A stretch of DNA of 64,000 bases from positions 230,262-294,261 of the forward strand of contig JBFMDH010000001.1 in the NCBI GenBank assembly GCA_040754075.1, written 5' to 3'. Shown piece after piece: positions 1 through 64,000 of the stretch. The first letter of the stretch is position 1; each line of letters begins with the position of its first letter. The notes under the pieces were generated by a model. That model was not told the DNA's origin and did not search any database. It saw only the letters and a list, made by a program, of their open reading frames with translations. The position numbers and the translations under genes were made by a program. This DNA comes from Acidobacteriota bacterium. Its GTDB lineage: Bacteria; Acidobacteriota; Blastocatellia; UBA7656.

Positions 1-1
1 G

Positions 2-553
2 TCGCTGGCGATTTTAATGGTGCTTGCCATGCGTATTGCGCAGGCGAGCGTCAATTTTTCGGCAAACTCACGGTTGCCGATGGTTGCCGGTTGGGACAAA
101 TTATTACCCGAATGGTTTACGCGCCTGCACGCGACCCGCAAAACCCCCGTGAATTCGATTCTGCTGGTTGCCGCGATTACCTTGAGCATGGGGCTTGCGG
201 GACTGGTTGGTGTAGGCGAACAGGAGGCATTTCAACTATTGCAAAATGCCGCAGGAATTTTTTATGCGCTGACATACTTGGTGATGTTTGCCATCCCGCT
301 TATTGGACTCAGACACGCCAATGTGAAATTTCCGGGATGGTTAAAAATGGTTTCGCTATCGGGGTTTTTGATGACCCTGCTTTACGTTGTGCTTTCGGTT
401 TTCCCGATTATCAATGTGGCAAGTCGCGCAACCTTTGCCTTGAAAATTACCGGCGTGATTTTCATTGCCAATATGATTGGCATCGGCATATTTAAACTGG
501 CGGGAAACCGTCAAAGCAGTGAACCGGCTTTGGAACCGGAAAGCGCCGATTGA
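2..553 (+). CDS. APC-family amino acid permease, C-terminal part (5' end outside window)
   Basis: The frame is open from base 2, so the gene starts before the window; 183 codons are visible. They show hydrophobic helices separated by short charged loops, for example 'LTYLVMFAIPLIGL' and 'FLMTLLYVVLSVFPII', with a polar tail at the end. The loop 'WFTRLHATRKTPVNSI' before a new helix resembles the cytoplasmic loop of APC-superfamily permeases, which move amino acids or polyamines across the inner membrane by secondary transport. The substrate cannot be told from this part. The next gene starts about 50 bases downstream on the same strand. Confidence 0.75.
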   Translation, partial: SLAILMVLAMRIAQASVNFSANSRLPMVAGWDKLLPEWFTRLHATRKTPVNSILLVAAITLSMGLAGLVGVGEQEAFQLLQNAAGIFYALTYLVMFAIPLIGLRHANVKFPGWLKMVSLSGFLMTLLYVVLSVFPIINVASRATFALKITGVIFIANMIGIGIFKLAGNRQSSEPALEPESAD

Positions 554-600
554 AATTTCCCGCCTTGAAACATTGCCGAAGCCTCTTTACTATTTCACCT

Positions 601-1839
601 ATGCTTAAACAAAAGCTGTTCGATTTACTGGATAAGCCGTTTCGCTGTCATCCATCGGTTGTCTGTTTGATAGTGGCGCTCGGTTTTGCAATTTCAGTTG
701 CCGACATCGAAGCCCTGGCGCAAGGCGGCAAAGCCAAGCCCGCGCCGGTTTTCGATATTGACGCGACGAAATACAATTTCGGCGATATTTTTGTTGGCGA
801 AGAGGTGGCGCATTATTTTCGCGTGCGAAATTTGGGCAATGTGCCGCTTGAATTGTCGGAATCACCGATTTATTCAGACCGCCCGGCGAATGCTACGCAG
901 GAGATGGATTTTCAAACCCGCCTGATGAAAGAGCGCATGGTGCTGGTAGTAAACGGCAAACCGACGCCTAGCTGATGTCCCGCGAAAGACTTTTATTTCG
1001 ATAAAGTCATCCAGCCTGGTCAGGCTGGCATCGTCAGATTGATTTTCAAAGGCGTCGATACGATGGGTGCGGTCGATGCGACATTCAAACTCTACACCAA
1101 TGACCCGCGCAATAATCTGGTTGAGATTAAAGGCACCGGTTTCATTCGTCCGGTTCCCGAATTCATCAAACGCATGACCAAGGTCAATTTGACCGGCGGC
1201 GAAGATGTGGGGCTTTATAAAGTTTATCCCACGGCACATTCCGAGATGGTCGTCGAACGCCAGGAGCGTGTGAAGTTGATTTATAAAATCCGAACTGATG
1301 ACGCGCAGGCGGGCGAATTGAAACTGGTATCGAACGATTTCAAAGACGCGAAGTACACCTTGCGTCGCGACCCGGCAAGCGCCAATTATTTTCTCGAAGT
1401 GGAAACCGAACCGGTCGGCGAAATGGGCGCGCGCAATGTCAAAATTACTTTGCAGAATACCGGCGATAAAGTGCAGACCTTCGATATCGTGCTTGCTTTA
1501 AAAGTCCCGGCTGAGAGTTTGACCTTTGCGCCAAGCGTGGTGAATTGTGGCGAGGTTCCGCTTTCGAGTTTGAAAGAGTTCGCCAATCGGGTTGGCAGAT
1601 TGGGGATTAGAAAACTCGCGGGCACTTTCAAGATTAAAGCGGTGAGTTCGACGATTCAGTTTTTAAAACCTGAAATTCAGGAAATGGTCGCGGGCAGCAA
1701 TTATCTGGTCAGGCTCAGCACTGACCCGCAAAACCTGCCCAAACCCGGAAGCTACGAAGGGATGATTCGCATCGAAACCGACGATGCGCAAAAACCTGTC
1801 GTTGAAGTTCCCGTCAAAATTGTCATCACTGACAAATAG
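601..1839 (+). CDS. Exported Ig-like (DUF1573-like) protein, frame interrupted by one in-frame TGA at 973-975
   Basis: The ATG at 601 is followed by a hydrophobic segment (about residues 20-38), probably a signal peptide or anchor. Then come Ig-fold units of the DUF1573/ASH type: 'NFGDIFVGEEVAHYFRV', 'IQPGQAGIVRLIF', 'FAPSVVNCGEVPL'. The reading frame meets TGA at 973-975 and continues in the same frame, without any indel, to TAA at 1837-1839, and homology-like features cross the stop: the strand ending in 'IQPG' lies just after it. Either this is one protein with a recoded or recently acquired stop, or two pieces (601-975 and about 1039-1839, TTG start). The codon after TGA is TGT (Cys). Function unknown; proteins of this type are usually periplasmic or surface located. 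Confidence 0.6.
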
Positions 1840-1846
1840 AACTTAC

Positions 1847-1896
1847 CTTGTAACAGTCGTTAGTTGTTTAATCACTCAACTGACGATTGTTACAAG
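1847..1896 (+). terminator. 20-bp-arm hairpin after the Ig-like gene
   Basis: Arms 1847-1866 and 1877-1896 pair over 20 positions with two G-T wobbles and a 10-base loop. It starts seven bases after the stop codon of the upstream gene and lies between convergent genes, so a termination role is likely. There is no clear T-run on either side, so it could instead be an inverted repeat of another kind. Confidence 0.5.
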
Positions 1897-1962
1897 AACC
1901 AATAAAAACAAAAGAAACTTTCAAGCACGTTTTTGTAGAGCAGATTTGTTAGAAGTGTGGTG

Positions 1963-2538
1963 TTACTCCGCAGGAAACACCAGTGAGAACGAGCCAACCT
2001 CGACACAGGTGAAAGTCTTTTTCTCTTCATCCCACTTTAAAATAGAAACCCTATGTCCGCCTGTCCCTAAATACTCTATTGCTACAACCCCTATATTTGA
2101 ATTCCAGAGGCTTGTTCTTGTCAGATCATAATTGCAGGTTACCCAATATGGTTTGTAATCTCGGTGTTTATAACTGTAATCACGCGCATATAAAACAAGA
2201 ATCTTATACCGTGAAGCATCTTTTACTTTTTGATCAGCTACGATAATGTAACATTCGCCTAATTGGTGACACTGAAATCGACGAAGTCCGCTAATTTTGA
2301 ACTCATCAAGTCGAATAGGTTTATAGCGTTTGTTATTTTTAGAAACTTTAACCCAAGCCCAAGTAAAGTCATTATCAGTTAAATCGGGGGCAGGTATTTG
2401 GCTAAGCACAATCTCCTGCTTTTGAAGTTGAGGTTGGTTTTCATTTGTTGTGATGACATTTTGCTTCGGTTGGTTTTGGCAGGTTATCAGTCCATAGCAA
2501 ATTAGACTGAGTATTCCTTGTATCAGAGATTTCTTCAT
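1963..2538 (-). CDS. Putative lipoprotein, integron cassette
   Basis: 191 codons, not recognised. The N-terminus has a short positive end, a hydrophobic stretch and a lipobox-like 'LITC' around residue 20, so it is probably a lipoprotein. A polar Q/N-rich linker follows, then a globular part with two Cys ('FQCHQLGEC'). The ATG lies only 14 bases after the attC site at 2553-2638 with no good ribosome-binding site, as is common for integron cassettes. It is the last gene of the array in transcription direction; no clear attC follows it. Confidence 0.65.
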   Translation of the reverse strand: MKKSLIQGILSLICYGLITCQNQPKQNVITTNENQPQLQKQEIVLSQIPAPDLTDNDFTWAWVKVSKNNKRYKPIRLDEFKISGLRRFQCHQLGECYIIVADQKVKDASRYKILVLYARDYSYKHRDYKPYWVTCNYDLTRTSLWNSNIGVVAIEYLGTGGHRVSILKWDEEKKTFTCVEVGSFSLVFPAE

Positions 2539-2552
2539 GAAAATCTAAATTG

Positions 2553-2638
2553 GTCTAATGCCGCGATTGACCGGACGCGATTAGCACTGATTGCATGAGA
2601 GCCGCGGAGTTACGCGCTCCGGTAATCGCTGGTCAGGC
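2553..2638 (-). other. attC recombination site
   Basis: Imperfect palindrome with 7-base core boxes at each end. Read on the minus strand: GCCTGAC (R'' type) at 2632-2638 and ATTAGAC (R' type) at 2553-2559, with inner arms built around GCGATTACCGG and CCGGTCAATCGC. It sits directly between two same-strand cassette genes. Both core boxes depart by one base from the RYYYAAC/GTTRRRY consensus. Confidence 0.75.
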
Positions 2639-2642
2639 ATCG

Positions 2643-3089
2643 TCAGAATGCGCCCGGTATCCTTGCTCGCACTTCTTCCGATAGCGCTTTGATCTGTTCA
2701 TCGACCCACCCTAAGCCATAACATTTTCCGCAAATGAAAGTGTCAAACTGCTGCCCCTCAACACTGCTTCTCCCGCTGCCTTGGCAATCAACACACACAC
2801 TTGCCGCCGCTGTCCGCCTCGGCAGCAGCGCTTCCAACTCTGGATGCTTCTTGCTTTCTTCAATCAGGGCGACTAATTGCCACTCCGGCTCAACCGAGTT
2901 CTCGACCGTGCCGTCATCTCCACAGAATAGAAACGAACCATCAGGGCGAATCGCAATGTATCCAGTCCATCCGGGATAAATTGGCAATGCGTTTTGAGAA
3001 GCGGCTATTTGCCACTCTTCGGAGTTCATTCGCTCGGCATCTGCGAGCAGTTCGTCTATCCGTTGCTGTATTTGATCGGATAATGACAT
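2643..3089 (-). CDS. Hypothetical protein with DnaJ-like CxxC pair, integron cassette
   Basis: 148 codons, not recognised as a named family. The N-terminal half is acidic and helical. The middle has 'GYIAIRPDGSFLFCGDDG', as in small cytoplasmic sensor or immunity-like domains. The C-terminal third has two CxxC knuckles, 'CVDCQGSG' and 'CGKCYGLGW', resembling half of a DnaJ zinc finger, so it probably binds zinc. The ATG is 17 bases after the end of the attC at 3106-3198, and the stop is four bases before the next attC. Confidence 0.65.
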   Translation of the reverse strand: MSLSDQIQQRIDELLADAERMNSEEWQIAASQNALPIYPGWTGYIAIRPDGSFLFCGDDGTVENSVEPEWQLVALIEESKKHPELEALLPRRTAAASVCVDCQGSGRSSVEGQQFDTFICGKCYGLGWVDEQIKALSEEVRARIPGAF

Positions 3090-3105
3090 TGCGAAACTTA
3101 TAGAT

Positions 3106-3198
3106 GCCTAACGCCCCGCGTAATCGGGCGCGCGTGCGGCACTAAAAGAAACTATGAGAAGTCCGCTTCGCGCGCTCCAGTTCACGCCATTGTTAGGC
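3106..3198 (-). other. attC recombination site with perfect core boxes
   Basis: GCCTAAC at 3106-3112 and GTTAGGC at 3192-3198 bound a 93-base imperfect palindrome with a CGCGCGC-rich middle. Both boxes fit the integron consensus (RYYYAAC and GTTRRRY) and are exact complements. It separates two same-strand genes. Confidence 0.9.
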
Positions 3199-3223
3199 GG
3201 CTTGTTGACTGACGATACATCTT

Positions 3224-4018
3224 TTAAATGCGAAAAGTGACTCTCCCCGCTTCGCCATCAATAGTTATGCCTATCTCTTCAAGGCGCGTAATCAGAATAT
3301 CCAATAGGTCAATCATATACTCTACAAATGCTTGTGAAGCCGAAGACACCATTTCAATGAGGTCATCAACTTTGAGAGTAGGCGCATCTCCACCACCGAT
3401 AAATACGTCAGTATAGCCCTCTCGTTTAGTTGCTCGTGGCTTCCTTTCATAAAGGATGCCCATACCTTCCATAAGAGGAGGTTGGTCGTGTACCCATTTA
3501 TTTCGGTACTTCATTGTTTCATCCCAATTTTTTTCAGTTCTTAGTTTCCTTATAGCTGCCGTGATTGGGTGATTTGGCATCTGCTTGCCCATATATGTTC
3601 CGACAATAGCTGCGCGAGATGTAAGATTATTCTTCTCTTTATACGGTTTCAGGTCATCTTCGGCAATATCAAGGAAGTTTGCAATGAAATTAGCAGTATG
3701 CTCTCCTGCTGCATAAAGTCTAAGTGCAACATCATCAGCGTAAAACTTCCCAAGTAGAATTGCTTCAAACTCTGTAGGACCATCAGGTCTTTCCTCACGA
3801 TTCCAGGCTAAGTGGCTATGAGCCTGACCTAAAGCGTGAGAAACTTCCCATGCGACATTATAGGCATCCTGAAAGCATATAACAGCAACATCGAGTCGCC
3901 CACGCAGCCTCATTTGAGTGGCAACAATGTTTGGCTCTATAAAAAGGCATTTCTTGAGTGGCGAAATATCAGGTAGCTTCGTTCTGATTTCCTTTAGCTT
4001 TTCATCGGACAATTGCAT
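3224..4018 (-). CDS. HEPN-like (Cthe_2314-type) protein, integron cassette
   Basis: 264 codons, largely alpha-helical by composition. A near-central 'KYRNKWVHDQPP' contains R-x4-H ('RNKWVH'), the signature of HEPN domains, and the sequence around it resembles the Cthe_2314 HEPN family. HEPN proteins often act as ribonucleases in toxin-antitoxin or phage-defence systems, so an RNA-targeting defensive role is possible but not shown. A strong ribosome-binding site (AAGGAGG) lies just before the ATG. It is the first gene of the array in the direction of transcription. Confidence 0.7.
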   Translation of the reverse strand: MQLSDEKLKEIRTKLPDISPLKKCLFIEPNIVATQMRLRGRLDVAVICFQDAYNVAWEVSHALGQAHSHLAWNREERPDGPTEFEAILLGKFYADDVALRLYAAGEHTANFIANFLDIAEDDLKPYKEKNNLTSRAAIVGTYMGKQMPNHPITAAIRKLRTEKNWDETMKYRNKWVHDQPPLMEGMGILYERKPRATKREGYTDVFIGGGDAPTLKVDDLIEMVSSASQAFVEYMIDLLDILITRLEEIGITIDGEAGRVTFRI

Positions 4019-4077
4019 AACAGCCTCCTTCTTTCATATTCAATAGTATAAGGACAGCATAGGGAAGAACCTCTGCC

Positions 4078-4118
4078 GCCTAACGTGAATTGTCCGGCGG
4101 CGGTTATTTATCACGCCG
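4078..4118 (-). other. Upstream end of cassette array: single core box (attC/attI-like)
   Basis: On the minus strand GTTAGGC (4078-4084) is preceded by CCGGACAATTCAC. No matching well-formed partner box exists further out; an AATAAC next to the stop of the neighbouring chromosomal gene could be a degenerate one. This marks the junction between ordinary chromosome and the first cassette. The second array has a very similar junction at 39777-39805. Confidence 0.55.
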
Positions 4119-4751
4119 TTATTTTTCCTGCCCATCAACGCGAGTTTCCAGGCGTTCGGCTTTTTTTCTTAATGCTTCGATGCGCGCTTTCAAACGGTCG
4201 GCTTGCGCTTGCAAATCCCCGATGCGGGTTTGATAGGTTGATTGTTGGCTACGCGCGCTTTCAATGGCGCGTTGATATTCCTGACGCAAAGCGGCTTCGG
4301 CTTCATCCTTACGCAATGCGCCGAAACCGCCGCGAAGCGCAACTTCCTGTGGCACATTGCGCAAACGCCGTTGCAGGTCGGCTTCCTGATTATCGAGTTG
4401 CGCTTTGGTGGTAATCGCCTCGTCCATTTTGTCTTCAATCTTGGCGAGGCGCTCTTCGTTCAGCAGCAGTTCGAGCATCGTCGAATTGCGTTCGGTTTCC
4501 TGGCGCATGCGTTGAACTTCGGATGCGAGTTTGCCGATTTGTTCGGATAAACTATCAAGCGTGCGGCGCAGCAATTGTTCACTGGTTTCTTCAACCGTGA
4601 CTTCGGGTTTTTCATCCGCCACCGGTTTGGTCTGCTGACGTGGCGCGCGGGGTTTCTGTTCCTGCGTATTCTGGCTTTGCGCGAAAGCCCCGGTTAAACC
4701 CGCAGTTAAAAAAATAAAAAGTGTGATGGCAAATAATCGGTTGTTAATCAT
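4119..4751 (-). CDS. Exported coiled-coil protein
   Basis: 210 codons. A signal peptide (about residues 1-25, ending 'AFA') is followed by a Q/P/K-rich linker, then from about residue 55 to the end an almost uninterrupted heptad pattern with alternating E, R, Q and L, for example 'LADRLKARIEALRKKAERLE'-type stretches. It is probably a periplasmic rod-like structural or scaffold protein. Not assigned to a family. Its stop codon abuts the upstream end of the first cassette array, so that array was inserted immediately 3' of this gene. It is divergent from the membrane protein at 4999. Confidence 0.65.
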   Translation of the reverse strand: MINNRLFAITLFIFLTAGLTGAFAQSQNTQEQKPRAPRQQTKPVADEKPEVTVEETSEQLLRRTLDSLSEQIGKLASEVQRMRQETERNSTMLELLLNEERLAKIEDKMDEAITTKAQLDNQEADLQRRLRNVPQEVALRGGFGALRKDEAEAALRQEYQRAIESARSQQSTYQTRIGDLQAQADRLKARIEALRKKAERLETRVDGQEK

Positions 4752-4998
4752 TGCTTATTCCTCTCGGCTTCTCTGGTTAAAAGCCATTTTCAACAGGTTA
4801 GTTCCAATTTCTTCAGCAATCAAGAAAAGCATTTGGAAATTTTCTGAAGGCGATACAGGAAAATTCAAGTGTGGTCAGAACTATTTTTGCCAAACGTCTC
4901 GCCGCGCGCTTGCCTGGAAATTGGTATCGCAAGCATTTTGCTCCTAACCAAAACAGGGAATGCGGGAATGATTGACCGCAAAGAAACGAGGTGATAAC

Positions 4999-5418
4999 GT
5001 GCAGACTATGAATCAAACGGAAGAGTTCAACGAAGAATATAAACGCAAATTTCAAGGACCCGGGGGAACGCCCGGCGGCTTGGGAATGTTTTTATTCGGG
5101 CTGGCGCTCGCCATCGCCGGAGGTTACTTGATTATGCAGCAGGTGCAGGTAACCAGTGCCTATTGGGGATGGTTCGGGCCGAATACCTTCGGGTTTACGT
5201 TGATTCCATTAATCATCGGCATCGGACTATTGTTCTTTAATGGCAAATCAATTTTCGGATGGGTGCTTGCCGGTGGCGGACTGGTCATCATCCTGGTCGG
5301 GGTGATTAGCAATCTGCAAATCTATTTTCGCACCACGAGTCTTTTCAATGTGCTGGTGATGCTTATCTTGTTTGCCGCAGGCTTAGGACTGATGGCGCGG
5401 TCATTCAAAGGCAAATAA
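4999..5418 (+). CDS. Small multi-pass membrane protein
   Basis: 139 codons from the GTG at 4999, chosen because GAGGTGA lies 4 bases upstream; an ATG at 5008 is a possible alternative. After a polar N-terminus with a 'GPGGTPGG' turn there are four transmembrane stretches, for example 'MFLFGLALAIAGGYLIM', 'LIPLIIGIGLLFF', 'VLAGGGLVIILVGVI' and 'LVMLILFAAGLGLM'. No family recognised. Confidence 0.65.
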   Translation: MQTMNQTEEFNEEYKRKFQGPGGTPGGLGMFLFGLALAIAGGYLIMQQVQVTSAYWGWFGPNTFGFTLIPLIIGIGLLFFNGKSIFGWVLAGGGLVIILVGVISNLQIYFRTTSLFNVLVMLILFAAGLGLMARSFKGK

Positions 5419-5463
5419 TTTGCGCTAAACAAATCGGCGAACCCGTATTAAACTTGTGCGGCT

Positions 5464-6024
5464 ATGAAAATCAAATTCCTGTTTTCGACAGCCGCCATGC
5501 TTGCGCTTTTTGTCGCTTCCGTTTCATCTTCGACAAGTCTTTCAACCCGACAATCGAAACCGGCAAATCCGCCAACCGAGGCGTGCGACATTGATGCCTA
5601 TATGATTGAAGATGACCCGAACGGATTGAATGTGCGTTCGGGTCCGGGCAAAGATTATCCGGTGATTGCCGTGTTGCCAAAAAAAGAGGAGCCGAACCTG
5701 ATTCACATTAGTGGCGCAAGCGGCGCGTGGGTCAGAATCGCAATGGCTGAAACCTTGGAAGGCGAGCCCTTATTCAACGGTACGGGTTATGTTTTCGCCT
5801 CAAAACTGGCAACCTCCATTCGACCGGATGGAGCGGGCGGCTATCAGGCGCGAATCTTTCAACAAGCGAACCTCAAGAGCAAAGTGGTGACTAGAATCCC
5901 TGCCGAATCCGAAGTCTTGATTATCGGTTGCGCAGGCAAATGGGCGCAGGTGCAAAGCAAAAGCATCAAAGGGTGGCTCAGCCCCAACGGGCAATGCCCG
6001 AATCCTGTAACTACCTGTCCGTAA
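5464..6024 (+). CDS. Exported protein with two bacterial SH3-like domains
   Basis: 186 codons with a signal peptide at 1-25. The first SH3_3-type unit (about residues 40-115) carries 'GLNVRSGPGKDYPVIAVLP' and the closing 'GYVFASKLA'. The second (about 120-180) carries 'ARIFQQANLKSKVVTRIPA' and 'GWLSPNGQCP'. Such domains commonly bind cell-wall peptides. The next gene, a beta-lactamase-like hydrolase 22 bases downstream on the same strand, fits a cell-wall context. Cys residues near the ends could form a disulfide. Confidence 0.75.
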   Translation: MKIKFLFSTAAMLALFVASVSSSTSLSTRQSKPANPPTEACDIDAYMIEDDPNGLNVRSGPGKDYPVIAVLPKKEEPNLIHISGASGAWVRIAMAETLEGEPLFNGTGYVFASKLATSIRPDGAGGYQARIFQQANLKSKVVTRIPAESEVLIIGCAGKWAQVQSKSIKGWLSPNGQCPNPVTTCP

Positions 6025-6046
6025 AAATTTCTGAAAATAAAAAGTG

Positions 6047-6973
6047 ATGAAGGTGATGAATCAAACCTGGTGTCGAAAAAAAATGGTTGTGTCTGCGATT
6101 TTATGGCTTTTCCTCAGTTCCTCGATGCCGCAAGCTTTTGCGAAAACCGATTTGAAAGCGATGCGGGCAAAAATCGAAGCCTTAATCCAACAAAGCGGCG
6201 CAGAGATAGTCGGCGTCGCCTTTTATGACTTGAAAACCGGCGATGAACTTTTGATGAACCCTGATGAAAGCTTACACGCGGCATCGACGATGAAGGTGCC
6301 GGTGATGTTGGAACTTTACCGGCAAGCCGCTGCGAAAAAATTTTCACTTGATGACCAAATCGAAATTAAAAATGATTTTGTGAGCATCGCCGATGGCAGC
6401 CATTTCTCAATCGGCAAGGATGACGATTCCGAACCGACCCTGTATAAACGCATCGGCGAAAAAGAGACGATTCGCGAATTGATGCGCCTGATGATTGTGA
6501 TGAGCAGCAATCTGGCTACCAATATTTTGATTGAGCGCGTTGATGCTAAAAATGTGATGAAGACCATGCGCGAGATGGGCGCAAAAAACATTCAGGTGTT
6601 GCGCGGCGTCGAAGACAACAAAGCCTTTGAGCGCAAAATGAATAACACGACGACGGCGCGCGATTTGATGATTATCTTGCGCCGTATTGCCGAAGGTCGC
6701 GCGGTTTCCCGTCAGGCTTCCGATGAAATGATTCAGGTGTTACTGACGCAGCATTTTAACGAAGGCATTCCGGCGGGCGTCAGTCGCGATGCGAAAGTGG
6801 CGCATAAAACCGGCTCGATTACCAGAATCTATCACGATGCGGCAATCGTTTTTCCAAAGGGGCGCAAGCCTTACGTGCTGGTGGTGCTGACGCGCGGATT
6901 TGCCGATGGCAAACAGGCACATCGATTGGTCGCGGATATTTCCAAAGTAGTTTATGACTCGACGGTGAAATAA
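6047..6973 (+). CDS. Class A beta-lactamase-like serine hydrolase
   Basis: 308 codons with a signal peptide ending near 'AFA' (about residue 33). The three active-site motifs of the serine beta-lactamase/PBP fold are present: S-x-x-K as 'STMK' at about residue 80, S-x-N as 'SSN' at about 154, and 'KTG' at about 254. In the omega-loop region only 'VEDNKAFE' is found, which does not reproduce the E-x-x-x-N spacing of true class A enzymes, so real beta-lactam hydrolysis is uncertain; a peptidase or esterase is possible. GTG 6044 and ATG 6056 are alternative starts. Confidence 0.75.
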   Translation: MKVMNQTWCRKKMVVSAILWLFLSSSMPQAFAKTDLKAMRAKIEALIQQSGAEIVGVAFYDLKTGDELLMNPDESLHAASTMKVPVMLELYRQAAAKKFSLDDQIEIKNDFVSIADGSHFSIGKDDDSEPTLYKRIGEKETIRELMRLMIVMSSNLATNILIERVDAKNVMKTMREMGAKNIQVLRGVEDNKAFERKMNNTTTARDLMIILRRIAEGRAVSRQASDEMIQVLLTQHFNEGIPAGVSRDAKVAHKTGSITRIYHDAAIVFPKGRKPYVLVVLTRGFADGKQAHRLVADISKVVYDSTVK

Positions 6974-7035
6974 CTGAAATGTGCGCGAATTAAATCGCTT
7001 CTCTCTGAGTACAATGAGAAAAAACTATACTCAGC

Positions 7036-7088
7036 CTCAGTGTCTCAATGTCTCTGTGGTGAAAAAGAAAAACCACTGAGACACTGAG
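7036..7088. repeat. Intergenic hairpin of CTCAGTGTCTC words
   Basis: CTCAGTGTCTC (7036-7046) pairs with GAGACACTGAG (7078-7088), with an inner GTGGT/ACCAC pairing. It lies between the convergent beta-lactamase-like gene and rsmG, so it may terminate transcription from both sides. The word TGTCTC is repeated inside the left arm. Confidence 0.6.
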
Positions 7089-7154
7089 ATTTTATAGAAC
7101 ACGACTCGCGCGCACTGCAAATAATTCAACAGGCGCAAACGCTCATTGGGTCGC

Positions 7155-7874
7155 TTAAATGTGAGAGAAAATCGCAATCAACCGTGAATCGGATTGTGGA
7201 ATCGCGTGGGTTTCAATAACCAATTTTTCAGCAGTTTGTTTTTTCAAATGGTCAACCATATCGGGCGCGCAATAGAGCATCAGTTTTTGCTCTGCGCGCA
7301 TTCGTTTTAACACCTGCGGCATCATCTCGTCGGCGCGATCAAGGGCGCGACTGGTGAGCCTTTCAAACGTTGATAAATCGAAAGCTTCAACTCGCGAACC
7401 GGCAATTTTGAAATTCGCTAAACTGAGCGCGTCTTTGACTTCATAAAGAAACAGCGATTTTTTTTGATTGGCTTCCAGCGCCGTGACCTCAACCTCGGGC
7501 AAAGCCACTGCCAACGGAAGCCCGGGGAATCCCGCGCCGCTACCGATGTCTAAAAGAGTTTTTGCCTGACCGACAAACTGCGCGCCAAAAAGCGATTCGC
7601 CATAATGCAGGCGCGCGGCATCAACGGGTTCGATGATGCGGGTCAAATTGGTGCGCTGATTCCACCGCAACATCAATTCGTAATGTTTGACCAACTGCGC
7701 TAGCTGATTTTCTTTAATCGAGGTGATGTTGAAATCACTCAAGACTTTTTCAAGCGCGGATTGAAATTGAGCAAGGTAATCGGCAAACGAGATTGAATGA
7801 ATGGAGTTTGCGCCACGCTCCCTTGCTCCCTTGCTCCCTCTCTCCCTTTCTGCTTTTCTCGCTTTGTTGACCAT
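7155..7874 (-). CDS. rsmG: 16S rRNA (guanine-527-N7)-methyltransferase RsmG
   Basis: 239 codons. SAM-binding motif I is 'LDIGSGAGFPGLPLAV', followed by 'VTALEANQKKSLFL' and 'ITSRALDRADEMM'-type catalytic-region residues typical of GidB/RsmG, which methylates G527 of 16S rRNA. The ATG at 7874 places a highly charged, repetitive N-terminus of about 25 residues ('RERGSKGARERGAN') before the family homology begins at about residue 28. That extension is encoded by repeated GGGAGCAAG words and looks like a repeat captured into the reading frame. It is divergent from the HAD gene. Confidence 0.9.
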   Translation of the reverse strand: MVNKARKAERERGSKGARERGANSIHSISFADYLAQFQSALEKVLSDFNITSIKENQLAQLVKHYELMLRWNQRTNLTRIIEPVDAARLHYGESLFGAQFVGQAKTLLDIGSGAGFPGLPLAVALPEVEVTALEANQKKSLFLYEVKDALSLANFKIAGSRVEAFDLSTFERLTSRALDRADEMMPQVLKRMRAEQKLMLYCAPDMVDHLKKQTAEKLVIETHAIPQSDSRLIAIFSHI

Positions 7875-7933
7875 CGCCCTAATCGTTACAATAAAATTTC
7901 AAGAAAGCAAAACCAATTTTTATAAGGACAAAT

Positions 7934-8707
7934 TTGAAGCAAGCGAATCATATCAAAGCCATCTCATTCGATTTTTGGAATACCCTGTTTACCGAACAGG
8001 ACGGCGGTTTCAAGCTCTATCAGGATACTCGTCGTCGCCTCCTCACACGCGCTTTACGCGAACTTGGATACGCTGTCACCGAAGCGCAGGTTGCCGAAGC
8101 CACTTTGCGCGAAGCCGAATCCCATCATTTAATCTGGACGCTGGAACATCGCACACTGGTTGCTGCCGACCGGTTGCGACGTGTGTTGAACATACTCGAC
8201 GTGACGCTTCCCGATGAGGTGTTTAACGAAGTGGTTATCGCCTACGAAGAAGGTATACTTGAACGCCCGCCGACGTTGATTGACGGCGCGTTTGAAGTGG
8301 TTGAACATCTCGCCCGACATTACCGGCTCGGCATCATATCCGACATCGGCTTTTCGCCGGGACGCATACTTCGCGAAGTGATGCGACAGGCAGGCGTTTT
8401 AGAATTCTTTGAATCACTGGTATTTTCCGATGAAGCGGGACGGTCGAAACCGCATCCTGAGGTCTTCACGCAAACCCATCGTCAGCTTGCTGCTGAACCC
8501 GCAGCCTGTGTGCATATCGGCGACCTCGAACACACGGACATTGTCGGCGCCAATCGCGCGGGCTTTTATTCGATTCGCTTTGTCGGAGTGACGCCGATGC
8601 TTGATGGCGAAAGAAGCGATGCCCATTTTGTGACGACCAGTTTGCGTGATGTGCCGCGTTGCATTGCAGAGATAGAAAATCGTTTGGAAAGGGAACTGAC
8701 GAAATGA
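7934..8707 (+). CDS. HAD-superfamily hydrolase with atypical motif I
   Basis: 257 codons from TTG 7934, chosen because AAGGA precedes it and the family begins with 'IKAISFDFWNTLF'. Motif I is D-F-W-N-T: the nucleophile Asp is present but the usual second Asp (acid/base) is Trp. Motif II is within 'LGIISDIGFS', motif III is the Lys in 'AGRSKPHPEVF', and motif IV is 'HIGDLEHTDIVGANRAG'. The other motifs suggest phosphatase or dehalogenase-like chemistry on a small molecule; the Trp substitution makes the activity uncertain. It overlaps the next gene by ATGA. Confidence 0.8.
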   Translation: MKQANHIKAISFDFWNTLFTEQDGGFKLYQDTRRRLLTRALRELGYAVTEAQVAEATLREAESHHLIWTLEHRTLVAADRLRRVLNILDVTLPDEVFNEVVIAYEEGILERPPTLIDGAFEVVEHLARHYRLGIISDIGFSPGRILREVMRQAGVLEFFESLVFSDEAGRSKPHPEVFTQTHRQLAAEPAACVHIGDLEHTDIVGANRAGFYSIRFVGVTPMLDGERSDAHFVTTSLRDVPRCIAEIENRLERELTK

Positions 8708-8937
8708 AAATTTTGAGTTTACAGGAAGCCGAACGGGCTGCGGATTTTGATATTAAATTGGTGACGGTTCGCGCTTCGCGTTACCGCGTCTTCGGCTCAT
8801 CGGAACGCATCCCGGATGGTGAAATGGTCGTCGTTGATTTACGCGGCTCGGTCAAACCCGAAGATTTCGAGGCGCGCTTTCGCGTGCTTGATAAACACCC
8901 CGCCTTGCCGATTATGTTGGTGCAGAAATTGAGTTGA
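8704..8937 (+). CDS. Small conserved-looking hypothetical protein
   Basis: 77 codons. The ATG overlaps the TGA of the HAD gene (ATGA), so the two are probably translationally coupled. The sequence alternates hydrophobic strands and charged turns ('YRVFGSSERIPDGEMVVVDL', then 'LDKHPALPIMLVQKL'), suggesting a small alpha/beta fold. Family not recognised. Confidence 0.6.
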   Translation: MKILSLQEAERAADFDIKLVTVRASRYRVFGSSERIPDGEMVVVDLRGSVKPEDFEARFRVLDKHPALPIMLVQKLS

Positions 8938-8969
8938 AATTCAGCCATTGCCAGTAAAGACGCCGCGCC

Positions 8970-9027
8970 GGTTGAGCAAGCGGTCTTTGACCGCGTCGTT
9001 GGCAAATCGCAGACCGCTTGCTCAACC
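8970..9027. terminator. 17-bp perfect hairpin between convergent genes
   Basis: Arms 8970-8986 and 9011-9027 (GGTTGAGCAAGCGGTCT and its complement) are perfect, with a 24-base loop. It lies between the convergent small gene ending at 8937 and the AraC gene ending at 9070; there is no strong T-run. Confidence 0.55.
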
Positions 9028-9069
9028 AATTCAAAGTAAAGGCAATCGCAAATCGCTCCAAGCGATAAC

Positions 9070-9999
9070 CTATCTTGATTCAAGTGCATTGCGAAGTCTG
9101 GCAATGTCGCGTAGGGGCGGAGCGCCAAAAAGCTTTTTGTAGTCGCGACTGAAGTACGATGGGTCTTCGTAGCCGACACGGAACCCGGCGCTTGCAGCAT
9201 CGAGGTCTTCGCCAAGCATCAAGCGGCGGGCTTCCTGAAGGCGTAATTGTTTTTGAAATTGTAAAGGACTCATCGCCGTCACCGACTTGAAGTGATGATG
9301 GAACCCCGAAACACTCATGCCGAATTCGCGCGCGATATTTTCAATTTTAAGCGGCTGGTCAAAGTTTTCGCGCAGATGCCCGATGGCTTTGGAAATGCGC
9401 TGAGTGTCGCCTACCGAAGCCACAAGATGGGTGAGCCGCGCGCCCTGTTCGCCTCTTAAAAGTCGATAAACCATCTCGCGAATGATCAGCGGCGCAAGCA
9501 TCTGCATCTCATCCGGGGTGTCGAGAAGTCTGATCAGCCTGAGAACCGCATCCAGCAGATTGGCATCAATCGAACTGACATCCATCGCCTTGACGCTGGC
9601 GTCGCTTTTTTTAGTTTCAATGCCGGATTCCATCATGAGTGAGGCGACTAACGCAGCCTCGAGATTTAATCGAAAACTCAAATAGGGGCGCTCCTCAGAA
9701 GCTTCGACGACCTGACTGACGATTGGCAAATCAACCGTAGAGATTAAGTAATGTCCCGAATCGTAGCGGAATACTTCTTCACCTAAAAGCACCTCCTTGC
9801 TGCCCTGGGCAATGACGCAAAAGGCAGGCTCGAACACGGAATGCAGCATCTCCGTCGGTTGAGATGAACGAGCGAGAAAAAAGCCGGGAAAGACTTCTAA
9901 TACTTTGTCATCGGGAAGCACGCGCGCCATGCGCTCGACCAGTTCTTCCCGGTTGCTTTGCATCCGGTGTTTCTCGCGTTTCGTGTCTCGAAAGTTCAT
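9070..9999 (-). CDS. AraC-family transcriptional regulator
   Basis: 309 codons. The N-terminal half is the AraC_N (PF06719-type) sensor domain, with 'LARSSQPTEMLHSVFEP' and 'GHYLISTVDLPI'. The C-terminal 100 residues carry two helix-turn-helix units: 'IENIAREFGMSVSGFHHHFK' and 'ARRLMLGEDLDAASAGFRVGYEDPSYFSR'-type segments. Such regulators usually sit next to and activate oxidoreductase genes. Here the divergent aldo/keto reductase and the alcohol dehydrogenase are the probable targets. Confidence 0.9.
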   Translation of the reverse strand: MNFRDTKREKHRMQSNREELVERMARVLPDDKVLEVFPGFFLARSSQPTEMLHSVFEPAFCVIAQGSKEVLLGEEVFRYDSGHYLISTVDLPIVSQVVEASEERPYLSFRLNLEAALVASLMMESGIETKKSDASVKAMDVSSIDANLLDAVLRLIRLLDTPDEMQMLAPLIIREMVYRLLRGEQGARLTHLVASVGDTQRISKAIGHLRENFDQPLKIENIAREFGMSVSGFHHHFKSVTAMSPLQFQKQLRLQEARRLMLGEDLDAASAGFRVGYEDPSYFSRDYKKLFGAPPLRDIARLRNALESR

Positions 10000-10079
10000 A
10001 AGCTCATATTAATCGCTTTGTTTCTAATGAGCACGCCGCGCGCAAGAGTTTTGCAGGATTGTACAATTATTCGCGACTA

Positions 10080-11211
<1,132 letters not shown>

Positions 11212-11288
11212 ACGGTTTGGAACCAAACGACAAGCAAAATAGAAATCTTATTACTGTCTTTGAAAAAATGATCATCAAGGAGCAACAA

Positions 11289-12344
11289 ATGGAAGTAAGA
11301 AATATTAAAGCCTTCGGCGCCGAAGCCGCCGATGCGCCATTAAAACAATTGAACATTCAACGCCGAATGGTCACCCCACGAGATGTCGAAATCGAAATCC
11401 TTTATTGCGGCATTTGTCATTCGGATTTGCACTCGGCGAGAAACGAATGGCAAAACACCATTTATCCGATTGTTCCCGGTCACGAGATTGTCGGCAGAGT
11501 AACCCGGGTCGGCAGTCAGGTGACGAAATTCAAAGTCGGCGAGCTTGCCGCAGTCGGCTGCATGATAGATTCGTGCAGGGAGTGTGAATATTGTCAGCAA
11601 GGCTTGGAGCAACTTTGTGAACCGGGCAGTACCTTGACATTCAACTCACCGGACAAATTCTTAGGCGGACAAACCTTCGGCGGCTACTCGGAAAGCATTG
11701 TGGTTGATGAAGACTTTGTGCTGCGAGTGCCGGAGAATTTAGACCTCGCGGCTACGGCTCCGTTACTTTGTGCAGGCATCACCACTTATTCGCCGCTCAA
11801 GCACTGGCAGGGTGGAGCGGGCAAAAAAGCAGGCATTGTCGGTTTAGGCGGACTGGGGCATATGGCGATCAAACTCGCCAAAGCGATGGGCGCTTACGTT
11901 GTGGTTTTCACGACATCACCTTCCAAAACCGAAGCCGCGAAAAAATTGGGAGCGGACGAAGTCGTTTTATCCACTGACGCAGCGCAGATGAATGCCAAGA
12001 CGAAAAGTCTCCATTTTATTCTCGATGCCGTATCTGCCCCGCATGACATTAACGCTTATCTGAACCTGCTGAAGGCTGACGGCAATTTGGTGCTGGTCGG
12101 CGCGCCGATGGAGCCGCTGCCGGTAGCCTCGTTTAATCTCATTTTGGGAAGAAGGAGTTTTTCAGGCTCACCGATTGGCGGCATTGCTGAAACCCAGGAG
12201 ATGCTGGATTTTTGTTCTGAGCATAACATTACTGCGGATATTGAATTGATCGGAGTTCAGCAGGTGAATGAAGCCTATGAGCGTTTGCTGAAAGGCGATG
12301 TGCGGTATCGTTTTGTGATTGATATGGCTTCGCTGAAAAAATAA
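11289..12344 (+). CDS. Zinc-dependent alcohol dehydrogenase (cinnamyl-type, AdhC/YahK-like)
   Basis: 351 codons from ATG 11289, chosen for the AAGGAG six bases upstream. Catalytic zinc ligands are in 'CGICHSDLHSARNEW' and 'PGHEIVGRV'. The four-Cys structural zinc site is 'CRECEYCQQGLEQLCEPG'. The Rossmann motif is 'GIVGLGGLGHMAIKLAKAMG'. This subgroup reduces a broad range of aldehydes with NADPH. Its end at 12344 overlaps the open frame of a molybdopterin-subunit 3' remnant. Confidence 0.9.
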   Translation: MEVRNIKAFGAEAADAPLKQLNIQRRMVTPRDVEIEILYCGICHSDLHSARNEWQNTIYPIVPGHEIVGRVTRVGSQVTKFKVGELAAVGCMIDSCRECEYCQQGLEQLCEPGSTLTFNSPDKFLGGQTFGGYSESIVVDEDFVLRVPENLDLAATAPLLCAGITTYSPLKHWQGGAGKKAGIVGLGGLGHMAIKLAKAMGAYVVVFTTSPSKTEAAKKLGADEVVLSTDAAQMNAKTKSLHFILDAVSAPHDINAYLNLLKADGNLVLVGAPMEPLPVASFNLILGRRSFSGSPIGGIAETQEMLDFCSEHNITADIELIGVQQVNEAYERLLKGDVRYRFVIDMASLKK

Positions 12345-12474
12345 TCCGTCGGCAGGATTCGGCAATTCCGTACAGTCGCCGATTCTGCCTGAGATTGCCA
12401 ATGCGATTTTCACGGCAACGGGCGAACGCCTTCGCGCGCTGCCGATGACGAAGCAGGGTTTCAGCTTCGCGTGA
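12343..12474 (+). pseudogene. 3' remnant of a molybdopterin-binding oxidoreductase subunit, copy 1
   Basis: In frame from 12343 the translation ends with 'IANAIFTATGERLRALP' and then 'MTKQGFSFA', followed by TGA. This is the typical C-terminus of xanthine-dehydrogenase-family molybdopterin subunits (YagR-like, '..IANAIFAATGKRIRSLP'). About 43 codons remain; the rest of the gene is absent. The core (12394-12474) recurs at 15824-15904 and 18845-18922. Confidence 0.8.
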
Positions 12475-12516
12475 AAGTATTGTGAAGTAGAGCCGCTTAC
12501 CATTTTATAAGTGTTC

Positions 12517-12567
12517 AAAAAAATTCAGCGCGGGCGTATGAGAATACGCCCGCGCTGAATTTTTTTG
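12517..12567. terminator. Strong bidirectional terminator
   Basis: The stem is AATTCAGCGCGGGCGTAT paired with its perfect complement around a GAGA loop, flanked by seven A on the left and seven T on the right. It therefore fits intrinsic termination in both directions. It closes the aldo/keto reductase operon and isolates the PadR-ADOP module. Confidence 0.9.
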
Positions 12568-12682
12568 TGCAAGGCAATGCCGCCGAGTTGTGGCACCCTG
12601 AAAGGGCAATGACATTAAGCCAGCCAATTGCCGCGTCGCTGATGAGCGCACGAACGGTTCCGTTGCGGCGCAAGCCCAACGG

Positions 12683-12699
12683 CTGTAGACAAACTACAG
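12683..12699. promoter_or_regulatory. Putative PadR operator
   Basis: Perfect palindrome CTGTAG-ACAAA-CTACAG, 56 bases before the padR start codon. PadR regulators bind short inverted repeats of this kind and repress their own operon. A second GTAG occurs at 12709-12712. The assignment is by position and symmetry. Confidence 0.6.
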
Positions 12700-12754
12700 G
12701 TTATAGGTGTAGAGTGGGTACATCCTACGATATTTTCAGGAAAGGAACACCGCG

Positions 12755-13117
12755 ATGAAACCTCACAAGAAACGAAGCTACGAAAACCGCATCGAGCTGC
12801 TGCAGGGGACGCTTGACCTGCTGATTCTGCAAACCTTGCAATGGGGGCCGCGCCACGGCTACGGCATCAGCCAGGCAATTCGCGCCGGTTCGGGCGAAGT
12901 GCTGCAAGTGGACACCGGCTCGCTTTACCCGGCGTTGCACCGGCTGGAACGCAAGAAATGGATCAAGTCCGAATGGACGGTGTCGGAAAACAACCAGAAG
13001 GTCAAAAGCTATCAACTGACGGCAACTGGCAAGAAACAACTCACCGCCGAACGCTCCAACTGGGAGCGGCTGACCGCAGCAATGGCGGGCATCTTGAATC
13101 CATCAGAAGGGGCGTGA
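12755..13117 (+). CDS. PadR-family transcriptional regulator
   Basis: 120 codons. Winged helix of the PadR type: 'LLQGTLDLLILQTLQWGPRH', 'GYGISQAIRAGSG', and the wing 'VDTGSLYPALHRLERKKWIK' followed by 'YQLTATGKKQLTAE'. Length is normal for the short PadR subgroup found before ADOP permeases. GGAAAGGAA lies before the ATG. The stop is three bases before the permease gene, so the two form an operon that this regulator probably represses. Confidence 0.95.
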   Translation: MKPHKKRSYENRIELLQGTLDLLILQTLQWGPRHGYGISQAIRAGSGEVLQVDTGSLYPALHRLERKKWIKSEWTVSENNQKVKSYQLTATGKKQLTAERSNWERLTAAMAGILNPSEGA

Positions 13118-13120
13118 AGT

Positions 13121-15772
13121 ATGCAATTCTGGCGACAACGCAAAGACGAGGAACTCAACATGGAAATCCGCCATCATCTCGATGAAGCGATCCGCGACCG
13201 CATCGCGCGCGGCGAAGCGCCTGACGAAGCCCGCGCCAATGCCTTGCGCGAATTCGGCAATGTCGGTTTGGTCAAAGAAGTCACACGCGCAATGTGGGGC
13301 TGGGCTTGGCTCGAACAGTTGGGACAAGACTTGCGGTATGGTCTGCGAATGCTGTTCAAACAGAAAGGCTTCACGCTGGTGGCTGTGCTCAGCCTCGCGC
13401 TGGGCATCGGGGTAAACACGGGCGTATTCAGCCTGATGGATGCGGTCTTGCTGCGAATGCTGCCGGTCGCAGAGCCGGAGCAACTCTATTTTGTCAACAA
13501 TGTAGGCGCGCGTGGCGGCGGCGGCGCGCCACCGTATCCGTGCTTTGAGCGATTCCGCGACCAGAGTCAATCTTTTACCGGGCTGGCGGCTTTCACCCGG
13601 CGTGATCTGCGTATCAGGATTGATAGCCAACGCGAAGAGATTCAGGGGCAGTTTGTCTCAGGGAATTACTTTGCGGTGCTTGGCGTCAGCCCGGCGCTGG
13701 GGCGCGCGCTCAGCCCCGCAGATGATGCAGTGCCGGGAAAAGGCGGGCCGGATGGCTACGTTGCGGTCATCAGTTACAACTACTGGACACGTCGCTTCGG
13801 TCGCGACCCGGAGGTCATCGGCAAAGTGGTAGAAATTGGCAACGATCCCGTAACGATCATCGGGGTGTCGCCGCCCGAATTCTATGGCTTGTTTGCCGGC
13901 GCTGAAATGGACATTTCGTTGCCGCTGATGTTTGAAGGGCAGCGCCTGCTGGCTTCCAAAAATACCTGGTGGTTCAACGCCGTCGGCAGGCTCAAACCTG
14001 ATGCTTCCGTCGCCCAGGCGCAGGCGGAGTTGGAGGCGATTTTTCAGCCCTTCATGACAGAAACCACGGTCTCAGCCGAAATGCGGCGCGACGCCTTCGC
14101 GCGCATCGAACTTACTCCCGCAGGCAGAGGGCTGGACACCGTGCGGCGGCAGTTTTCCCGCCCACTGCAAACCCTGATGGTGATGGTCGCGCTCGTGCTG
14201 GCTGTAGCCTGCGCGAATGTGGCGAACCTGTTGCTGGCGCGCGCTACGGCGCGTCGTAAAGAATTCGGCGTGCGGCTGGCATTGGGCGCGAGTCGAGGGC
14301 GAGTGGTGCGCCAGTTGTTGACCGAAAGCCTGTTGCTGGTTTGCTGCGGCGGGTTGCTGGGGCTGTGGTTCGCGCACTGGAGCGGCGACTTTCTGAAGAG
14401 TTTCTTTGCTAGTGGCAGTGACCGCCTGTTCATTGATGTGACGCTCAATTACCGCGTCTTGCTCTTCACCACGGGCGTCGCTTTACTGACCGGATTGCTC
14501 TTCGGACTTGCCCCTGCCTGGCAGGCGACACATCTTGACCCCGCGCCCGCGCTCAAGGAGAACACCAGTATGAATACGCGGCGGCGTTCGCGCTTTGGCA
14601 ATTTGCTGGTGGTTACGCAAGTCGCGCTGGCATTGCCCCTGCTGGTCGGAGCGGGATTGTTCCTGCAAACCATGCGCAATCTCAAGCACCTGGATGCGGG
14701 TTTCCGCAGCGACGGCGTGGTGACGATGCGCGTGAACCCTTCGGCGGCGCTTTATCGGGACGAGCGATTGTCTGATTTGTGGCAAGACATTTTGGCGCGC
14801 GTCACCAGGCTGCCGGGCGTGCGGGCTGCGAGTTTGTCAACCATCACGCCACTGGGCGGGGTTGATGCGGTCAAATCGGTTGAGGTCGCGGGTTTTACTC
14901 CCGCCACACCGCAGGAACAGGAAGTTCGGCTCAATCAAGTCTCACAGGGCTTTTTCCAAACCTTCGGCATCAGCCTGTTGCAAGGGCGTAGCTTCAACGA
15001 AGGCGATAACGAGGCTGCGCCGCAAGTCGCGTTGCTCAACGAAACCGCAGCACGCTTCTATTTCGGCGACCGCAATCCAATCGGCGCGCACCTCAGCTTC
15101 AATCGGGGCGCGAAAGCTGCGCCTGCGGTTTATCAGGTGGTGGGCGTGGTCAGAGACTCGCGCTATAACAACCTGCGCGAACCGGACACGCGGGCGGTTT
15201 ACCTGCCGATGCGGCAAGCGATTGATCAATTGGGACGATTGATGCTCGCGGTGCGCGGCGAAGGGCGCGCGCTTGACTTGACGACTGCCGTCCGCAATGA
15301 AGTGCGCGCGGCGGGCAATGACATTCTGCTTACCCATCTCGCTACGCTTGACGAACAGGTTAACCAATCGCTGTTGCAGGAACGCCTGCTCTCGACGCTC
15401 GCGCTGTTTTTCGGGGGGCTGGCGCTGCTGCTGGCATGCATCGGGGTGTACGGCGTGCTGAAGCTCGACGTAGCGCGGCGCACACACGAGATTGGTATTC
15501 GGATGGCGCTCGGCGCGAGCGCGGGACGAGTCAGGCGATTGGTTTTGCGTGAAATGCTTGGTTGGGTCGCGCTCGGTGTGGCGATTGGATTAGGCGCTGC
15601 GCTGCTTGCCACACAGTGGGCGGAAAGTTTGCTGTTCGGACTGAAACCGAACGATCCGCTGACGATTGGCTTAGCGGTGGCGTTACTGTTAGCAGTCGCG
15701 GCGGTCGCCGGGTATTTGCCTGCGCGCCGCGCCGCCAAAGTTGACCCGCTTGTGGCGCTGCGGTGCGAGTAA
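13121..15772 (+). CDS. ADOP-type (acidobacterial duplicated orphan permease) MacB/FtsX protein
   Basis: 883 codons. The N-terminal cytoplasmic prefix has 'MEIRHHLDEAIRDRIARGE' and 'ANALREFGN', characteristic of ADOP permeases. Then come a MacB-like periplasmic core, the first FtsX domain near residues 345-470 ('VACANVANLLLARATAR', 'GVRLALGASRGRVVRQLL'), a second periplasmic domain, and the last FtsX domain ('RRTHEIGIRMALGASAGRVR', 'RRAAKVDPLVALR'). These permeases lack an adjacent ATPase gene; substrates are unknown, with peptide or lipid export suggested. It is complete, and a molybdopterin remnant copy follows. Confidence 0.92.
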   Translation: MQFWRQRKDEELNMEIRHHLDEAIRDRIARGEAPDEARANALREFGNVGLVKEVTRAMWGWAWLEQLGQDLRYGLRMLFKQKGFTLVAVLSLALGIGVNTGVFSLMDAVLLRMLPVAEPEQLYFVNNVGARGGGGAPPYPCFERFRDQSQSFTGLAAFTRRDLRIRIDSQREEIQGQFVSGNYFAVLGVSPALGRALSPADDAVPGKGGPDGYVAVISYNYWTRRFGRDPEVIGKVVEIGNDPVTIIGVSPPEFYGLFAGAEMDISLPLMFEGQRLLASKNTWWFNAVGRLKPDASVAQAQAELEAIFQPFMTETTVSAEMRRDAFARIELTPAGRGLDTVRRQFSRPLQTLMVMVALVLAVACANVANLLLARATARRKEFGVRLALGASRGRVVRQLLTESLLLVCCGGLLGLWFAHWSGDFLKSFFASGSDRLFIDVTLNYRVLLFTTGVALLTGLLFGLAPAWQATHLDPAPALKENTSMNTRRRSRFGNLLVVTQVALALPLLVGAGLFLQTMRNLKHLDAGFRSDGVVTMRVNPSAALYRDERLSDLWQDILARVTRLPGVRAASLSTITPLGGVDAVKSVEVAGFTPATPQEQEVRLNQVSQGFFQTFGISLLQGRSFNEGDNEAAPQVALLNETAARFYFGDRNPIGAHLSFNRGAKAAPAVYQVVGVVRDSRYNNLREPDTRAVYLPMRQAIDQLGRLMLAVRGEGRALDLTTAVRNEVRAAGNDILLTHLATLDEQVNQSLLQERLLSTLALFFGGLALLLACIGVYGVLKLDVARRTHEIGIRMALGASAGRVRRLVLREMLGWVALGVAIGLGAALLATQWAESLLFGLKPNDPLTIGLAVALLLAVAAVAGYLPARRAAKVDPLVALRCE

Positions 15773-15823
15773 GCCCGGAATGGAACAGACGCGCGCCGCA
15801 GCGAGAGACCGTTTTTATCTGCG

Positions 15824-15904
15824 ATTGCCAATGCGGTGTTTTCATTCACAGGCGAACGCCTTCGCGCGCTGCCGATGACAAAACAGGATTTCAGTTTTGC
15901 GTAA
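15824..15904 (+). pseudogene. 3' remnant of a molybdopterin-binding oxidoreductase subunit, copy 2
   Basis: 26 codons and TAA. The translation 'IANAVFSFTGERLRALP' then 'MTKQDFSFA' matches copies 1 and 3 in length and ending. It begins about 50 bases after the ADOP stop codon and is followed at once by a hairpin. Confidence 0.75.
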
Positions 15905-15910
15905 ACCGAG

Positions 15911-15957
15911 AGGCAAACTGAGAAGCGTGGGCATCCCTCACGCTTCTCAGTTTGCCT
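15911..15957. terminator. 19-bp perfect hairpin
   Basis: Arms 15911-15929 and 15939-15957 (AGGCAAACTGAGAAGCGTG and complement) with a 9-base loop. It lies after the ADOP operon and the remnant copy, before the MarR promoter. No T-run, so it may be a factor-dependent terminator or a plain repeat. Confidence 0.55.
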
Positions 15958-16100
15958 ACCTTAACTTTTCCCCAGCAGGGAGCGATGTGCTGAAAGGAAT
16001 TCTGCTACAGTCACCAGCGCGCCCAGTCAAATCTTCAACGACAGAAGGGCACGGAGGTTTAGGCGAAGGCGTGAAATACCAGCATCAGTCAAGCAGTTGC

Positions 16101-16134
16101 TTGACAAAGTAAGTTCAGTAGTGTATACACACAC
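16101..16134 (+). promoter_or_regulatory. Promoter with overlapping MarR operator
   Basis: TTGACA at 16101-16106, a 17-base spacer and TATACA at 16124-16129 make a good sigma-70-type promoter. The perfect palindrome GTGTATACAC (16121-16130) covers the -10 element. A near copy, GTGTATATGCACAC, lies at 16628-16641, before the next gene. Expected start of transcription is close to the ATG at 16139, so the message would be almost leaderless. Confidence 0.7.
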
Positions 16135-16138
16135 TAAG

Positions 16139-16579
16139 ATGTCTAAAGAACTAGATATGTCAGCAATGGAGAATTGCGTGTGCTTCAACCTGCGTTGGGT
16201 GACGCGGGCAGTGACGCAGTTTTTTGACGCGGAAATGCGGCGGCATGGCATCCGCCCCACGCAGGGGTCAATTTTGCTTGCCTTGAATTCAAAAGAAAGT
16301 TGGACGATGGCGGAATTAAGCGATTGGCTTGGGTTGGAGCGCACGTCACTCGTGCGTAATCTCCGACCCTTGCAGCGGGATGGTTTCGTCAAAGCCGTCG
16401 GCGGCGGGCGCGGTAGCCGTGTGGAACTGTCAATTACCGCCAAAGGGCGAAAGAAAATTGAGGAAGCCATGCCAGCCTGGCGATCCGCCCAAAGCGCCGT
16501 GGTCAAAACACTCGGTGAAAAACGTTGGTCTGCCATACTCTCTGATCTCGAAACTGCGGCGCTGTCCCTGAACCAATAA
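16139..16579 (+). CDS. MarR-family transcriptional regulator
   Basis: 146 codons from ATG 16139; ATGs at 16157 and 16166 are possible starts. The family core is clear: 'VTQFFDAEMRRHGIRPTQGS', the recognition region 'WTMAELSDWLGLERTSLVRN', and the wing 'AVGGGRGSRVELSITAKGRK'. MarR proteins are small dimeric repressors that leave DNA when they bind small phenolic or other ligands or are oxidised. The matching palindromes at its own promoter and at the start of the SDR gene indicate autoregulation and control of the downstream pair. Confidence 0.9.
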   Translation: MSKELDMSAMENCVCFNLRWVTRAVTQFFDAEMRRHGIRPTQGSILLALNSKESWTMAELSDWLGLERTSLVRNLRPLQRDGFVKAVGGGRGSRVELSITAKGRKKIEEAMPAWRSAQSAVVKTLGEKRWSAILSDLETAALSLNQ

Positions 16580-16627
16580 ACCAATAACCCTGAATGCCAC
16601 TAAAGGTGGCAAATTGAGAATTAAATT

Positions 16628-16641
16628 GTGTATATGCACAC
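16628..16641 (+). promoter_or_regulatory. Second MarR operator, covering the SDR start codon
   Basis: GTGTATATGCACAC is a near palindrome almost identical to the site at the marR promoter. The start ATG of the SDR gene (16634) lies inside it, so repressor bound here would block that gene directly. Confidence 0.6.
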
Positions 16642-17449
16642 TTCACTAGCAAACAAAACCACATTCGTCACCGGAGTTTCCTCCGGCATCGGGCGGGAAA
16701 TCGCCCAGTTACTGGCGGCGCGCGGCGCGCGCGTGTTCGGCACGGTGCGCAATCCGCAGTCGGTCAGTTCGATTCGCGGCGTAGAACTTGTCCGCATGGA
16801 GGTCACGGACGACGCCGGCGTGAACGCCGCGGTGCAGAGCGTTGCGCAAAAAGCCGGCCCGATTCAGCTTCTGGTCAATAACGCCGGTTACTCATTTATG
16901 GGCGCGCTGGAAGAAACCAGCATCGAAGAGGCCAGGCAGCAGTTTGAAACCAATCTCTTTGGCGTGTTGCGCGTGACGAACGCCGTCCTGCCGGGAATGC
17001 GACAACAGGGCTATGGGCGAATCGTCAACATCAGTTCTGTGGTAGGTTTTCTCCCCGCGCCGTATTGGGGAATTTACGCCGCGAGCAAACACGCTGTGGA
17101 AGGATATACCGAGACGCTGGATCACGAAATCAGGAGGTTCGGCGTGCGCGCGGTGTTGGTTGAACCGGCATACACGAAGACCAATCTCAGCGGAAACACC
17201 AAGTCTGCAAAAATCAATCTCGAAGCTTACGCGGAAGAACGAAAGCGTATGACCGAGATGGCGCTGCAAAGCATCGAACGCGGAGACGATCCTCGCCTGG
17301 TGGCGGACGCGGTTTGGACTGCCTTGACCGCGAAGTCGCCCCGGCTGCGTTATCCGGTCGGCAAGGGTATCGCCTTGAGCCGAATGCGCCGCTTTGTTCC
17401 CGCTGGCATGTTCGACAAAAGTTTCCGCAAGCAATTTCAACTGGACTGA
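16634..17449 (+). CDS. Short-chain dehydrogenase/reductase
   Basis: 271 codons from ATG 16634. Classical SDR features: cofactor motif 'VTGVSSGIGREIAQLLAARG', 'LVNNAGYSFMGALEE', the catalytic Ser in 'IVNISSVVGFLPAP', and Y-x3-K in 'YAASKHAVEG'. The Arg after the first strand ('FGTVRNPQ') suggests NADP(H). The substrate is unknown. It lies between marR and the ferredoxin/SCP2 gene, only four bases from the latter, so the three genes probably respond to one signal. Confidence 0.92.
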   Translation: MHTSLANKTTFVTGVSSGIGREIAQLLAARGARVFGTVRNPQSVSSIRGVELVRMEVTDDAGVNAAVQSVAQKAGPIQLLVNNAGYSFMGALEETSIEEARQQFETNLFGVLRVTNAVLPGMRQQGYGRIVNISSVVGFLPAPYWGIYAASKHAVEGYTETLDHEIRRFGVRAVLVEPAYTKTNLSGNTKSAKINLEAYAEERKRMTEMALQSIERGDDPRLVADAVWTALTAKSPRLRYPVGKGIALSRMRRFVPAGMFDKSFRKQFQLD

Positions 17450-17453
17450 TTTT

Positions 17454-18794
17454 ATGAACACACCATTCAAGGAACATCCCACGGTCAAAGCGCATCAACA
17501 AAGACCTGCGCTACAGAAAACATCCGAACCACTGGATGCTGCCTGGCTGCGGCAGTTGTGTCTCGACGCAGGCGCCGATGATGTCGGCTTTGTGGAAATT
17601 GACCGTCCGGCGCTGGCAGAGGAACGCCCACACATTCAACGCGCTTTTCCGCACACGCGCAGTCTCATCAGTTTTGTGCTGCGGATGAATCGCGACAATG
17701 TTCGCAACCCGGCGCGCTCGGTCGCGAATCTGGAATTTCATCACACCGGCGACGAGGTCAACGATGTGGCGCGACGCATTACGGCGGCTCTGGAAGGCGC
17801 GGGGATTCGGGCGCTGAATCCGCCGATGGGGTTTCCGATGGAGGCCAACCGCTGGATGACCGAGCGGATTTGGATGGTGGCGCACAAGCCGGTCGCGGTT
17901 GCGGCGGGGCTGGGTCGCATGGGCATTCATCGTAACGTGATTCATCCGCGCTTCGGCAATTTCATTTTGCTCGGCACGATTCTGGTTGGCGCGGAGATCA
18001 GCGCATATTCGCACGAACTCGATTACAACCCGTGTCTGGAATGTAAATTGTGCGTAGCCGCGTGTCCGGTTGGCGCGATTGGCGCGGATGGCGCGTTCAA
18101 TTTCTCCTCGTGCTACACGCACAATTACCGCGAGTTCATGGGCGGGTTTGAAGATTGGGTCGAAACGATTGCCGACAGTAAACACGGGCTGGATTACCGG
18201 CGACAGGTGAAGGAGTCGGAATCGGTTTCGGTGTGGCAAAGCCTTTCTTTTGGCGCAAACTACAAGGCTGCGTATTGCATGGCGGTGTGTCCGGCGGGCG
18301 AAGACGTGATCGGGCATTACCTCGCATCGAAGAAGGATTTTACCGATGACGTGGTGCGCCCGTTGCAGGCCAAGCGCGAGCCTGTGTATGTGGTGCGCGG
18401 CTCGGACGCTGAGACGCACGTGCAGAAGCGTTATCCGCACAAGACCGTGCGACAGGTGCGCAATTCGCTGCGTCCGCGAAGCATCGCCAACCTGCTGTTT
18501 GGAATGCCGCTTTCGTTTCAGCGCCACGCCGCCGGCAAACTTGACGCCATTTACCATTTCGTATTCACCGGCAACGAGCCAGCCGAGGCGACAGTAACAA
18601 TTCGCGCCGGAAAACTGACCGTCGAGGACGGACTGCTGGGCAAGCCGAACATCAAGGTCATTGCCGATTCGGAAACCTGGCTGGGATTTCTGGCAGGCGA
18701 ACGGAACCTTTTGTGGGCGCTTGTCACGCGCCGCGTCCGGTTGCAAGGAAACCCGAAATGGCTGCTGGCATTCAAACGCTGTTTTCCGTCGTGA
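17454..18794 (+). CDS. QueG-like 4Fe-4S protein fused to an SCP2 sterol-carrier domain
   Basis: 446 codons from ATG 17454. Residues about 30-330 resemble epoxyqueuosine reductase-type iron-sulfur proteins: 'ADDVGFVEIDRPALAEE', 'AAGLGRMGIHRNVIHP', a ferredoxin motif 'CLECKLCVAACPVGAIG', and a second Cys cluster 'CMAVCPAGEDVIGHYL'. The last 110 residues are an SCP2-like domain ('HFVFTG' through 'IKVIADSETWLGFLAGE'), a fold that binds hydrophobic ligands. The fusion suggests redox chemistry on a lipid-like or aromatic substrate rather than tRNA modification. It ends 51 bases before remnant copy 3. Confidence 0.8.
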   Translation: MNTPFKEHPTVKAHQQRPALQKTSEPLDAAWLRQLCLDAGADDVGFVEIDRPALAEERPHIQRAFPHTRSLISFVLRMNRDNVRNPARSVANLEFHHTGDEVNDVARRITAALEGAGIRALNPPMGFPMEANRWMTERIWMVAHKPVAVAAGLGRMGIHRNVIHPRFGNFILLGTILVGAEISAYSHELDYNPCLECKLCVAACPVGAIGADGAFNFSSCYTHNYREFMGGFEDWVETIADSKHGLDYRRQVKESESVSVWQSLSFGANYKAAYCMAVCPAGEDVIGHYLASKKDFTDDVVRPLQAKREPVYVVRGSDAETHVQKRYPHKTVRQVRNSLRPRSIANLLFGMPLSFQRHAAGKLDAIYHFVFTGNEPAEATVTIRAGKLTVEDGLLGKPNIKVIADSETWLGFLAGERNLLWALVTRRVRLQGNPKWLLAFKRCFPS

Positions 18795-18844
18795 TGACGA
18801 ATGGTCGCTGGCGTGACCGTGGTGACAACATTCTGAGGAAGCAA

Positions 18845-18922
18845 ATTGCCAACGCGGTGTTCTCAACGAGTGAACGCCTTCGCGCGCTGCCGATGACAAA
18901 GCAGGGTTTCAGCTTCGCGTAA
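18845..18922 (+). pseudogene. 3' remnant of a molybdopterin-binding oxidoreductase subunit, copy 3
   Basis: 25 codons and TAA. The translation 'IANAVFSTSERLRALP' then 'MTKQGFSFA' lacks one codon compared with copies 1 and 2. Similarity to copy 1 continues about 20 bases past the stop (AAATATTTTGAATTACAG against AAGTATTGTGAAGTAGAG), so these two share downstream flank as well. Confidence 0.75.
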
Positions 18923-19203
18923 AAATATTTTGAATTACAGGTCGAATCTACGCCCGATGAGCCAGGCGAGTTTGATAGCGCCGCACTGTGGAAGTGAGCG
19001 CATCAAGCGCCGGACACCGGTTTATCCAATAAAATATAGATAACCGGACGTTCATAAAGCGCGCCCCTGTTTCAGGTCTGATTTTTTCAGGAAGATGTCC
19101 CGACAGAATAGAGTGATTTTCTTAGCAAGCCGCTAAAGTCTCCATCCTGCCGGGTGACAAAATAGGAACGCCCTGATTGGGAAATCGCTTGCTTGATGAT
19201 GAA

Positions 19204-19875
19204 TTAAATCAATGGGTCATCTTCAACCGCCGGTTGATTTAATTCTTTGAGTTTTTCAATCAACCGCGCCGCTTCCTGATAGGATAATTCTTCACGCGAT
19301 TGTTTGCCGGTGAACTCCACCAGCAACTGTTTTTGCGCCGGGCGTTGATTGGGTTTTATTGATTCCAGCAGTTCTAAAATTTCATCTTTTTGAATTTCGG
19401 TTGCCATACGCTCCGTTTTTGCTGGCGCAGTCGTTGCGGTTTCGGTTGCCACTCGCTCAGGTTTTACCGGCGAGGCTTCTTTCACAGCGGTCACGACTTT
19501 TTCACGAAAGGTTTCTGCCATTCGCGTTTGTTTTTCCATCTCTTCGCGGCTGGCGATGCCGCGCTTGACTTCAAATCCGCATAAAGCCAATGCTCTTCCG
19601 ACACTCGAGGTTTCGCAGACCTCAATATAAGAGGTCTTTTGCACGAATCCCGCATCGCGATATTCATAAGCGTGACCGGTGGCTGCCGGTTGCGCGTCGT
19701 CTGCGTTGCGGAAAACCTCGGCGCGCATGAGAATGAATCCGCGTTCGGCGTCGTGTTCCAGAATATGGGTGATGATGCGACCTTGCGGATGTTCGCGATA
19801 AAATTTTTCAATGCGTTCGGCAACCGTGACGTAATCCTGCATCGGGTTGCCGCGTTGTGCTCCTTGTTGTGCCAT
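19204..19875 (-). CDS. Conserved phage-type protein of unknown function
   Basis: 223 codons. The N-terminal 120 residues have a recognisable pattern shared with phage and actinobacterial proteins often near recombination genes: 'DYVTVAERIEKFYREHPQG', then 'ATGHAYEYRDAGFVQKTSYI' and 'CETSSVGRALALCGFEVKRG'. This resembles the core of ERF-like single-strand annealing proteins, but I cannot confirm that family. The second half is a K/E/A/T-rich linker followed by a helical domain ('QKQLLVEFTGKQSREELSYQ'). No other phage genes are nearby, so it may be a domesticated single gene. Confidence 0.55.
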   Translation of the reverse strand: MAQQGAQRGNPMQDYVTVAERIEKFYREHPQGRIITHILEHDAERGFILMRAEVFRNADDAQPAATGHAYEYRDAGFVQKTSYIEVCETSSVGRALALCGFEVKRGIASREEMEKQTRMAETFREKVVTAVKEASPVKPERVATETATTAPAKTERMATEIQKDEILELLESIKPNQRPAQKQLLVEFTGKQSREELSYQEAARLIEKLKELNQPAVEDDPLI

Positions 19876-19917
19876 ATGGTTCTCCTTTTGTTTTTTCGAT
19901 AAAGTTGCGCTTTAAAT

Positions 19918-22701
19918 TTACTCTGTCGCGCCTGCGGCTTTCAATAGACCAACAATTTCCTGGTGTCCCTCTTCTTCGGCATAGGCTAACGCGGTTTTAC
20001 TTTTAGTGTCTTTAACCGTCGCATCGGCATTTGCCGCAAGCAAAGCTTTCACAATATCTGTGCGCCCGCGAAGCGCAGCGGCGATGAGCGCCGTGGTATT
20101 TTGGTTATTGCGCGCATTCACATCTGCGCCTTTGGCAAGTAAAAAATTGACAATCTCCGCGCGCCCGAAAGTGGTCGCGTACATCAATGCCTCATCGCCA
20201 TCATTATCTCTGGCGTTAATCTGCGCGCCTGCCTGAACCAGCAATTTAACGATTCTCATTTGCCCGTCCTGGGCGGCGTACATCAACGCAGAGGTGCGCC
20301 CGATGCGGGTTTCATTGGGGTCGCTGCCATTGGCGAGCAATCGCTCTACAGTTGCCGCGCGACCTTCGCGCGCGGCTCTGATTAAAGACATTTCGTTCGA
20401 CCCGCCGATGTTGACCAGCGAAGAGAAAATCAAATAGGCAAATAAAAGCAGCGGCACGCCTATCCATCCCAGCGTGGCTTTTCCCATGCGGTCTGTCTGG
20501 GTTGGGGTTTCGGTTTGCAGGCTATCGGTGGCGGTTTTTTCTATCGCTTCACCGTTTGCCTGCTTGGCTTTGAAATAAAGCAGCGCCATCGGCATTGCCA
20601 TATAAACCGTGTGCATCAAGGCGAGAATGAACCAGCTATACCCGGCTGTGAAATTGCGAATCATCGGCAAGGTCATCGCCGCGACGGCGTCCGTGCGCGT
20701 ACCGCCAAACGCATACGCCATGATGGAAGTGATGCTTGGAAAACCGATGACCGCGGCAAGTGTGATGCCGAAATCGCGGGCTGATAATGAACGGGCGATG
20801 GGGCGCACCGGTTGCGCCAGTTTTTCGGAACGCGCAAGCGTTTGTAAAGCTGTGTGATTTTCCAAAGCCGCAACCGAAGGCGCAAGTAAAACATCGGTGT
20901 ATTTTTTAATTCCCGGCAACAGGAGTTTCAGCAGATTTAAAAAGATTAAGCCGACGCTCACCATCATCGTCAACAGGAGTTTGGGCAACCGTTTCAAAAA
21001 ATTTTTCAATATCGTAGATAGTTTGATTTTTGCGGTCGGTGACAGCCGGGCTTCTTCCATAATCATTGCGCAAAGCGCCGTATTCAAATGCGCGCAAATC
21101 ATCAGCAACACAAATAACGACGCAAAGAATACAATCGCTGCCCCGAGCTTTTGAGACAGAACAGCATCAAAGGCTAAGCTCAAACCTATCGACAAGGCTG
21201 CCATCGGCAGATAGATAAAAATCGATGCGCCAAAAAAAGTTTTTTGCGCTGCATAGTAAAAGGCTTTTGCCTGCCTTAAAACATCGGCTTCACTTTCTGA
21301 GCGCACCCGCAAGGCGGTTGCAAAAGATTCGGCGCTTAACGGGCGGTCTTCAGGGTTTTTCGCCAGCGTTGACATGACGAGCGCCGCAAGTGACTCGGGT
21401 AAATCCGCGCGCCTGGTTTTTAAATCAGGTGGCATAGCGGTTGAATGCAGATTGATGAGTTCCATCATCGAGCCGGTAAACGGCGTTTCCCCCGCAAGCA
21501 TTTGATAAACGATGACCCCAAGACTGTAGATGTCCGAACGCGCATCAAGATGTTCGCCGCGACACTGTTCGGGTGACATATAAAGCGGGGTTCCGAGAAT
21601 GGAACCGAACGCCGTCAATTCAACCGTCGCCGCCGGGTTCATCCGCGTTACATTGCCCTGTGAATTGGTCGCCTGCGTTGCCATTTTCGATTGCGCGTAG
21701 CGGGTTGCGGATTTCTGTTGCGAACTTTTCACTGCACTTTGCGAATCCGTCTGAATGAGCGTCGCCTCATCATTGACAATTTGGGTCGCAGAAGCCGGTT
21801 TAATCTGCGTTGCGGGTTCCTCTGCGCCGGTATTGCTGATTTGCGTAGCCGCTTCCTGCGTGACCGCCGCTGATTGAATAACCGTTGTGGCTTCAATCTC
21901 GGTTGTCGTGGATGGGTATTGAATCAGGGTTGCCGCTTCATCAAGATTTGCGCTCGATGGTTGAATGAGGGTTGCCGCTTCCGGTTCGCTCGATGTCGCG
22001 GGTTGAATCAAAGTCGCCGCTTCGATTTCCTCATGCGGGTTTTGAGTTTGCGTCGCGCTTTCACTTACAAATTGCGCCTCGGTGTTGGCGCTTGCGCGAA
22101 TGGTGTCCGTAGGTTTGACATTGAGTTGGGTTGCCAGTTGCGGCGCATCCGTTTGTACGAGTTCTTCGGCTTCATCGGAAATGGTATCGCGCAATTTGGC
22201 AAGCCCGAAATCGAGAACCTTGACGAGATAGCCGCCGCGCCCATCGGGTTGCAACCAGATGTTATCGGGTTTCAAATCGCGATGAATGATGCCGAGTTCA
22301 TGGGCATTGCCGATGGCGAGACAAACCTGTTCGACAAAATCAACTACCAGCGGCAACGGTAAACGCTTTTCGCGTTTCAACATCTCGCCAAGCGAACAGC
22401 CATCCAGATATTCCATCACCAGATAAGCGAGTTGATCTTTGCCGAAAACCGTCACTCCAAAATCCGTGACGTTGACGACATTGGGATGGCGCAAACGACC
22501 TGCGGCTTCGGCTTCACGGCGAAAACGTTCGCCGACCTCGGCGTTTGCCATAAATTGCGGGGCGATGACTTTGAGGGCAACGGGTCGCTTGGTTCCAATG
22601 TGGGTCGCTAAAAACACTGCGCCCATACCACCTTGACCGAGCAGTTTGTCGAGGTAGTATTTTCCGTCCAGGGTTTGCCCTAATAAATTCGTCAGTTGCA
22701 T
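19918..22701 (-). CDS. Membrane serine/threonine kinase with activation-segment repeat insert and C-terminal ankyrin repeats
   Basis: 927 codons. Kinase domain: G-loop 'LLGQGGMGAVFLA', Lys44 in 'VALKVIAP', 'HRDLKPDN' at 140-147, 'DFG' at 164-166 and 'SPEQ' at 376-379. Between DFG and SPE there are about 190 extra residues (roughly 172-362) made of degenerate A/T-rich units such as 'EAATLIQP', 'EATTVIQ' and 'ATQI'. After the kinase come about six membrane segments (500-750), then five ankyrin repeats at the C-terminus ('LIRAAREGRAATVERLLANG' onward). It is probably a transmembrane Hanks-type kinase with a protein-binding tail; targets are unknown. Confidence 0.9.
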   Translation of the reverse strand: MQLTNLLGQTLDGKYYLDKLLGQGGMGAVFLATHIGTKRPVALKVIAPQFMANAEVGERFRREAEAAGRLRHPNVVNVTDFGVTVFGKDQLAYLVMEYLDGCSLGEMLKREKRLPLPLVVDFVEQVCLAIGNAHELGIIHRDLKPDNIWLQPDGRGGYLVKVLDFGLAKLRDTISDEAEELVQTDAPQLATQLNVKPTDTIRASANTEAQFVSESATQTQNPHEEIEAATLIQPATSSEPEAATLIQPSSANLDEAATLIQYPSTTTEIEATTVIQSAAVTQEAATQISNTGAEEPATQIKPASATQIVNDEATLIQTDSQSAVKSSQQKSATRYAQSKMATQATNSQGNVTRMNPAATVELTAFGSILGTPLYMSPEQCRGEHLDARSDIYSLGVIVYQMLAGETPFTGSMMELINLHSTAMPPDLKTRRADLPESLAALVMSTLAKNPEDRPLSAESFATALRVRSESEADVLRQAKAFYYAAQKTFFGASIFIYLPMAALSIGLSLAFDAVLSQKLGAAIVFFASLFVLLMICAHLNTALCAMIMEEARLSPTAKIKLSTILKNFLKRLPKLLLTMMVSVGLIFLNLLKLLLPGIKKYTDVLLAPSVAALENHTALQTLARSEKLAQPVRPIARSLSARDFGITLAAVIGFPSITSIMAYAFGGTRTDAVAAMTLPMIRNFTAGYSWFILALMHTVYMAMPMALLYFKAKQANGEAIEKTATDSLQTETPTQTDRMGKATLGWIGVPLLLFAYLIFSSLVNIGGSNEMSLIRAAREGRAATVERLLANGSDPNETRIGRTSALMYAAQDGQMRIVKLLVQAGAQINARDNDGDEALMYATTFGRAEIVNFLLAKGADVNARNNQNTTALIAAALRGRTDIVKALLAANADATVKDTKSKTALAYAEEEGHQEIVGLLKAAGATE

Positions 22702-22820
22702 AAATGTTCAGTGTTTATACCACAACCAGGCGAGAAATCCACAAGGCGAGCCGGTTGCAGGAAAATGAATTCCTAAAGATATTCACGAAATATCATTGAG
22801 CCAAATTTGCCAGGTACATT

Positions 22821-22951
22821 CCCAGCGGATGCGACGGATTGAGCGGATTTTCGCGGATAATTTTGAGACATCGGATAGCAATTCTCATTAACACTACTCA
22901 TTGATAGAAGAAAATCCGTCCTCGTCCGCAATATCCGCCGCATCCGCTGGG
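22821..22951. repeat. Imperfect inverted repeat of ATCCGC words
   Basis: Starts with CCCAGCGGATGCGACGGATT and ends with its imperfect complement, AATATCCGCCGCATCCGCTG. The words GCGGAT and ATCCGC occur repeatedly inside both arms. It fills the gap between the kinase and SET genes; no coding potential was seen from 22702 to 23038. Confidence 0.65.
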
Positions 22952-23038
22952 AAAGCCAACTTGATGAGCCGAGCAGGGGTTTTCCATCTATTACTTTTGC
23001 GTCAGATTGGTTTTGAAAATTCAGCCAGAAAAATCGAA

Positions 23039-23404
23039 TTACTCAATCGGAGATTCAACGCGCGCATCAACCCAGCCGACACAGGTTGCCGCGCCGCATT
23101 CGCATTTAAAGAACCACGGTGATGCCGGAATCGGATGATGCAAATAATTAAAGGTGATTTCTTCGCCCGCTTGAATATTCCGCAAGGCAACGAGCATTCC
23201 CGTTTCATCAAACTTTCCATTCGCATCGCACGAATGATTCGTCGCATGCATCGGCATAAGCGGTTGAGACCAATAATCGAACGGATAGATTGCCTCGCCG
23301 GTTTCGTAGTTGCGTGTTGCAAACAACCCCGCGCCTTTATCGCCCAGGTCGCGAATTTCAAAACGCTCATGGTTGAAAGTGATGGTCGGCGGGTATTCGC
23401 TCAT
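23039..23404 (-). CDS. SET-domain protein
   Basis: 121 codons from the ATG at 23404. It has the minimal SET methyltransferase core: 'GDKGAGLFATRNYETGEAIY', the 'NHSCDAN' SAM-pocket motif, and 'AGEEITFNYLHHP' with the Tyr. A post-SET-like Cys cluster, 'CECGAATCVGW', follows. It could methylate a lysine on a protein; bacterial targets of such short SET proteins are mostly unknown. The gene follows the alpha/beta hydrolase by 28 bases on the same strand, so they are probably cotranscribed. Confidence 0.85.
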   Translation of the reverse strand: MSEYPPTITFNHERFEIRDLGDKGAGLFATRNYETGEAIYPFDYWSQPLMPMHATNHSCDANGKFDETGMLVALRNIQAGEEITFNYLHHPIPASPWFFKCECGAATCVGWVDARVESPIE

Positions 23405-23432
23405 GGATTCCTTAAATAAAAGCAGTTTTAAA

Positions 23433-24203
23433 TTATTGCGCTTGCCAGTCGCCGCGCAAAAAAGGCAATGCGGTGGCAATGAACGGCGCGGTCATCTCTA
23501 AAAATATGGGACCGTGTCCAGCGTTGGGAACCATCCACAAATAAGCATTGGGCATCGCTTCGTACAGTTCAATGGCGAGTCGCGCCGGATAAAACGGGTC
23601 GCGGTCGCCATGCACAATCAAGGTTCGCGCAGTGATGGTTGACAGAAGCGGCGGGGTGAAATTCATATCATCAAAACTGTCTTTGAAATGATGCGCTTGT
23701 GTCCACAACGCGCGAATTTGCGCGTCGCCGTGTTTATGCCACTCGCGCATCTGTTGCCATTCGGTTTCGGTGTGGCTGTCGGGCGTCATGGCTTGCATAA
23801 TGGCGCGGGCTTCATCGGGAAAGTAAGGCGCACAGCTTACAATGACCATCGCTTCAATGCGTGCAGGTTGCTGGGTTGCCATATGCAGCAGGGTTTTTGC
23901 GCCGCCGCTTAAACCAATAGCTTTGAATTTTTCGATGTTCAACAGGTCAAGCATTGCAAACAGATCAAGCGCCGATTGCCGGAAAGTAAAGGTATTCGAT
24001 GGATTGGTGGTGCGTCCGTGCCCGCGCAAATCGGGAATGATGAGTTGATATTCTTTAACGAAATCAGTGACGAACGATTGCCAGTTGCTGCCGCATCCCG
24101 AAAAGCCATGCAATAAAACCAGCGGCTCACCCTCGCCATAAATTTCACAATACATTTCGATGTCGTTGATAGATAAGGTTTGTTGGATTGAAGAAGTTGC
24201 CAT
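23433..24203 (-). CDS. Alpha/beta hydrolase
   Basis: 256 codons. Oxyanion motif 'LLHGFSGCGSNW', nucleophile elbow G-L-S-G-G ('AIGLSGGAKTLL'), Asp in 'LIVHGDRDPFYP' and the catalytic His in 'VPNAGHGPIF'. Length and order are those of a single-domain alpha/beta hydrolase (esterase, lactonase or C-C hydrolase like). The substrate is not known. It is upstream of the SET gene. Confidence 0.88.
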   Translation of the reverse strand: MATSSIQQTLSINDIEMYCEIYGEGEPLVLLHGFSGCGSNWQSFVTDFVKEYQLIIPDLRGHGRTTNPSNTFTFRQSALDLFAMLDLLNIEKFKAIGLSGGAKTLLHMATQQPARIEAMVIVSCAPYFPDEARAIMQAMTPDSHTETEWQQMREWHKHGDAQIRALWTQAHHFKDSFDDMNFTPPLLSTITARTLIVHGDRDPFYPARLAIELYEAMPNAYLWMVPNAGHGPIFLEMTAPFIATALPFLRGDWQAQ

Positions 24204-24226
24204 TGCGATTTTAAAAGGAAATAAAT

Positions 24227-24447
24227 GAATTCAAGTTGCCAACCTGGAAATGCCCCGAAGGGGCTTTGGAGATTAGCCTGTGGCAACGCCACAGGAAATC
24301 CGGCGACCACAAGTTTCTTCGCTCTGGAAGAGCGATGGATGAAAAACAACTTCCTGCGCCCCGTCAGGGCGCGAGGGTTGGTTGATATGTACATCTCTCC
24401 AGTGGCTGCACCACTGGCTAATTTCCTCTGCGCCTCCGGCGCATTTT
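24227..24447. repeat. Composite hairpin element, copy A
   Basis: Begins AATTCAAGTTGCCA, then a chain of separate hairpins: GCCCCGAAGGGGC, GCCTGTGGCAACGCCACAGG, GCGCCCCGTCAGGGCGC, AGTGGCTGCACCACT and GCGCCTCCGGCGC, with ATTAGCCTG and GGCTAAT joining them. The same modules in the same order occur at 40251-40510. No coding sequence seen here. Confidence 0.75.
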
Positions 24448-24460
24448 GAATAACTAAAAT

Positions 24461-25999
24461 TTATTCCCACTCAATCGTCGATGGCGGTTTGGAACTGATG
24501 TCATAGACGACGCGGTTGATGCCTTTGACTTCACTGACGATGCGCGAAGAGATGCGTTGCAGTACATCATACGGCAGTCGCACCCAATCCGCTGTCATGC
24601 CGTCAACCGAATCGACGGCGCGAATGGCGATGGCGTTTTCATAAGTTCGCAAATCGCCCATCACACCGACACTCGACACCGGCAACAACACCGCGAAACT
24701 CTGCCAGATTTTGTCGTACAAATCGGCGCGGCGAATCTCTTCGATGACAATCGCATCGGCTTCCTGCAACAGCGCCACGCGGTCGGCGGTTACTTCGCCG
24801 AGTATGCGAACCGCAAGACCGGGACCCGGAAATGGTTGTCGCCCGATAATCTCTTCCGGTAACCCAAGCTCGCGCCCGACTCTTCGCACTTCATCTTTGA
24901 AGAGTTCGCGCAACGGTTCAACCAATTTCAAATGCATCTTTTCAGGCAGACCCCCGACGTTGTGATGCGATTTGATGACCGCCGAAGGACCTTTCACGGA
25001 TACCGATTCGATCACGTCCGGGTAAAGCGTGCCCTGTACGAGAAAATCAACTTTGCCGAGTTTGTTGGCTTCTTCCTGAAAGACTTCGATAAATTCATTG
25101 CCGATGATTTTGCGTTTCTGTTCGGGGTCAGTGACGCTCGCAAGTTTCCCTAAAAACCGTTCGCCCGCCGCGACACCGACAACATTGAGGTGCATCTCTT
25201 GGTAAGCTTCCAAGACCTGCTCGAATTCATTTTTACGAAGCAAACCGTTATCAACAAAGATGCAGGTTTGCCGGTCGCCAATCGCGTGCGCCACGAGCGC
25301 CGCCGCTACCGATGAATCCACGCCGCCCGAAAGCCCGCACACCACCTTGCCGCCGCCTACCTGCTGTTGAATTTGCGCAATGGCGGTTTCAATAAACGAT
25401 GCCATCGTCCAATCACAGTGCAAGCCGCAGACATTGACCAGAAAATTTTTCAAGACCGCTTTGCCGAGCGGCGTGTGGGCGACTTCGGGGTGAAACTGTA
25501 TGCCGTAAAGTTTGCGCGAAGGGTCTTCAACCGCGCCGATTGCCGCATCGGTGGCGGCGGTGATGGTGAAGCCTTCGGGCGGCAGGCTCACATAATCGCC
25601 GTGACTCATCCAGACTTTTAAGGATTGCGGCAGGTCTTTGAATAACAGGCTTTCGGATTGCTTTTCGATTTCCGCATAGCCGTATTCGCGACGATTCGAC
25701 GGTTTGACTTCGCCGCCTAAAAAATAGGCGAGCAGTTGCACGCCGTAACAGATGCCAAGCACAGGAACGCCGAGTTCAAGCACGGCGCGGTCAGGATGCG
25801 GCGCGCCCGCTTCGTAAACCGAAGACGGACCACCCGAAAAAATGATAGCTTGCGGGTGTTTCGCCTTGAGGGTTTCGATTGATGTGTTAAAGGGAACGAT
25901 TTCGGAATAGACGCCGATTTCGCGTATGCGACGGGCGATGAGCTGGGTGTACTGGGAACCGAAATCAAGGACGATGACTGTTTCGTGGGTTGTAGTCAT
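24461..25999 (-). CDS. guaA: GMP synthase (glutamine-hydrolysing)
   Basis: 512 codons, full length. The N-terminal class I glutamine amidotransferase has the nucleophile Cys in '[15 protein letters not shown]' and the His/Glu pair in '[12 protein letters not shown]'. The ATP-pyrophosphatase loop is '[15 protein letters not shown]'. The dimerisation domain ends '[11 protein letters not shown]', the classical GuaA C-terminus. It converts XMP to GMP with ATP and glutamine in the cytoplasm. It stands alone, with hairpin repeats on both sides. Confidence 0.98.
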
Positions 26000-26463
26000 A
26001 GGTTAAGCGAGGATTATAGGGAGGCGAGTCGCGCAGTGTAAAGCGACAGACTTTTGTGGCTGTAAGAGAAGTTGAATCCAAACCGAGTTCTGATTTCATC
26101 GAACATTGATTTATGACAGGATAAAGAAAGATTACGGAACAGACGAAATAAAGCGGAACAAACGGAAAACGACATTGAGGAAAAGGAAAAAGCTAAAAAT
26201 CTTTTTTATTCCTGCTTCCGTTTGTTCGGTTATTTCCGTTTGCCAGGTATCGCTTGTTTAATTCATCCGACTATCAAGTGATGCGTTAAGGGAACCGTTG
26301 GGATTATTTAAAAGCTTGGGCGAATTTTCGCAACCAAACGAGCAGGATTCCCCAGCATTTTTGATGAGCGTGCAAAAATCATTTGCTTTAAGCGGCTCTT
26401 GGTTGGAATAGCGATTGCTCTAATGAATTTAATACCAATCCCCCGAAGTGGGAGGTCGCGGTA
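26000..26463. repeat. Intergenic region with inverted repeat of TTCCGTTTGTTC words
   Basis: Between divergent guaA and the large exported gene. Bases 26134-26244 form an imperfect inverted repeat: CGGAACAAACGGAA-type words on the left, TTCCGTTTGTTCGG and TTTCCGTTTGCC on the right, around an A/T-rich middle. Promoters for both flanking genes must lie here, but I cannot pick convincing boxes. No ORF supported. Confidence 0.55.
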
Positions 26464-29400
26464 ATGCCTCATCGAAAAATCTTTAACCCTCTCTTCTCTA
26501 CATTACTGGTTGGTTTATTAATCTTGATGCTCTATCCGTGGACAGGCGCGCAAACCGGTAAAACTAAAAGCCAACCAAAACCGCAAACTCAGGCTACGCC
26601 AGCAATCATCATTTTTGATAACTGGAATCGTGGAGCAGTTTCCAATCATCCTTCACAAGCAACCCGGTTTACGATTTCGCAACCTCACCTGATTACGCTC
26701 ATCCGCAATTATCACTGGAACAATGGCAAAGGCGCGGTGCCGCGAACCATCGGGTTGCGCGATGACAAAGGAAATCGCTTCGGCCCCTGGCAATGTAAAC
26801 GACCTGCGGGAAAAGCAAGTGTGGCAAGCACCCACTGGGAATGCCAGCCGTATGACATTTTGCCTGCCGGAGTTTATGAAGTCATTGATGCTGAGCCGAT
26901 GTCCTGGTCATACAATGGCGCATCGCAAGGGAGCGGATTTTCCAGAATCGAAGGCGAACCGCTTGACGAACCGCTTGCCCCGCAAGTCGAAGCTGCATCG
27001 GTAAAAACATTTGAGGTCAATAAATCCAAGACCGCGCAAAACATCGGCTATCAAAACCGCGTTACCGTGACCTTGCCGCCGGGATTATTGGGCAGTAAAC
27101 AGAAAGTGACCATCGGGGAAATTCCCAAAGAGCGATTGTTGATTGGCGATTATGATTATTACTTCATGCCGATTGACGGTTTCGGCATTGCGGTCGGCGA
27201 TAAACGCGAGTTCAAAGAAGACATCGTTATCGAAATTCCTTACAACCCCGCCGACCTTAACCCCAAATATCGCGCCAGCCAGCAAATTACTGCCTATCAT
27301 TGGGATGAGCGACAGAAAATGTGGCTGCCGGTTTCCAGCACGGTTGACGAAGCGAATCGCAAAGTCACGATTCGCACACGTCACCTCTCTTTCTTTTCAT
27401 TTGAATGGACAGCTTGGGGGCTTGCCAAAATTACCGGTGCCATCGCTGCTGGCGCAGCCATTGCCTATGTCGGGCATATCGCATATGAGAAGAAAGCCCT
27501 TGACACCTTCTCCTCGTCCAACAGCAACTTCAACATTTTATACAGCGCATCCGATATTAATGGCGCAGCCAGTCCGGTAAATAATGCAAAGTGGAATGTT
27601 CAAAATCCCGGTTCGGGCGCTAGCCGCGCGCATCCGCGCTACATCGTTGATTTAGGAGCCTATCTCGAAACGGCGTTCAGTAAATATAAAATTTTGGGCG
27701 TGCCAGCAACGCCGATCATCGTCAAAGTCAATTCCTATTACATCAAAGGCTGGAATCAAAACCCGGCATTCTATGAATCCCGCTGGACGGGGCGAATTCA
27801 TGTGGATTCGGCAAAAACCAATTCGCCGACGCGATTGCAACATAAAATTTCGCATGAACTCTTTCACGCTTTTCAATACGCTTTTCTCAATCAGAATTTG
27901 GAACTCTGGTGGAAAGAGAGCACTGCCGACTATGCCGCCTGTCGCTTTGCCGCGAATTTGCGTGACCAGATGGGACACGGATTGAACGACATTCACCCGA
28001 AATTATTGACCTTTCCTTTATCGGATACCGGCATCAAAGACCCCCCGGCAACGCTTTCCGAAATCGAATATGACAAAGGCTACTTTATCGAATATCTGGT
28101 CGCCAAAGGCGCAGATTTTGCAGCGATGTGCAAAGAGGTAGCAGCGGCTTCAACGCCCGCTACCTTCACGCTCGACCGCTATTTGAGGAAAACGACAGTC
28201 GCCGGGCTGGATTCACATTACAGAGGCTTTGCCGGTTATTTTCTCTTGAATGCCGATAGCCCCATCAACCGGCGCGGCGCGGCAACAGTGGCTGATGGTG
28301 GTTTGGAAAAAACCGATATATTCAAACTTGGAGCCAATAAAAATACCCCTGCTGCGCCGATTCAATATCAATTTCAACTGGCGCAAGAGTACACCGCAAA
28401 AGCCTGGGGCGTAAAAGCCGAAGTTCGTCCGCCTTCTACGACGCGGCAACTCAACGCGCGGTCAGTAGGGCAGGAGCTTGGCGCCTATGTTGATTTGTAT
28501 GTTCTGAAAAACAATCAGGCAATACAGGGAAACGCCAAGCCTACAGCGACGCTGATTAAAAAAGGCGAGATGGCGGTTATCACACTCGGCGCAAGCGATA
28601 TGCTTTACGTGGTTGCTGTCAATATCAATCCTTCGCAATCGGGCAGTGCGGCAATTCAAATCAGCGATGCCGACATCGCGCTGGAAATTGAACCCGTTGA
28701 AACCAAACTCGGAAAGTTTGATTACAAATTCAAAGCCAAAGCTCAACCGATTCCGCCGACGATGAACAAACTTGCCTACCAGTGGAATTTCGGCGATAAA
28801 AGCGACAGCTTCACAGACAAGTACAGCGGCGGTTTTACCAATCAAACCATCGCCTTTTCAAAAGAGCACAAATTTCCCGGCGCTGGGAAATATCTGATTT
28901 CAGTCGAACTTTTCGATGTCAGCAAAGGCATTCGTTCATTGATTGCCAAAGCGACTTTGCCGATTACGCTCACCGCTAAACCCGATGTTGAAATCACGCC
29001 GGATTTCGTGAGCGGCGACCCGCCGAAAACCGTCACTTTTCGCGCAGTTGTCAAAAACGGACCGGCAAAACCTTACTTCGTCTGGACGATTGATAACGTC
29101 AGTCGAAGCAGCGACAAGGAAGAAACCATCGCCACGACCAGCGCGACACTGACAAAAAAATTCATTGATTCGGGTTCCTATGAAGTGAAGGTCAAACTTT
29201 ACAACAATGAGAACCGCAAACAACAACTCGATGCCGATAGCGCCTATTTGAATTTAATTGCTGCTGCGCCGCCAACGCCAAAGCCACAGCCGCCAACTCC
29301 TCAACCAGCGCCACCAAAACCCGCGCCGAAAGAGGAAAAGCGCAGCGGCTATTGGAAATTCATTCGCGAAGAAAAACAATTGCCGGCAATTCATGAAGGC

Positions 29401-29868
29401 GGCGCGAATATAACCATTACGGCAACGGCAACCTTCGGAAAAATTGCCGGAACCAGAGTGGACGTCTGGAACGATGGAGTGAATAAAAATTTTATCAACG
29501 GCTGGTTTAGCTGGACAGTGGCGGGCGGTGTTGATGTGTTACTGCCGGGACAACAAATCAATGCGACGGGAAATTGCAGTTATGACTGGACGAGTACGCA
29601 AAACGCCAAATCATCGGGAAGAGGCAATGCAGGCTTGGGATTTGAACGACCGGGAACGCCCAGAGGCGTCGCCTTTTTGCTAGCTCCGGCGATTATCAGC
29701 GATTGGTGCCCTGCCGCCAAAATAACGCCGTTAAAAGGCGTCAGCACGGTTCCTTACCCAAGCGAAAAGTTGAAATTCCCTGATGGCAAATATCGCCTGG
29801 CACTGCGCGGCGAATTTTGGTTAAGTCCGACGATAGTTATTGACCGCATCTATGAATGGGTGCAATAG
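26464..29868 (+). CDS. Large exported HEXXH protein with PKD-like domains
   Basis: 1134 codons with a signal peptide at about 1-30. A beta-rich N-terminal part (50-310) is followed by a short hydrophobic segment near 325. The region around 380-600 has a metallopeptidase-like motif: 'HELFHAFQYAF' (HExxH at 464-468) with a downstream 'ESTADYAA' offering a third ligand, like gluzincins. Two PKD/Ig-like domains follow (about 740-925, 'YQWNFGDKS' and 'KFIDSGSYEVKVKLYN'), then a Pro-rich linker near 940, and a Trp/Gly-rich C-terminal domain. It is probably a cell-surface or secreted peptidase; activity is unproven. Confidence 0.75.
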   Translation: MPHRKIFNPLFSTLLVGLLILMLYPWTGAQTGKTKSQPKPQTQATPAIIIFDNWNRGAVSNHPSQATRFTISQPHLITLIRNYHWNNGKGAVPRTIGLRDDKGNRFGPWQCKRPAGKASVASTHWECQPYDILPAGVYEVIDAEPMSWSYNGASQGSGFSRIEGEPLDEPLAPQVEAASVKTFEVNKSKTAQNIGYQNRVTVTLPPGLLGSKQKVTIGEIPKERLLIGDYDYYFMPIDGFGIAVGDKREFKEDIVIEIPYNPADLNPKYRASQQITAYHWDERQKMWLPVSSTVDEANRKVTIRTRHLSFFSFEWTAWGLAKITGAIAAGAAIAYVGHIAYEKKALDTFSSSNSNFNILYSASDINGAASPVNNAKWNVQNPGSGASRAHPRYIVDLGAYLETAFSKYKILGVPATPIIVKVNSYYIKGWNQNPAFYESRWTGRIHVDSAKTNSPTRLQHKISHELFHAFQYAFLNQNLELWWKESTADYAACRFAANLRDQMGHGLNDIHPKLLTFPLSDTGIKDPPATLSEIEYDKGYFIEYLVAKGADFAAMCKEVAAASTPATFTLDRYLRKTTVAGLDSHYRGFAGYFLLNADSPINRRGAATVADGGLEKTDIFKLGANKNTPAAPIQYQFQLAQEYTAKAWGVKAEVRPPSTTRQLNARSVGQELGAYVDLYVLKNNQAIQGNAKPTATLIKKGEMAVITLGASDMLYVVAVNINPSQSGSAAIQISDADIALEIEPVETKLGKFDYKFKAKAQPIPPTMNKLAYQWNFGDKSDSFTDKYSGGFTNQTIAFSKEHKFPGAGKYLISVELFDVSKGIRSLIAKATLPITLTAKPDVEITPDFVSGDPPKTVTFRAVVKNGPAKPYFVWTIDNVSRSSDKEETIATTSATLTKKFIDSGSYEVKVKLYNNENRKQQLDADSAYLNLIAAAPPTPKPQPPTPQPAPPKPAPKEEKRSGYWKFIREEKQLPAIHEGGANITITATATFGKIAGTRVDVWNDGVNKNFINGWFSWTVAGGVDVLLPGQQINATGNCSYDWTSTQNAKSSGRGNAGLGFERPGTPRGVAFLLAPAIISDWCPAAKITPLKGVSTVPYPSEKLKFPDGKYRLALRGEFWLSPTIVIDRIYEWVQ

Positions 29869-29881
29869 CCAACGCCGATTT

Positions 29882-29930
29882 AAAACCGAAGGGCGCGGAT
29901 AACTATATGCTATCCGCGCCCTTCGGTTTT
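29882..29930. terminator. Strong bidirectional terminator
   Basis: Twenty-base perfect arms: AAAACCGAAGGGCGCGGATA at 29882-29901 and its complement at 29911-29930, with a 9-base loop. A and T runs flank the stem on each side, fitting intrinsic termination of both convergent genes. Confidence 0.92.
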
Positions 29931-29956
29931 TTAGTTATTGAATGGAATTGATAGTC

Positions 29957-32900
29957 TCAATCGCCGCTTTCGGCGGTGACTTCGAGTTTCTCTTTTTCGG
30001 CGCGGGCTTTTTGCCGTTTCGCAAACAATGCTTTGATGGGATGGAGAACCGGCGCAGCAACGCTTGCGAATTTATGCGCCCACGCGGTTTCGGCTAAATC
30101 ATCAAGCAGAGAATACGCGACCGGCGTGACCAGCAAGGTCAATAATAGACAAAGCGTCTGCCCGCCAATGACCACAACCGCAATCGCCCGTCGTTCATCT
30201 GACCCGGGACCTGTGCCCAGGGCGAGCGGCAACATACCGGCAACCAATGCGAGCGTAGTCATCAGAATCGGTCGGAAACGGTCGCGGTTCGCCTGAATGA
30301 TGGCGTTGAAGCGTTCCATCCCCTGCGCCCGTAAATTATTCATATGGTCAATCTGCAAAATTGAATTTTTCTTGACCACCCCGAAGAGTACGAGAATGCC
30401 AAGCGCCGAATAGAGATTCAAAGTATTATTGGTTACCCATAATGAGATGAGCGCAAACGGCACCGACAGCGGCAATGAAAGCAGAATCGTAAACGGATGG
30501 ACGAGGCTTTCAAATTGCGATGCCAGAATCATGTACATAAAAATAATCGACAGCAAAAACGCCCAGATGAATTCCTGAAACGTCACTTCCAGTTCTTTGG
30601 CGCGACCCGACACGGCGGTTGTATAACCGGCTGGCAGATTCATCCGTTCGACTTCTTGTCTGAGGGCTTCGATGCGGTCGGCAAGCGCATAGCCGGGCGC
30701 AACCGAGGCGCGCAAACTGATCTGCCGTTGACGGTCGAGCCGGTCAATACGCGAAGGCGCGCGGTCAGGTTTCAGTTCGACAAGGTTATCAAGTCGCGCC
30801 AACCCGCCACCCTGACGCGGCACATAGAGTCTCGAAATCGTATCGATGTTATTGCGCTCGCCGTTTTTGACGCGCAATTGCACATCATAATCATCGTTCA
30901 CCACATTATCGTGAAAACGTGACACCTGCTGATCGCCGCCAACCATCAAACGCAAAGCGGTGGCAATGTCGGATGTTGCGACACCCAAATCGGCAGCGCG
31001 CTCGCGATTGATCTGCACACGCAATTCCGGCTTGTCGAGTTTCAAGGTCGTATCGGCATCAACGATACCGAGTTCAGTCGATTTTTTGCGGAGTTCTTCG
31101 GCGTAATTGTAAAGTGATTCGATGTCAGGTCCGCGCAAGGCGAAATCGATTTCCGCATTGCCGCCGCCGAGGTTGATGGTTTGTCCGTTGCGCACAGAGG
31201 AGCGCAAATCTTTATATTTGCGCAAACGACCGCGCAATTCATTCATCACATCGCGTTGCGAATAATTGCCTTTGAAAGCGTCAAACGGCGCGCCTTTCAA
31301 GACGCTCTTCCACAATCGCGTCAGTGAAAAAGTGCGTTCTTCAATCGGCACAATGCGAACATAGGCATTGCCGTTGTTGACGCCGCCGCCGAAACCGCCG
31401 CCGGCGTTTGCCAGAACCAGTTGCACGCCGGGGGTTTCCATAATCTCTTTTTCGATGACCTTCATGGTTTCGTTCATTGCGGCAACCGTGGTGCCTTCGC
31501 GGGCAGTGACGCCGACATCAAATTCGGCTTCATCAACATCGGACGGGATGTAATCCTGGCGCACGATTTTATAAAGCGGAACCGAAGAAAAGATGACCGC
31601 GAGTCCGACGGTTGCAACCACCAGCCGATGGCGCATCGAGAAAGTGAGCATGCGCGTGTAAATTCTATCGAGTAAACCGTAAAAACCTTGTCGCGATTTG
31701 GCTTCGTTATGTCTGCTGGCTTCGATGTCTTCGGTTCTCAGGAGTCTGGCGCTCATCATCGGGGTGAGCGTAAAAGAAACCAGCAAACTCACCATAATCG
31801 CAACCGCCGCGGTGATGCCGAATTGATAAAGGAAACGCCCCGAAATACTCGACATAAACGAAACCGGCAAAAAGATGACCACCAGACTGAGCGTGGTTGC
31901 CATAACCGCAAGTCCGATTTCTGCGGTCGCTTCTTTGGCAGCTTGGAATGGGCGCATCTTCTTTTCTTCGACAAAGCGGTAGATGTTTTCCAGAACCACG
32001 ATGGCATCGTCGATGACCACCCCGACCATTAACACCAATGCCAGCATGGTGACGGAATTGAGGGTGAAATCCAAAGCGCGCATCATGCCGAATGTCGATA
32101 TAACCGACGCAGGAATGGCGATGCCGGCAATGATGGTCGAACGCCAACTGCGCATAAACAGCAAGACGACAATGCAGGCGAGGATACTGCCAAGAATCAG
32201 GTGCAGATTGATTTCATGAAGCGCCGCGTCAATGTAACGCGACTGGTCGCGGATAATTTCCATCTTCATATCCGCAGGAATTTGCCCTGTAACCCGCGAG
32301 AGATTTTGTTTGACTGAGCTGATGACTTCGATGGTGTTGGCGCCGGTTTGACGACGTATATCGAGAGTCACGGTCGGCACGCCGTTCAACCTTGCCAGTG
32401 TGCGTTGTTCTTTGGTGCCGTCTTCAACTGTGCCAATATCGCGAATACGAATCGGCGCGCCGTTCACGGTTGCGACGACAATATCATTGAAGGCTTCGGC
32501 GCTATCCAATCGCCCAAGGGTGCGCAATGTCTGTTCAACATTCGCGCCGGTGACGTTACCACCCGGCACATCAGTGTTTTGTCTGCGAATCGCATCACGA
32601 ACCGTAGTGACGGGAACTTGATAAGCCGCCAGGCGGTCGGCATCAATCCACACATTGATGGCGCGATTGAGGCCGCCGAGAATTTGCACTTCGCCGACGC
32701 CGGTGGCGCGTTCGAGTTGCGGACGGACGACTTTATCGGCGATTTCCGTGAGTTCGCGCACCGAACGGTTGCCCGAAAGCGCGATGCTCATCACTGCGCC
32801 GGAATCGCTGTTGAATTTGGAAACAATCGGCGGGTCGGTATCTTCGGGCAATTGACGAACCACACTGGCAACCCGGTCGCGCACATCCTGAGCGGCGGTT

Positions 32901-33208
32901 TCAATATCGGTTTCAAGGCTGAAGGTCGCGATGACGAACGAGTTTCCGGCGTTGGAAATAGACCGCAGTTCCTGAACCCCTGCGACGGTGTTGACGGTCT
33001 CTTCGATTTTGTCGGAGATTTCCGTTTCGACCTCTTCGGGCGAGGCTCCCGGAAGACTGGTGCGAATGGTAACCGATGGGCGGTCAAAAGCAGGGAAGCG
33101 GTCAATGCCTAATCGATAATAACTGGCTGCGCCGACGACGACGAGCGCGAGAATAATCATCGCGGCAAATACCGGACGTTTGATACATATATCTGCGAGC
33201 TTCTGCAT
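29957..33208 (-). CDS. RND efflux pump, inner-membrane transporter (AcrB/HAE1-like)
   Basis: 1083 codons, the normal size for RND pumps. It starts 'ICIKRPVFAAMIILALVVVG', has the TM4 proton-relay region 'LALVLMVGVVIDDAIVVLEN', the repeated 'LPLSVPFALISLW' and 'LFGVVKKNSILQIDHMNNLR', and two large periplasmic loops. It exports drugs, solvents or lipids from the periplasm by proton antiport as a trimer, together with the adaptor encoded just upstream. No TolC-like outer-membrane gene is seen in the window, so it probably uses one encoded elsewhere. Confidence 0.95.
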   Translation of the reverse strand: MQKLADICIKRPVFAAMIILALVVVGAASYYRLGIDRFPAFDRPSVTIRTSLPGASPEEVETEISDKIEETVNTVAGVQELRSISNAGNSFVIATFSLETDIETAAQDVRDRVASVVRQLPEDTDPPIVSKFNSDSGAVMSIALSGNRSVRELTEIADKVVRPQLERATGVGEVQILGGLNRAINVWIDADRLAAYQVPVTTVRDAIRRQNTDVPGGNVTGANVEQTLRTLGRLDSAEAFNDIVVATVNGAPIRIRDIGTVEDGTKEQRTLARLNGVPTVTLDIRRQTGANTIEVISSVKQNLSRVTGQIPADMKMEIIRDQSRYIDAALHEINLHLILGSILACIVVLLFMRSWRSTIIAGIAIPASVISTFGMMRALDFTLNSVTMLALVLMVGVVIDDAIVVLENIYRFVEEKKMRPFQAAKEATAEIGLAVMATTLSLVVIFLPVSFMSSISGRFLYQFGITAAVAIMVSLLVSFTLTPMMSARLLRTEDIEASRHNEAKSRQGFYGLLDRIYTRMLTFSMRHRLVVATVGLAVIFSSVPLYKIVRQDYIPSDVDEAEFDVGVTAREGTTVAAMNETMKVIEKEIMETPGVQLVLANAGGGFGGGVNNGNAYVRIVPIEERTFSLTRLWKSVLKGAPFDAFKGNYSQRDVMNELRGRLRKYKDLRSSVRNGQTINLGGGNAEIDFALRGPDIESLYNYAEELRKKSTELGIVDADTTLKLDKPELRVQINRERAADLGVATSDIATALRLMVGGDQQVSRFHDNVVNDDYDVQLRVKNGERNNIDTISRLYVPRQGGGLARLDNLVELKPDRAPSRIDRLDRQRQISLRASVAPGYALADRIEALRQEVERMNLPAGYTTAVSGRAKELEVTFQEFIWAFLLSIIFMYMILASQFESLVHPFTILLSLPLSVPFALISLWVTNNTLNLYSALGILVLFGVVKKNSILQIDHMNNLRAQGMERFNAIIQANRDRFRPILMTTLALVAGMLPLALGTGPGSDERRAIAVVVIGGQTLCLLLTLLVTPVAYSLLDDLAETAWAHKFASVAAPVLHPIKALFAKRQKARAEKEKLEVTAESGD

Positions 33209-33225
33209 AAATAATCCAAGTTACG

Positions 33226-33296
33226 AGTGATGAGTAATGAGTGATGAGTGATGAGTACGTATGCAACTCATCACTCATCACTCATTACTCATCACT
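33226..33296. repeat. Perfect palindrome of GTGATGA words between adaptor and pump genes
   Basis: Two 31-base perfect arms (33226-33256 and 33266-33296) with a 9-base loop. Each arm consists of a 7-base word (GTGATGA, once GTAATGA) repeated about four times. It lies inside the efflux operon and contains the TGA stop of the adaptor gene. It should fold strongly in the mRNA and could lower pump expression relative to adaptor. Confidence 0.9.
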
Positions 33297-34527
33297 GTTG
33301 AACGACAACCGGTTGACCGGTTTGTAAATTGCCGGGTTTCAGAACAATCGTTTCGCCTGCTTTAATGCCGTTTAGAATCTCAACCCACTGTTCGTTGCGA
33401 CGACCGAGGGTGACAGGTTTTTCCTGAGCCTTACCATCTTGAATGGTAATCACCTTATCGATACCTGCAAACGTGACAACCGCATCCGCCGGAACCGCGA
33501 CGACCATATTATTGGGGTTGATGATGATGGCGGCGTTGGCAAAAGCGCCCGGTTTCAAACTGCCGTTATTGCGCACTTCGGCTTCGACGATGAGCACACG
33601 GTTTTGCGCCGAAATCGCCGGGCTGATGCGTTTAATCACGCCGCTGTAAACATTGGTGTCGCCTTCGACGGTGACGCGCACCAGTTGACCTTGTTTAACA
33701 TCGCGCGAATCGCGTTCAGGCACTTCTGCCTGTAAACGCAGCGGGTCGATCTTAACCATTTTAACTACAGGCGCGCCCGCTGCGACATATTCGCCGAGGC
33801 TGGCAATGCGTTCCTGCACCATGCCGTCAAAAGCCGCTTTGATAGTGGTATCGGCGAGTTGTTGCCGGGCTATATCGACTTCGGATTTGCGTTGCAGCAA
33901 AACGCCCTGTCGATTGCGAATCTCTTCTTCGGCATCCTGATAACGACTGAGCGCGACTTTATAATCGGCTTCGGCTTGATCCATTTGGGATTTTGAAATG
34001 ACGCCTTGCTGCAAGAGTTTCGCGAGTCGTTGACGATTGGCTTCAGCCTGTTCGAGCAGGGCTTTTGCCTGACGAACCGTGGCGGTGTCTTCAATGCGCA
34101 AATTTTCGTTGGCATTTGCAGGGTCGAGTCCCAGTCGGGCGCGCGCCTGGGCAAGCGCCGCTTCAGCCTGTTGTAACCTCAGTTGGGCATCGCGTTTTTC
34201 GAGTTCGGCAATCACCTGTCCTTTGCTGACGCGACTGCCGAGATCGACATTGAGTGAATTGATGCGTCCGGCAACTTTGGCGCTGATGGTGGCTTCTTCG
34301 TAAGCCGCAAGCGTTCCGGTGACGGTGATGAGATTTTCCATCGAGGTTTCCGCCACTTTAGCCACCGCCACCGGACGGGGTTCGCCGCCGCCACCTTGTC
34401 TGGCGGAAACCGGGTAGCCGCTCTTGCAGGCTGAAGTCGTCAAAAGGGCAATCAATAATCCGAAAACGGGTAATACGGACAGCTGAAGAGGATTAAAAGT
34501 TTTATAAAATGATTTCATCATGCTCAA
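33292..34527 (-). CDS. RND efflux periplasmic adaptor (membrane fusion protein)
   Basis: 411 codons. The N-terminal hydrophobic segment ends with a Cys ('LLIALLTTSACKSG'), so it is probably a lipoprotein. Then come a half lipoyl domain ('EATISAKVAGRINSLNVDLG'), a long alpha-hairpin coiled coil (about 110-215), the second lipoyl half ('IKAAFDGMVQERIASLGEYV'), a beta-barrel and a membrane-proximal domain ('LKPGNLQTGQPVVV'). It joins the pump to an outer-membrane channel. It is transcribed first, 83 bases before the pump gene. Confidence 0.95.
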   Translation of the reverse strand: MSMMKSFYKTFNPLQLSVLPVFGLLIALLTTSACKSGYPVSARQGGGGEPRPVAVAKVAETSMENLITVTGTLAAYEEATISAKVAGRINSLNVDLGSRVSKGQVIAELEKRDAQLRLQQAEAALAQARARLGLDPANANENLRIEDTATVRQAKALLEQAEANRQRLAKLLQQGVISKSQMDQAEADYKVALSRYQDAEEEIRNRQGVLLQRKSEVDIARQQLADTTIKAAFDGMVQERIASLGEYVAAGAPVVKMVKIDPLRLQAEVPERDSRDVKQGQLVRVTVEGDTNVYSGVIKRISPAISAQNRVLIVEAEVRNNGSLKPGAFANAAIIINPNNMVVAVPADAVVTFAGIDKVITIQDGKAQEKPVTLGRRNEQWVEILNGIKAGETIVLKPGNLQTGQPVVVQQ

Positions 34528-34675
34528 AAAAAATTAAGATTTAAATAGCTGATTTAAGGTTATTAACGTCATCTATCAAAAAACTGTTACAGATTCAGAT
34601 ACGTCCCCTCGCTTGCAGGCGTTACAGACAATTCAGCGAATCTTCAACGAACCTGTCAAAGCACAGATTATTCCG

Positions 34676-35368
34676 CTATCGTTTGCCCGGGTTAATGAGG
34701 TGGCGTTCAAAAACGCTGGCGAAATGCCCGCTCACTTTTTGCGCAACTTCCGATAAATCGACTGGCCTGCCCAGTAATTTTTCGATAGACGTTACGCCTT
34801 TATCGGTTATTCCGCAAGGCACAATCATTTTGAAATAGTTCAAATCGGTGTTCACATTCAATGCGAAACCGTGACTGGTTATCCAGCGGGCAATCCGCAC
34901 GCCAATTGCTGCAATCTTTTTATCGCCAACCCAGACGCCCGTGAGTCCGCGAATGCGCGCGCCTTCAATGCCATATTCGGCAATCGCGCGAATCAAGACT
35001 TCTTCAAGGTCGCGCACATAACGATGGACATCCTGACGGTCGGGTTTGAGATTGATAATCGGATAGCCGACGAGTTGCCCTTCGCCGTGATAGGTGACAT
35101 CGCCGCCGCGCCCGATCTCGAACACTTCGATGCCTCTTGAATTAAGGGTTTCCTGATTTAATAAAATATGCGAAGCCTTGGCGCTGCGTCCGAGCGTGAA
35201 GACGTGATTATGTTCAAGCAGAAAAAGCCTTTCATTGCCTGAGTTCTCTTTCAGTTCTTCGACGGCGCGTTCCTGCAACCCGAGTCCTTCGCTGTATGGC
35301 ACGCGACCGAGATATTGCGCCTCGCATTCGCGAAGCTGTGCTTTAACTAAATGCATTGATGATTCCAT
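34676..35368 (-). CDS. lipB: Octanoyl-[acyl-carrier-protein]:protein octanoyltransferase
   Basis: 230 codons from ATG 35368; an ATG at 35356 is an alternative. LipB motifs: 'FLLEHNHVFTLGRSAKASH', 'RGGDVTYHGEGQLVGYPIIN' with the conserved Gly-His, and 'WITSHGFALNVNTDLNYF' followed by 'IVPCGITDKGVTS' with the catalytic Cys. It moves octanoate from ACP to lipoyl domains, such as the two on the E2 protein at 40511-42283. It stands alone upstream of the second cassette array. Confidence 0.95.
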   Translation of the reverse strand: MESSMHLVKAQLRECEAQYLGRVPYSEGLGLQERAVEELKENSGNERLFLLEHNHVFTLGRSAKASHILLNQETLNSRGIEVFEIGRGGDVTYHGEGQLVGYPIINLKPDRQDVHRYVRDLEEVLIRAIAEYGIEGARIRGLTGVWVGDKKIAAIGVRIARWITSHGFALNVNTDLNYFKMIVPCGITDKGVTSIEKLLGRPVDLSEVAQKVSGHFASVFERHLINPGKR

Positions 35369-35469
35369 CACCGAAATTTTAACTGGCAAGTGGCAAAGAA
35401 GAAATAGTAGAAGCGTCAAGGCGGGTTGATGGGGGGTATCAAAAAGGCGCGATTAAAAATGGGACTTGC

Positions 35470-35553
35470 TTTGGCGCGCTGCGACAGTAAAGTCGTACCC
35501 CGGTAGAGTCATACTCTCTCGTAGTGTCATAGTCTGTCGTAGCGTCATACTCT
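35470..35553. repeat. Degenerate short tandem repeat
   Basis: On the minus strand a word of about 17-18 bases related to GTATGACGCTACGACAG recurs four times with substitutions (GTATGACGCTACGACAG, CTATGACACTACGAGAG, GTATGACTCTACCGGGG, GTACGACTTTACTG). It begins where the IS110-type reading frame ends. Confidence 0.6.
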
Positions 35554-35687
35554 GCGTCGCAGTTTTTGCGCAATCGCGGTAATCGTCGCCGACTGGGGTT
35601 TGATAATCGCTTCACTGAGCAGTTTGCTTTGCGAATCCAAAACGGCAACGTTGATGCTTGATGGACATCCAGTCCGCCATACCCCAT
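35545..35687 (-). pseudogene. N-terminal fragment of an IS110-family transposase
   Basis: It starts 'MGYGGLDVHQAS', the first DEDD-motif region of IS110/IS1111 transposases, then shifts frame. In the next frame follow 'NVAVLDSQSKLLSEAI' and 'IAQKLRRRV', as in the family. About 48 codons remain, with one frameshift near 35655. No terminal repeats or other transposase domains seen. It lies next to the terminal attC of array 2. Confidence 0.7.
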
Positions 35688-35720
35688 CGGTCACTCCTTT
35701 CCCTAATAAATTGGGTTTTT

Positions 35721-35771
35721 GCTAACTCCAAAATATCACCAAGGGGCGACCTTATTCATATTACGTTAGGC
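35721..35771 (-). other. Terminal attC-like site of array 2
   Basis: On the minus strand GCCTAAC at 35765-35771, seven bases after the stop of the last cassette gene, and GTTAGC at 35721-35726. Inner arms AATAT..AAGG and CCTT..ATATT pair. Short (51 bases) and lacking the usual GC-rich middle. Confidence 0.6.
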
Positions 35772-35778
35772 GCTTTCC

Positions 35779-36312
35779 TTAAAATTCATAGATTCTTCGT
35801 TCTGAAGATACTTGGGGCAAATCCAATATCAGCCATTGGTACTGTTCATCGTAACCCTGAACTCTTGCTGTTACAAAATGCCCTTTGCCCATGACAAAAC
35901 TCTCTCTTGTGGAGGCTTTGCAAGCGTGATAATCCGCTACACCCAAAATGCTGTTGCCTAAATCTATGATTGCTCCTTGAGGGAGGAATACTTCGATATA
36001 GCCGCGTACTTGATCACCTGGTGAGTATGCAAGTTTGGTCAAGTGCCAACGCCCAGCATTATTTTTCAAGTGTCGCTCCCAGTAGTGAGTAAACTCACTC
36101 AAGTCAATCTTCTGGACTTCCTCGATTGAATCATAGGCACAATCACCCTCTGCAAGCATTACGCCCCACTTCGGGTATTTAATATTTGAAGCAATAATGG
36201 CATCATCGTTGACAATGATTTCTCGAATAGCAACGACATTGAGAGCTTCCACATAACGCATCCCAGAAAACAAATCGCTGTCATTATAATATTTGTAATA
36301 TCTATGAGTCAT
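35779..36312 (-). CDS. Hypothetical protein with S1/OB-like C-terminal domain, integron cassette
   Basis: 177 codons. The N-terminal 100 residues are not recognised ('RYVEALNVVAIREIIVNDDA', 'WGVMLAEGDCAYDSIEEV'). The C-terminal 70 look like an OB/S1-type barrel: 'VRGYIEVFLPQGAIIDLGNS', then 'GVADYHACKAS' and 'KGHFVTARVQGYDEQYQW'. S1-like domains bind RNA, so an RNA-related role is possible but untested. Last gene of the array in transcription direction. Confidence 0.6.
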   Translation of the reverse strand: MTHRYYKYYNDSDLFSGMRYVEALNVVAIREIIVNDDAIIASNIKYPKWGVMLAEGDCAYDSIEEVQKIDLSEFTHYWERHLKNNAGRWHLTKLAYSPGDQVRGYIEVFLPQGAIIDLGNSILGVADYHACKASTRESFVMGKGHFVTARVQGYDEQYQWLILDLPQVSSERRIYEF

Positions 36313-36326
36313 TGCGGTTTCCTGAT

Positions 36327-36358
36327 GCCCAACGCCCCGCTGGACGCATTGGTTATGC
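36327..36358 (-). other. Truncated attC site
   Basis: GCCCAAC (36327-36333) and GTTATGC (36352-36358) are only 18 bases apart. The outer sequence matches the other sites (CAACGCCCCG..GCATTGGTT), but the central stem-loop is missing, as if deleted. Confidence 0.55.
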
Positions 36359-36405
36359 TGCGCCCGCCTTCGACATCCTCATTTGGTACCATTTCACCGC
36401 TTCCT

Positions 36406-36780
36406 CTAACCCTTCGGCCAAATTATCATCACCACAATCATCGGCGCTGCAGCCAATAATACTGAGAATAATAAGCCTGCACTTGCTTCCCCTCGTCGCT
36501 CCGCACGCACATTCATTACTATGCCTATTAACGTCAGTATCAGGCTCGATAGCCCCTCACTGGCATATAGACTGAATGTTGCATACCCGATGTGGATACC
36601 CAATGCCCCTCCTATAACTGTCAAAGCGAACAAGATGAAGAGGAGCGCAGACCCGGCAAGGAAGCCCGTTTTTGCATTGTAGATACGTGCGAGGAGTATG
36701 AGCAGGAGTTGAGGCAAGGCTAGAGGGAGGATAATAATTACCCAAGCTGTAGTAAGGCTGATTAAAATTGTCCTCTCCAT
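36406..36780 (-). CDS. Small membrane protein, integron cassette
   Basis: 124 codons, mostly hydrophobic, with about four membrane segments: 'LISLTTAWVIIILPLALPQL', 'FLAGSALLFILFALTVIGG', 'LSSLILTLIGIVMNV' and 'LLFSVLLAAAPMIVVMI'. No family recognised. It lies between two attC sites in the same orientation as all other cassettes of the array. Membrane-only cassettes may act in immunity or as small-molecule transporters, but nothing here decides that. Confidence 0.6.
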   Translation of the reverse strand: MERTILISLTTAWVIIILPLALPQLLLILLARIYNAKTGFLAGSALLFILFALTVIGGALGIHIGYATFSLYASEGLSSLILTLIGIVMNVRAERRGEASAGLLFSVLLAAAPMIVVMIIWPKG

Positions 36781-36812
36781 AGTAGATCACCGATTTGCAC
36801 AGATATCCAGCG

Positions 36813-36899
36813 GGCTAACGTTCGACATCACCGGGCGCGAACGACGCTGATTTCAGGTGAACCAGGGTTCGCGCGCTCCACGGCATTGACCGGTGAGGC
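36813..36899 (-). other. attC recombination site
   Basis: GGCTAAC at 36813-36819 and GTGAGGC at 36893-36899 bound an 87-base imperfect palindrome with the typical GGGCGCGAACG and GTTCGCGCGCTCC inner arms. One box departs from consensus by one base. Confidence 0.75.
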
Positions 36900-36905
36900 G
36901 CGGCT

Positions 36906-37259
36906 TCAAACATGAAAGATGACTGCTTTTCGATCCATCTCGATGAAATCAAAAATCGCAAATCCTTCTGCTAATTTTTCAAGGTTCGCCAAAAAAAAGG
37001 TGTGCAACTCTTGGTTCTTGATATTCCCTGTCGATACCAACAACAGTTTGTATGGCTTATGATTCAAGTGAAAAGAGTTGACGAAATCCGCATCTTTCCT
37101 AATGACGATGTATCCTTCGCGGATCGAAAGCTCATTGATAACAGAATCCGGCGTGCGGTTGCCAAGCGGCAAATCAAGCGTGTGAATTGCCTCAAACCCT
37201 TCCTCAATGAGTGATTGAGCAAGACGACGCGGCAATTGGGCATCAATCAGAAACTTCAT
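36906..37259 (-). CDS. DUF5615 PIN-like toxin, integron cassette
   Basis: 117 codons. 'MKFLIDAQLPRRLAQSLIEE' with an early Asp, 'DLPLGNRTPDSVINEL', and 'IVIRKDADFVNSF' are the acidic positions of the DUF5615 PIN-like family. Members are predicted ribonuclease toxins paired with DUF433 antitoxins, as here: the start overlaps the antitoxin stop by four bases. Toxin-antitoxin cassettes are known to stabilise integron arrays. Confidence 0.85.
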   Translation of the reverse strand: MKFLIDAQLPRRLAQSLIEEGFEAIHTLDLPLGNRTPDSVINELSIREGYIVIRKDADFVNSFHLNHKPYKLLLVSTGNIKNQELHTFFLANLEKLAEGFAIFDFIEMDRKAVIFHV

Positions 37260-37486
37260 ACCAAAGCCGGTTCGATTCGTTTGATTTGACTGAGTTTCGT
37301 GGCAAAGGATAAAGCGGCAAGAATATCCTCTCGTTCAAGATCCTCATAGTCAGCCAGGATTTCTTCTGGAGTCATTCCGGAACTGAGTAACTCAAGCAGC
37401 ATTTCAACGGGATAGCGTAGCCCCCGGATGCAGGGTTTGCCGTGACAAATATCTGGATCAATGGTGATTCGTTGAGCAAGTTCCAT
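37256..37486 (-). CDS. DUF433 antitoxin, integron cassette
   Basis: 76 codons from ATG 37486, preceded by AGGAGG. Family signature 'ITIDPDICHGKPCIRGLRYP' and 'LSSGMTPEEILADYEDLERE', a short winged-helix-like DNA-binding fold. It probably binds its own promoter and neutralises the DUF5615 partner. Each strand of this pair shares one cassette, bounded by attC at 36813-36899 and 37554-37647. Confidence 0.85.
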   Translation of the reverse strand: MELAQRITIDPDICHGKPCIRGLRYPVEMLLELLSSGMTPEEILADYEDLEREDILAALSFATKLSQIKRIEPALV

Positions 37487-37553
37487 ACGATACCTCCTGA
37501 GCAAAATCATATCACAGGCTGGTCGCTTTCGATTTGCGCTTCGAGTGATAAGC

Positions 37554-37647
37554 GCCTAACGGTTGGGATGACGCGGCGCACGCCGAACACTGAAAGAAAT
37601 CATACAAAACTCGCTTCGCGCGCGCGCGTCGAACCGATTATTATGCC
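37554..37647 (-). other. attC recombination site, first of a tandem pair
   Basis: GCCTAAC at 37554-37560 and a degenerate ATTATGC at 37640-37646 enclose arms GGTTGGGATGACGCGGCGC and GCGCGCGTCGAACC. The next attC begins only 14 bases further. Confidence 0.7.
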
Positions 37648-37660
37648 GATTAAAAGGGCG

Positions 37661-37753
37661 CGTTAACGCTCCCGTTCAGCGGGCGCGCGAACGGCCTCAC
37701 AAGTATAGATGAGAACCGCGCGGCGCGCGCTCCGCTGCAACGGGTTGTTAGAC
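37661..37753 (-). other. attC recombination site, second of a tandem pair
   Basis: CGTTAAC at 37661-37667 and GTTAGAC at 37747-37753, with arms CCCGTTCAGCGGGCGCGCG and CGCGCGCTCCGCTGCAACGGG. The 14 bases between this site and the previous one hold no gene, so they enclose an empty cassette or a deletion scar. Confidence 0.8.
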
Positions 37754-37758
37754 CCCTT

Positions 37759-38478
37759 TCAGGAAGGCCAGTCTTGTTGTGCTCTCCACAACTCATACTT
37801 TTCCCATTTGCTCTTCAGCCTCATTATGTCTGCATCAATGCATTGGTTTAGAAACAGTTTTGCTCTGACCCCATTCACTCTGTAACGAAAAGTATAGGTG
37901 TTAGGGTAAAGTGGGTTGTGGCTCCGAAGGCGATATATGCCTGCCTTATCTGTCCGAGCCGTCGGGTAGTTTTCATCAAAGAAATCTCGAATCCACGCCA
38001 GAATATCTTCTGATCCGCTAGTGAAAGTTATACTGACGTAAGGCTGTTTTCTATCCTTATCAAATAGATTAATGCATCCGTCGCCGTCGAGGTATCCAAC
38101 GACGAATGCCAGGATGCAATCGTTATCGGCTAAGGTCGGAGGTTGTAGGGTGTGGGACTTCTTGGGGGTTACGTTGAAATTCAATTCTAAGTCTCTAAGC
38201 CATTCCGAAACTCCGCAGATTTGCAGACCGGCAAGAGAAGAATAGCTTTGGAAAGCACTCTTATTCTTCTTCATCTCGACTATTGGTCCATCATACTGGA
38301 CAGCAGACGCAAAGCGGCGAAGGTGATCCCTGTGCTTTTGGGCTGTATATAGCAAGAGCTGGTTTTTCTTTGCATAGAGACACCCATCAGCCGCTATGAA
38401 CCCAGCCCAATATGAGTTTTCAGGGTTCGGAAGCTTAAAGTATGAACTGTCTTTGTTATAAATGGCTCTGTTCTTCAT
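37759..38478 (-). CDS. LAGLIDADG homing endonuclease-like protein, integron cassette
   Basis: 239 codons. Two LAGLIDADG-type helices are present: 'YWAGFIAADGCLYA' near residue 23 and 'AFVVGYLDGDGCINL' near residue 124, each with the metal-binding acidic residue. Spacing of about 100 residues between them and total length fit a single-chain (pseudodimeric) endonuclease, though the second helix carries the stronger match. It is not inside an intron or intein here but is a free-standing gene between two attC sites. The ATG is 22 bases after the attC end. Confidence 0.85.
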   Translation of the reverse strand: MKNRAIYNKDSSYFKLPNPENSYWAGFIAADGCLYAKKNQLLLYTAQKHRDHLRRFASAVQYDGPIVEMKKNKSAFQSYSSLAGLQICGVSEWLRDLELNFNVTPKKSHTLQPPTLADNDCILAFVVGYLDGDGCINLFDKDRKQPYVSITFTSGSEDILAWIRDFFDENYPTARTDKAGIYRLRSHNPLYPNTYTFRYRVNGVRAKLFLNQCIDADIMRLKSKWEKYELWRAQQDWPS

Positions 38479-38499
38479 TGAGCGGAACCTCGTTAAGGG

Positions 38500-38586
38500 G
38501 TCTAACGACCCGATTGACCGGGCGCGATAAACATTGATTGAACGAGAACCGACAAGTTCGCGCTCCGGTCGAATCGCTGGTTAGAT
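38500..38586 (-). other. attC recombination site with perfect core boxes
   Basis: GTCTAAC at 38500-38506 and GTTAGAT at 38580-38586 with arms CGATTGACCGGGCGCGA and TCGCGCTCCGGTCGAATCG. Both boxes fit consensus. The stop codon (TAA) of the next cassette gene lies inside the GTTAGAT box. Confidence 0.92.
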
Positions 38587-39204
38587 GTTCGGCTTGCGGA
38601 CGATAGGCTTGTCTCCTAAGGGGGATTTCTTTAGCTTCTCAAGCTCCTGCCGCTGTAATTCCAGGTTGGATGGCCGCTCTCGGTTGGTGTTATCAACGAC
38701 CTCACGTTTCAGGATTTTCCCCGCCTTGACCTCAAACAGTATGTCCCGCTCGTACACCGACCCGTAGCCCATGTGGACGTACTCTAGCTCTTTGCCGTCT
38801 GGGACGCGCAACTCCCCCGAGAACCATGACGCTAACACCATTCCGTTAACGACCCTCTTCCCGAACAATTCGCGCAACGTGACCCGGTGGCATCCATTAT
38901 TCCTACGCGACTTGGAACGACCGCCGCAGAACCAGGAATCGATCTTGCTCAGGTACAGTTTGTCGCCGATGATTTCCCACGTAGCGACATAGCCACGCCA
39001 GTTACCGCTGCTCATCGTGCCTGGTCTCACCCAAAACTGCGGCCGTTTGTCCTCGTCCGGGTAATAATCTTCTAACGGATTGGAGAACAGGTCGTAAGTT
39101 TTCCCGGCGTAGACGAGCACGTCGGCCTGCTGCCCAGTGGCGAAGGCATGCATGGGAAACAGCATTAAGAGAAATAAGCTAATAAGCGCTTTTTGTATAT
39201 TCAT
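38581..39204 (-). CDS. Exported protein of unknown function, integron cassette
   Basis: 207 codons from ATG 39204; an upstream in-frame start would lie within the attC. A signal peptide ('ALISLFLLMLFPMHAFA') is followed by a beta-rich domain with a Cys pair ('SWFCGGRS' and 'NNGCHRVTL'), a basic tail and a C-terminal 'PLGDKPIVRKPNI'. No family recognised. The stop codon overlaps the core box of its own attC, a tight arrangement typical of cassettes. Confidence 0.65.
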   Translation of the reverse strand: MNIQKALISLFLLMLFPMHAFATGQQADVLVYAGKTYDLFSNPLEDYYPDEDKRPQFWVRPGTMSSGNWRGYVATWEIIGDKLYLSKIDSWFCGGRSKSRRNNGCHRVTLRELFGKRVVNGMVLASWFSGELRVPDGKELEYVHMGYGSVYERDILFEVKAGKILKREVVDNTNRERPSNLELQRQELEKLKKSPLGDKPIVRKPNI

Positions 39205-39229
39205 AATCCAATCTCTCAACAGAAAGAAC

Positions 39230-39321
39230 ATCTAACGCTCCACATCACCGGGCGCGCGAACGGCATTGGTGGAACGATATGAACTACGCTTCGCGCGCTC
39301 CGGTGCATGTGGTTGTTAGAC
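39230..39321 (-). other. attC recombination site with perfect core boxes
   Basis: ATCTAAC at 39230-39236 and GTTAGAC at 39315-39321, with arms CCACATCACCGGGCGCGCG and CGCGCGCTCCGGTGCATGTGG. Strong extended pairing with a few unpaired bases, as expected of attC. Confidence 0.92.
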
Positions 39322-39415
39322 GGCGGCTTGTTCACTATGCGCTTCTTGTTACGGCTTAACTCAATATGGCTATCCGCTGCCAACGGGGTTAGCCGCTCAA
39401 TATGCCAAGAGGATT

Positions 39416-39718
39416 CTATTTCCATTTGACATTGAGGACTTGGACAATAGCTTCCATTTCAGTCCTTAGGATATTCATTCGTTGTTTAACTCTTTCCGTC
39501 TTGCTTTCTATCTCATGAAGCTTCACACGGAATTCCTGGTCAACATCCGACATACGCCTGAGGTAGGTAGCATCTCTTGCTCGCTCCCAATTTACAAGGG
39601 TTTGAGATTCTTCGCGCTTCAAGTCAGATAGCTCTTGCTGAAGGTTGGAGACCTCGTTTTGTCTTCGCTCGTATTCAAACCGAAGCCTGTCCACAGGATA
39701 TTCATCGAATTCACTCAT
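39416..39718 (-). CDS. Coiled-coil protein, integron cassette
   Basis: 100 codons, almost all predicted coiled coil: charged heptads such as 'LRFEYERRQNEVSNLQQEL' and 'RVKLHEIESKTERVKQRMNI'. No signal peptide. The ribosome-binding site GGAGGAG is perfect. This is the first cassette of array 2 in transcription direction; the 94 bases between its stop and the attC at 39321 have no separate gene. Family not recognised. Confidence 0.65.
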   Translation of the reverse strand: MSEFDEYPVDRLRFEYERRQNEVSNLQQELSDLKREESQTLVNWERARDATYLRRMSDVDQEFRVKLHEIESKTERVKQRMNILRTEMEAIVQVLNVKWK

Positions 39719-39776
39719 GGCTCTCCTCCCACAATAATATTACTGTTCATACTTCGCTAAGGCTCGTTGAGAAGCC

Positions 39777-39805
39777 GTCTAACATGAATTCGGCGAATTA
39801 ACGCC
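39777..39805 (-). other. Upstream end of cassette array 2: single core box
   Basis: On the minus strand the core GTTAGAC (39777-39783) is preceded by GGCGTTAATTCGCCGAATTCAT. The same arrangement (..CCGGACAATTCAC then GTTAGGC) occurs at 4078-4096 for array 1. No integrase gene is found on either side. Confidence 0.55.
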
Positions 39806-40250
39806 ATCTACTAATGGATGGATCTGGCTAAATATGTAAAGTTCCATCTACTAATAGAAATTTCAGACCATATAAATCCATATGGTGTTCTTCCCGGCAA
39901 TCCGTTGCCTTAATCGCAATTGTGAGGCTGCGCTATCATGCATTGTCCCTGCCTTTGCCGCGTGGCTCAAAAAAATTTACTGCCGTGTTGACCCGGTTGA
40001 TGCTTCATTTTGCAGCATCAGCTTTCCGAATTGGATTGCTTGAAAGGGATAGCTTAAAACTTCGCCATCATACGCCTGAGTCTTTCATCGCGCAAGTTGA
40101 CGGGTTCAGTTTTTCTACCAGTGGCGCAAAAAGAAAAGCAGCAAACGACAAATTATGTTATCGCTTGCTGCCTCGGTTACGAAAAATTACCGTTTGACTG
40201 ACGAAGTGAATGCGCCTCTTATTTACAAAACGCCTTCGCCTTTTTTCTAT
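39806..40250. other. Non-coding stretch upstream of array 2
   Basis: No supported gene. It contains two copies of CCATCTACTAATRGA (about 39803 and 39844), an inverted repeat ACCATAT/ATATGGT near 39870-39890, and otherwise unremarkable sequence. A read-through frame at 39922-40197 has no start context and no domain resemblance. A promoter for the cassettes may lie here. Confidence 0.5.
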
Positions 40251-40510
40251 AAAATTCAAGTTGCCAGTTGCGCAAAGCCCTCTGGAAAAACGCCATTGCC
40301 CCAAAGGGGCAATGGAAATTAGCCTGTGGTAAAGCCACAGGTTAGTGAGCCAGTCAAAACTTTCGTGCCCTGAAGGGGCGCAGGAAGTTCATTGAATCCT
40401 GCGCCCCTTCAGGGCACTGCCTTTGATAGCGCCCCTTGCGATCCAGCGGCTGCACCGCAGGCTAATCTCCACAGCGCCTCCGGCGCAGATTAAGGAACGA
40501 GCAACTTGGA
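40251..40510. repeat. Composite hairpin element, copy B
   Basis: Begins AATTCAAGTTGCCAG like the copy at 24227, then GCCCCAAAGGGGC, GCCTGTGGTAAAGCCACAGG, a long stem of GCCCTGAAGGGGCGCAGGA with its complement TCCTGCGCCCCTTCAGGGC, GCGGCTGCACCGC and GCGCCTCCGGCGC. It ends GAGCAACTTGGATT, an inverted match to the start. Modules and order are shared with copy A. Confidence 0.75.
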
Positions 40511-42283
40511 TTATGAAGTGAATTCGCCTTTTTCGATGATGTCGCGCACATAAGCCAAAAATTGGTCAGCGTCTGCGCCATCCACTACGCGATGGTCATA
40601 ACTCAAACTCAGCATGCCAATCTGGCGAATGGCAATCGCATCATCAACCACCACCGGACGTTTTTTGATACCGCCAACCCCCAAAATCGCCACTTGCGGT
40701 TGATTGATAATCGGCAAGCCGATCAACCCACCAAATACGCCCGGATTGGTGATGGTAAAGGTGCCGCCCTGCACTTCATCGGGCTTGAGCTTTTTATTGC
40801 GCGCTCTATCGCCCAAATCATTTACCGCGCGGGCAATCCCAAGCAGCGATTTTTCATCGGCATTGCGAACCACAGGCACAATCAAACCCCAATCGAGCGC
40901 CACCGCGACACCGATGTTGTAATCTTTTTTGTACACAATCTGATCGCCCCACACCGACGAATTGACGATGGGGAATTTCTTCAAGCCTTCAATCACCGCT
41001 TTGATGATGAACGGCATGTAGGTGAGTTTGACGCCATCGCGTTCCAAAAATTCTTTCTTGAGTTTATCGCGCAACGCCGATGTCTTGCTGTAATCGACTT
41101 CAATCAGCGAATAGACATGCGCCGAAGTATGTTTGCTTTCGACCATGCGTTCGGCAATCTTGCGTCGCATGATGCTCATCGGTTCGATTTCGACGCGGTC
41201 TTTATCGCTGAACGGCTGCGCGCCATATTCGACTGTCGCCGGCGGTTTCGCTTGCGGTGGCGGAATCGGAATAGATGGCGTAGCTGCCGGGGTCGCCGGC
41301 GCAGTCACCGCAGGCGCTTGAACCTGTGCGCTCACTTGCGCGGTTGCGGCTTTAGCTGCGCCGCCCGATTCGATGAATTGCAGAATATCGTTTTTGGTGA
41401 CGCGCCCGCCCGCGCCTGTGCCTTGAACCTGGGCGATGTCAACCTTGTGTTCTTCGGCAATTTTGCGAACCACCGGCGACGATTTCACTTTGCGTAAATC
41501 CTCGGCGCTCATTTCGGCAGCAGGCTGTTCGGCAACCGGAGTTGGCGGCGTCGGTGGCGCAACCGGAGTTGGCGGCGGCGCGACTGCCGCAGGCGGTGTA
41601 GGTTGAACAGGCTCAGGCGTAGAAGTGGCTACCGGAGCCGGTTTGGCGTCACCACTGCCGATGATGGCGACCACTGTGCCGACCGCAACCGTCTGGCTCT
41701 CCTGAACTTTGATTTCGAGAAGCGTGCCCGATACCGGCGCGGGGATTTCCGCATCAACCTTGTCCGTCGAAATTTCAAACAGCGGCTCATCGCGTTTGAC
41801 GCTTTCGCCGACCTGCTTGAGCCAGCGCACGATGGTGCCTTCGGTGATGGATTCGCCCATCTGCGGCATCTTCACTTCTTCACCGGTTGCGCCGTTTGTT
41901 GCAGCCGGAGGCGGCGCGGTCTGCGCCGGAGGCGTTGGCGGTTGAACTGCTGCCGCAGGCGGCGCAGGTTGCCCGTTTGGTTGTGGCGCAGGTGGCGCGG
42001 CAACCTCAGCGGGCTTGGAATCGGCTACCGGAGCCGGTTTGGCGTCGCCGTCACCGATGATGGCGACCACTGTGCCGACGGCGACGGTTTCGCCTTCCTG
42101 CACTTTAATTTCCGTCAATGTGCCTGAGACCGATGAAGGGATTTCCGCATCGACCTTATCGGTAGAAATTTCAAAAAGCGGCTCGTCGCGTTTAACCGTC
42201 TCACCCACTTTTTTGAGCCATCGAACAATCGTTCCTTCCGCGATGGATTCGCCCATCTGCGGCATCTTCACTTCTTCTGCCAT
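40511..42283 (-). CDS. 2-oxoacid dehydrogenase complex, E2 acyltransferase with two lipoyl domains
   Basis: 590 codons. Two lipoyl domains with nearly identical sequence, each with the lipoylated Lys in 'ISTDKVDAEIP' (residues 1-77 and about 135-212), joined by A/P-rich linkers. Then a peripheral subunit-binding domain ('SSPVVRKIAEEHKVDIAQVQ') and a catalytic domain ending 'LSYDHRVVDGADADQFL' with the His and Asp. It transfers acyl groups to CoA; the E1 subunits at 42387 and 48608 suggest a pyruvate or branched-chain/2-oxoglutarate complex, not resolved. It is translated after E1-beta in one operon. Confidence 0.95.
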   Translation of the reverse strand: MAEEVKMPQMGESIAEGTIVRWLKKVGETVKRDEPLFEISTDKVDAEIPSSVSGTLTEIKVQEGETVAVGTVVAIIGDGDAKPAPVADSKPAEVAAPPAPQPNGQPAPPAAAVQPPTPPAQTAPPPAATNGATGEEVKMPQMGESITEGTIVRWLKQVGESVKRDEPLFEISTDKVDAEIPAPVSGTLLEIKVQESQTVAVGTVVAIIGSGDAKPAPVATSTPEPVQPTPPAAVAPPPTPVAPPTPPTPVAEQPAAEMSAEDLRKVKSSPVVRKIAEEHKVDIAQVQGTGAGGRVTKNDILQFIESGGAAKAATAQVSAQVQAPAVTAPATPAATPSIPIPPPQAKPPATVEYGAQPFSDKDRVEIEPMSIMRRKIAERMVESKHTSAHVYSLIEVDYSKTSALRDKLKKEFLERDGVKLTYMPFIIKAVIEGLKKFPIVNSSVWGDQIVYKKDYNIGVAVALDWGLIVPVVRNADEKSLLGIARAVNDLGDRARNKKLKPDEVQGGTFTITNPGVFGGLIGLPIINQPQVAILGVGGIKKRPVVVDDAIAIRQIGMLSLSYDHRVVDGADADQFLAYVRDIIEKGEFTS

Positions 42284-42300
42284 CTCTTCTCCTCTTATTT

Positions 42301-42386
42301 AGTCTTGCGAGTCTTGCCAGTCTAGCAAGTCTTACGAGACTAAATACTTTCAAGACTCGCAAGACTCGCCGAACTCGCCAGACTCT
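42301..42386. repeat. Palindrome of AGTCTTGC words between E1-beta and E2 genes
   Basis: Left half carries AGTCTTGCGAGTCTTGCCAG; right half its complement-like CAAGACTCGCAAGACTCGCC with a short AT-rich centre. It fills the intergenic spacer inside the operon and ends exactly against the stop codon of E1-beta. Confidence 0.8.
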
Positions 42387-43367
42387 TTAATACTTTGCCA
42401 GCGAACGCGCGGCTTCGACGACGTCTTTCACTTGCGGCAAGAAAAATTCTTCAAGCGGCGGCGCATAAGGCACCGGCGTATCAATCGAGGTGACGCGCAC
42501 CACCGGCGCATCAAGATATTCAAACACCTCTTCGTTGATGACGGCGGTGAGTTCACCAGCCATCCCGCCGGTGCGCGTCGCTTCGTGTAACAAAATAACT
42601 TTGCTGGTCTTTTTAACCGATTCGCAAACGCTCACGCGGTCAAACGGCGCAAGCGTGCGCAGGTCGATGACTTCCGCTTCGATGCCGGCTTTGGCTAATT
42701 CATCGGCGGCATCGAGCGCCGTATAAACCATCGCGCCGTAGGTGATGATTGACAGATCGCGCCCTTGGCGACGGGTCGCCGCTTTGCCAATTGGCACGAT
42801 GTAATCGGTGTCGGGCACTTCCTGTTTGATGCGCGGATTGCGATAGAGCAGCTTGTGTTCAAAGAACAACACCGGGTCATCATCGCGTATGGCGGCTTTG
42901 ATTAAGCCTTTCGCATCATACGGGGTCGAAGGCTCAACCATTTTCAGCCCCGGCGTGTTCAAGAAAAAGGCTTCGACGTTCTGCGAATGGAAAGGTCCGG
43001 CATGTACGCCGCCACCACACGGACCACGCACCACCATCGGAATGCCTATGCCCTGACGATAGCGGCTTTTGGCGACGTAATTCGTCAGAATATCAAAACA
43101 GCATGAAATAAAATCAATGAACTGCATTTCGGCGACCGGACGCATGCCCATCATTGCCGCGCCGCTCGCCGCGCCGATAATTGCCGATTCCGAAATCGGC
43201 GTATCAATCACCCGGTCAGCGCCGAAATGCGCTAAAAACCCTTCGGTAACTTTAAACGCGCCGCCATAAGCGCCGATGTCTTCACCTAAAATGAACACGC
43301 TCTTGTCGCGTTCCATCTCTTGCCAAATTCCTTGTCGTACCGCTTCCAGTAATGTAATCGCTGCCAT
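42387..43367 (-). CDS. 2-oxoacid dehydrogenase E1 component, beta subunit
   Basis: 326 codons. Thiamine-diphosphate transketolase beta family: 'SVFILGEDIGAYGGAFKVTE', 'GGGVHAGPFHSQNVEAFFLN', 'MVEPSTPYDAKGLIKAAI' and 'EVIDLRTLAPFD'. It pairs with E1-alpha (48608-49570) to decarboxylate a 2-oxoacid and pass the acyl group to E2. Its first 80 bases occur twice more upstream (44031-44110 and, with 4 changes, in 44986-45099). A MazEF-like pair stops 9 bases before its ATG. Confidence 0.95.
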   Translation of the reverse strand: MAAITLLEAVRQGIWQEMERDKSVFILGEDIGAYGGAFKVTEGFLAHFGADRVIDTPISESAIIGAASGAAMMGMRPVAEMQFIDFISCCFDILTNYVAKSRYRQGIGIPMVVRGPCGGGVHAGPFHSQNVEAFFLNTPGLKMVEPSTPYDAKGLIKAAIRDDDPVLFFEHKLLYRNPRIKQEVPDTDYIVPIGKAATRRQGRDLSIITYGAMVYTALDAADELAKAGIEAEVIDLRTLAPFDRVSVCESVKKTSKVILLHEATRTGGMAGELTAVINEEVFEYLDAPVVRVTSIDTPVPYAPPLEEFFLPQVKDVVEAARSLAKY

Positions 43368-43376
43368 AAATTTTTG

Positions 43377-43763
43377 TTAGTTACTCTCTTCTTCGTTTGC
43401 TTCTTCTCCGCTCAATATCTTGATACCCATCGTCAGCATCACACAGCCTTCAATGGTTTCCAGCGTCTCTCTTTTTAACGTCCCAAGTTTCTGTAACAAT
43501 CGCGTCTTATCTATTGCGCGCAATTGATAGCACAACGCTACAGAATCGCTCTTGAGTCCGCCTTCACCTTTCGAGACTTGAACACAAGAGGGCAATGCGG
43601 CGCGGCGTAGGTTCGTAGTAAAGGGTATAGCCAGCACCGTAGTCGTAAATTGGTTTATCAAATCATCTTGAAAGATCAGCACAGGTCTGATTCCTGCCTG
43701 TTCGGAACCTTGAATCGGATTCAGGTTTGCCAACCAGATTTCGCCGCGCTTAACGACCATCAA
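43377..43763 (-). CDS. MazF/PemK-family toxin
   Basis: 128 codons. The typical start 'VKRGEIWLANLNPIQGSEQA' followed by 'IRPVLIFQDDLINQF', and 'TNLRRAALPSCVQVSKGEGG' with 'LKSDSVALCYQLRAIDKTRL', belong to the MazF endoribonuclease family, which cleaves mRNA. Its start overlaps the antitoxin stop by 4 bases. The stop is only 9 bases before the E1-beta ATG, so E1-beta may depend on this operon's transcription. Confidence 0.92.
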   Translation of the reverse strand: MMVVKRGEIWLANLNPIQGSEQAGIRPVLIFQDDLINQFTTTVLAIPFTTNLRRAALPSCVQVSKGEGGLKSDSVALCYQLRAIDKTRLLQKLGTLKRETLETIEGCVMLTMGIKILSGEEANEEESN

Positions 43764-43993
43764 CTATCCTCTCTGGCTAATGCCTCTGCATAATCAGCCA
43801 TCCCTTCTTCGGCAAGCTGGCGGTCTTCTTCGGCAAACTCCGCGTAGAGCGCCGCCAATTGCTTTTCATCTACAACCGGATGTGATTTGAGCCGTGATTG
43901 ATATTTTAAAAACGCAAGGTACTGTGCCACTTGTTCAAGTTCATTCGGACTCAAACGGTTAAGTTCTTGCGCGATTTGTTCCCTTGTAGTCAT
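43760..43993 (-). CDS. MazE-like antitoxin
   Basis: 77 codons, a short acidic helical protein ('ELNRLSPNELEQVAQYLAFL' then 'EEDRQLAEEGMADYAEALA'). The sequence does not match a classical AbrB-fold MazE strongly, but its position and 4-base overlap with the MazF-like toxin make it the antitoxin. A degenerate copy of its C-terminus is found upstream at 44112-44230. Confidence 0.8.
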   Translation of the reverse strand: MTTREQIAQELNRLSPNELEQVAQYLAFLKYQSRLKSHPVVDEKQLAALYAEFAEEDRQLAEEGMADYAEALAREDS

Positions 43994-44014
43994 TGCTTGA
44001 TTCTCCCAATTGAA

Positions 44015-44110
44015 TCATCCCCGCAAGCGCAAAATGAACACGCTCTTGTCGCGTTCCATCTCTTGCCAAATTCCTTGTCGTACCGCTTCCAGTAATGTAA
44101 TCGCTGCCAT
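44015..44110 (-). pseudogene. Duplicated 5' end of the E1-beta gene, copy 2
   Basis: Bases 44031-44110 are identical to the first 80 bases of E1-beta (43288-43367), starting exactly at its ATG. Homology ends after codon 26 and a short frame runs on to TGA at 44015-44017, giving a 31-residue product beginning 'MAAITLLEAVRQGIWQEMER'. The antitoxin ATG follows 21 bases later. It might act as a leader peptide or simply be an insertion scar. Confidence 0.9.
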
Positions 44111-44111
44111 A

Positions 44112-44230
44112 GAATTATTGCGTATCCTCTTCAAAGCATCTGCATAATCTTGCATTTCCTGTTCGGCAAGTTCGAGGTCTTCCTTTCCCAACTCTCCATA
44201 GAGTATAGCCAGACAATAGCTTCATCCATG
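44112..44230 (-). pseudogene. Degenerate C-terminal remnant of a MazE-like antitoxin
   Basis: The translation 'LAILYGELGKEDLELAEQEM' then 'QDYADALKR' aligns with the end of the intact antitoxin ('LAALYAEFAEEDRQLAEEGM' then 'ADYAEALAR'). Upstream, 'MDEAIV' in another frame matches its 'VVDEKQ' region, so a frameshift separates them. The remnant reads in frame into the ATG of E1-beta copy 2. Confidence 0.7.
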
Positions 44231-44244
44231 AGGCGTTGCCTTTG

Positions 44245-44727
44245 CTATTCATTCGCCAAATCCAAGACGCGCTGACGAACACTTGCTGAAATCCACATCC
44301 CTGAGTTTTGTAACTCGTCGAGATGTGGAGCAACCGCACTGGTTAAACCTTGCAATTTGGCTTCAAGTAAAACTCTCAAGGTTCCCCAAACCGTCAGTCC
44401 CGCAGCTTGAGCGATTTGTCTGGCAAGCGCATCGTCCAATAAAACCACTCGACTCGGATTTTCCAGCGCCAATGCCATTACGGCAATCTCGCCTGCGCCC
44501 AAATCCGAAGCTAACCATTCAGAAGGTAAAGCCCTCGGGTCAACGATTTGCAGCCAAGTATAATCATTTGGACTGGGAACATCATGACCTCTTTGTTGAC
44601 CTTCCAACAACTCATTCAATGCTGCATTGGGACACCAGATTTCATTGAATAATTGCGGTAACCAGTTCACCGCACCAATACGGTATAAATAAAGTAAAGG
44701 TGAGGTATTGGTAATCGCTTCAGGCAT
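44245..44727 (-). CDS. DUF3368 PIN-like toxin
   Basis: 160 codons from ATG 44727. 'AITNTSPLLYLYRIGAVNWL', 'DLGAGEIAVMALALENPSRV' and 'VVLLDDALARQIAQAAGLT' mark the DUF3368 PIN-like family, with the acidic active-site positions. These are predicted ribonucleases neutralised by a UPF0175 antitoxin, encoded immediately upstream with an 8-base overlap. The remnant MazE-like frame follows. Confidence 0.88.
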   Translation of the reverse strand: MPEAITNTSPLLYLYRIGAVNWLPQLFNEIWCPNAALNELLEGQQRGHDVPSPNDYTWLQIVDPRALPSEWLASDLGAGEIAVMALALENPSRVVLLDDALARQIAQAAGLTVWGTLRVLLEAKLQGLTSAVAPHLDELQNSGMWISASVRQRVLDLANE

Positions 44728-44971
44728 TCTGTTTTTCCAGGTCGCGCAGTTCGGCTTCAAAGGGGAATACTTTGTAACGCCCAAGCGTCAACAGAAACTC
44801 CACTCGTGGCATTCCTGCAAGTTCAGCCGCCCGCCCCGAAGACAAACGACCCAATTCATAAAGTTTGATTGCCGCAAGCAAGCGCACTTCATTGGCAAAG
44901 GAAACTTCGTCAGCCTTTTCCGCTAGCAAAATTTTTTCTGGTATATCGATTACAATTTGTCGGGACGGCAT
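44720..44971 (-). CDS. UPF0175-family antitoxin
   Basis: 83 codons from ATG 44971; an ATG at 44986 is the alternative and overlaps the stop codon of the E1-beta copy 3 leader as TAATG. Family features: 'VIDIPEKILLAEKADEVSFA', 'VRLLAAIKLYELGRLSSGRA' and 'AAELAGMPRVEFLLTLGRY', a helix-turn-helix-like fold. It pairs with the DUF3368 toxin. Confidence 0.88.
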   Translation of the reverse strand: MPSRQIVIDIPEKILLAEKADEVSFANEVRLLAAIKLYELGRLSSGRAAELAGMPRVEFLLTLGRYKVFPFEAELRDLEKQNA

Positions 44972-44985
44972 GATTTCCCCTTTCA

Positions 44986-45099
44986 TTAAACAATCTTAAA
45001 CGCGCCGATGTCTTCACCTAAAATGAACACGCTTGTATCGCGTTCCATCTCTTGCCAAATTCCTTGTCGTACCGCTTCCAGTAATGTAATCGCTGCCAT
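44986..45099 (-). pseudogene. Duplicated 5' end of the E1-beta gene, copy 3
   Basis: Homology to E1-beta begins exactly at the ATG (45097-45099) and runs about 105 bases, with four substitutions (GATACAAGC for GACAAGAGC) and a 12-base deletion between GGCGC repeats. The frame ends 'GEDIGAFKIV' with TAA at 44986-44988, sharing a base with an ATG for the antitoxin. This is the most 5' of the three copies and probably nearest the original promoter. Confidence 0.88.
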
Positions 45100-45184
45100 G
45101 TTCCGCGTTTGGTTGTCCCTTTAATTTTAAGCTGCTCACAGAAACTCAGAAGGCTTGGCATCACGCCAGGATGGCAATCTTGCG

Positions 45185-45409
45185 CTAACTGTGACTTGAG
45201 ATTGTAACGGATGAACCAAACATTGCCAAAACGATTCCTAAAAATGCTGCTCCCCCGGCGACTTCGCTGCTTGATGAGCGTGGCTTGCGCCTGAAGGTTT
45301 GGAAATCGTCAGGGTAAGCCTTAACCCAGACGCCGGACTTGGTTGTTATCGCCTTGCCTTTACGAACTCGTCTCTCAGTGACCGCTGTAAAAATCTGGCA
45401 ATGTGACAT
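45185..45409 (-). CDS. Possible small membrane protein
   Basis: 74 codons from ATG 45409. A basic N-terminal half ('ERRVRKGKAITTKSGVWVKA') is followed by a Ser/Gly-rich hydrophobic segment ('VAGGAAFLGIVLAMFGSSVT'). No family recognised; the ribosome-binding site is weak. It may not be a real gene. Confidence 0.35.
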   Translation of the reverse strand: MSHCQIFTAVTERRVRKGKAITTKSGVWVKAYPDDFQTFRRKPRSSSSEVAGGAAFLGIVLAMFGSSVTISSHS

Positions 45410-45470
45410 TATGAAATTTGAAATCGTAAAACCGCATCACCATTTTCCAGGTTAAATTGCGGCTGAGAAA

Positions 45471-46004
45471 TTACCGCAGAAGAGGGTTGCGTTTATGTGG
45501 AAAATCCGGCGACGCATCGTCGGCTGAACGGCGATCCAGTTCCCAGCGGTTAAGGTCGCGTTTGTCGAGCACCTCTGAAGAGGCATGCAATTCCTGATTG
45601 TCTTGAAATTCCAAACCGACAGCGCGACCAATCTGATCAACCTGATCCTGATCAGGCGTTGGCGACGAACCACCGACAGACTCTTCACCGTTTTCTTCAG
45701 CCTCCTGCCACGCCGCATCCACATCGCCGCCCGATAACCCAGGACTGACGGCAGGGTATTCTTCGCGCTCGGCTTCCATCATTCTTGTACCGGTTGAAAG
45801 ATGGTGTTCTTCAAGCGGCGTTCCATATCTGACTTCACGGTCATAAGCATTTAAATTCTCAGCGTTCGCTTCATCCGCAGGCGGCTGATCGAGAGATTCA
45901 AAATCTTCATCCGTTGGTTCGGGCAATTTGTCTGCCCACCCTGCCTCTATATTTTTCGCGATTTTGTCATCCAATATTTTATTTGTGAATTTATGTTTAG
46001 CCAT
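45471..46004 (-). CDS. DUF6335-like acidic protein
   Basis: 177 codons, strongly acidic and low in hydrophobic residues. Recognisable stretches 'REVRYGTPLEEHHLSTGTRM' and 'EEYPAVSPGLSGGDVDAAWQ' plus 'GRAVGLEFQDNQELHASSEV' fit the DUF6335 family seen in cyanobacteria and acidobacteria. No enzyme motif; probably an unstructured or stress-related protein. It is divergent in context from the toxin region. Confidence 0.7.
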   Translation of the reverse strand: MAKHKFTNKILDDKIAKNIEAGWADKLPEPTDEDFESLDQPPADEANAENLNAYDREVRYGTPLEEHHLSTGTRMMEAEREEYPAVSPGLSGGDVDAAWQEAEENGEESVGGSSPTPDQDQVDQIGRAVGLEFQDNQELHASSEVLDKRDLNRWELDRRSADDASPDFPHKRNPLLR

Positions 46005-46327
46005 AACCTTCTCCTATGATTCCCTGAATTATTGGCGAGTTCCGTACCACTTGCGGATTGCTGCGGATAGCGCCTTATTGCCGGATGGTGTTCGCTTTCA
46101 TAACAGCCAAAAAATAGGCGAATCATACGAAGTGTCACATAAACATTCATCTGCTTTTTAGCCGTAATCCTGTGCCGTTAATGAATCTCAATCTGAATGG
46201 GCTGACTGAAAAGAAGTTTTGCAGTGAAAGGATTCAACGAACGCTGGTTGAGGTTAATTCCATCATAAGGCGCTCAACTCCACACAACGAGCGGTCGGGA
46301 ATAAATAGCGCAGAATCAGTTTACCGG
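46005..46327. other. Intergenic stretch without a supported gene
   Basis: About 320 bases between same-strand genes. I see no convincing start or domain in any frame and no strong hairpin. A promoter for the DUF6335-like gene may lie here. Confidence 0.45.
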
Positions 46328-47653
46328 CTATTTAAAAATGATTTGCACATCAACGGTTAAGTTTTGCTCACTGGGGATTGCCCGGATACCGGCAAGCCGA
46401 GCGTTCAGTTTCGGGTCGAGGTCTTTATTCAAAAAATCGTCGAGATAAGTGGTATCAAATATTTCTCCGGTTTTTAATCGCCAACGCTTCTGCAATTTTT
46501 CCGCCTCACCCATCGGCAAACCATTAAAGCTGATGAGACCCATGTGATATTGCGCGCCTTCTTTGACGGTGATGTGAGAAGCAGCGCGTTTGCTCTCTTC
46601 GTCGAAGGTCGTCGCGATATTGAATTGCGCTCTGATGAAGCCTTTTTTACCGTAAGCGGCTTTGATGGTTTTAAGACCATTATCGAATTTTACGCCGTTC
46701 GCTACTTCGCCCGGTTTCATGGCTAACAGGCTATCCAACTCTTTGGTCGAAAGGGTGAGATTATCCGACCACTCGATTTTATCCAGAGTGTAGCTCGCGC
46801 CTTCATCTATCAATATGGAAACATCCACTCCGTTTTTGCAATTGGCATCGGCAAGCAACCGGGCATCGATGCTTTGAAAACGGGCTTTGAGATAACCCTG
46901 CTCGCGATAGAGTTGAAAGAGATGGTTTCTGGCAAAATCACTCAGGGCGCTTTTGGAATACTGTCCACCGGAGGTGGTTTTTACGGCGTTGATTAAGACA
47001 TTTTCTTTAATCCCTGAAGCTTTAGGGAAATGCAGCGCACATACCGGCAGATTGAGATTTTTTACCACAAAGACATGCTCAAAATGGTTGCCGGTGAGTT
47101 CCGAAGACGAAAGATATTCAACCGCACCGGCGATCTGGCGGGCGCTTAATAATTGTTCCAGAGTTTGCGCAATCAAACTGGTCAGGTTGCCGGATTTAGG
47201 CGCCGTGCCGTCAAAACTGGGAACCGTCTGGGCAATGGCTTTGATGAGTTCTTCATCGGTAAACCAGACAAAATTATCGAAGATGACCGGGGTGTCCCAG
47301 ACCGCCTCTTCAATTTTAAAAGTGACTGTCAACTGGTCATTTTGATAGCGGTATCCATAAGTCACCTGGTTAAACAAACCGGTGTCGCGCAACCTGAGAG
47401 TTGCCGCATCAAGAATTGCCAGATCAACTTTCTGTCCGAGAGTCAGGTTAGTTAATTTCGCAACCTGCTCGACGGTGTAGCGGGACAAACCGGTCGCCGC
47501 GATTTTAGTTAATTTCCATTCCTGCGGCTGAGTCGCGCTTTGTTGCGCGTCCGTTGTCAGGGTGCAAACAAACAGGAAAGTGATTGCCAGCCAAATAACC
47601 ATTGGATAAGGTTGCTTGGATATTTTCAGTTGCTTTCCGCCGCCAGGTGTCAT
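46328..47653 (-). CDS. Exported POTRA-repeat protein (BamA-like N-terminus without a barrel)
   Basis: 441 codons from ATG 47653, preceded by AAGGAGAG. Signal peptide (about 20-40) and a series of POTRA-type units, for example 'LTKIAATGLSRYTVEQVAKL', 'DEELIKAIAQTVPSFDG' and 'LDKIEWSDNLTLSTKELDSL', then 'GLISFNGLPMGEAEKLQKRW'. There is no C-terminal beta-barrel. POTRA-only proteins may help outer-membrane assembly or act as periplasmic scaffolds. Confidence 0.7.
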   Translation of the reverse strand: MTPGGGKQLKISKQPYPMVIWLAITFLFVCTLTTDAQQSATQPQEWKLTKIAATGLSRYTVEQVAKLTNLTLGQKVDLAILDAATLRLRDTGLFNQVTYGYRYQNDQLTVTFKIEEAVWDTPVIFDNFVWFTDEELIKAIAQTVPSFDGTAPKSGNLTSLIAQTLEQLLSARQIAGAVEYLSSSELTGNHFEHVFVVKNLNLPVCALHFPKASGIKENVLINAVKTTSGGQYSKSALSDFARNHLFQLYREQGYLKARFQSIDARLLADANCKNGVDVSILIDEGASYTLDKIEWSDNLTLSTKELDSLLAMKPGEVANGVKFDNGLKTIKAAYGKKGFIRAQFNIATTFDEESKRAASHITVKEGAQYHMGLISFNGLPMGEAEKLQKRWRLKTGEIFDTTYLDDFLNKDLDPKLNARLAGIRAIPSEQNLTVDVQIIFK

Positions 47654-47740
47654 CAAGATAAACTCTCTCCTTTAGTTACGCGCGCCTCCTGCACTGCGCT
47701 TAGGAGGCTGCGAAATGATGCTGCCGGCAATTGTTTAGGA

Positions 47741-47894
47741 CTGTAACAAAGTCGGAAGCCGTGACACTGGGAACGCGGACGTCCACGTCCGCAGCCGTGA
47801 AGTCGGCGGACGTGGACGTCCGCGTTCCCAGTTAAAAAGTTTTCTGATTCCTCATAGAGAAGCACTTTTGGATTTGCCCCAGACTTTGTTACAG
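47741..47894. repeat. Nested palindromes
   Basis: Outer arms CTGTAACAAAGTC (47741-47753) and its complement at 47882-47894 enclose an inner palindrome with 27-base perfect arms: 47766-47792 and 47806-47832, made of GGACGTCCACGTCCGC words, around a 13-base loop. It lies upstream of the POTRA gene. No coding role seen. Confidence 0.85.
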
Positions 47895-47940
47895 CCCTGG
47901 CAATGGTTGCGATTATAGTGAAAGCGTCTAAAATGGCGAT

Positions 47941-48561
47941 TTAAAATCGCAAAACGATGCCGCCGGTGACAAAAATATTGTGCTGACGTTTCTCGAACAG
48001 ATTGGTTCTGAAATGTGGCGTGCTACTGCGAAAATCGCGCACTTCGCCACGAATGCTCAAAAATTTATTTGCCTTGAGGTCAACCCCGCCGCCGAAACTA
48101 AACGCATCATCGGTTTGCGGATTATCGCCTACACTGGGATTGCCGTTGATTCGATTATCGCTGGGGCTGAGCCTTGAAATCCCAACGCCCGCAACAATAT
48201 AAGGAGAGATTGACGCCTCTGGCAACAGTTTGAGCTTTAATCCGGGTGTGAAAAAAAGCGAAGAATAGCTTCGTAAAAAAAATGCATTAGCGGTATTGAA
48301 TTTACTCTTAGGGGTGACGGCGAGCGGCATATCAAGGTAAAGACCTGCTACCCTGGCATTCACCAATCGATAACCATAATTAATTTGCAATGCGAAACTG
48401 CTGTCGGCGGTTACGTTGAACGGAATGGCTGAAAATTCATAATTCGAGTCCAGCGTGGATTTCATCGCGCCGATTTGCATGCCGAGTTCATGTTTTTGTG
48501 CCAGAGCGGTGCTGCAAAATAAACCCATCCCCATTAATAAAACAACGATACTGAGCTTCAT
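47941..48561 (-). CDS. Outer-membrane beta-barrel protein
   Basis: 206 codons from ATG 48561. A signal peptide ends 'CSTALAQ', followed by alternating hydrophobic strands ('FALQINYGYRLVNARVAGLY', 'SYSSLFFTPGLKLKLLPEAS', 'ISPYIVAGVGISRL') and a final strand ending in an aromatic residue, 'NIFVTGGIVLRF'. This is the pattern of a small 8-stranded outer-membrane protein. Its start lies 47 bases downstream of the E1-alpha stop. Confidence 0.8.
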   Translation of the reverse strand: MKLSIVVLLMGMGLFCSTALAQKHELGMQIGAMKSTLDSNYEFSAIPFNVTADSSFALQINYGYRLVNARVAGLYLDMPLAVTPKSKFNTANAFFLRSYSSLFFTPGLKLKLLPEASISPYIVAGVGISRLSPSDNRINGNPSVGDNPQTDDAFSFGGGVDLKANKFLSIRGEVRDFRSSTPHFRTNLFEKRQHNIFVTGGIVLRF

Positions 48562-48607
48562 GTTCTTACTCCGCGATTGAATTATCAGCACGGGGATTTT
48601 TAACTTA

Positions 48608-49570
48608 TCATTTTGCGAATACCCCTTCAATTGCATCTTCGCCCTTGAAGATGGGCTGGCTTTCCGCCCATGCCAAATCTGCTGCTAAAGACGCATCAAT
48701 TTTTCGATCAATTGATTCAATGTCGTCTTGAGTGGCGAAATGATTTTCGAGTAAATGGCGAATGAATCGATCAATCGGGTCTTTTCTGCGCCATTCGTCG
48801 AGCAATTCTTTCGGCACATAAGACTGGTTATCGTGCGCCGCGTGTCCGCGCATCCGAAAAGTTTTGGCTTCGATAAACGATGGTCCGCCGCCATTGCGCG
48901 CGCGTTCAATCGCCCGTCTTGCGGCTTCATAAACCGCCAGGACATCGTTGCCGTCCACGATTTCGGTGGGCAAGCCGTAAGCTTTGACTCTATCGGCTAA
49001 GTTTTCAACCCGCGATTGTTTCGCGGTCGGCGTTGAATAAGCGAAGCCATTGAATTCGCCGATAATCACCAGCGGCAAATTTTGCACGGCGGCGAAATTC
49101 GCGGCTTCATGAAACATTCCCGTGCTCATCGCGCCATCGCCGATGTAAACCATGCCAACGGTTTTTTTGCCCTGTAATTTCGCGGCAAGCGTCACCCCGT
49201 TCATCACTCCGATCATGGTGCCGAGCGGCGAAATCGTTCCGATAAAGCCGCGCTGCATATCGGTAAAGTGGATGTTCTGGTCGCGCCCGCGATTTGGCGA
49301 AGTGATTTTCGCAAGGTAGGAACTGAAGACCTCGCGCGGCGTTGCGCCCATCACCATCATTGCGCCCATATCGCGGGTGAGCGGCGAAATAATATCGTTA
49401 TGCGATTTGTCTAAGGCATAAGCCGAGCCAACCGCTGTGCCTTCCTGTCCGAGACTGCGAAACAATCCGCCTTTGATTTTGCCCTGCTTGAGCAAATTCT
49501 CCAGCTTTTCTTCAAGCGAACGAGTCAGGCGCAGGTAGTAATAGATTTCGTGGAGTTGTTCTTTGTTCAT
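48608..49570 (-). CDS. 2-oxoacid dehydrogenase E1 component, alpha subunit
   Basis: 320 codons. The thiamine-diphosphate motif GDG..N is 'IGDGAMSTGMFHEAANFAAV' with 'LVIIGEFNGFAYST', and 'RGRDQNIHFTDMQRGFIG' plus 'TFRMRGHAAHDNQSYVP' mark the alpha subunit. It catalyses decarboxylation together with E1-beta. It is separated from E1-beta by 5 kb of unrelated genes, unusual because alpha and beta are normally adjacent; it follows the E3 gene on the same strand. Confidence 0.95.
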   Translation of the reverse strand: MNKEQLHEIYYYLRLTRSLEEKLENLLKQGKIKGGLFRSLGQEGTAVGSAYALDKSHNDIISPLTRDMGAMMVMGATPREVFSSYLAKITSPNRGRDQNIHFTDMQRGFIGTISPLGTMIGVMNGVTLAAKLQGKKTVGMVYIGDGAMSTGMFHEAANFAAVQNLPLVIIGEFNGFAYSTPTAKQSRVENLADRVKAYGLPTEIVDGNDVLAVYEAARRAIERARNGGGPSFIEAKTFRMRGHAAHDNQSYVPKELLDEWRRKDPIDRFIRHLLENHFATQDDIESIDRKIDASLAADLAWAESQPIFKGEDAIEGVFAK

Positions 49571-49715
49571 TAGGATTCAGGATACAGGATTCAGGACTCA
49601 GAGCAGAAGAAACGATGAAGGTGGAATGTTAAACGATGAATAATTGTAATCCGCTTTCTGTTCATCGTTCATCGTTCCTACTTCATACTTTCCTTTCCCT
49701 GAATCCTGAATCCTA
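49571..49715. repeat. Nested word palindrome between E3 and E1-alpha genes
   Basis: Outer arms are TAGGATTCAGGAT.. and ..CTGAATCCTGAATCCTA; inner arms AACGATGAA.. and TTCATCGTTCATCGTT. The words GATTCAG and GATGAA are repeated. It begins right next to the E1-alpha ATG, and its last three bases are the stop codon of the E3 gene. Confidence 0.8.
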
Positions 49716-51119
49716 GAAATGTACCATCATGCCGTGGACGTCTTCGGCGGCTTCTTTAATGCTTTCGGAGACCGTCGGATGGGCGTGCATGGTTTCAATC
49801 ATCTCTTCAACCGTCGATTCCAGGTGCAACGCGATACCGGCTTCGGCAATCAGTTCGGTTGCGTGCGGCCCGATGATGTGAACGCCGAGAATTTCATCAT
49901 ACCGGGCATCGGCAACGATTTTCATCAAGCCTTCACTGGCGCCGAGTATTTGCGCTTTGGCGATGACCGGCACAGGGAATTTGCCGACCTTGACTTCGTA
50001 ACCGCGCTCTTTGGCTTTGGCTTCCGTCAGTCCTACGCTTGCGACTTCGGGCGCGCAATAAGTACAACTCGGAACGTGGTCGTAATTAATCGGGCGCGCG
50101 GGTTTTCCAGCGATGGTTTCGGCGGCAATGATGCCTTCGCTTGAAGCCACGTGCGCCAGCCACGGCGTCGGAATGCAATCGCCAATCGCGTAGACATTCG
50201 GCGCGGAAGTGCGCATATAGGCATCCACTTTGATGTAGCCGCGTCCGTCCATTTCGACATTGAGATTTTCCAGTCCAAGTCCTTCGGTGAAGGCTTTACG
50301 ACCAACGGCGACCAGCAATTTTTCAGCGGTGAATTCGCGCTCCTGGTCGCCGATTTTGGCAATCGCTTTGACCTGTCCGTTTTCAACCCTGGCAGTTTGA
50401 AAACTCGCGCCGGTGAACACTTTGATGCCCTGACGCTTGAATGATTTCGCGAGTTCGGCGCTGATCTCTTCATCTTCAATCGGCAACAGTCGCGGCAACA
50501 GTTCCATAATCGTTACGTCTGCGCCGAAGCGCGCATAAACCGAAGCGAATTCGACGCCGACCGCGCCCGCCCCCAAAACGATTAAGGATTTCGGCACTTC
50601 TGTAAGTTCGAGGATGTCATCGCTGCTGATGATGTGCGTGCCATCGAAGGGCAGATGCGGCAAAGGTTTTACGACCGAACCGGTGGCGATAATGATATTT
50701 TTGGTCTGGACAGTTTGCGTCGCGCCGTCGTTTAAGGTGACGGTGAGGCGTCCCGGCGCGTCGATTTTGCCAAAGCCTTTGAAGACCTGAATCTTGTTTT
50801 TCTTCATCAGGAATTCGACGCCTTTGGAAAGTTTGGTGACGACTTTATTTTTATATTTGTGGGTTTGGGCAAAATCCAGACTGATGGAACCGGCAACAAT
50901 GCCAATATCTTTCGAGTGTTTGAATTCTTCAAAAACATCTGCGGTGTGCAACAAGGCTTTCGTGGGGATACAACCGCGCAGCAAACAAGTACCGCCCAGT
51001 CCTTTTTTATCTTTTTCAATGATGGCGGTACGCAATCCCAGTTGAGCCGCGCGAATGGCTGCGACATACCCGCCGGGACCTGACCCGATGACAACGACAT
51101 CAAAAATTTCTGTACTCAA
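49713..51119 (-). CDS. lpdA: Dihydrolipoyl dehydrogenase (E3)
   Basis: 468 codons. FAD motif 'VIGSGPGGYVAAIRAAQLG', redox disulfide 'GGTCLLRGCIPTKAL', NAD motif 'LIVLGAGAVGVEFASVYARFG'-type, 'YAIGDCIPTPWLAH' and the C-terminal catalytic His/Glu in 'ETMHAHPTVSESIKEA'. It reoxidises dihydrolipoamide on E2 with NAD+. It is transcribed first of the E3 / E1-alpha pair. Confidence 0.97.
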   Translation of the reverse strand: MSTEIFDVVVIGSGPGGYVAAIRAAQLGLRTAIIEKDKKGLGGTCLLRGCIPTKALLHTADVFEEFKHSKDIGIVAGSISLDFAQTHKYKNKVVTKLSKGVEFLMKKNKIQVFKGFGKIDAPGRLTVTLNDGATQTVQTKNIIIATGSVVKPLPHLPFDGTHIISSDDILELTEVPKSLIVLGAGAVGVEFASVYARFGADVTIMELLPRLLPIEDEEISAELAKSFKRQGIKVFTGASFQTARVENGQVKAIAKIGDQEREFTAEKLLVAVGRKAFTEGLGLENLNVEMDGRGYIKVDAYMRTSAPNVYAIGDCIPTPWLAHVASSEGIIAAETIAGKPARPINYDHVPSCTYCAPEVASVGLTEAKAKERGYEVKVGKFPVPVIAKAQILGASEGLMKIVADARYDEILGVHIIGPHATELIAEAGIALHLESTVEEMIETMHAHPTVSESIKEAAEDVHGMMVHF

Positions 51120-51182
51120 TGATTTCCTCCTAACTCAGAAACAACAGCGAATTCAAATTAAGGCATAACCCTCGCCCGACGT

Positions 51183-51491
51183 TTAGTCAATTTCGACGTG
51201 GATTTCATCGCCTTCGACTTTGACGGCAAACTTCTGCACCCGGGCATTGGGGATGTTGGACGATTCGCCGGATGTACAATTAAATGTCCAGCCATGCCAG
51301 GGGCATTGCACAGTCAGGCGCGCGAGGTCAATGAATCCTTCGCTTAACGGCCCGCCGCGATGCGGGCAGGAATTGTCAATCGCACAATATTCGCCGTTCA
51401 GATTGAACAGCGCGATTTGATTGCCCGCGACCTCCGCACAGAGGCTTTCGCCGCTCGCAAGGTCAGATACTTTTGCAATTTTTACAAACAT
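51183..51491 (-). CDS. Rieske-type 2Fe-2S ferredoxin
   Basis: 102 codons from ATG 51491. The Rieske cluster motifs are complete: 'CAIDNSCPHRGGPLSEG' (C-x-H) and 'VQCPWHGWTFNCTSGE' (C-x2-H). Such small proteins carry electrons to ring-hydroxylating oxygenases or nitrite-reductase-like enzymes. No partner oxygenase is visible nearby. It lies upstream of E3, same strand. Confidence 0.9.
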   Translation of the reverse strand: MFVKIAKVSDLASGESLCAEVAGNQIALFNLNGEYCAIDNSCPHRGGPLSEGFIDLARLTVQCPWHGWTFNCTSGESSNIPNARVQKFAVKVEGDEIHVEID

Positions 51492-51657
51492 TTCACACTC
51501 CGATTGATGATGGCATCGCACAGCGCCGGTTCAGGCTCGTGCGCGAACTGAGCATCTTAGCAACCGACTCCGTAGCCTATCAAGCTTGCATAGGTTTAGG
51601 CATCGCGCTAGTCTGCTTTTTCCCTCTGAACGAAATCTCAAAACCTGACGGAGATTT

Positions 51658-52827
51658 ATGACTTCTTTAACTTTGCGATTACGTCGTCATTTTAAGTTTA
51701 CGGCATCACTTTTCATCATCACTGTTTTGATTTTTTTAGTAACCAGCTCAAATATGGCAAGCCATACGCAACAATCAAAGGCTGGCAGCCAATCCGCAAT
51801 CCGCGAGAGGCTAAAGCCTGCCCCGCAATCCGCAATTGAATCGTCCGCAATCCGCGAGAGGCTAAAGCCTGCCCCGCAATCCGCAATTAAACAGCCTTTG
51901 CTCGTCGCCCATCGCGGCGCTTCGGGGTATGCGCCGGAACATACGCTTGCCGCTTACGACCTGGCAATCAGGCAAGGCGCGGATTTTGTTGAGCAGGATT
52001 TGCAAATCACCAAAGATGGCGTGCTCATTTGTATGCACGACCCGGAGATGTCACGCACCACCAATGTCAAAGAGGTCTTTCCCGACCGCATTACCGCGCG
52101 CGATATTGAAGGGCAGGGAAATGCTAAAAATGGCTGGTACGTCGCGGATTTTACGCTTGCGGAAATCAAACGACTGGATGCCGGCAGATGGTTTAACAAA
52201 TCAAATGCCTTTGCCGCAAAGCCCGAATATGCAGGGCAAAAAGTGCCGACGCTTGCAGAGGCGATTAACTTCATCGGCAATCGCGCAGGGCTTTATATCG
52301 AACTCAAACACTTTGAGTTTTATCAATCGCTCGGATTCGATGCTGCTAAAAAATTAGCAGCGGTTTTGAAAAAAGCAGGCTACGCCGGTAAAGCGAAAAG
52401 CCAGCGTCTTTTCATTCAATCGTTCTCAAAAGCCTGTCTGTTGCATATGCGCGAGCTTGCGCCGCAGTACCGTAGAGTGCAACTGCTGCCGATGGATGAT
52501 GCGAAACGCGAAGACAGCAAAAAAGTTACCGCCGAACTTGCCAGAGAGATTGCTGAATATGCACAAGGCGCTGGACCCAGTAAAACCATGCTCACAGGCA
52601 AAGCCGACGTTGACGTCTTTCATCAAGCGGGATTGGTCATTCACCCTTATACGTTTAGAGGCGCGACCAGTCCTGTGCTTCGTCGCCCGCTTGATGAACC
52701 CCAGGCTAATAATCAAACGACTGGTGAACTCATCAAGGCGGATATCGCGCGTTTTCTGGCGTTTGGCATCGACGGCGGGTTCACCGATTATCCTGCTTTA
52801 TGGCGTGAACTCATTCCTAAAAAATAG
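51658..52827 (+). CDS. Glycerophosphodiester phosphodiesterase
   Basis: 389 codons. A signal anchor (13-35) is followed by two copies of a 17-residue unit ('SAIRERLKPAPQSAI'), then the GDPD TIM-barrel: 'VAHRGASGYAPEHTLAAYDL' with the metal-binding 'HRG', 'GADFVEQDLQITKDGVLICM' and 'HDPEMSRTTN', then 'YIELKHFEFYQS'. It hydrolyses glycerophosphodiesters to glycerol-3-phosphate, probably in the periplasm. The 51-base in-frame direct repeat near the start looks like an intergenic repeat captured into the coding region. Confidence 0.93.
   Translation: MTSLTLRLRRHFKFTASLFIITVLIFLVTSSNMASHTQQSKAGSQSAIRERLKPAPQSAIESSAIRERLKPAPQSAIKQPLLVAHRGASGYAPEHTLAAYDLAIRQGADFVEQDLQITKDGVLICMHDPEMSRTTNVKEVFPDRITARDIEGQGNAKNGWYVADFTLAEIKRLDAGRWFNKSNAFAAKPEYAGQKVPTLAEAINFIGNRAGLYIELKHFEFYQSLGFDAAKKLAAVLKKAGYAGKAKSQRLFIQSFSKACLLHMRELAPQYRRVQLLPMDDAKREDSKKVTAELAREIAEYAQGAGPSKTMLTGKADVDVFHQAGLVIHPYTFRGATSPVLRRPLDEPQANNQTTGELIKADIARFLAFGIDGGFTDYPALWRELIPKK
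51791..51888 (+). repeat. 51-bp tandem repeat inside the GDPD gene
   Basis: CCGCAATCCGCGAGAGGCTA.. at 51794 recurs at 51845 with few changes, and its inner part AGGCTAAAGCCT is self-complementary. The period of 51 keeps the reading frame. Confidence 0.75.
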
Positions 52828-53287
52828 GCTTGTGTAGCTTACCTGAATTTCAATTGAGGCGGTTGCCAGCAGCGCGGGCATGCTTGTCCGCCTCCGCCTA
52901 TAAGCCTTTACAAAATGGTTATGGCTGCTTGCTTGCGACTCTTGGTTGCGCAGTCTGAACCGTTCAGAAATCAAGTGTAATATTTTACTCGCGGCTTCGT
53001 TTTGAATTGATGCGTAGTGTATGCGCATCTATCAATTCCTGATAAAACTCCCTTGATATTCCTGACTTTTTAAACCTTTTTTGGGGGCACAGTGATTGCT
53101 TTTATCGCATAGGACGATGACATCCGGTTTTTACTCGAAGACGAACAATCGATCAGGGGGGTGGGTTTTCAATGACCGGATGCAAAGTTTGCTGTTGATA
53201 ATCAAAATGGCAAAACGAATTTCGTTTTTCGCTGTGAGGCATTAACCAACTGTAAAGATATTTGGTAATGGGAAAGGAATAACAATC
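52828..53287. other. Non-coding stretch before the small Q-rich gene
   Basis: No supported gene. It contains the short hairpin-like text GCGGGCATGCTTGTCCGCCTCCGCC near 52880 and a candidate ribosome-binding site (GGAAAGGAA) just before 53288. A promoter for the small Q-rich gene probably lies near its right end. Confidence 0.45.
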
Positions 53288-53494
53288 ATGGCTAACTCCA
53301 AAAATCAGTCTAAAGAACAGCGGCAGCAAGACAGAACGGGCAACCAACCGGGCAACCGCATGGGTGACAATCCTTCTAAACAACAAACCGCTCAACGCGG
53401 TCAACAGGGCAGCCAAAATATGGGACAAAGCCAGCAAGGAACGGCTCCTCGAACCAAACGCTCAGATGAGGATTTTGATGAGAATGAATTTTAG
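53288..53494 (+). CDS. Small Q/N/R-rich low-complexity protein
   Basis: 68 codons. The composition is unusual: many Q, N, G, R and S, few hydrophobic residues, with an acidic end 'SDEDFDENEF'. Similar to short disordered stress-associated proteins, but I recognise no family. A ribosome-binding site (GGAAAGGAA) lies about 10 bases upstream. It precedes a truncated SDR start on the same strand. Confidence 0.6.
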   Translation: MANSKNQSKEQRQQDRTGNQPGNRMGDNPSKQQTAQRGQQGSQNMGQSQQGTAPRTKRSDEDFDENEF

Positions 53495-53576
53495 CTTGTG
53501 ACCTTTGATGGGGAACGGATTCTAATGCCGATAGAATCCGTTTCCCTGATTTAACTACAGGTAAAAAAGTAATACG

Positions 53577-53774
53577 ATGCCCAACAATCAAGCTACAAAA
53601 CCGGCAAGCCACCGCAAACCGAAGCCTCCATTTCCCGAACCGCGCCAGAAACGTCCGGGTTTGGAAATCAAAGTAAAACTCCGTCCTCAATATGAAGCCT
53701 CTGAATACAAGGCGGCGGGCAAACTGGAAGGGAAAGTGGCATTAATCACCGGCAGCGAAGCCACCGCAGGGTAA
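53577..53774 (+). pseudogene. 5' fragment of an SDR gene
   Basis: The translation starts 'MPNNQATKPASHRKPKPPFP' and reaches 'KAAGKLEGKVALITGSEATA' then stops. This matches the N-terminus of the YghA/YhxC-type SDR family (P-rich start, 'KLEGKVALITG' before the cofactor motif), but the Rossmann motif breaks after 'ITG' and the rest is absent. It is about 65 codons of an expected ~290. ATG is taken at 53577. Confidence 0.7.
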
Positions 53775-53853
53775 TTATTTTTTTGAGTTCGCAAGCGTAG
53801 GAGTGGGTGAGAGTGAGGCAACATTCTTACGTTTCGATAAGGAGATTCTAAGG

Positions 53854-54765
53854 ATGACAACAACGCGTGAACTTTATAAAAAATTGCAACGCGGTACACC
53901 GCCAATGCAAAAGCTGTATGCAAAAAAACGCGAACGCGAAAGTAAAGTGAATATCAGCGGAACCGACCGCCTGGTGTCGGCGGTTACAGGTGGCGCGCTG
54001 GCGGTTCTCGCGTATAAAAAAGGCGGCTTGATGGGCGCGTCTCTGGGGCTATTAAGCGCAATGATGTTGAAATGGGGATTGACCGGACATTGTGAAGTTT
54101 ATCAGGCATTGAAAATCAACACCGCGAACGGCAAAGCCAAACGCGCCAGCGTCAAACATGGCGAAGGCACAAAGACCGAATATCGGGTGACGATTAATAA
54201 ACCGGCTGCGGAACTTTACCGTTTCTGGCGCAATTTTGAAAATCTGCCGCGCTTCATGGAACACCTTGAAGCGGTTCAGGCGCTCGATAAAAATCTCTCG
54301 CATTGGGTCGCCAAAGCGCCTGCCGGAATGAGCGTTGAATGGGATGCTGAAATTATCAATGAAAAAGAGAACGAACTGATTGCCTGGCGTTCGCTCGAAG
54401 GCGCGGAAATTAACCATGCCGGGTCGGTGCAATTTATCGAAATGCCAGAAGGGCGCGGCACCCTTGTCAAGGTGGTGATTAATTATCAAGCGCCCGCCGG
54501 AGTGCTCGGAACCACGCTTGCCAAATTGTTTGGCGAAGAACCAGGTCAACAAATCGAAGATGATTTGAAACATTTCAAACAATTAGTGGAAACCGGAGAA
54601 ATTGCTTCAATCGCAGGACAGACATCAGGAAGAGAAACCGATAACGAAAAATCCAAATCAAAGGCGGCGGTTGCCATCAGCAGTTCAAAGAGTCAAACCC
54701 CATCGCAACCTTCTCGTGTTCATGAAGAGATTCCCGGAGAAAAAATTCTCTCTCATGGCCGTTAA
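53854..54765 (+). CDS. SRPBCC-domain membrane protein
   Basis: 303 codons from ATG 53854, preceded by AAGG. Residues about 30-75 contain a Gly-rich hydrophobic region ('VTGGALAVLAYKKGGLMGAS'). A lipid/aromatic-binding SRPBCC domain follows: 'TINKPAAELYRFWRNFENLP', 'WVAKAPAGMSVEWDAEI' and 'FIEMPEGRGTLVKVVINYQA'. The C-terminus is S/K-rich and disordered. It probably binds a hydrophobic ligand at the membrane. It precedes the zinc alcohol dehydrogenase and SDR and may share their operon. Confidence 0.8.
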   Translation: MTTTRELYKKLQRGTPPMQKLYAKKRERESKVNISGTDRLVSAVTGGALAVLAYKKGGLMGASLGLLSAMMLKWGLTGHCEVYQALKINTANGKAKRASVKHGEGTKTEYRVTINKPAAELYRFWRNFENLPRFMEHLEAVQALDKNLSHWVAKAPAGMSVEWDAEIINEKENELIAWRSLEGAEINHAGSVQFIEMPEGRGTLVKVVINYQAPAGVLGTTLAKLFGEEPGQQIEDDLKHFKQLVETGEIASIAGQTSGRETDNEKSKSKAAVAISSSKSQTPSQPSRVHEEIPGEKILSHGR

Positions 54766-54777
54766 TAGAGCGTCTCG

Positions 54778-54819
54778 GTGCAGCAGGCATCCGGGAGTTT
54801 GAGAGAGAGCCTGCTGCAC
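54778..54819 (+). terminator. 11-bp hairpin after the SRPBCC gene
   Basis: GTGCAGCAGGC (54778-54788) pairs with GCCTGCTGCAC (54809-54819). No T-run follows, so termination strength is uncertain. Confidence 0.5.
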
Positions 54820-54914
54820 TTAAATCGCCACGAACGGTTGACAATGAATATAAAGACTTTCGGGTCTGTCGATTTTTTCTCAATGCAAACTGCTCAGCAG
54901 GTTAAAGAGGAACT

Positions 54915-56084
54915 ATGAAAGCCCTTTGCTGGTATGGAAAGTATGATGTGCGGGTGCAGGATGTGCCTGAACCGAAAATCATCAATCCTCACGATGCGAT
55001 TATCAAAATCACTGCCACCGCAATTTGCGGTTCCGATTTACACCTTTATGACGGCTACATCCCGACGATGGAGAAAGGCGACATCCTCGGTCACGAATTT
55101 ATGGGCACGGTCGTTGAAGTCGGCAAAGATGTAACAAGTTTAAAAGTTGGTGATCGCGTGGTCGTGCCCTTTACGATTTCCTGCGGGCGATGTTTTTTCT
55201 GTCAGCGCCAACTGTTTTCCTTGTGTGATAACTCGAACCCCAATGCGAAAATGGCTGAAACCCTTTACGGATTTTCGCCAGCGGGGCTTTACGGGTATTC
55301 GCATATGATGGGTGGGTACGCGGGCGGACAAGCCGAATACGCCCGCGTGCCTTTTGCTGATGTCGGCGCGCTAAAAATTCCCGATTCACTTTCAGATGAA
55401 CAGGTGTTATTTCTTTCAGATATTTTCCCCACCGGTTACATGGCGGCGGAAAATTGCAACATCCAACCGGGCGATACCCTTGCCGTGTGGGGGTGCGGTC
55501 CCGTCGGGCAATTCGCCATCAAAAGTGCCTACCTGCTTGGCGCAGCGCGCGTCATTGCCATTGACCATATTCCCGAACGGTTGCGCATGGCGGAAATCGA
55601 AGGCAAAGCCGAAACCCTGAATTTCGATGATGAAGATATATTCGACAAGTTGAAAGAGATGACTGGCGGACTGGGCGCTGATGCCTGCATTGATGCCGTA
55701 GGGCTGGAAGCGCACGGCACCACCCCTGATGCGATTTATGACCGCGTGAAAGCGGCGATGTTTATGGCAACCGATAGACCGCACGCGCTCAGACAGGCGA
55801 TTCACAGTTGTCGCAAAGGCGGTACGGTTTCGATTCCCGGCGTTTATGGCGGCTTTCTTGATAAAGTTCCGCTGGGCGCGGCATTCAATAAAGGCTTGAC
55901 CCTTAAAATGGGGCAGACCCATGTGCAACGCTATATGCGCCCGTTGCTTGAACGCATTGAAAAAGGCGACATTGACCCGTCGTTTGTGATTACCCATCGC
56001 TTGTATCTCGAAGACGCTGCCAAAGGCTACAGCGTTTTCAGCGATAAAAAAGATAGCTGTATCAAAATTGTGTTAAAGCCATAA
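54915..56084 (+). CDS. Zinc-dependent alcohol dehydrogenase (formaldehyde-dehydrogenase-like)
   Basis: 389 codons. '[16 protein letters not shown]' and '[13 protein letters not shown]' hold the catalytic zinc ligands, '[20 protein letters not shown]' the structural zinc, and '[20 protein letters not shown]' the NAD motif. The long insert and '[17 protein letters not shown]' fit the glutathione-independent formaldehyde-dehydrogenase-like group. It oxidises alcohols or aldehydes. The next gene starts 9 bases after its stop. Confidence 0.93.
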
Positions 56085-56093
56085 AGGTGAACC

Positions 56094-57182
56094 ATGAATT
56101 TGAAAAGTCTGGTCATTCGCAAAGTGCTGAAAGATTATCTGGTGCCCGATTGGGCGCGAAAGAAAAAACGGAGCAAGGCGATATTGTGGACTGCTGCCGG
56201 GGTAGGCGCAGTCCTTGCGGCGCGCGCTTTAACCAAAAAAATTATGGAATATGACCTTCGCGGTAAGAATGTACTGATCACCGGAGGCTCGCGCGGACTT
56301 GGGTTGGTGATGGCGCGCGAATTCTTACGCGAGGGGGCGCGCGTCGCCATTTGCGCTCGTGACCCGGAGGAACTCGAACGGGCTTATGATGACCTGATGA
56401 AATACGGCTCGACGGTTTTCACCGTCACCTGTGATGTGACTGACCAGACCCAGGTTTTCGGAATGGTGCAGACGATTAAAAATCTTTACGGGGATATTGA
56501 TGTGCTGGTCAATAATGCGGGCACCATCAGCGTTGGTCCCATCGAAGAGATGACCCTTGATGATTATGAAAAAGCCATGAATACGAATTACTGGTCGGCG
56601 CTTTATTGCATTCTTGCCGTCATGCCGAATATGCGCCGTCGCCGCGATGGGCGCATCGTCAATATCACTTCGATTGGCGGAAAAATCAGTGTGCCGCATC
56701 TGGTGCCCTATTCGGCGAGCAAGTTCGCGCTCGTCGGACTTTCATCAGGGCTGAATGCGGAACTCAAAAAAGACCAGGTGATTGTGACCACTGTTGTGCC
56801 CGGACTGATGCGCACCGGCAGCCCGCGCAATGCCAATTTCAAGGGCCAGCATCGCGCCGAATATAGCTGGTTTGTGATTAGCGATTCATCGCCGCTCACC
56901 TCCATCAGCGCCGAAAGCGCGGCGCGGCAAATCATTGCCGCTTGTAAACGCGGCGATGCGGAAATCGTCCTCTCCCCGCAGGCAAAAGTAGCCGTAAAAT
57001 TCGCAAGCTGGTTTCCCGGTCTGACGGCAGATTGTTTGAGTCTGGTGAGCCGATTGTTGCCGGCACCGGGCGGCATCGGAACTCAAACCGCCAAGGGCAG
57101 AGAAAGCGCTTCGGAAATTGCGCCTTCCGTATTAACGACTTTGGATGAAAAAGCGGCGCGGGAAAATAATCAAATTCATTGA
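56094..57182 (+). CDS. Membrane-anchored short-chain dehydrogenase
   Basis: 362 codons. An N-terminal amphipathic/hydrophobic anchor ('AILWTAAGVGAVLAARALTK') is followed by a complete SDR domain: 'VLITGGSRGLGLVMAREFLR', 'VDVLVNNAGTISVGP'-type, 'RIVNITSIGGKISVPHLVPY' with the Ser, and Y-x3-K in 'PYSASKFALV'. The C-terminus extends ~60 residues beyond the domain. It is probably an operon partner of the alcohol dehydrogenase, acting on a lipophilic substrate. Confidence 0.9.
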   Translation: MNLKSLVIRKVLKDYLVPDWARKKKRSKAILWTAAGVGAVLAARALTKKIMEYDLRGKNVLITGGSRGLGLVMAREFLREGARVAICARDPEELERAYDDLMKYGSTVFTVTCDVTDQTQVFGMVQTIKNLYGDIDVLVNNAGTISVGPIEEMTLDDYEKAMNTNYWSALYCILAVMPNMRRRRDGRIVNITSIGGKISVPHLVPYSASKFALVGLSSGLNAELKKDQVIVTTVVPGLMRTGSPRNANFKGQHRAEYSWFVISDSSPLTSISAESAARQIIAACKRGDAEIVLSPQAKVAVKFASWFPGLTADCLSLVSRLLPAPGGIGTQTAKGRESASEIAPSVLTTLDEKAARENNQIH

Positions 57183-57362
57183 TGGTTGCAATCTCATACC
57201 TGATGCCGGCAACTACATTCAACGCGGGATTGTTTTCGATAAACTCACAAAAATATCAGAAGTAAGTGATGAGCGTTATTGGCGATTGATTTTAATTTGA
57301 ATCGGTTGAGGAAGGGCTAATGACCGCTTCCTCAACTTCAGTAAATCAATGTGCACGCCGCT

Positions 57363-57980
57363 CTATTTTGCGGGAGTCAATTTCGCGCCGACTTTAGCTG
57401 CCGTATCACGCGCCATTTTTTGATGTTCGCGCAACGTCGGAAGGGTTTTATCTGCCCAGGCTTTCAACTCGACATCTTTTCCGCTGGTCGCTTGTTTTTC
57501 AAAAAGCGCCACTGCTTTGTCATGGTCTTTAACCATCATCTCCATGTATTTTCGGTCAAAATCCGCGCCCGACAACTTCGACAAATCATCGACCATTTTT
57601 TTCCCTGTGGCGTCTAAAGCGGTCGGCAAGGTGATGCCTTTGGTAGCAGCAAGATTTTTCAACTCATCATTGGCTTTGGAATGGTCATCCACCATTCGCT
57701 GAGCAAAGGTTTTGACATCGTCGTTTGACGCTTTGGTTGTCGCCAGTTGTCCCAACTCGACTTCCGCCATGCCATCTTTTGCAGCCTTCATCGCAAATTC
57801 ATGATCAAGCGGTTTGCTCATTTGATCATGATGGGTTGTTTGCGTTTTATCGGCTTTTGTCGATTTATCCTGGGTCTGCGGTTTATCTGTGGGTTTGGGA
57901 TTTTCCTGTGCGAAGCCAGCGACGAATAAAGCTAAAACACTTAACATCACCAAAAGCATTTTTACGGCCTGTGGTTTCAT
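57363..57980 (-). CDS. DUF4142 protein
   Basis: 205 codons. A signal peptide (1-24) is followed by a K/T/D/Q-rich linker, then a helical DUF4142 domain: 'FAMKAAKDGMAEVELGQLAT', 'DDVKTFAQRMVDDHSKANDE' and 'YMEMMVKDHDKAVALFEKQA'. These are ferritin-like four-helix bundles, exported, of unknown function and often stress-induced. The C-terminus is 'KVGAKLTPAK'. Confidence 0.9.
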   Translation of the reverse strand: MKPQAVKMLLVMLSVLALFVAGFAQENPKPTDKPQTQDKSTKADKTQTTHHDQMSKPLDHEFAMKAAKDGMAEVELGQLATTKASNDDVKTFAQRMVDDHSKANDELKNLAATKGITLPTALDATGKKMVDDLSKLSGADFDRKYMEMMVKDHDKAVALFEKQATSGKDVELKAWADKTLPTLREHQKMARDTAAKVGAKLTPAK

Positions 57981-58210
57981 AATCTCTTACTCTCCTTCTA
58001 ATGTAAATTTGGTATTGCTTAAAATTGATGAGCCGGAATCGTACATTTGATTGAACCGAACCCAATCAAAAAAGCTTGCGAGGTGAAATTAGTGTGCAAG
58101 TGCTATGCCCGTAAAATCAGGGGAAACTGTGAAGAATTTGTGTATGAATTCCACAACGGTGAACCAAGAACGTGCAAACTTTTTACCATCCGCTATGTAA
58201 AAATAGGGAT

Positions 58211-58246
58211 AAAAAAAAGACTATGCGTTCATAAAAATGCATAGTC
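58211..58246 (-). terminator. Rho-independent terminator of the cytochrome gene
   Basis: On the minus strand GACTATGC (58246-58239) and GCATAGTC (58226-58219) form a hairpin with a 12-base loop, followed by eight T (58218-58211). It lies 38 bases after the stop of the cytochrome c gene. Confidence 0.9.
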
Positions 58247-58284
58247 TCGGTTAATTTGAAAATTTAAATTTTCTTTGAATCTTT

Positions 58285-59520
58285 CTATGGTTTCGGCATC
58301 TCAAATTTCGTATCGGCGACCGGAACATTCTGCTTGATCTCTTTGAACTGACGAGCGCCGGAAAACGCAAACTCGGCGTAATAGACGCTGATGGTCATCG
58401 GTAACATCACTCCATCAACTTTTTTATAATCGGCAAAATCAATCTGTGTCGGGTCAGTGCCCACCGGGGTGTTCGCCAGAATCTGTTTGCGCAACAACAA
58501 TCCGGTTTTAATGTCGAAATAGAGTCGCAGGCGGCGACGGTCGGGCGTCGCGCCGGTCAGCACATAGACTTCGTTTGCGCCGATTTTATCTTTGCCCCGG
58601 AAAGCGAAACGCGGATAAGGCTCTTTGATTTTCAACGCATCGAAAGCGTCAAGCCAGTCTTTCATCATCGTGAGTTCGCCCTTCTCCATTTCATGTGTCT
58701 GATTGCCTTGTTGACTCCAACCCGTCGTGCCATTAAAACCGCGCACATTTGTGCCCTGCGGCGTGGTGACCGTGAGCAGCAATTTGCCCGGCGTTTGCAA
58801 AACTTCATATGGCAAGGGCTGTCCGCCTTGTCGCGTATAGGTGCCTTTCATCTGGCGGGATTGCACTTTTTCAATCGCCGCTTTGCCGCCTACGGCTTCG
58901 ACATATTTTTGCAAAATTTGATCGGGCGTCGGCATTCCCGCAGGCGTCGCGCCGGGCGTCGGTTGAGTTCCGGGCGTAGGCTGAGCATTGGGCGCAGGTC
59001 GTGCAGCAGGCGGTTGCACAGCGACGACGGCAACGGGCAAGGCAGGCGGATTGGCGGGGTGTTCGTGACCTTGATGACAGGTATAACAACTGACTTCCGG
59101 GCGGTTGTTGAAACTGGTTTTATTGATGTCGAGGGTCATTTGAATCATCTTGCGCGCGACCTTTTTGGCTTGCTTGTCATCTTTATCCCATTCCCATTTA
59201 TCGCCCGTGCGAACGTGGCAAAAATCACAGCGAACACCGAGCGAACCGTTGAACAGGTGCATCACCTGTTCCAATTGCCAGGCGGGCATCCCCTTTAAGG
59301 CTTGAATATTTTTGTATTCCTGTTCGGCAGGTTTTTCAGTTGATGCAGCGGGTTGACCTTGCGATTGGTTGATATTTTTCACGACCGCAGCCCAGATGGC
59401 TTGCGGGTCTTGCGCTTCCGAATTTTGCGAGTTGGCGCTGCTTTTATGGTTGATTGAAAAAGCGATTATTAAACCAAGCGTCGTCAAAGTGACGACCCGC
59501 TTGATGATGGTTCCGGTCAT
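58285..59520 (-). CDS. Photosynthetic-reaction-centre-like cytochrome c
   Basis: 411 codons with a signal peptide (about 1-25, 'TLTTLGLIIAFSINH'). Two CxxCH haem motifs are seen: 'GVRCDFCHVRTG' and 'VSCYTCHQGHEHP', with 'MIQMTLDIN' between them as in the PRC cytochrome family. A P/A-rich linker (about 165-200) is followed by a beta-rich C-terminal domain ('VNGFNGTTG'-like, 'RLYFDIKTGLLLRKQILANT'). Acidobacteria have many non-photosynthetic proteins of this type, probably periplasmic electron carriers. Confidence 0.85.
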   Translation of the reverse strand: MTGTIIKRVVTLTTLGLIIAFSINHKSSANSQNSEAQDPQAIWAAVVKNINQSQGQPAASTEKPAEQEYKNIQALKGMPAWQLEQVMHLFNGSLGVRCDFCHVRTGDKWEWDKDDKQAKKVARKMIQMTLDINKTSFNNRPEVSCYTCHQGHEHPANPPALPVAVVAVQPPAARPAPNAQPTPGTQPTPGATPAGMPTPDQILQKYVEAVGGKAAIEKVQSRQMKGTYTRQGGQPLPYEVLQTPGKLLLTVTTPQGTNVRGFNGTTGWSQQGNQTHEMEKGELTMMKDWLDAFDALKIKEPYPRFAFRGKDKIGANEVYVLTGATPDRRRLRLYFDIKTGLLLRKQILANTPVGTDPTQIDFADYKKVDGVMLPMTISVYYAEFAFSGARQFKEIKQNVPVADTKFEMPKP

Positions 59521-59599
59521 TGATGGTTAGCCTCCATTAAATTATTGAATGAGGCTTAGATTGTAGGTTTGACTTGGGACTCTGGCAACCTCGAAATTA

Positions 59600-61015
59600 T
59601 TAAAGGGTTCGCGAAAAAACTTTTCGTTTGCTCGCTTCAGCGCGTTGCAAATAAGCGTCAAAAACCATCGCCACATTGCGCAAAAAGATGCGACCGAGCG
59701 GTTCAATAATAATTTCATCAGCGGTCAGTCGAACCAGGTTATCGACTGTGAGGGCTTCGAGTTCGGCAAGTTCACTGGCAAAAAAATCATCGAAGCGAAT
59801 ATTGAAATCGCCTTCGACTTCGCTTTTTACGACTTTGCAATGGCAGAGAATGCGATTGATGACCGAACGGCGTAATTTGTCTTCTTCAGTGACCCGAACG
59901 CCGCGCATGGTCGGAAGTTCGTGGCGATTGATGGCATCGTAATAGTGCGGCAAATCGCGCCAGTTTTGCGCGTAAGCATCGGCAAAACCGCTGATCGAAC
60001 TCACCCCCATCGCATACAAATCGCAACCGGCTTTGGTGGTGTATCCTTGAAAATTCCGATGCAGGGTGCGGTCGTCTTGCGCCGCCGAGATTTCATCATC
60101 GGGACGGGCGAAGTGGTCGAGTCCAATGTAGCGGTAACCGGCTTCGCTGAATTTAGCGATTGCCTCGGCGAAGATGCGGAATTTTTCAAACCCCGTGGGC
60201 AAGAATTTTGCAAAACTGCCTTGTTGTTTTTTCATCCACGGCACATGCGCATAACTGAATACCGCGATGCGGTCGGGATTCATCTCGATAATTTTATCAA
60301 TCGTATCCGTGAAACTTTCCTGCGTCTGGTGCGGCAAGCCGTAAATCAAATCAACGTTGATGCTCTCGAATCCGAGTTCGCGGGCGTAATCGAAAAGCTG
60401 GCGCGTCTCTTCATAAGGTTGAATGCGATGAATGGTTTTTTGCACCAGCGGATTGAAATCCTGAATGCCCAGACTGAGCCGGTTGAATCCCACACGTCGC
60501 AGCGCGCGAAAGTGTTCGGCGGTGGTGACGCGCGGGTCAACCTCGATGCTGATTTCCGCATTGTCCGAAATCGAAAAATGCGAAGCGATATGCGAATAGA
60601 GAATTTCGATTTGTGCGGGTGACAGATAAGTCGGCGTGCCGCCGCCCCAGTGCAATTGTTCAACCGGGCGCGTCAAAGCGACCTCTTGAGAGATTAAATC
60701 AATCTCGCGTTTGAGGCTTTCGATGTAAGGCACCGCGACTTCATGATTTTTATTAATCACGACATTGCAGCCGCAATAGAGACAAAGCGATTCGCAAAAC
60801 GGCAGATGAAAATATAAAGACAAAGGCGTGGGCTGCGGTTTTTCGTTAGCCTGTTTTAAGACTTGCCGATAATCTCCGGCGTTGAAATTATCGTCCCATT
60901 CGGGTGCGGTCGGGTAACTCGTATAACGCGGACCCGGCTGGTCATATTTGATTAAGGTTTCAGGTGAAAGGGTTAAACAGGTGCCCGCAATGGTTAATTC
61001 TAAATTCTCGTTCAT
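59600..61015 (-). CDS. hemN: Oxygen-independent coproporphyrinogen III oxidase
   Basis: 471 codons from ATG 61015. The radical SAM cluster is C-x3-C-x2-C within 'PFCESLCLYCGCNVVI', with 'QLHWGGGTPTYLSPAQIEIL' and 'INVDLIYGLPHQTQESFTDT' and 'RTLHRNFQGYTTKAGCDLYA'-type HemN-specific text. It makes protoporphyrinogen IX without oxygen in the haem pathway, and could supply the cytochrome gene next to it. Two in-frame bases upstream would extend to 61036 but the shorter start is preferred. Confidence 0.95.
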   Translation of the reverse strand: MNENLELTIAGTCLTLSPETLIKYDQPGPRYTSYPTAPEWDDNFNAGDYRQVLKQANEKPQPTPLSLYFHLPFCESLCLYCGCNVVINKNHEVAVPYIESLKREIDLISQEVALTRPVEQLHWGGGTPTYLSPAQIEILYSHIASHFSISDNAEISIEVDPRVTTAEHFRALRRVGFNRLSLGIQDFNPLVQKTIHRIQPYEETRQLFDYARELGFESINVDLIYGLPHQTQESFTDTIDKIIEMNPDRIAVFSYAHVPWMKKQQGSFAKFLPTGFEKFRIFAEAIAKFSEAGYRYIGLDHFARPDDEISAAQDDRTLHRNFQGYTTKAGCDLYAMGVSSISGFADAYAQNWRDLPHYYDAINRHELPTMRGVRVTEEDKLRRSVINRILCHCKVVKSEVEGDFNIRFDDFFASELAELEALTVDNLVRLTADEIIIEPLGRIFLRNVAMVFDAYLQRAEASKRKVFSRTL

Positions 61016-61197
61016 TTTCGTTTCTACTCTCCGCAATAGGTTTCAGTCGTAGGTAGTGCAACCGCTGTTCCGCTAAAAATTGCGGAATCTTTCGCGATTT
61101 CAGCTATAACAAGGCAGTTTGCGAGTAAAAAACCGGATGAGCAAGCGGATTGGTTTAAAATCAAGGGGCGTGAAATTACCCAATCCCGGTCAAGCGG

Positions 61198-61473
61198 TCA
61201 ATTTTTTCGTCGCGTCAAAAATCCGAGCACCGCAACAAAAAGCGCCGAGCCAATGATTGACCAGATAATCGGAAAGGGTTCGCCGCCGATGCGAATGACC
61301 CACATTTTCGGCAAATCGAGTTGACCGGCAAGCCATACGCCAAGCAGCGCGCCGATAAACCCCAGCGCAATTGATGCAAGACATCCCCCGCGATCATAAC
61401 CGGCGATGGATTTGCCTATCGCGCCGCAAACGCCTGCAATAATCAATAACAAAATCAATGAACTGAAGGTCAT
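61198..61473 (-). CDS. YeaQ/GlsB-family stress membrane protein
   Basis: 91 codons. Three hydrophobic segments with Gly-rich turns: 'LILLLIIAGVCGAIGKSIAG', 'CLASIALGFIGALLGVWLAG' and 'FPIIWSIIGSALFVAVLGFL', ending 'TRRKN'. This is the transglycosylase-associated YeaQ/YmgE/GlsB family, linked to general stress response; the exact role is not known. Confidence 0.88.
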   Translation of the reverse strand: MTFSSLILLLIIAGVCGAIGKSIAGYDRGGCLASIALGFIGALLGVWLAGQLDLPKMWVIRIGGEPFPIIWSIIGSALFVAVLGFLTRRKN

Positions 61474-61655
61474 AAATTTTCCTCCGAACTAAATTTAGGT
61501 AGCAGTCGTCAATGGATTTTACGCTAAAAATTTAAAGTGAGTTGCATTGGCAAGCTAACTTGATGGTTGATTATGAATCGTCGCGGCATGGAGTTCATCG
61601 TTGAGCCAGCGGTCAAAGACTGCGCGCTTTCAATTGTCGGAAACTGAAAATCAAG

Positions 61656-62540
61656 ATGTCATCAGATGAGCGCAAATTTTATAATCAGCAGGTGAGCGAT
61701 AAACAAAAGCCTGAGCGGTTAATCAACCTCAATGTCATCGAGCCGAAATCGGTGCTCAACGTTTCGGCAATGGGCGGCTTTACGCTCAACCCTTATGCCG
61801 GTTGTACGGTGGGCTGCGCCTATTGCTACGTTCCGCATATGCGTCACAAACAACTGGAAGCGAGAAAATGGGGAGGCTATGTTGATGTCAAATCCGGCGC
61901 AGTCGAACTGCTCGACCGGCAACTCGCAAAATTAAAAAAGCCGACGAAGGTTTTTATGTCAACCGCGACCGACCCTTACCAGCCGGTTGAAGCGCAATAC
62001 AAAATCACCAGACGAATGCTCGAAATTTTCGCGCGCCATCCGCAACACGCGTTATTTATTTTAACCAAGCAACCGCTGGTTGAACGCGATGTCGATATTC
62101 TTGTGCGACTTCCGCGTGTGGCGGTCGGCATGAGCTTTTCGGTGATGACTGACGGGCTTGCGCGACTCCTTGAACCGTGGGCACCGGTGACCAGCGAACG
62201 ACTGGCAATCATCAAGCGTTTAACCAGTCACGGCATTGCAACTTATTTTCTCTGGGCGCCGGTGATTGTGCCTGCGCCAATGACCGAAGCGTTTGTGGTT
62301 GATTCGGTTGGAGCAATCATTGAGACCGGCACCGGCGCACTCTCACTCGATACTTTGAATTACCGCTCGAAACAATCCCCTGGTTTTTTTCGCAGACTGC
62401 GTCGCGAAAACCACGCGCCTGCAAGTGACGCGCAGGTTAAATTGCTTCGCGCTGAAGTCGACCGTCAAGGGCTTGGTCACAGGTTGGCGTCGGTTGAACC
62501 CGCAACCGATGAAGACCGGGCACCGATGTTACCGTTTTAA
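61656..62540 (+). CDS. SPL-family radical SAM protein
   Basis: 294 codons. Cluster motif C-x3-C-x2-C is 'AGCTVGCAYCYVPHMRH', then 'KVFMSTATDPYQPVEAQYKI' and 'TKQPLVERDVDILVRL'. The family includes spore photoproduct lyase relatives, most members of which have unknown targets in non-sporulating bacteria. Cytoplasmic; no operon partners visible. Confidence 0.85.
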   Translation: MSSDERKFYNQQVSDKQKPERLINLNVIEPKSVLNVSAMGGFTLNPYAGCTVGCAYCYVPHMRHKQLEARKWGGYVDVKSGAVELLDRQLAKLKKPTKVFMSTATDPYQPVEAQYKITRRMLEIFARHPQHALFILTKQPLVERDVDILVRLPRVAVGMSFSVMTDGLARLLEPWAPVTSERLAIIKRLTSHGIATYFLWAPVIVPAPMTEAFVVDSVGAIIETGTGALSLDTLNYRSKQSPGFFRRLRRENHAPASDAQVKLLRAEVDRQGLGHRLASVEPATDEDRAPMLPF

Positions 62541-62594
62541 ATTACTGAACCAATAGTAGAGGCGGATGAGGAAACGTGACATGATTTTTAAGCG

Positions 62595-64000
62595 TCACGC
62601 CACTTCACTCATTTCTCCTTCTTCGATTGCCTCTTGATTCAATTGTTCGCGATTTTCCTGTTGACGCAGGCGGGAAATTTTTTCGACGCTGGCGCGAAGC
62701 TCCGGCAGGTGCGCGGCAAGCATCGAAAATTCGCCTTTGGGAATGCTCAAGGTATTCATCGCTTCAAGGCAGCGCACTGTAGCGTTGCGCGAGGTTTTTT
62801 CAACCAGCGCCATCTCGCCGAAATACTGACCGGCGCGAATTTCTGCCAGGCGAATTTCTTTACTCTGTTCCTGGCGCACCACTTCGGCAGCCCCGCTCAA
62901 GATGATGTACATCCTGTCGCCCAAATCGCCTTGATGAAAAACCGTTTGCCCTGGCTCGAAATGTTCCTGCAATAAACCCGCAGATTGCATGAGTTTGAGT
63001 TGAATGAGTTCGGGCGGTAAAAATAAATCAAGCGTCCACGACGTGACGATTTTCAAACGCCTGCCCCAGCCGGGAATCTTCATCAGGTAAATCGTGCGCC
63101 ACATCCACCAGGCGAAAAACCCTGAGATATTGATGCCGAAAATTTCCGCGACTGCCGAGCGATGTCCGAGCGCCCCCATTTTACCAAGACCTTTGAAAGC
63201 GAATTTGCCTGGCTTGCCGCCGCGAATTTTAGCCATGAGATTTTGCGCTAAGGCTTTTGCCTGACGGATTGCATGTTGCGCGGTTGGCGGACTGAAACCG
63301 CCATCAGGCGCGGGCACTAAAGCGCAATCGCCAAGCGCCCAGACATTATTTGTGTTTTGCACTTGCAGAAATTCATCAACCAGAAGTTTGCCTTTTTCTT
63401 TAGGCAAATCAAGGTTTTCAACCAGCGGGTGCGGCGAACTCGGAATCGTTGAAACCAGGGTGCGCGTGGGGATTTTTTCGCCGCCTTTTAAAATCGCCGC
63501 TTCGCCGGTTGCGGCTTCGAGCCGGGATTTCAAGCGCAACTCGACTCCGCGTTTCATTAAAATATTTTGAGCGAACAGCGCAAGTTTTTCCGAGACTTCC
63601 GGCAGGATGCGCGCTTGCGAATGTACCAGAATGACGCGGATTTCTTCGGGGCGGATGGTGCGATAGTTTTTGGCAACATCGCGGACAAAATCATTGAGTT
63701 CAGCGCAAACCTCTACACCGGAAAAGCCGCCACCCGCGACCACGAAAGTCAGCAGTTGTTTGCGTAACTCCATATCGTCCTGTTCAACTGCTGCTTCATC
63801 CAAAGCGCGGATGACGTGATTGCGCAGAAAGACTGCATCGGCGAGATTTTTAAACGGCAAGGCATGTTCGGGCAGCCCTCTCAGCCCGCGAAAATCTGTG
63901 ACATTACCGAGCGCAATCACCAGGTGGTCATATTCGATGACGTGGGAATGCGGTTTGAAACCGGGGCTAATGGTGATGGTTTGCTTCGCTAAATCGATGG
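62595..64000 (-). CDS. NDH-2-type NADH dehydrogenase fused to a cyclic-nucleotide-binding domain (5' end outside window)
   Basis: The frame continues upstream of the window. The N-terminal part is an NAD(P)/FAD-dependent dehydrogenase of the NDH-2 type: 'HVIEYDHLVIALGNVTDF', 'FVVAGGGFSGVEVCAELNDF', 'NNVWALGDCALVPAPDGGFS' and 'PPTAQHAIRQAKALAQNLMA', followed by a membrane-proximal 'GFFAWWMWRTIYLMKIPGWG'. The last ~130 residues are a cyclic-nucleotide-binding domain: 'FEPGQTVFHQGDLGDRMYII' and 'GQYFGEMALVEKTSRNATVR'. It feeds electrons from NADH to quinone and may be gated by cAMP or a similar ligand. Confidence 0.92.
   Translation of the reverse strand, partial: IDLAKQTITISPGFKPHSHVIEYDHLVIALGNVTDFRGLRGLPEHALPFKNLADAVFLRNHVIRALDEAAVEQDDMELRKQLLTFVVAGGGFSGVEVCAELNDFVRDVAKNYRTIRPEEIRVILVHSQARILPEVSEKLALFAQNILMKRGVELRLKSRLEAATGEAAILKGGEKIPTRTLVSTIPSSPHPLVENLDLPKEKGKLLVDEFLQVQNTNNVWALGDCALVPAPDGGFSPPTAQHAIRQAKALAQNLMAKIRGGKPGKFAFKGLGKMGALGHRSAVAEIFGINISGFFAWWMWRTIYLMKIPGWGRRLKIVTSWTLDLFLPPELIQLKLMQSAGLLQEHFEPGQTVFHQGDLGDRMYIILSGAAEVVRQEQSKEIRLAEIRAGQYFGEMALVEKTSRNATVRCLEAMNTLSIPKGEFSMLAAHLPELRASVEKISRLRQQENREQLNQEAIEEGEMSEVA

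What the first reader, a model, noticed from the sequence alone, without database searches (positions are those of the whole stretch)
37759..38478. LAGLIDADG endonuclease gene carried as an integron cassette
A two-motif LAGLIDADG protein stands between attC sites at 37661-37753 and 38500-38586, not inside an intron or intein. Homing endonucleases usually move by cutting empty alleles. As a cassette it could cut unoccupied attC or array sites and so bias inheritance toward itself, combining two mobility strategies.
Basis: partly seen in the sequence, partly recalled or inferred. Interest (0 to 1): 0.65.

Follow-up and report, generated by a model that had tools for sequence, protein, structure and literature searches.

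The report
Phage-type homing nuclease in integron cassette
A gene for a DNA-cutting enzyme of a type mostly found in phages sits, apparently intact, in a small array of movable gene cassettes in an acidobacterium; the combination looks unrecorded, but nothing suggests that the enzyme attacks the cassette sites themselves.

Summary
ORF 37759-38478(-) is a 239-aa, two-motif LAGLIDADG protein with both catalytic aspartates (D31, D133) and a confidently predicted monomeric LAGLIDADG fold (pLDDT 94). It fills one cassette between genuine attC sites (37661-37753, its own; 38500-38586, the preceding cassette's). The attCs are on the minus strand, co-directional with the gene, and supported by covariation. 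It lies in a 5-attC array without a nearby integrase (a CALIN), inserted between the E2 and lipB genes, which are adjacent in 5 of 6 family relatives. The genome holds about 40 attC sites and, on another contig, an integron integrase. Its relatives are mainly phage free-standing endonucleases (at most 37% identity); none of about 170 homologous loci is flanked by recognisable attC sites. It is not in an intron or intein. Best reading: a phage-type homing endonuclease gene caught as integron cargo and moved by integrase, with its natural target elsewhere. The proposed drive by cutting empty attC sites is unsupported: about 40 host attCs, including the two flanking it, stand intact. Its target is unknown. 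I found no earlier report of a LAGLIDADG cassette in an open-access library.

The parts
37759..38478 (-). LAGLIDADG endonuclease gene (239 aa; catalytic D31 and D133 intact), cargo of the cassette
   Evidence: ORF; Pfam; PHROG; alignments; structure
37661..37753 (-). attC of the LAGLIDADG cassette; its R' core is atypical (GTTAACG instead of GTTAGAC)
   Evidence: CM hits; alignment and fold
38500..38586 (-). attC of the preceding cassette (216-aa gene); its R' end starts the LAGLIDADG cassette
38581..39231 (-). preceding cassette gene, 216 aa, no family match; overlaps both neighbouring attC sites by a few bases
39230..39321 (-). attC of the first cassette of the array (100-aa coiled-coil-like ORF)
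   Evidence: best scoring, 101.5 bits
39416..39718 (-). first cassette ORF, 100 aa
37554..37646 (-). attC with degenerate R'; directly follows the LAGLIDADG cassette as a gene-less cassette
   Evidence: 70 bits with R2
36906..37510 (-). two-gene cassette: DUF433 (37256-37510) and DUF5615 PIN-like (36906-37259), toxin-antitoxin-like pair
   Evidence: Pfam (2.5e-27 and 3.3e-20); pair reading from general knowledge
36813..36899 (-). degenerate attC of the DUF433/DUF5615 cassette
   Evidence: 29.9 bits
35779..36780 (-). two further small ORFs (124 aa, 177 aa) at the far end of the array; no attC recognised there by the models
40511..42283 (-). 2-oxoacid dehydrogenase E2 gene, upstream neighbour in transcription order; fixes one edge of the insertion
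34676..35419 (-). lipB, the other edge; adjacent to E2 in 5 of 6 relatives

Best explanation
A phage-type free-standing LAGLIDADG endonuclease gene was captured as an integron gene cassette and is now carried as passenger cargo in a small integrase-less cassette array (CALIN) lodged between E2 and lipB in an acidobacterium (the class containing 'gp4' Acidobacteria). Movement of the gene, within arrays and into this locus, is by the integron integrase acting on its attC (inferred). The protein is very probably still a monomeric LAGLIDADG nuclease that makes a staggered double-strand break at a target of roughly 20 bp (inferred from intact fold and active site and from what is known of the family). 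That target most likely lies in phage or other foreign DNA, where its relatives live, and not in attC. In its present place the gene therefore has integron mobility, while homing by target cleavage is probably dormant. SHOWN: gene, attC sites, orientation, intact residues, predicted fold, phage affinity, insertion in a normally contiguous gene pair, an integrase elsewhere in the genome. INFERRED: activity, target, mode of arrival.
For: Single-gene cassette: ATG 21 bases after the preceding attC and stop 5 bases before its own attC. attC covariation and orientation matching the gene. Integron integrase at G000:C59, TIGR02249 472.6 bits against cut-off 265. About 40 attCs in the genome. E1-beta, E2 and lipB contiguous in G002-G006 with E2-lipB gaps of 36-452 bp, against 5.1 kb here. 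Homologues: at least 560 viral-contig stretches against 84 genome-contig stretches (the collections differ in size); nearest rows in the tree are viral; best matches 35-37% identity. Active site invariant. pLDDT 94.
Against: No activity or target was measured. The tree placement is weakly supported (86/75) with long branches. Only one copy is known, so selection on the gene cannot be estimated. The integrase contig ends about 700 bp upstream of intI and no attC was found beside it, so a complete integron was not shown. Promoter-like sites are no more than chance, and two terminator-like hairpins stand between E2 and the array, so expression is uncertain.
Confidence: 0.62

Rival explanations
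1. Antiviral use: the cassette gives the cell a rare-cutting nuclease that cleaves incoming phages lacking the matching endonuclease gene, much as phage homing endonucleases exclude competing phages. Selection for defence keeps it in the array.
For: Phage-dominated family; restriction and other phage-resistance functions are among the commonest cassette cargoes (PMC8618304; PMC9668308); catalytic residues intact. PADLOC 'HEase' models match weakly (2.4e-5 and 5e-4).
Against: No defence genes recognised in the neighbouring cassettes tested; one target per enzyme makes a narrow defence; single cassette occurrence in 396 phylum genomes sampled.
Confidence: 0.17
2. One reading: the enzyme cuts unoccupied attC or array sites, and repair from the occupied array copies the cassette in, so it drives its own inheritance.
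For: Active site intact; cassette boundaries are sharp, so an exact empty junction exists in principle.
Against: About 40 host attCs, including both flanking ones, are intact. No homologue sits beside a recognisable attC. Array order changes, so a stable empty allele is lacking (general knowledge).
Confidence: 0.05
3. Excision penalty: the enzyme recognises the junction formed when its cassette is lost, so loss exposes a cut site, as toxin-antitoxin cassettes punish loss.
For: Toxin-antitoxin cassettes are held to stabilise sedentary arrays (PMC9137128); a toxin-antitoxin-like pair lies two cassettes away. The junction would be hidden while the cassette is present.
Against: No direct evidence; needs an improbable match of specificity to one junction; family not linked to integrons.
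Confidence: 0.05
4. Domesticated or inactive: the LAGLIDADG fold is kept for DNA binding (as in the regulator WhiA), or the gene is decaying cargo.
For: WhiA is among the PDB fold matches; the protein lacks the N-terminal HTH region that most relatives have; expression signals weak.
Against: Both catalytic aspartates and the full fold are intact, no frameshift; some phage relatives also lack the HTH region (L101, L105-L108).
Confidence: 0.11

Closest known systems
Free-standing phage LAGLIDADG endonucleases (PHROG 4645), such as viral-contig ORFs L099-L107
   Same: Same domain, motifs and FN(V/I)TPKKS segment, not in intron or intein; up to 37% identity
   Different: Those lie in phage genomes without attC and most have an N-terminal HTH region; this one is in an attC cassette and lacks it
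CALIN / sedentary integron gene cassettes
   Same: attC structure and orientation, tight single-gene cassette, toxin-antitoxin-like neighbour, integrase elsewhere in the genome
   Different: Cargo is a LAGLIDADG endonuclease; the endonuclease cassettes I found reported are HNH or restriction types (PMC9137128)
I-Tsp061I (PDB 2dch), archaeal intron-encoded LAGLIDADG endonuclease
   Same: Best solved structure by sequence (3.3e-7) and by fold (4.6e-10)
   Different: Intron-encoded, 18% identity
Group II introns associated with attC sites
   Same: Another selfish element type linked to integrons (PMC7923331)
   Different: Ribozyme/retroelement; here no intron is recognised and the attCs are uninterrupted

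Membership tests
Integron gene cassette / CALIN | attC sites with R''/R' cores and imperfect hairpin with extrahelical bases | tested here: met
Integron gene cassette / CALIN | Gene co-directional with and just upstream of its attC | tested here: met
Integron gene cassette / CALIN | Cluster of attCs with no integrase nearby | tested here: met
   5 attCs in 36813-39321; integrase on a different contig
Integron gene cassette / CALIN | Recombination by IntI | not testable with these tools
   needs a recombination assay
LAGLIDADG homing endonuclease | Two LAGLIDADG motifs with catalytic acids | tested here: met
LAGLIDADG homing endonuclease | LAGLIDADG fold | tested here: met
   pLDDT 94; 2dch best match
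LAGLIDADG homing endonuclease | Sequence-specific DNA cleavage | not testable with these tools
   needs protein and cleavage mapping
Intron- or intein-encoded endonuclease | Lies in a group I/II intron or in an intein ORF | tested here: not met
   no Rfam match; stand-alone 239-aa ORF between attCs
   models trained on this genome's attCs, plus a core-based generic scan
   intact host attCs argue against attC itself

The most novel reading that the evidence does not exclude
The endonuclease recognises the exact junction left when its own cassette is excised, so that loss of the cassette exposes a cut site. It would be a cassette that stabilises itself by DNA cleavage (or re-homes into that junction), joining integrase mobility to homing.
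Probability: 0.05. Interest if true: 0.75.

Novelty: new member of a known kind. Interest (0 to 1): 0.38.

Why it matters
If the gene is active it shows that integrons can pick up phage selfish nucleases and give them a second, homing-independent way to move, and it adds LAGLIDADG enzymes to the known cassette cargo. It also offers one clean, testable case for whether cassette nucleases act on arrays or on phages. The array's insertion between E2 and lipB gives an empty-site comparison for how integrase-less arrays arise.

Tried and rejected
Intron or intein location: rejected. Chance attC-like hairpins: rejected by covariation and slid controls. Close homologues in genomes: the first genome scan found none; 147 relatives gave only a dnaE-intein-associated relative; 396 phylum genomes gave no other cassette copy. 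attC beside homologues: none; seven core-pair hits in a generic scan fold weakly, show no flanking pattern and look like chance. attC on the integrase contig: none. Array at the same locus in G001: E2 and lipB are on different contigs with no attC there, so uninformative. Papers: no LAGLIDADG cassette found; the library lacks most subscription journals.

Full report
OBSERVATION. The ORF at 37759-38478 on the minus strand encodes 239 aa and matches Pfam LAGLIDADG_3 (1.5e-7) and LAGLIDADG_1 (5e-5), both over the curated cut-offs, and PHROG 4645 'endonuclease' (9e-22). Both motifs are complete, and the catalytic aspartates D31 and D133 are invariant in a 72-member alignment. The AlphaFold2 model has mean pLDDT 94 with the double LAGLIDADG topology. 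The best solved match by sequence and by fold is the homing endonuclease I-Tsp061I, 2dch, and viral predicted structures match better still.

attC SITES. The sites at 37661-37753 and 38500-38586 are real. Four sites of the window align at 78% mean column identity and fold to one hairpin with two extrahelical bases and seven pairs with compensatory change. The extrahelical bases lie on the 5' arm of the minus strand; by comparison with classical attC sites (own knowledge) this gives minus-strand orientation, the same as the gene. A model built from them finds 38 matches in the genome (at least one is a palindromic site seen again on the other strand), and 23 of them give covariation far above shuffled and slid controls. 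The second model finds 40 matches in this genome and 4-44 in each of six family relatives. Sites used to build a model match it by construction, so the covariation controls, not the bit scores, are the independent evidence.

ARRAY. In transcription order: 100-aa ORF, attC 39321-39230; 216-aa ORF, attC 38586-38500; LAGLIDADG gene, attC 37753-37661; a gene-less cassette with attC 37646-37554; DUF433/DUF5615 pair, attC 36899-36813; then two more ORFs. The LAGLIDADG start codon is 21 bases after the preceding attC, and its stop codon is 5 bases before its own attC. That is an ordinary one-gene cassette.

LOCATION. In five of six same-family genomes E1-beta, E2 and lipB are contiguous, with 36-452 bp between E2 and lipB; in the window that interval is 5.1 kb and holds the array. 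In G001 the two genes are on different contigs without attC. Two terminator-like hairpins stand between E2 and the array, so read-through from the operon is uncertain. An integron integrase is on contig C59 (472.6 bits against cut-off 265); no attC was recognised beside it and the contig ends shortly upstream. Off-target insertion by an integrase located elsewhere in the genome is one of the proposed origins of CALINs (PMC8618304); that it happened here is inference. The host belongs to the class with 'gp4' Acidobacteria: the same-class relative L010 (G115) carries the same 269-aa protein as L091, whose record is titled Acidobacteria gp4.

RELATIVES. One copy in the genome. A first genome-collection scan with the single protein found none. 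With an alignment, 84 genome-contig stretches and at least 560 viral-contig stretches encode relatives. The nearest rows in the tree are viral, though weakly supported and on long branches. Most relatives have an N-terminal extension, in part helix-turn-helix-like; this protein and a few phage ones do not. None of the loci carries an attC by two covariance models or convincingly by a generic core-pair scan. These models were trained on this genome's attCs and could miss very different attC types. Many PF14528 matches in the class are in long ORFs that look like inteins, and in the seven family genomes none listed lies near a listed attC other than the present case (lists truncated).

MECHANISM. 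The anatomy shows integron-type mobility as cargo. An intact active site makes nuclease activity likely. A general attC target is unlikely, because the chromosome carries about 40 attCs, including those touching the gene. The remaining self-directed option is the exact empty junction, which cannot be tested here. I take a target in phage or other foreign DNA as most likely, from the family's distribution.

NOVELTY. Endonuclease cassettes of other types are reported (HNH and restriction types, PMC9137128). No paper in the searched open-access library describes a LAGLIDADG cassette. Absence there is weak evidence. I rate it a new member of a known kind: an integron cassette with unusual cargo.

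Noticed in passing
L091:89-4462 and L247 (G001:C107): dnaE in two genomes of this acidobacterial class is split into three overlapping ORFs: dnaE-N with an intein N-part, an HTH-LAGLIDADG ORF, and an intein C-part with dnaE-C. This looks like a fractured gene with a split intein and a separate endonuclease ORF.
   Followed up: partly
L257:234-2914 and L258:4384-7409 (G464, G443): A related LAGLIDADG ORF lies directly downstream of a tyrosine recombinase, in the same three-gene order, in two genomes of another acidobacterial group, suggesting a mobile element with integrase plus LAGLIDADG protein.
   Followed up: partly
window 35420-40510: The array lies between E2 and lipB, which are contiguous in 5 of 6 relatives: a clear empty site for the whole insertion.
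   Followed up: yes
window 2553-2638 and 3106-3198 (-): A second small attC pair in the window, around 148-aa and 264-aa ORFs without family matches.
   Followed up: partly
L209 and L210 (G000:C49): A large attC-rich array (about 17 attCs over 21 kb) in the same genome, with an Arr rifampin ADP-ribosyltransferase-like ORF at L209:18595-19326 (Pfam 1.3e-82) in or next to it.
   Followed up: partly
window 37656-37673: The attC of the LAGLIDADG cassette ends in a near-palindrome (GGGAGCGTTAACGCGCCC on the minus strand) instead of the usual GTTAGAC core, and a gene-less cassette follows at once.
   Followed up: no
window 40365-40417: A perfect 21-bp inverted repeat with an 11-base loop stands between E2 and the array.
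   Followed up: no
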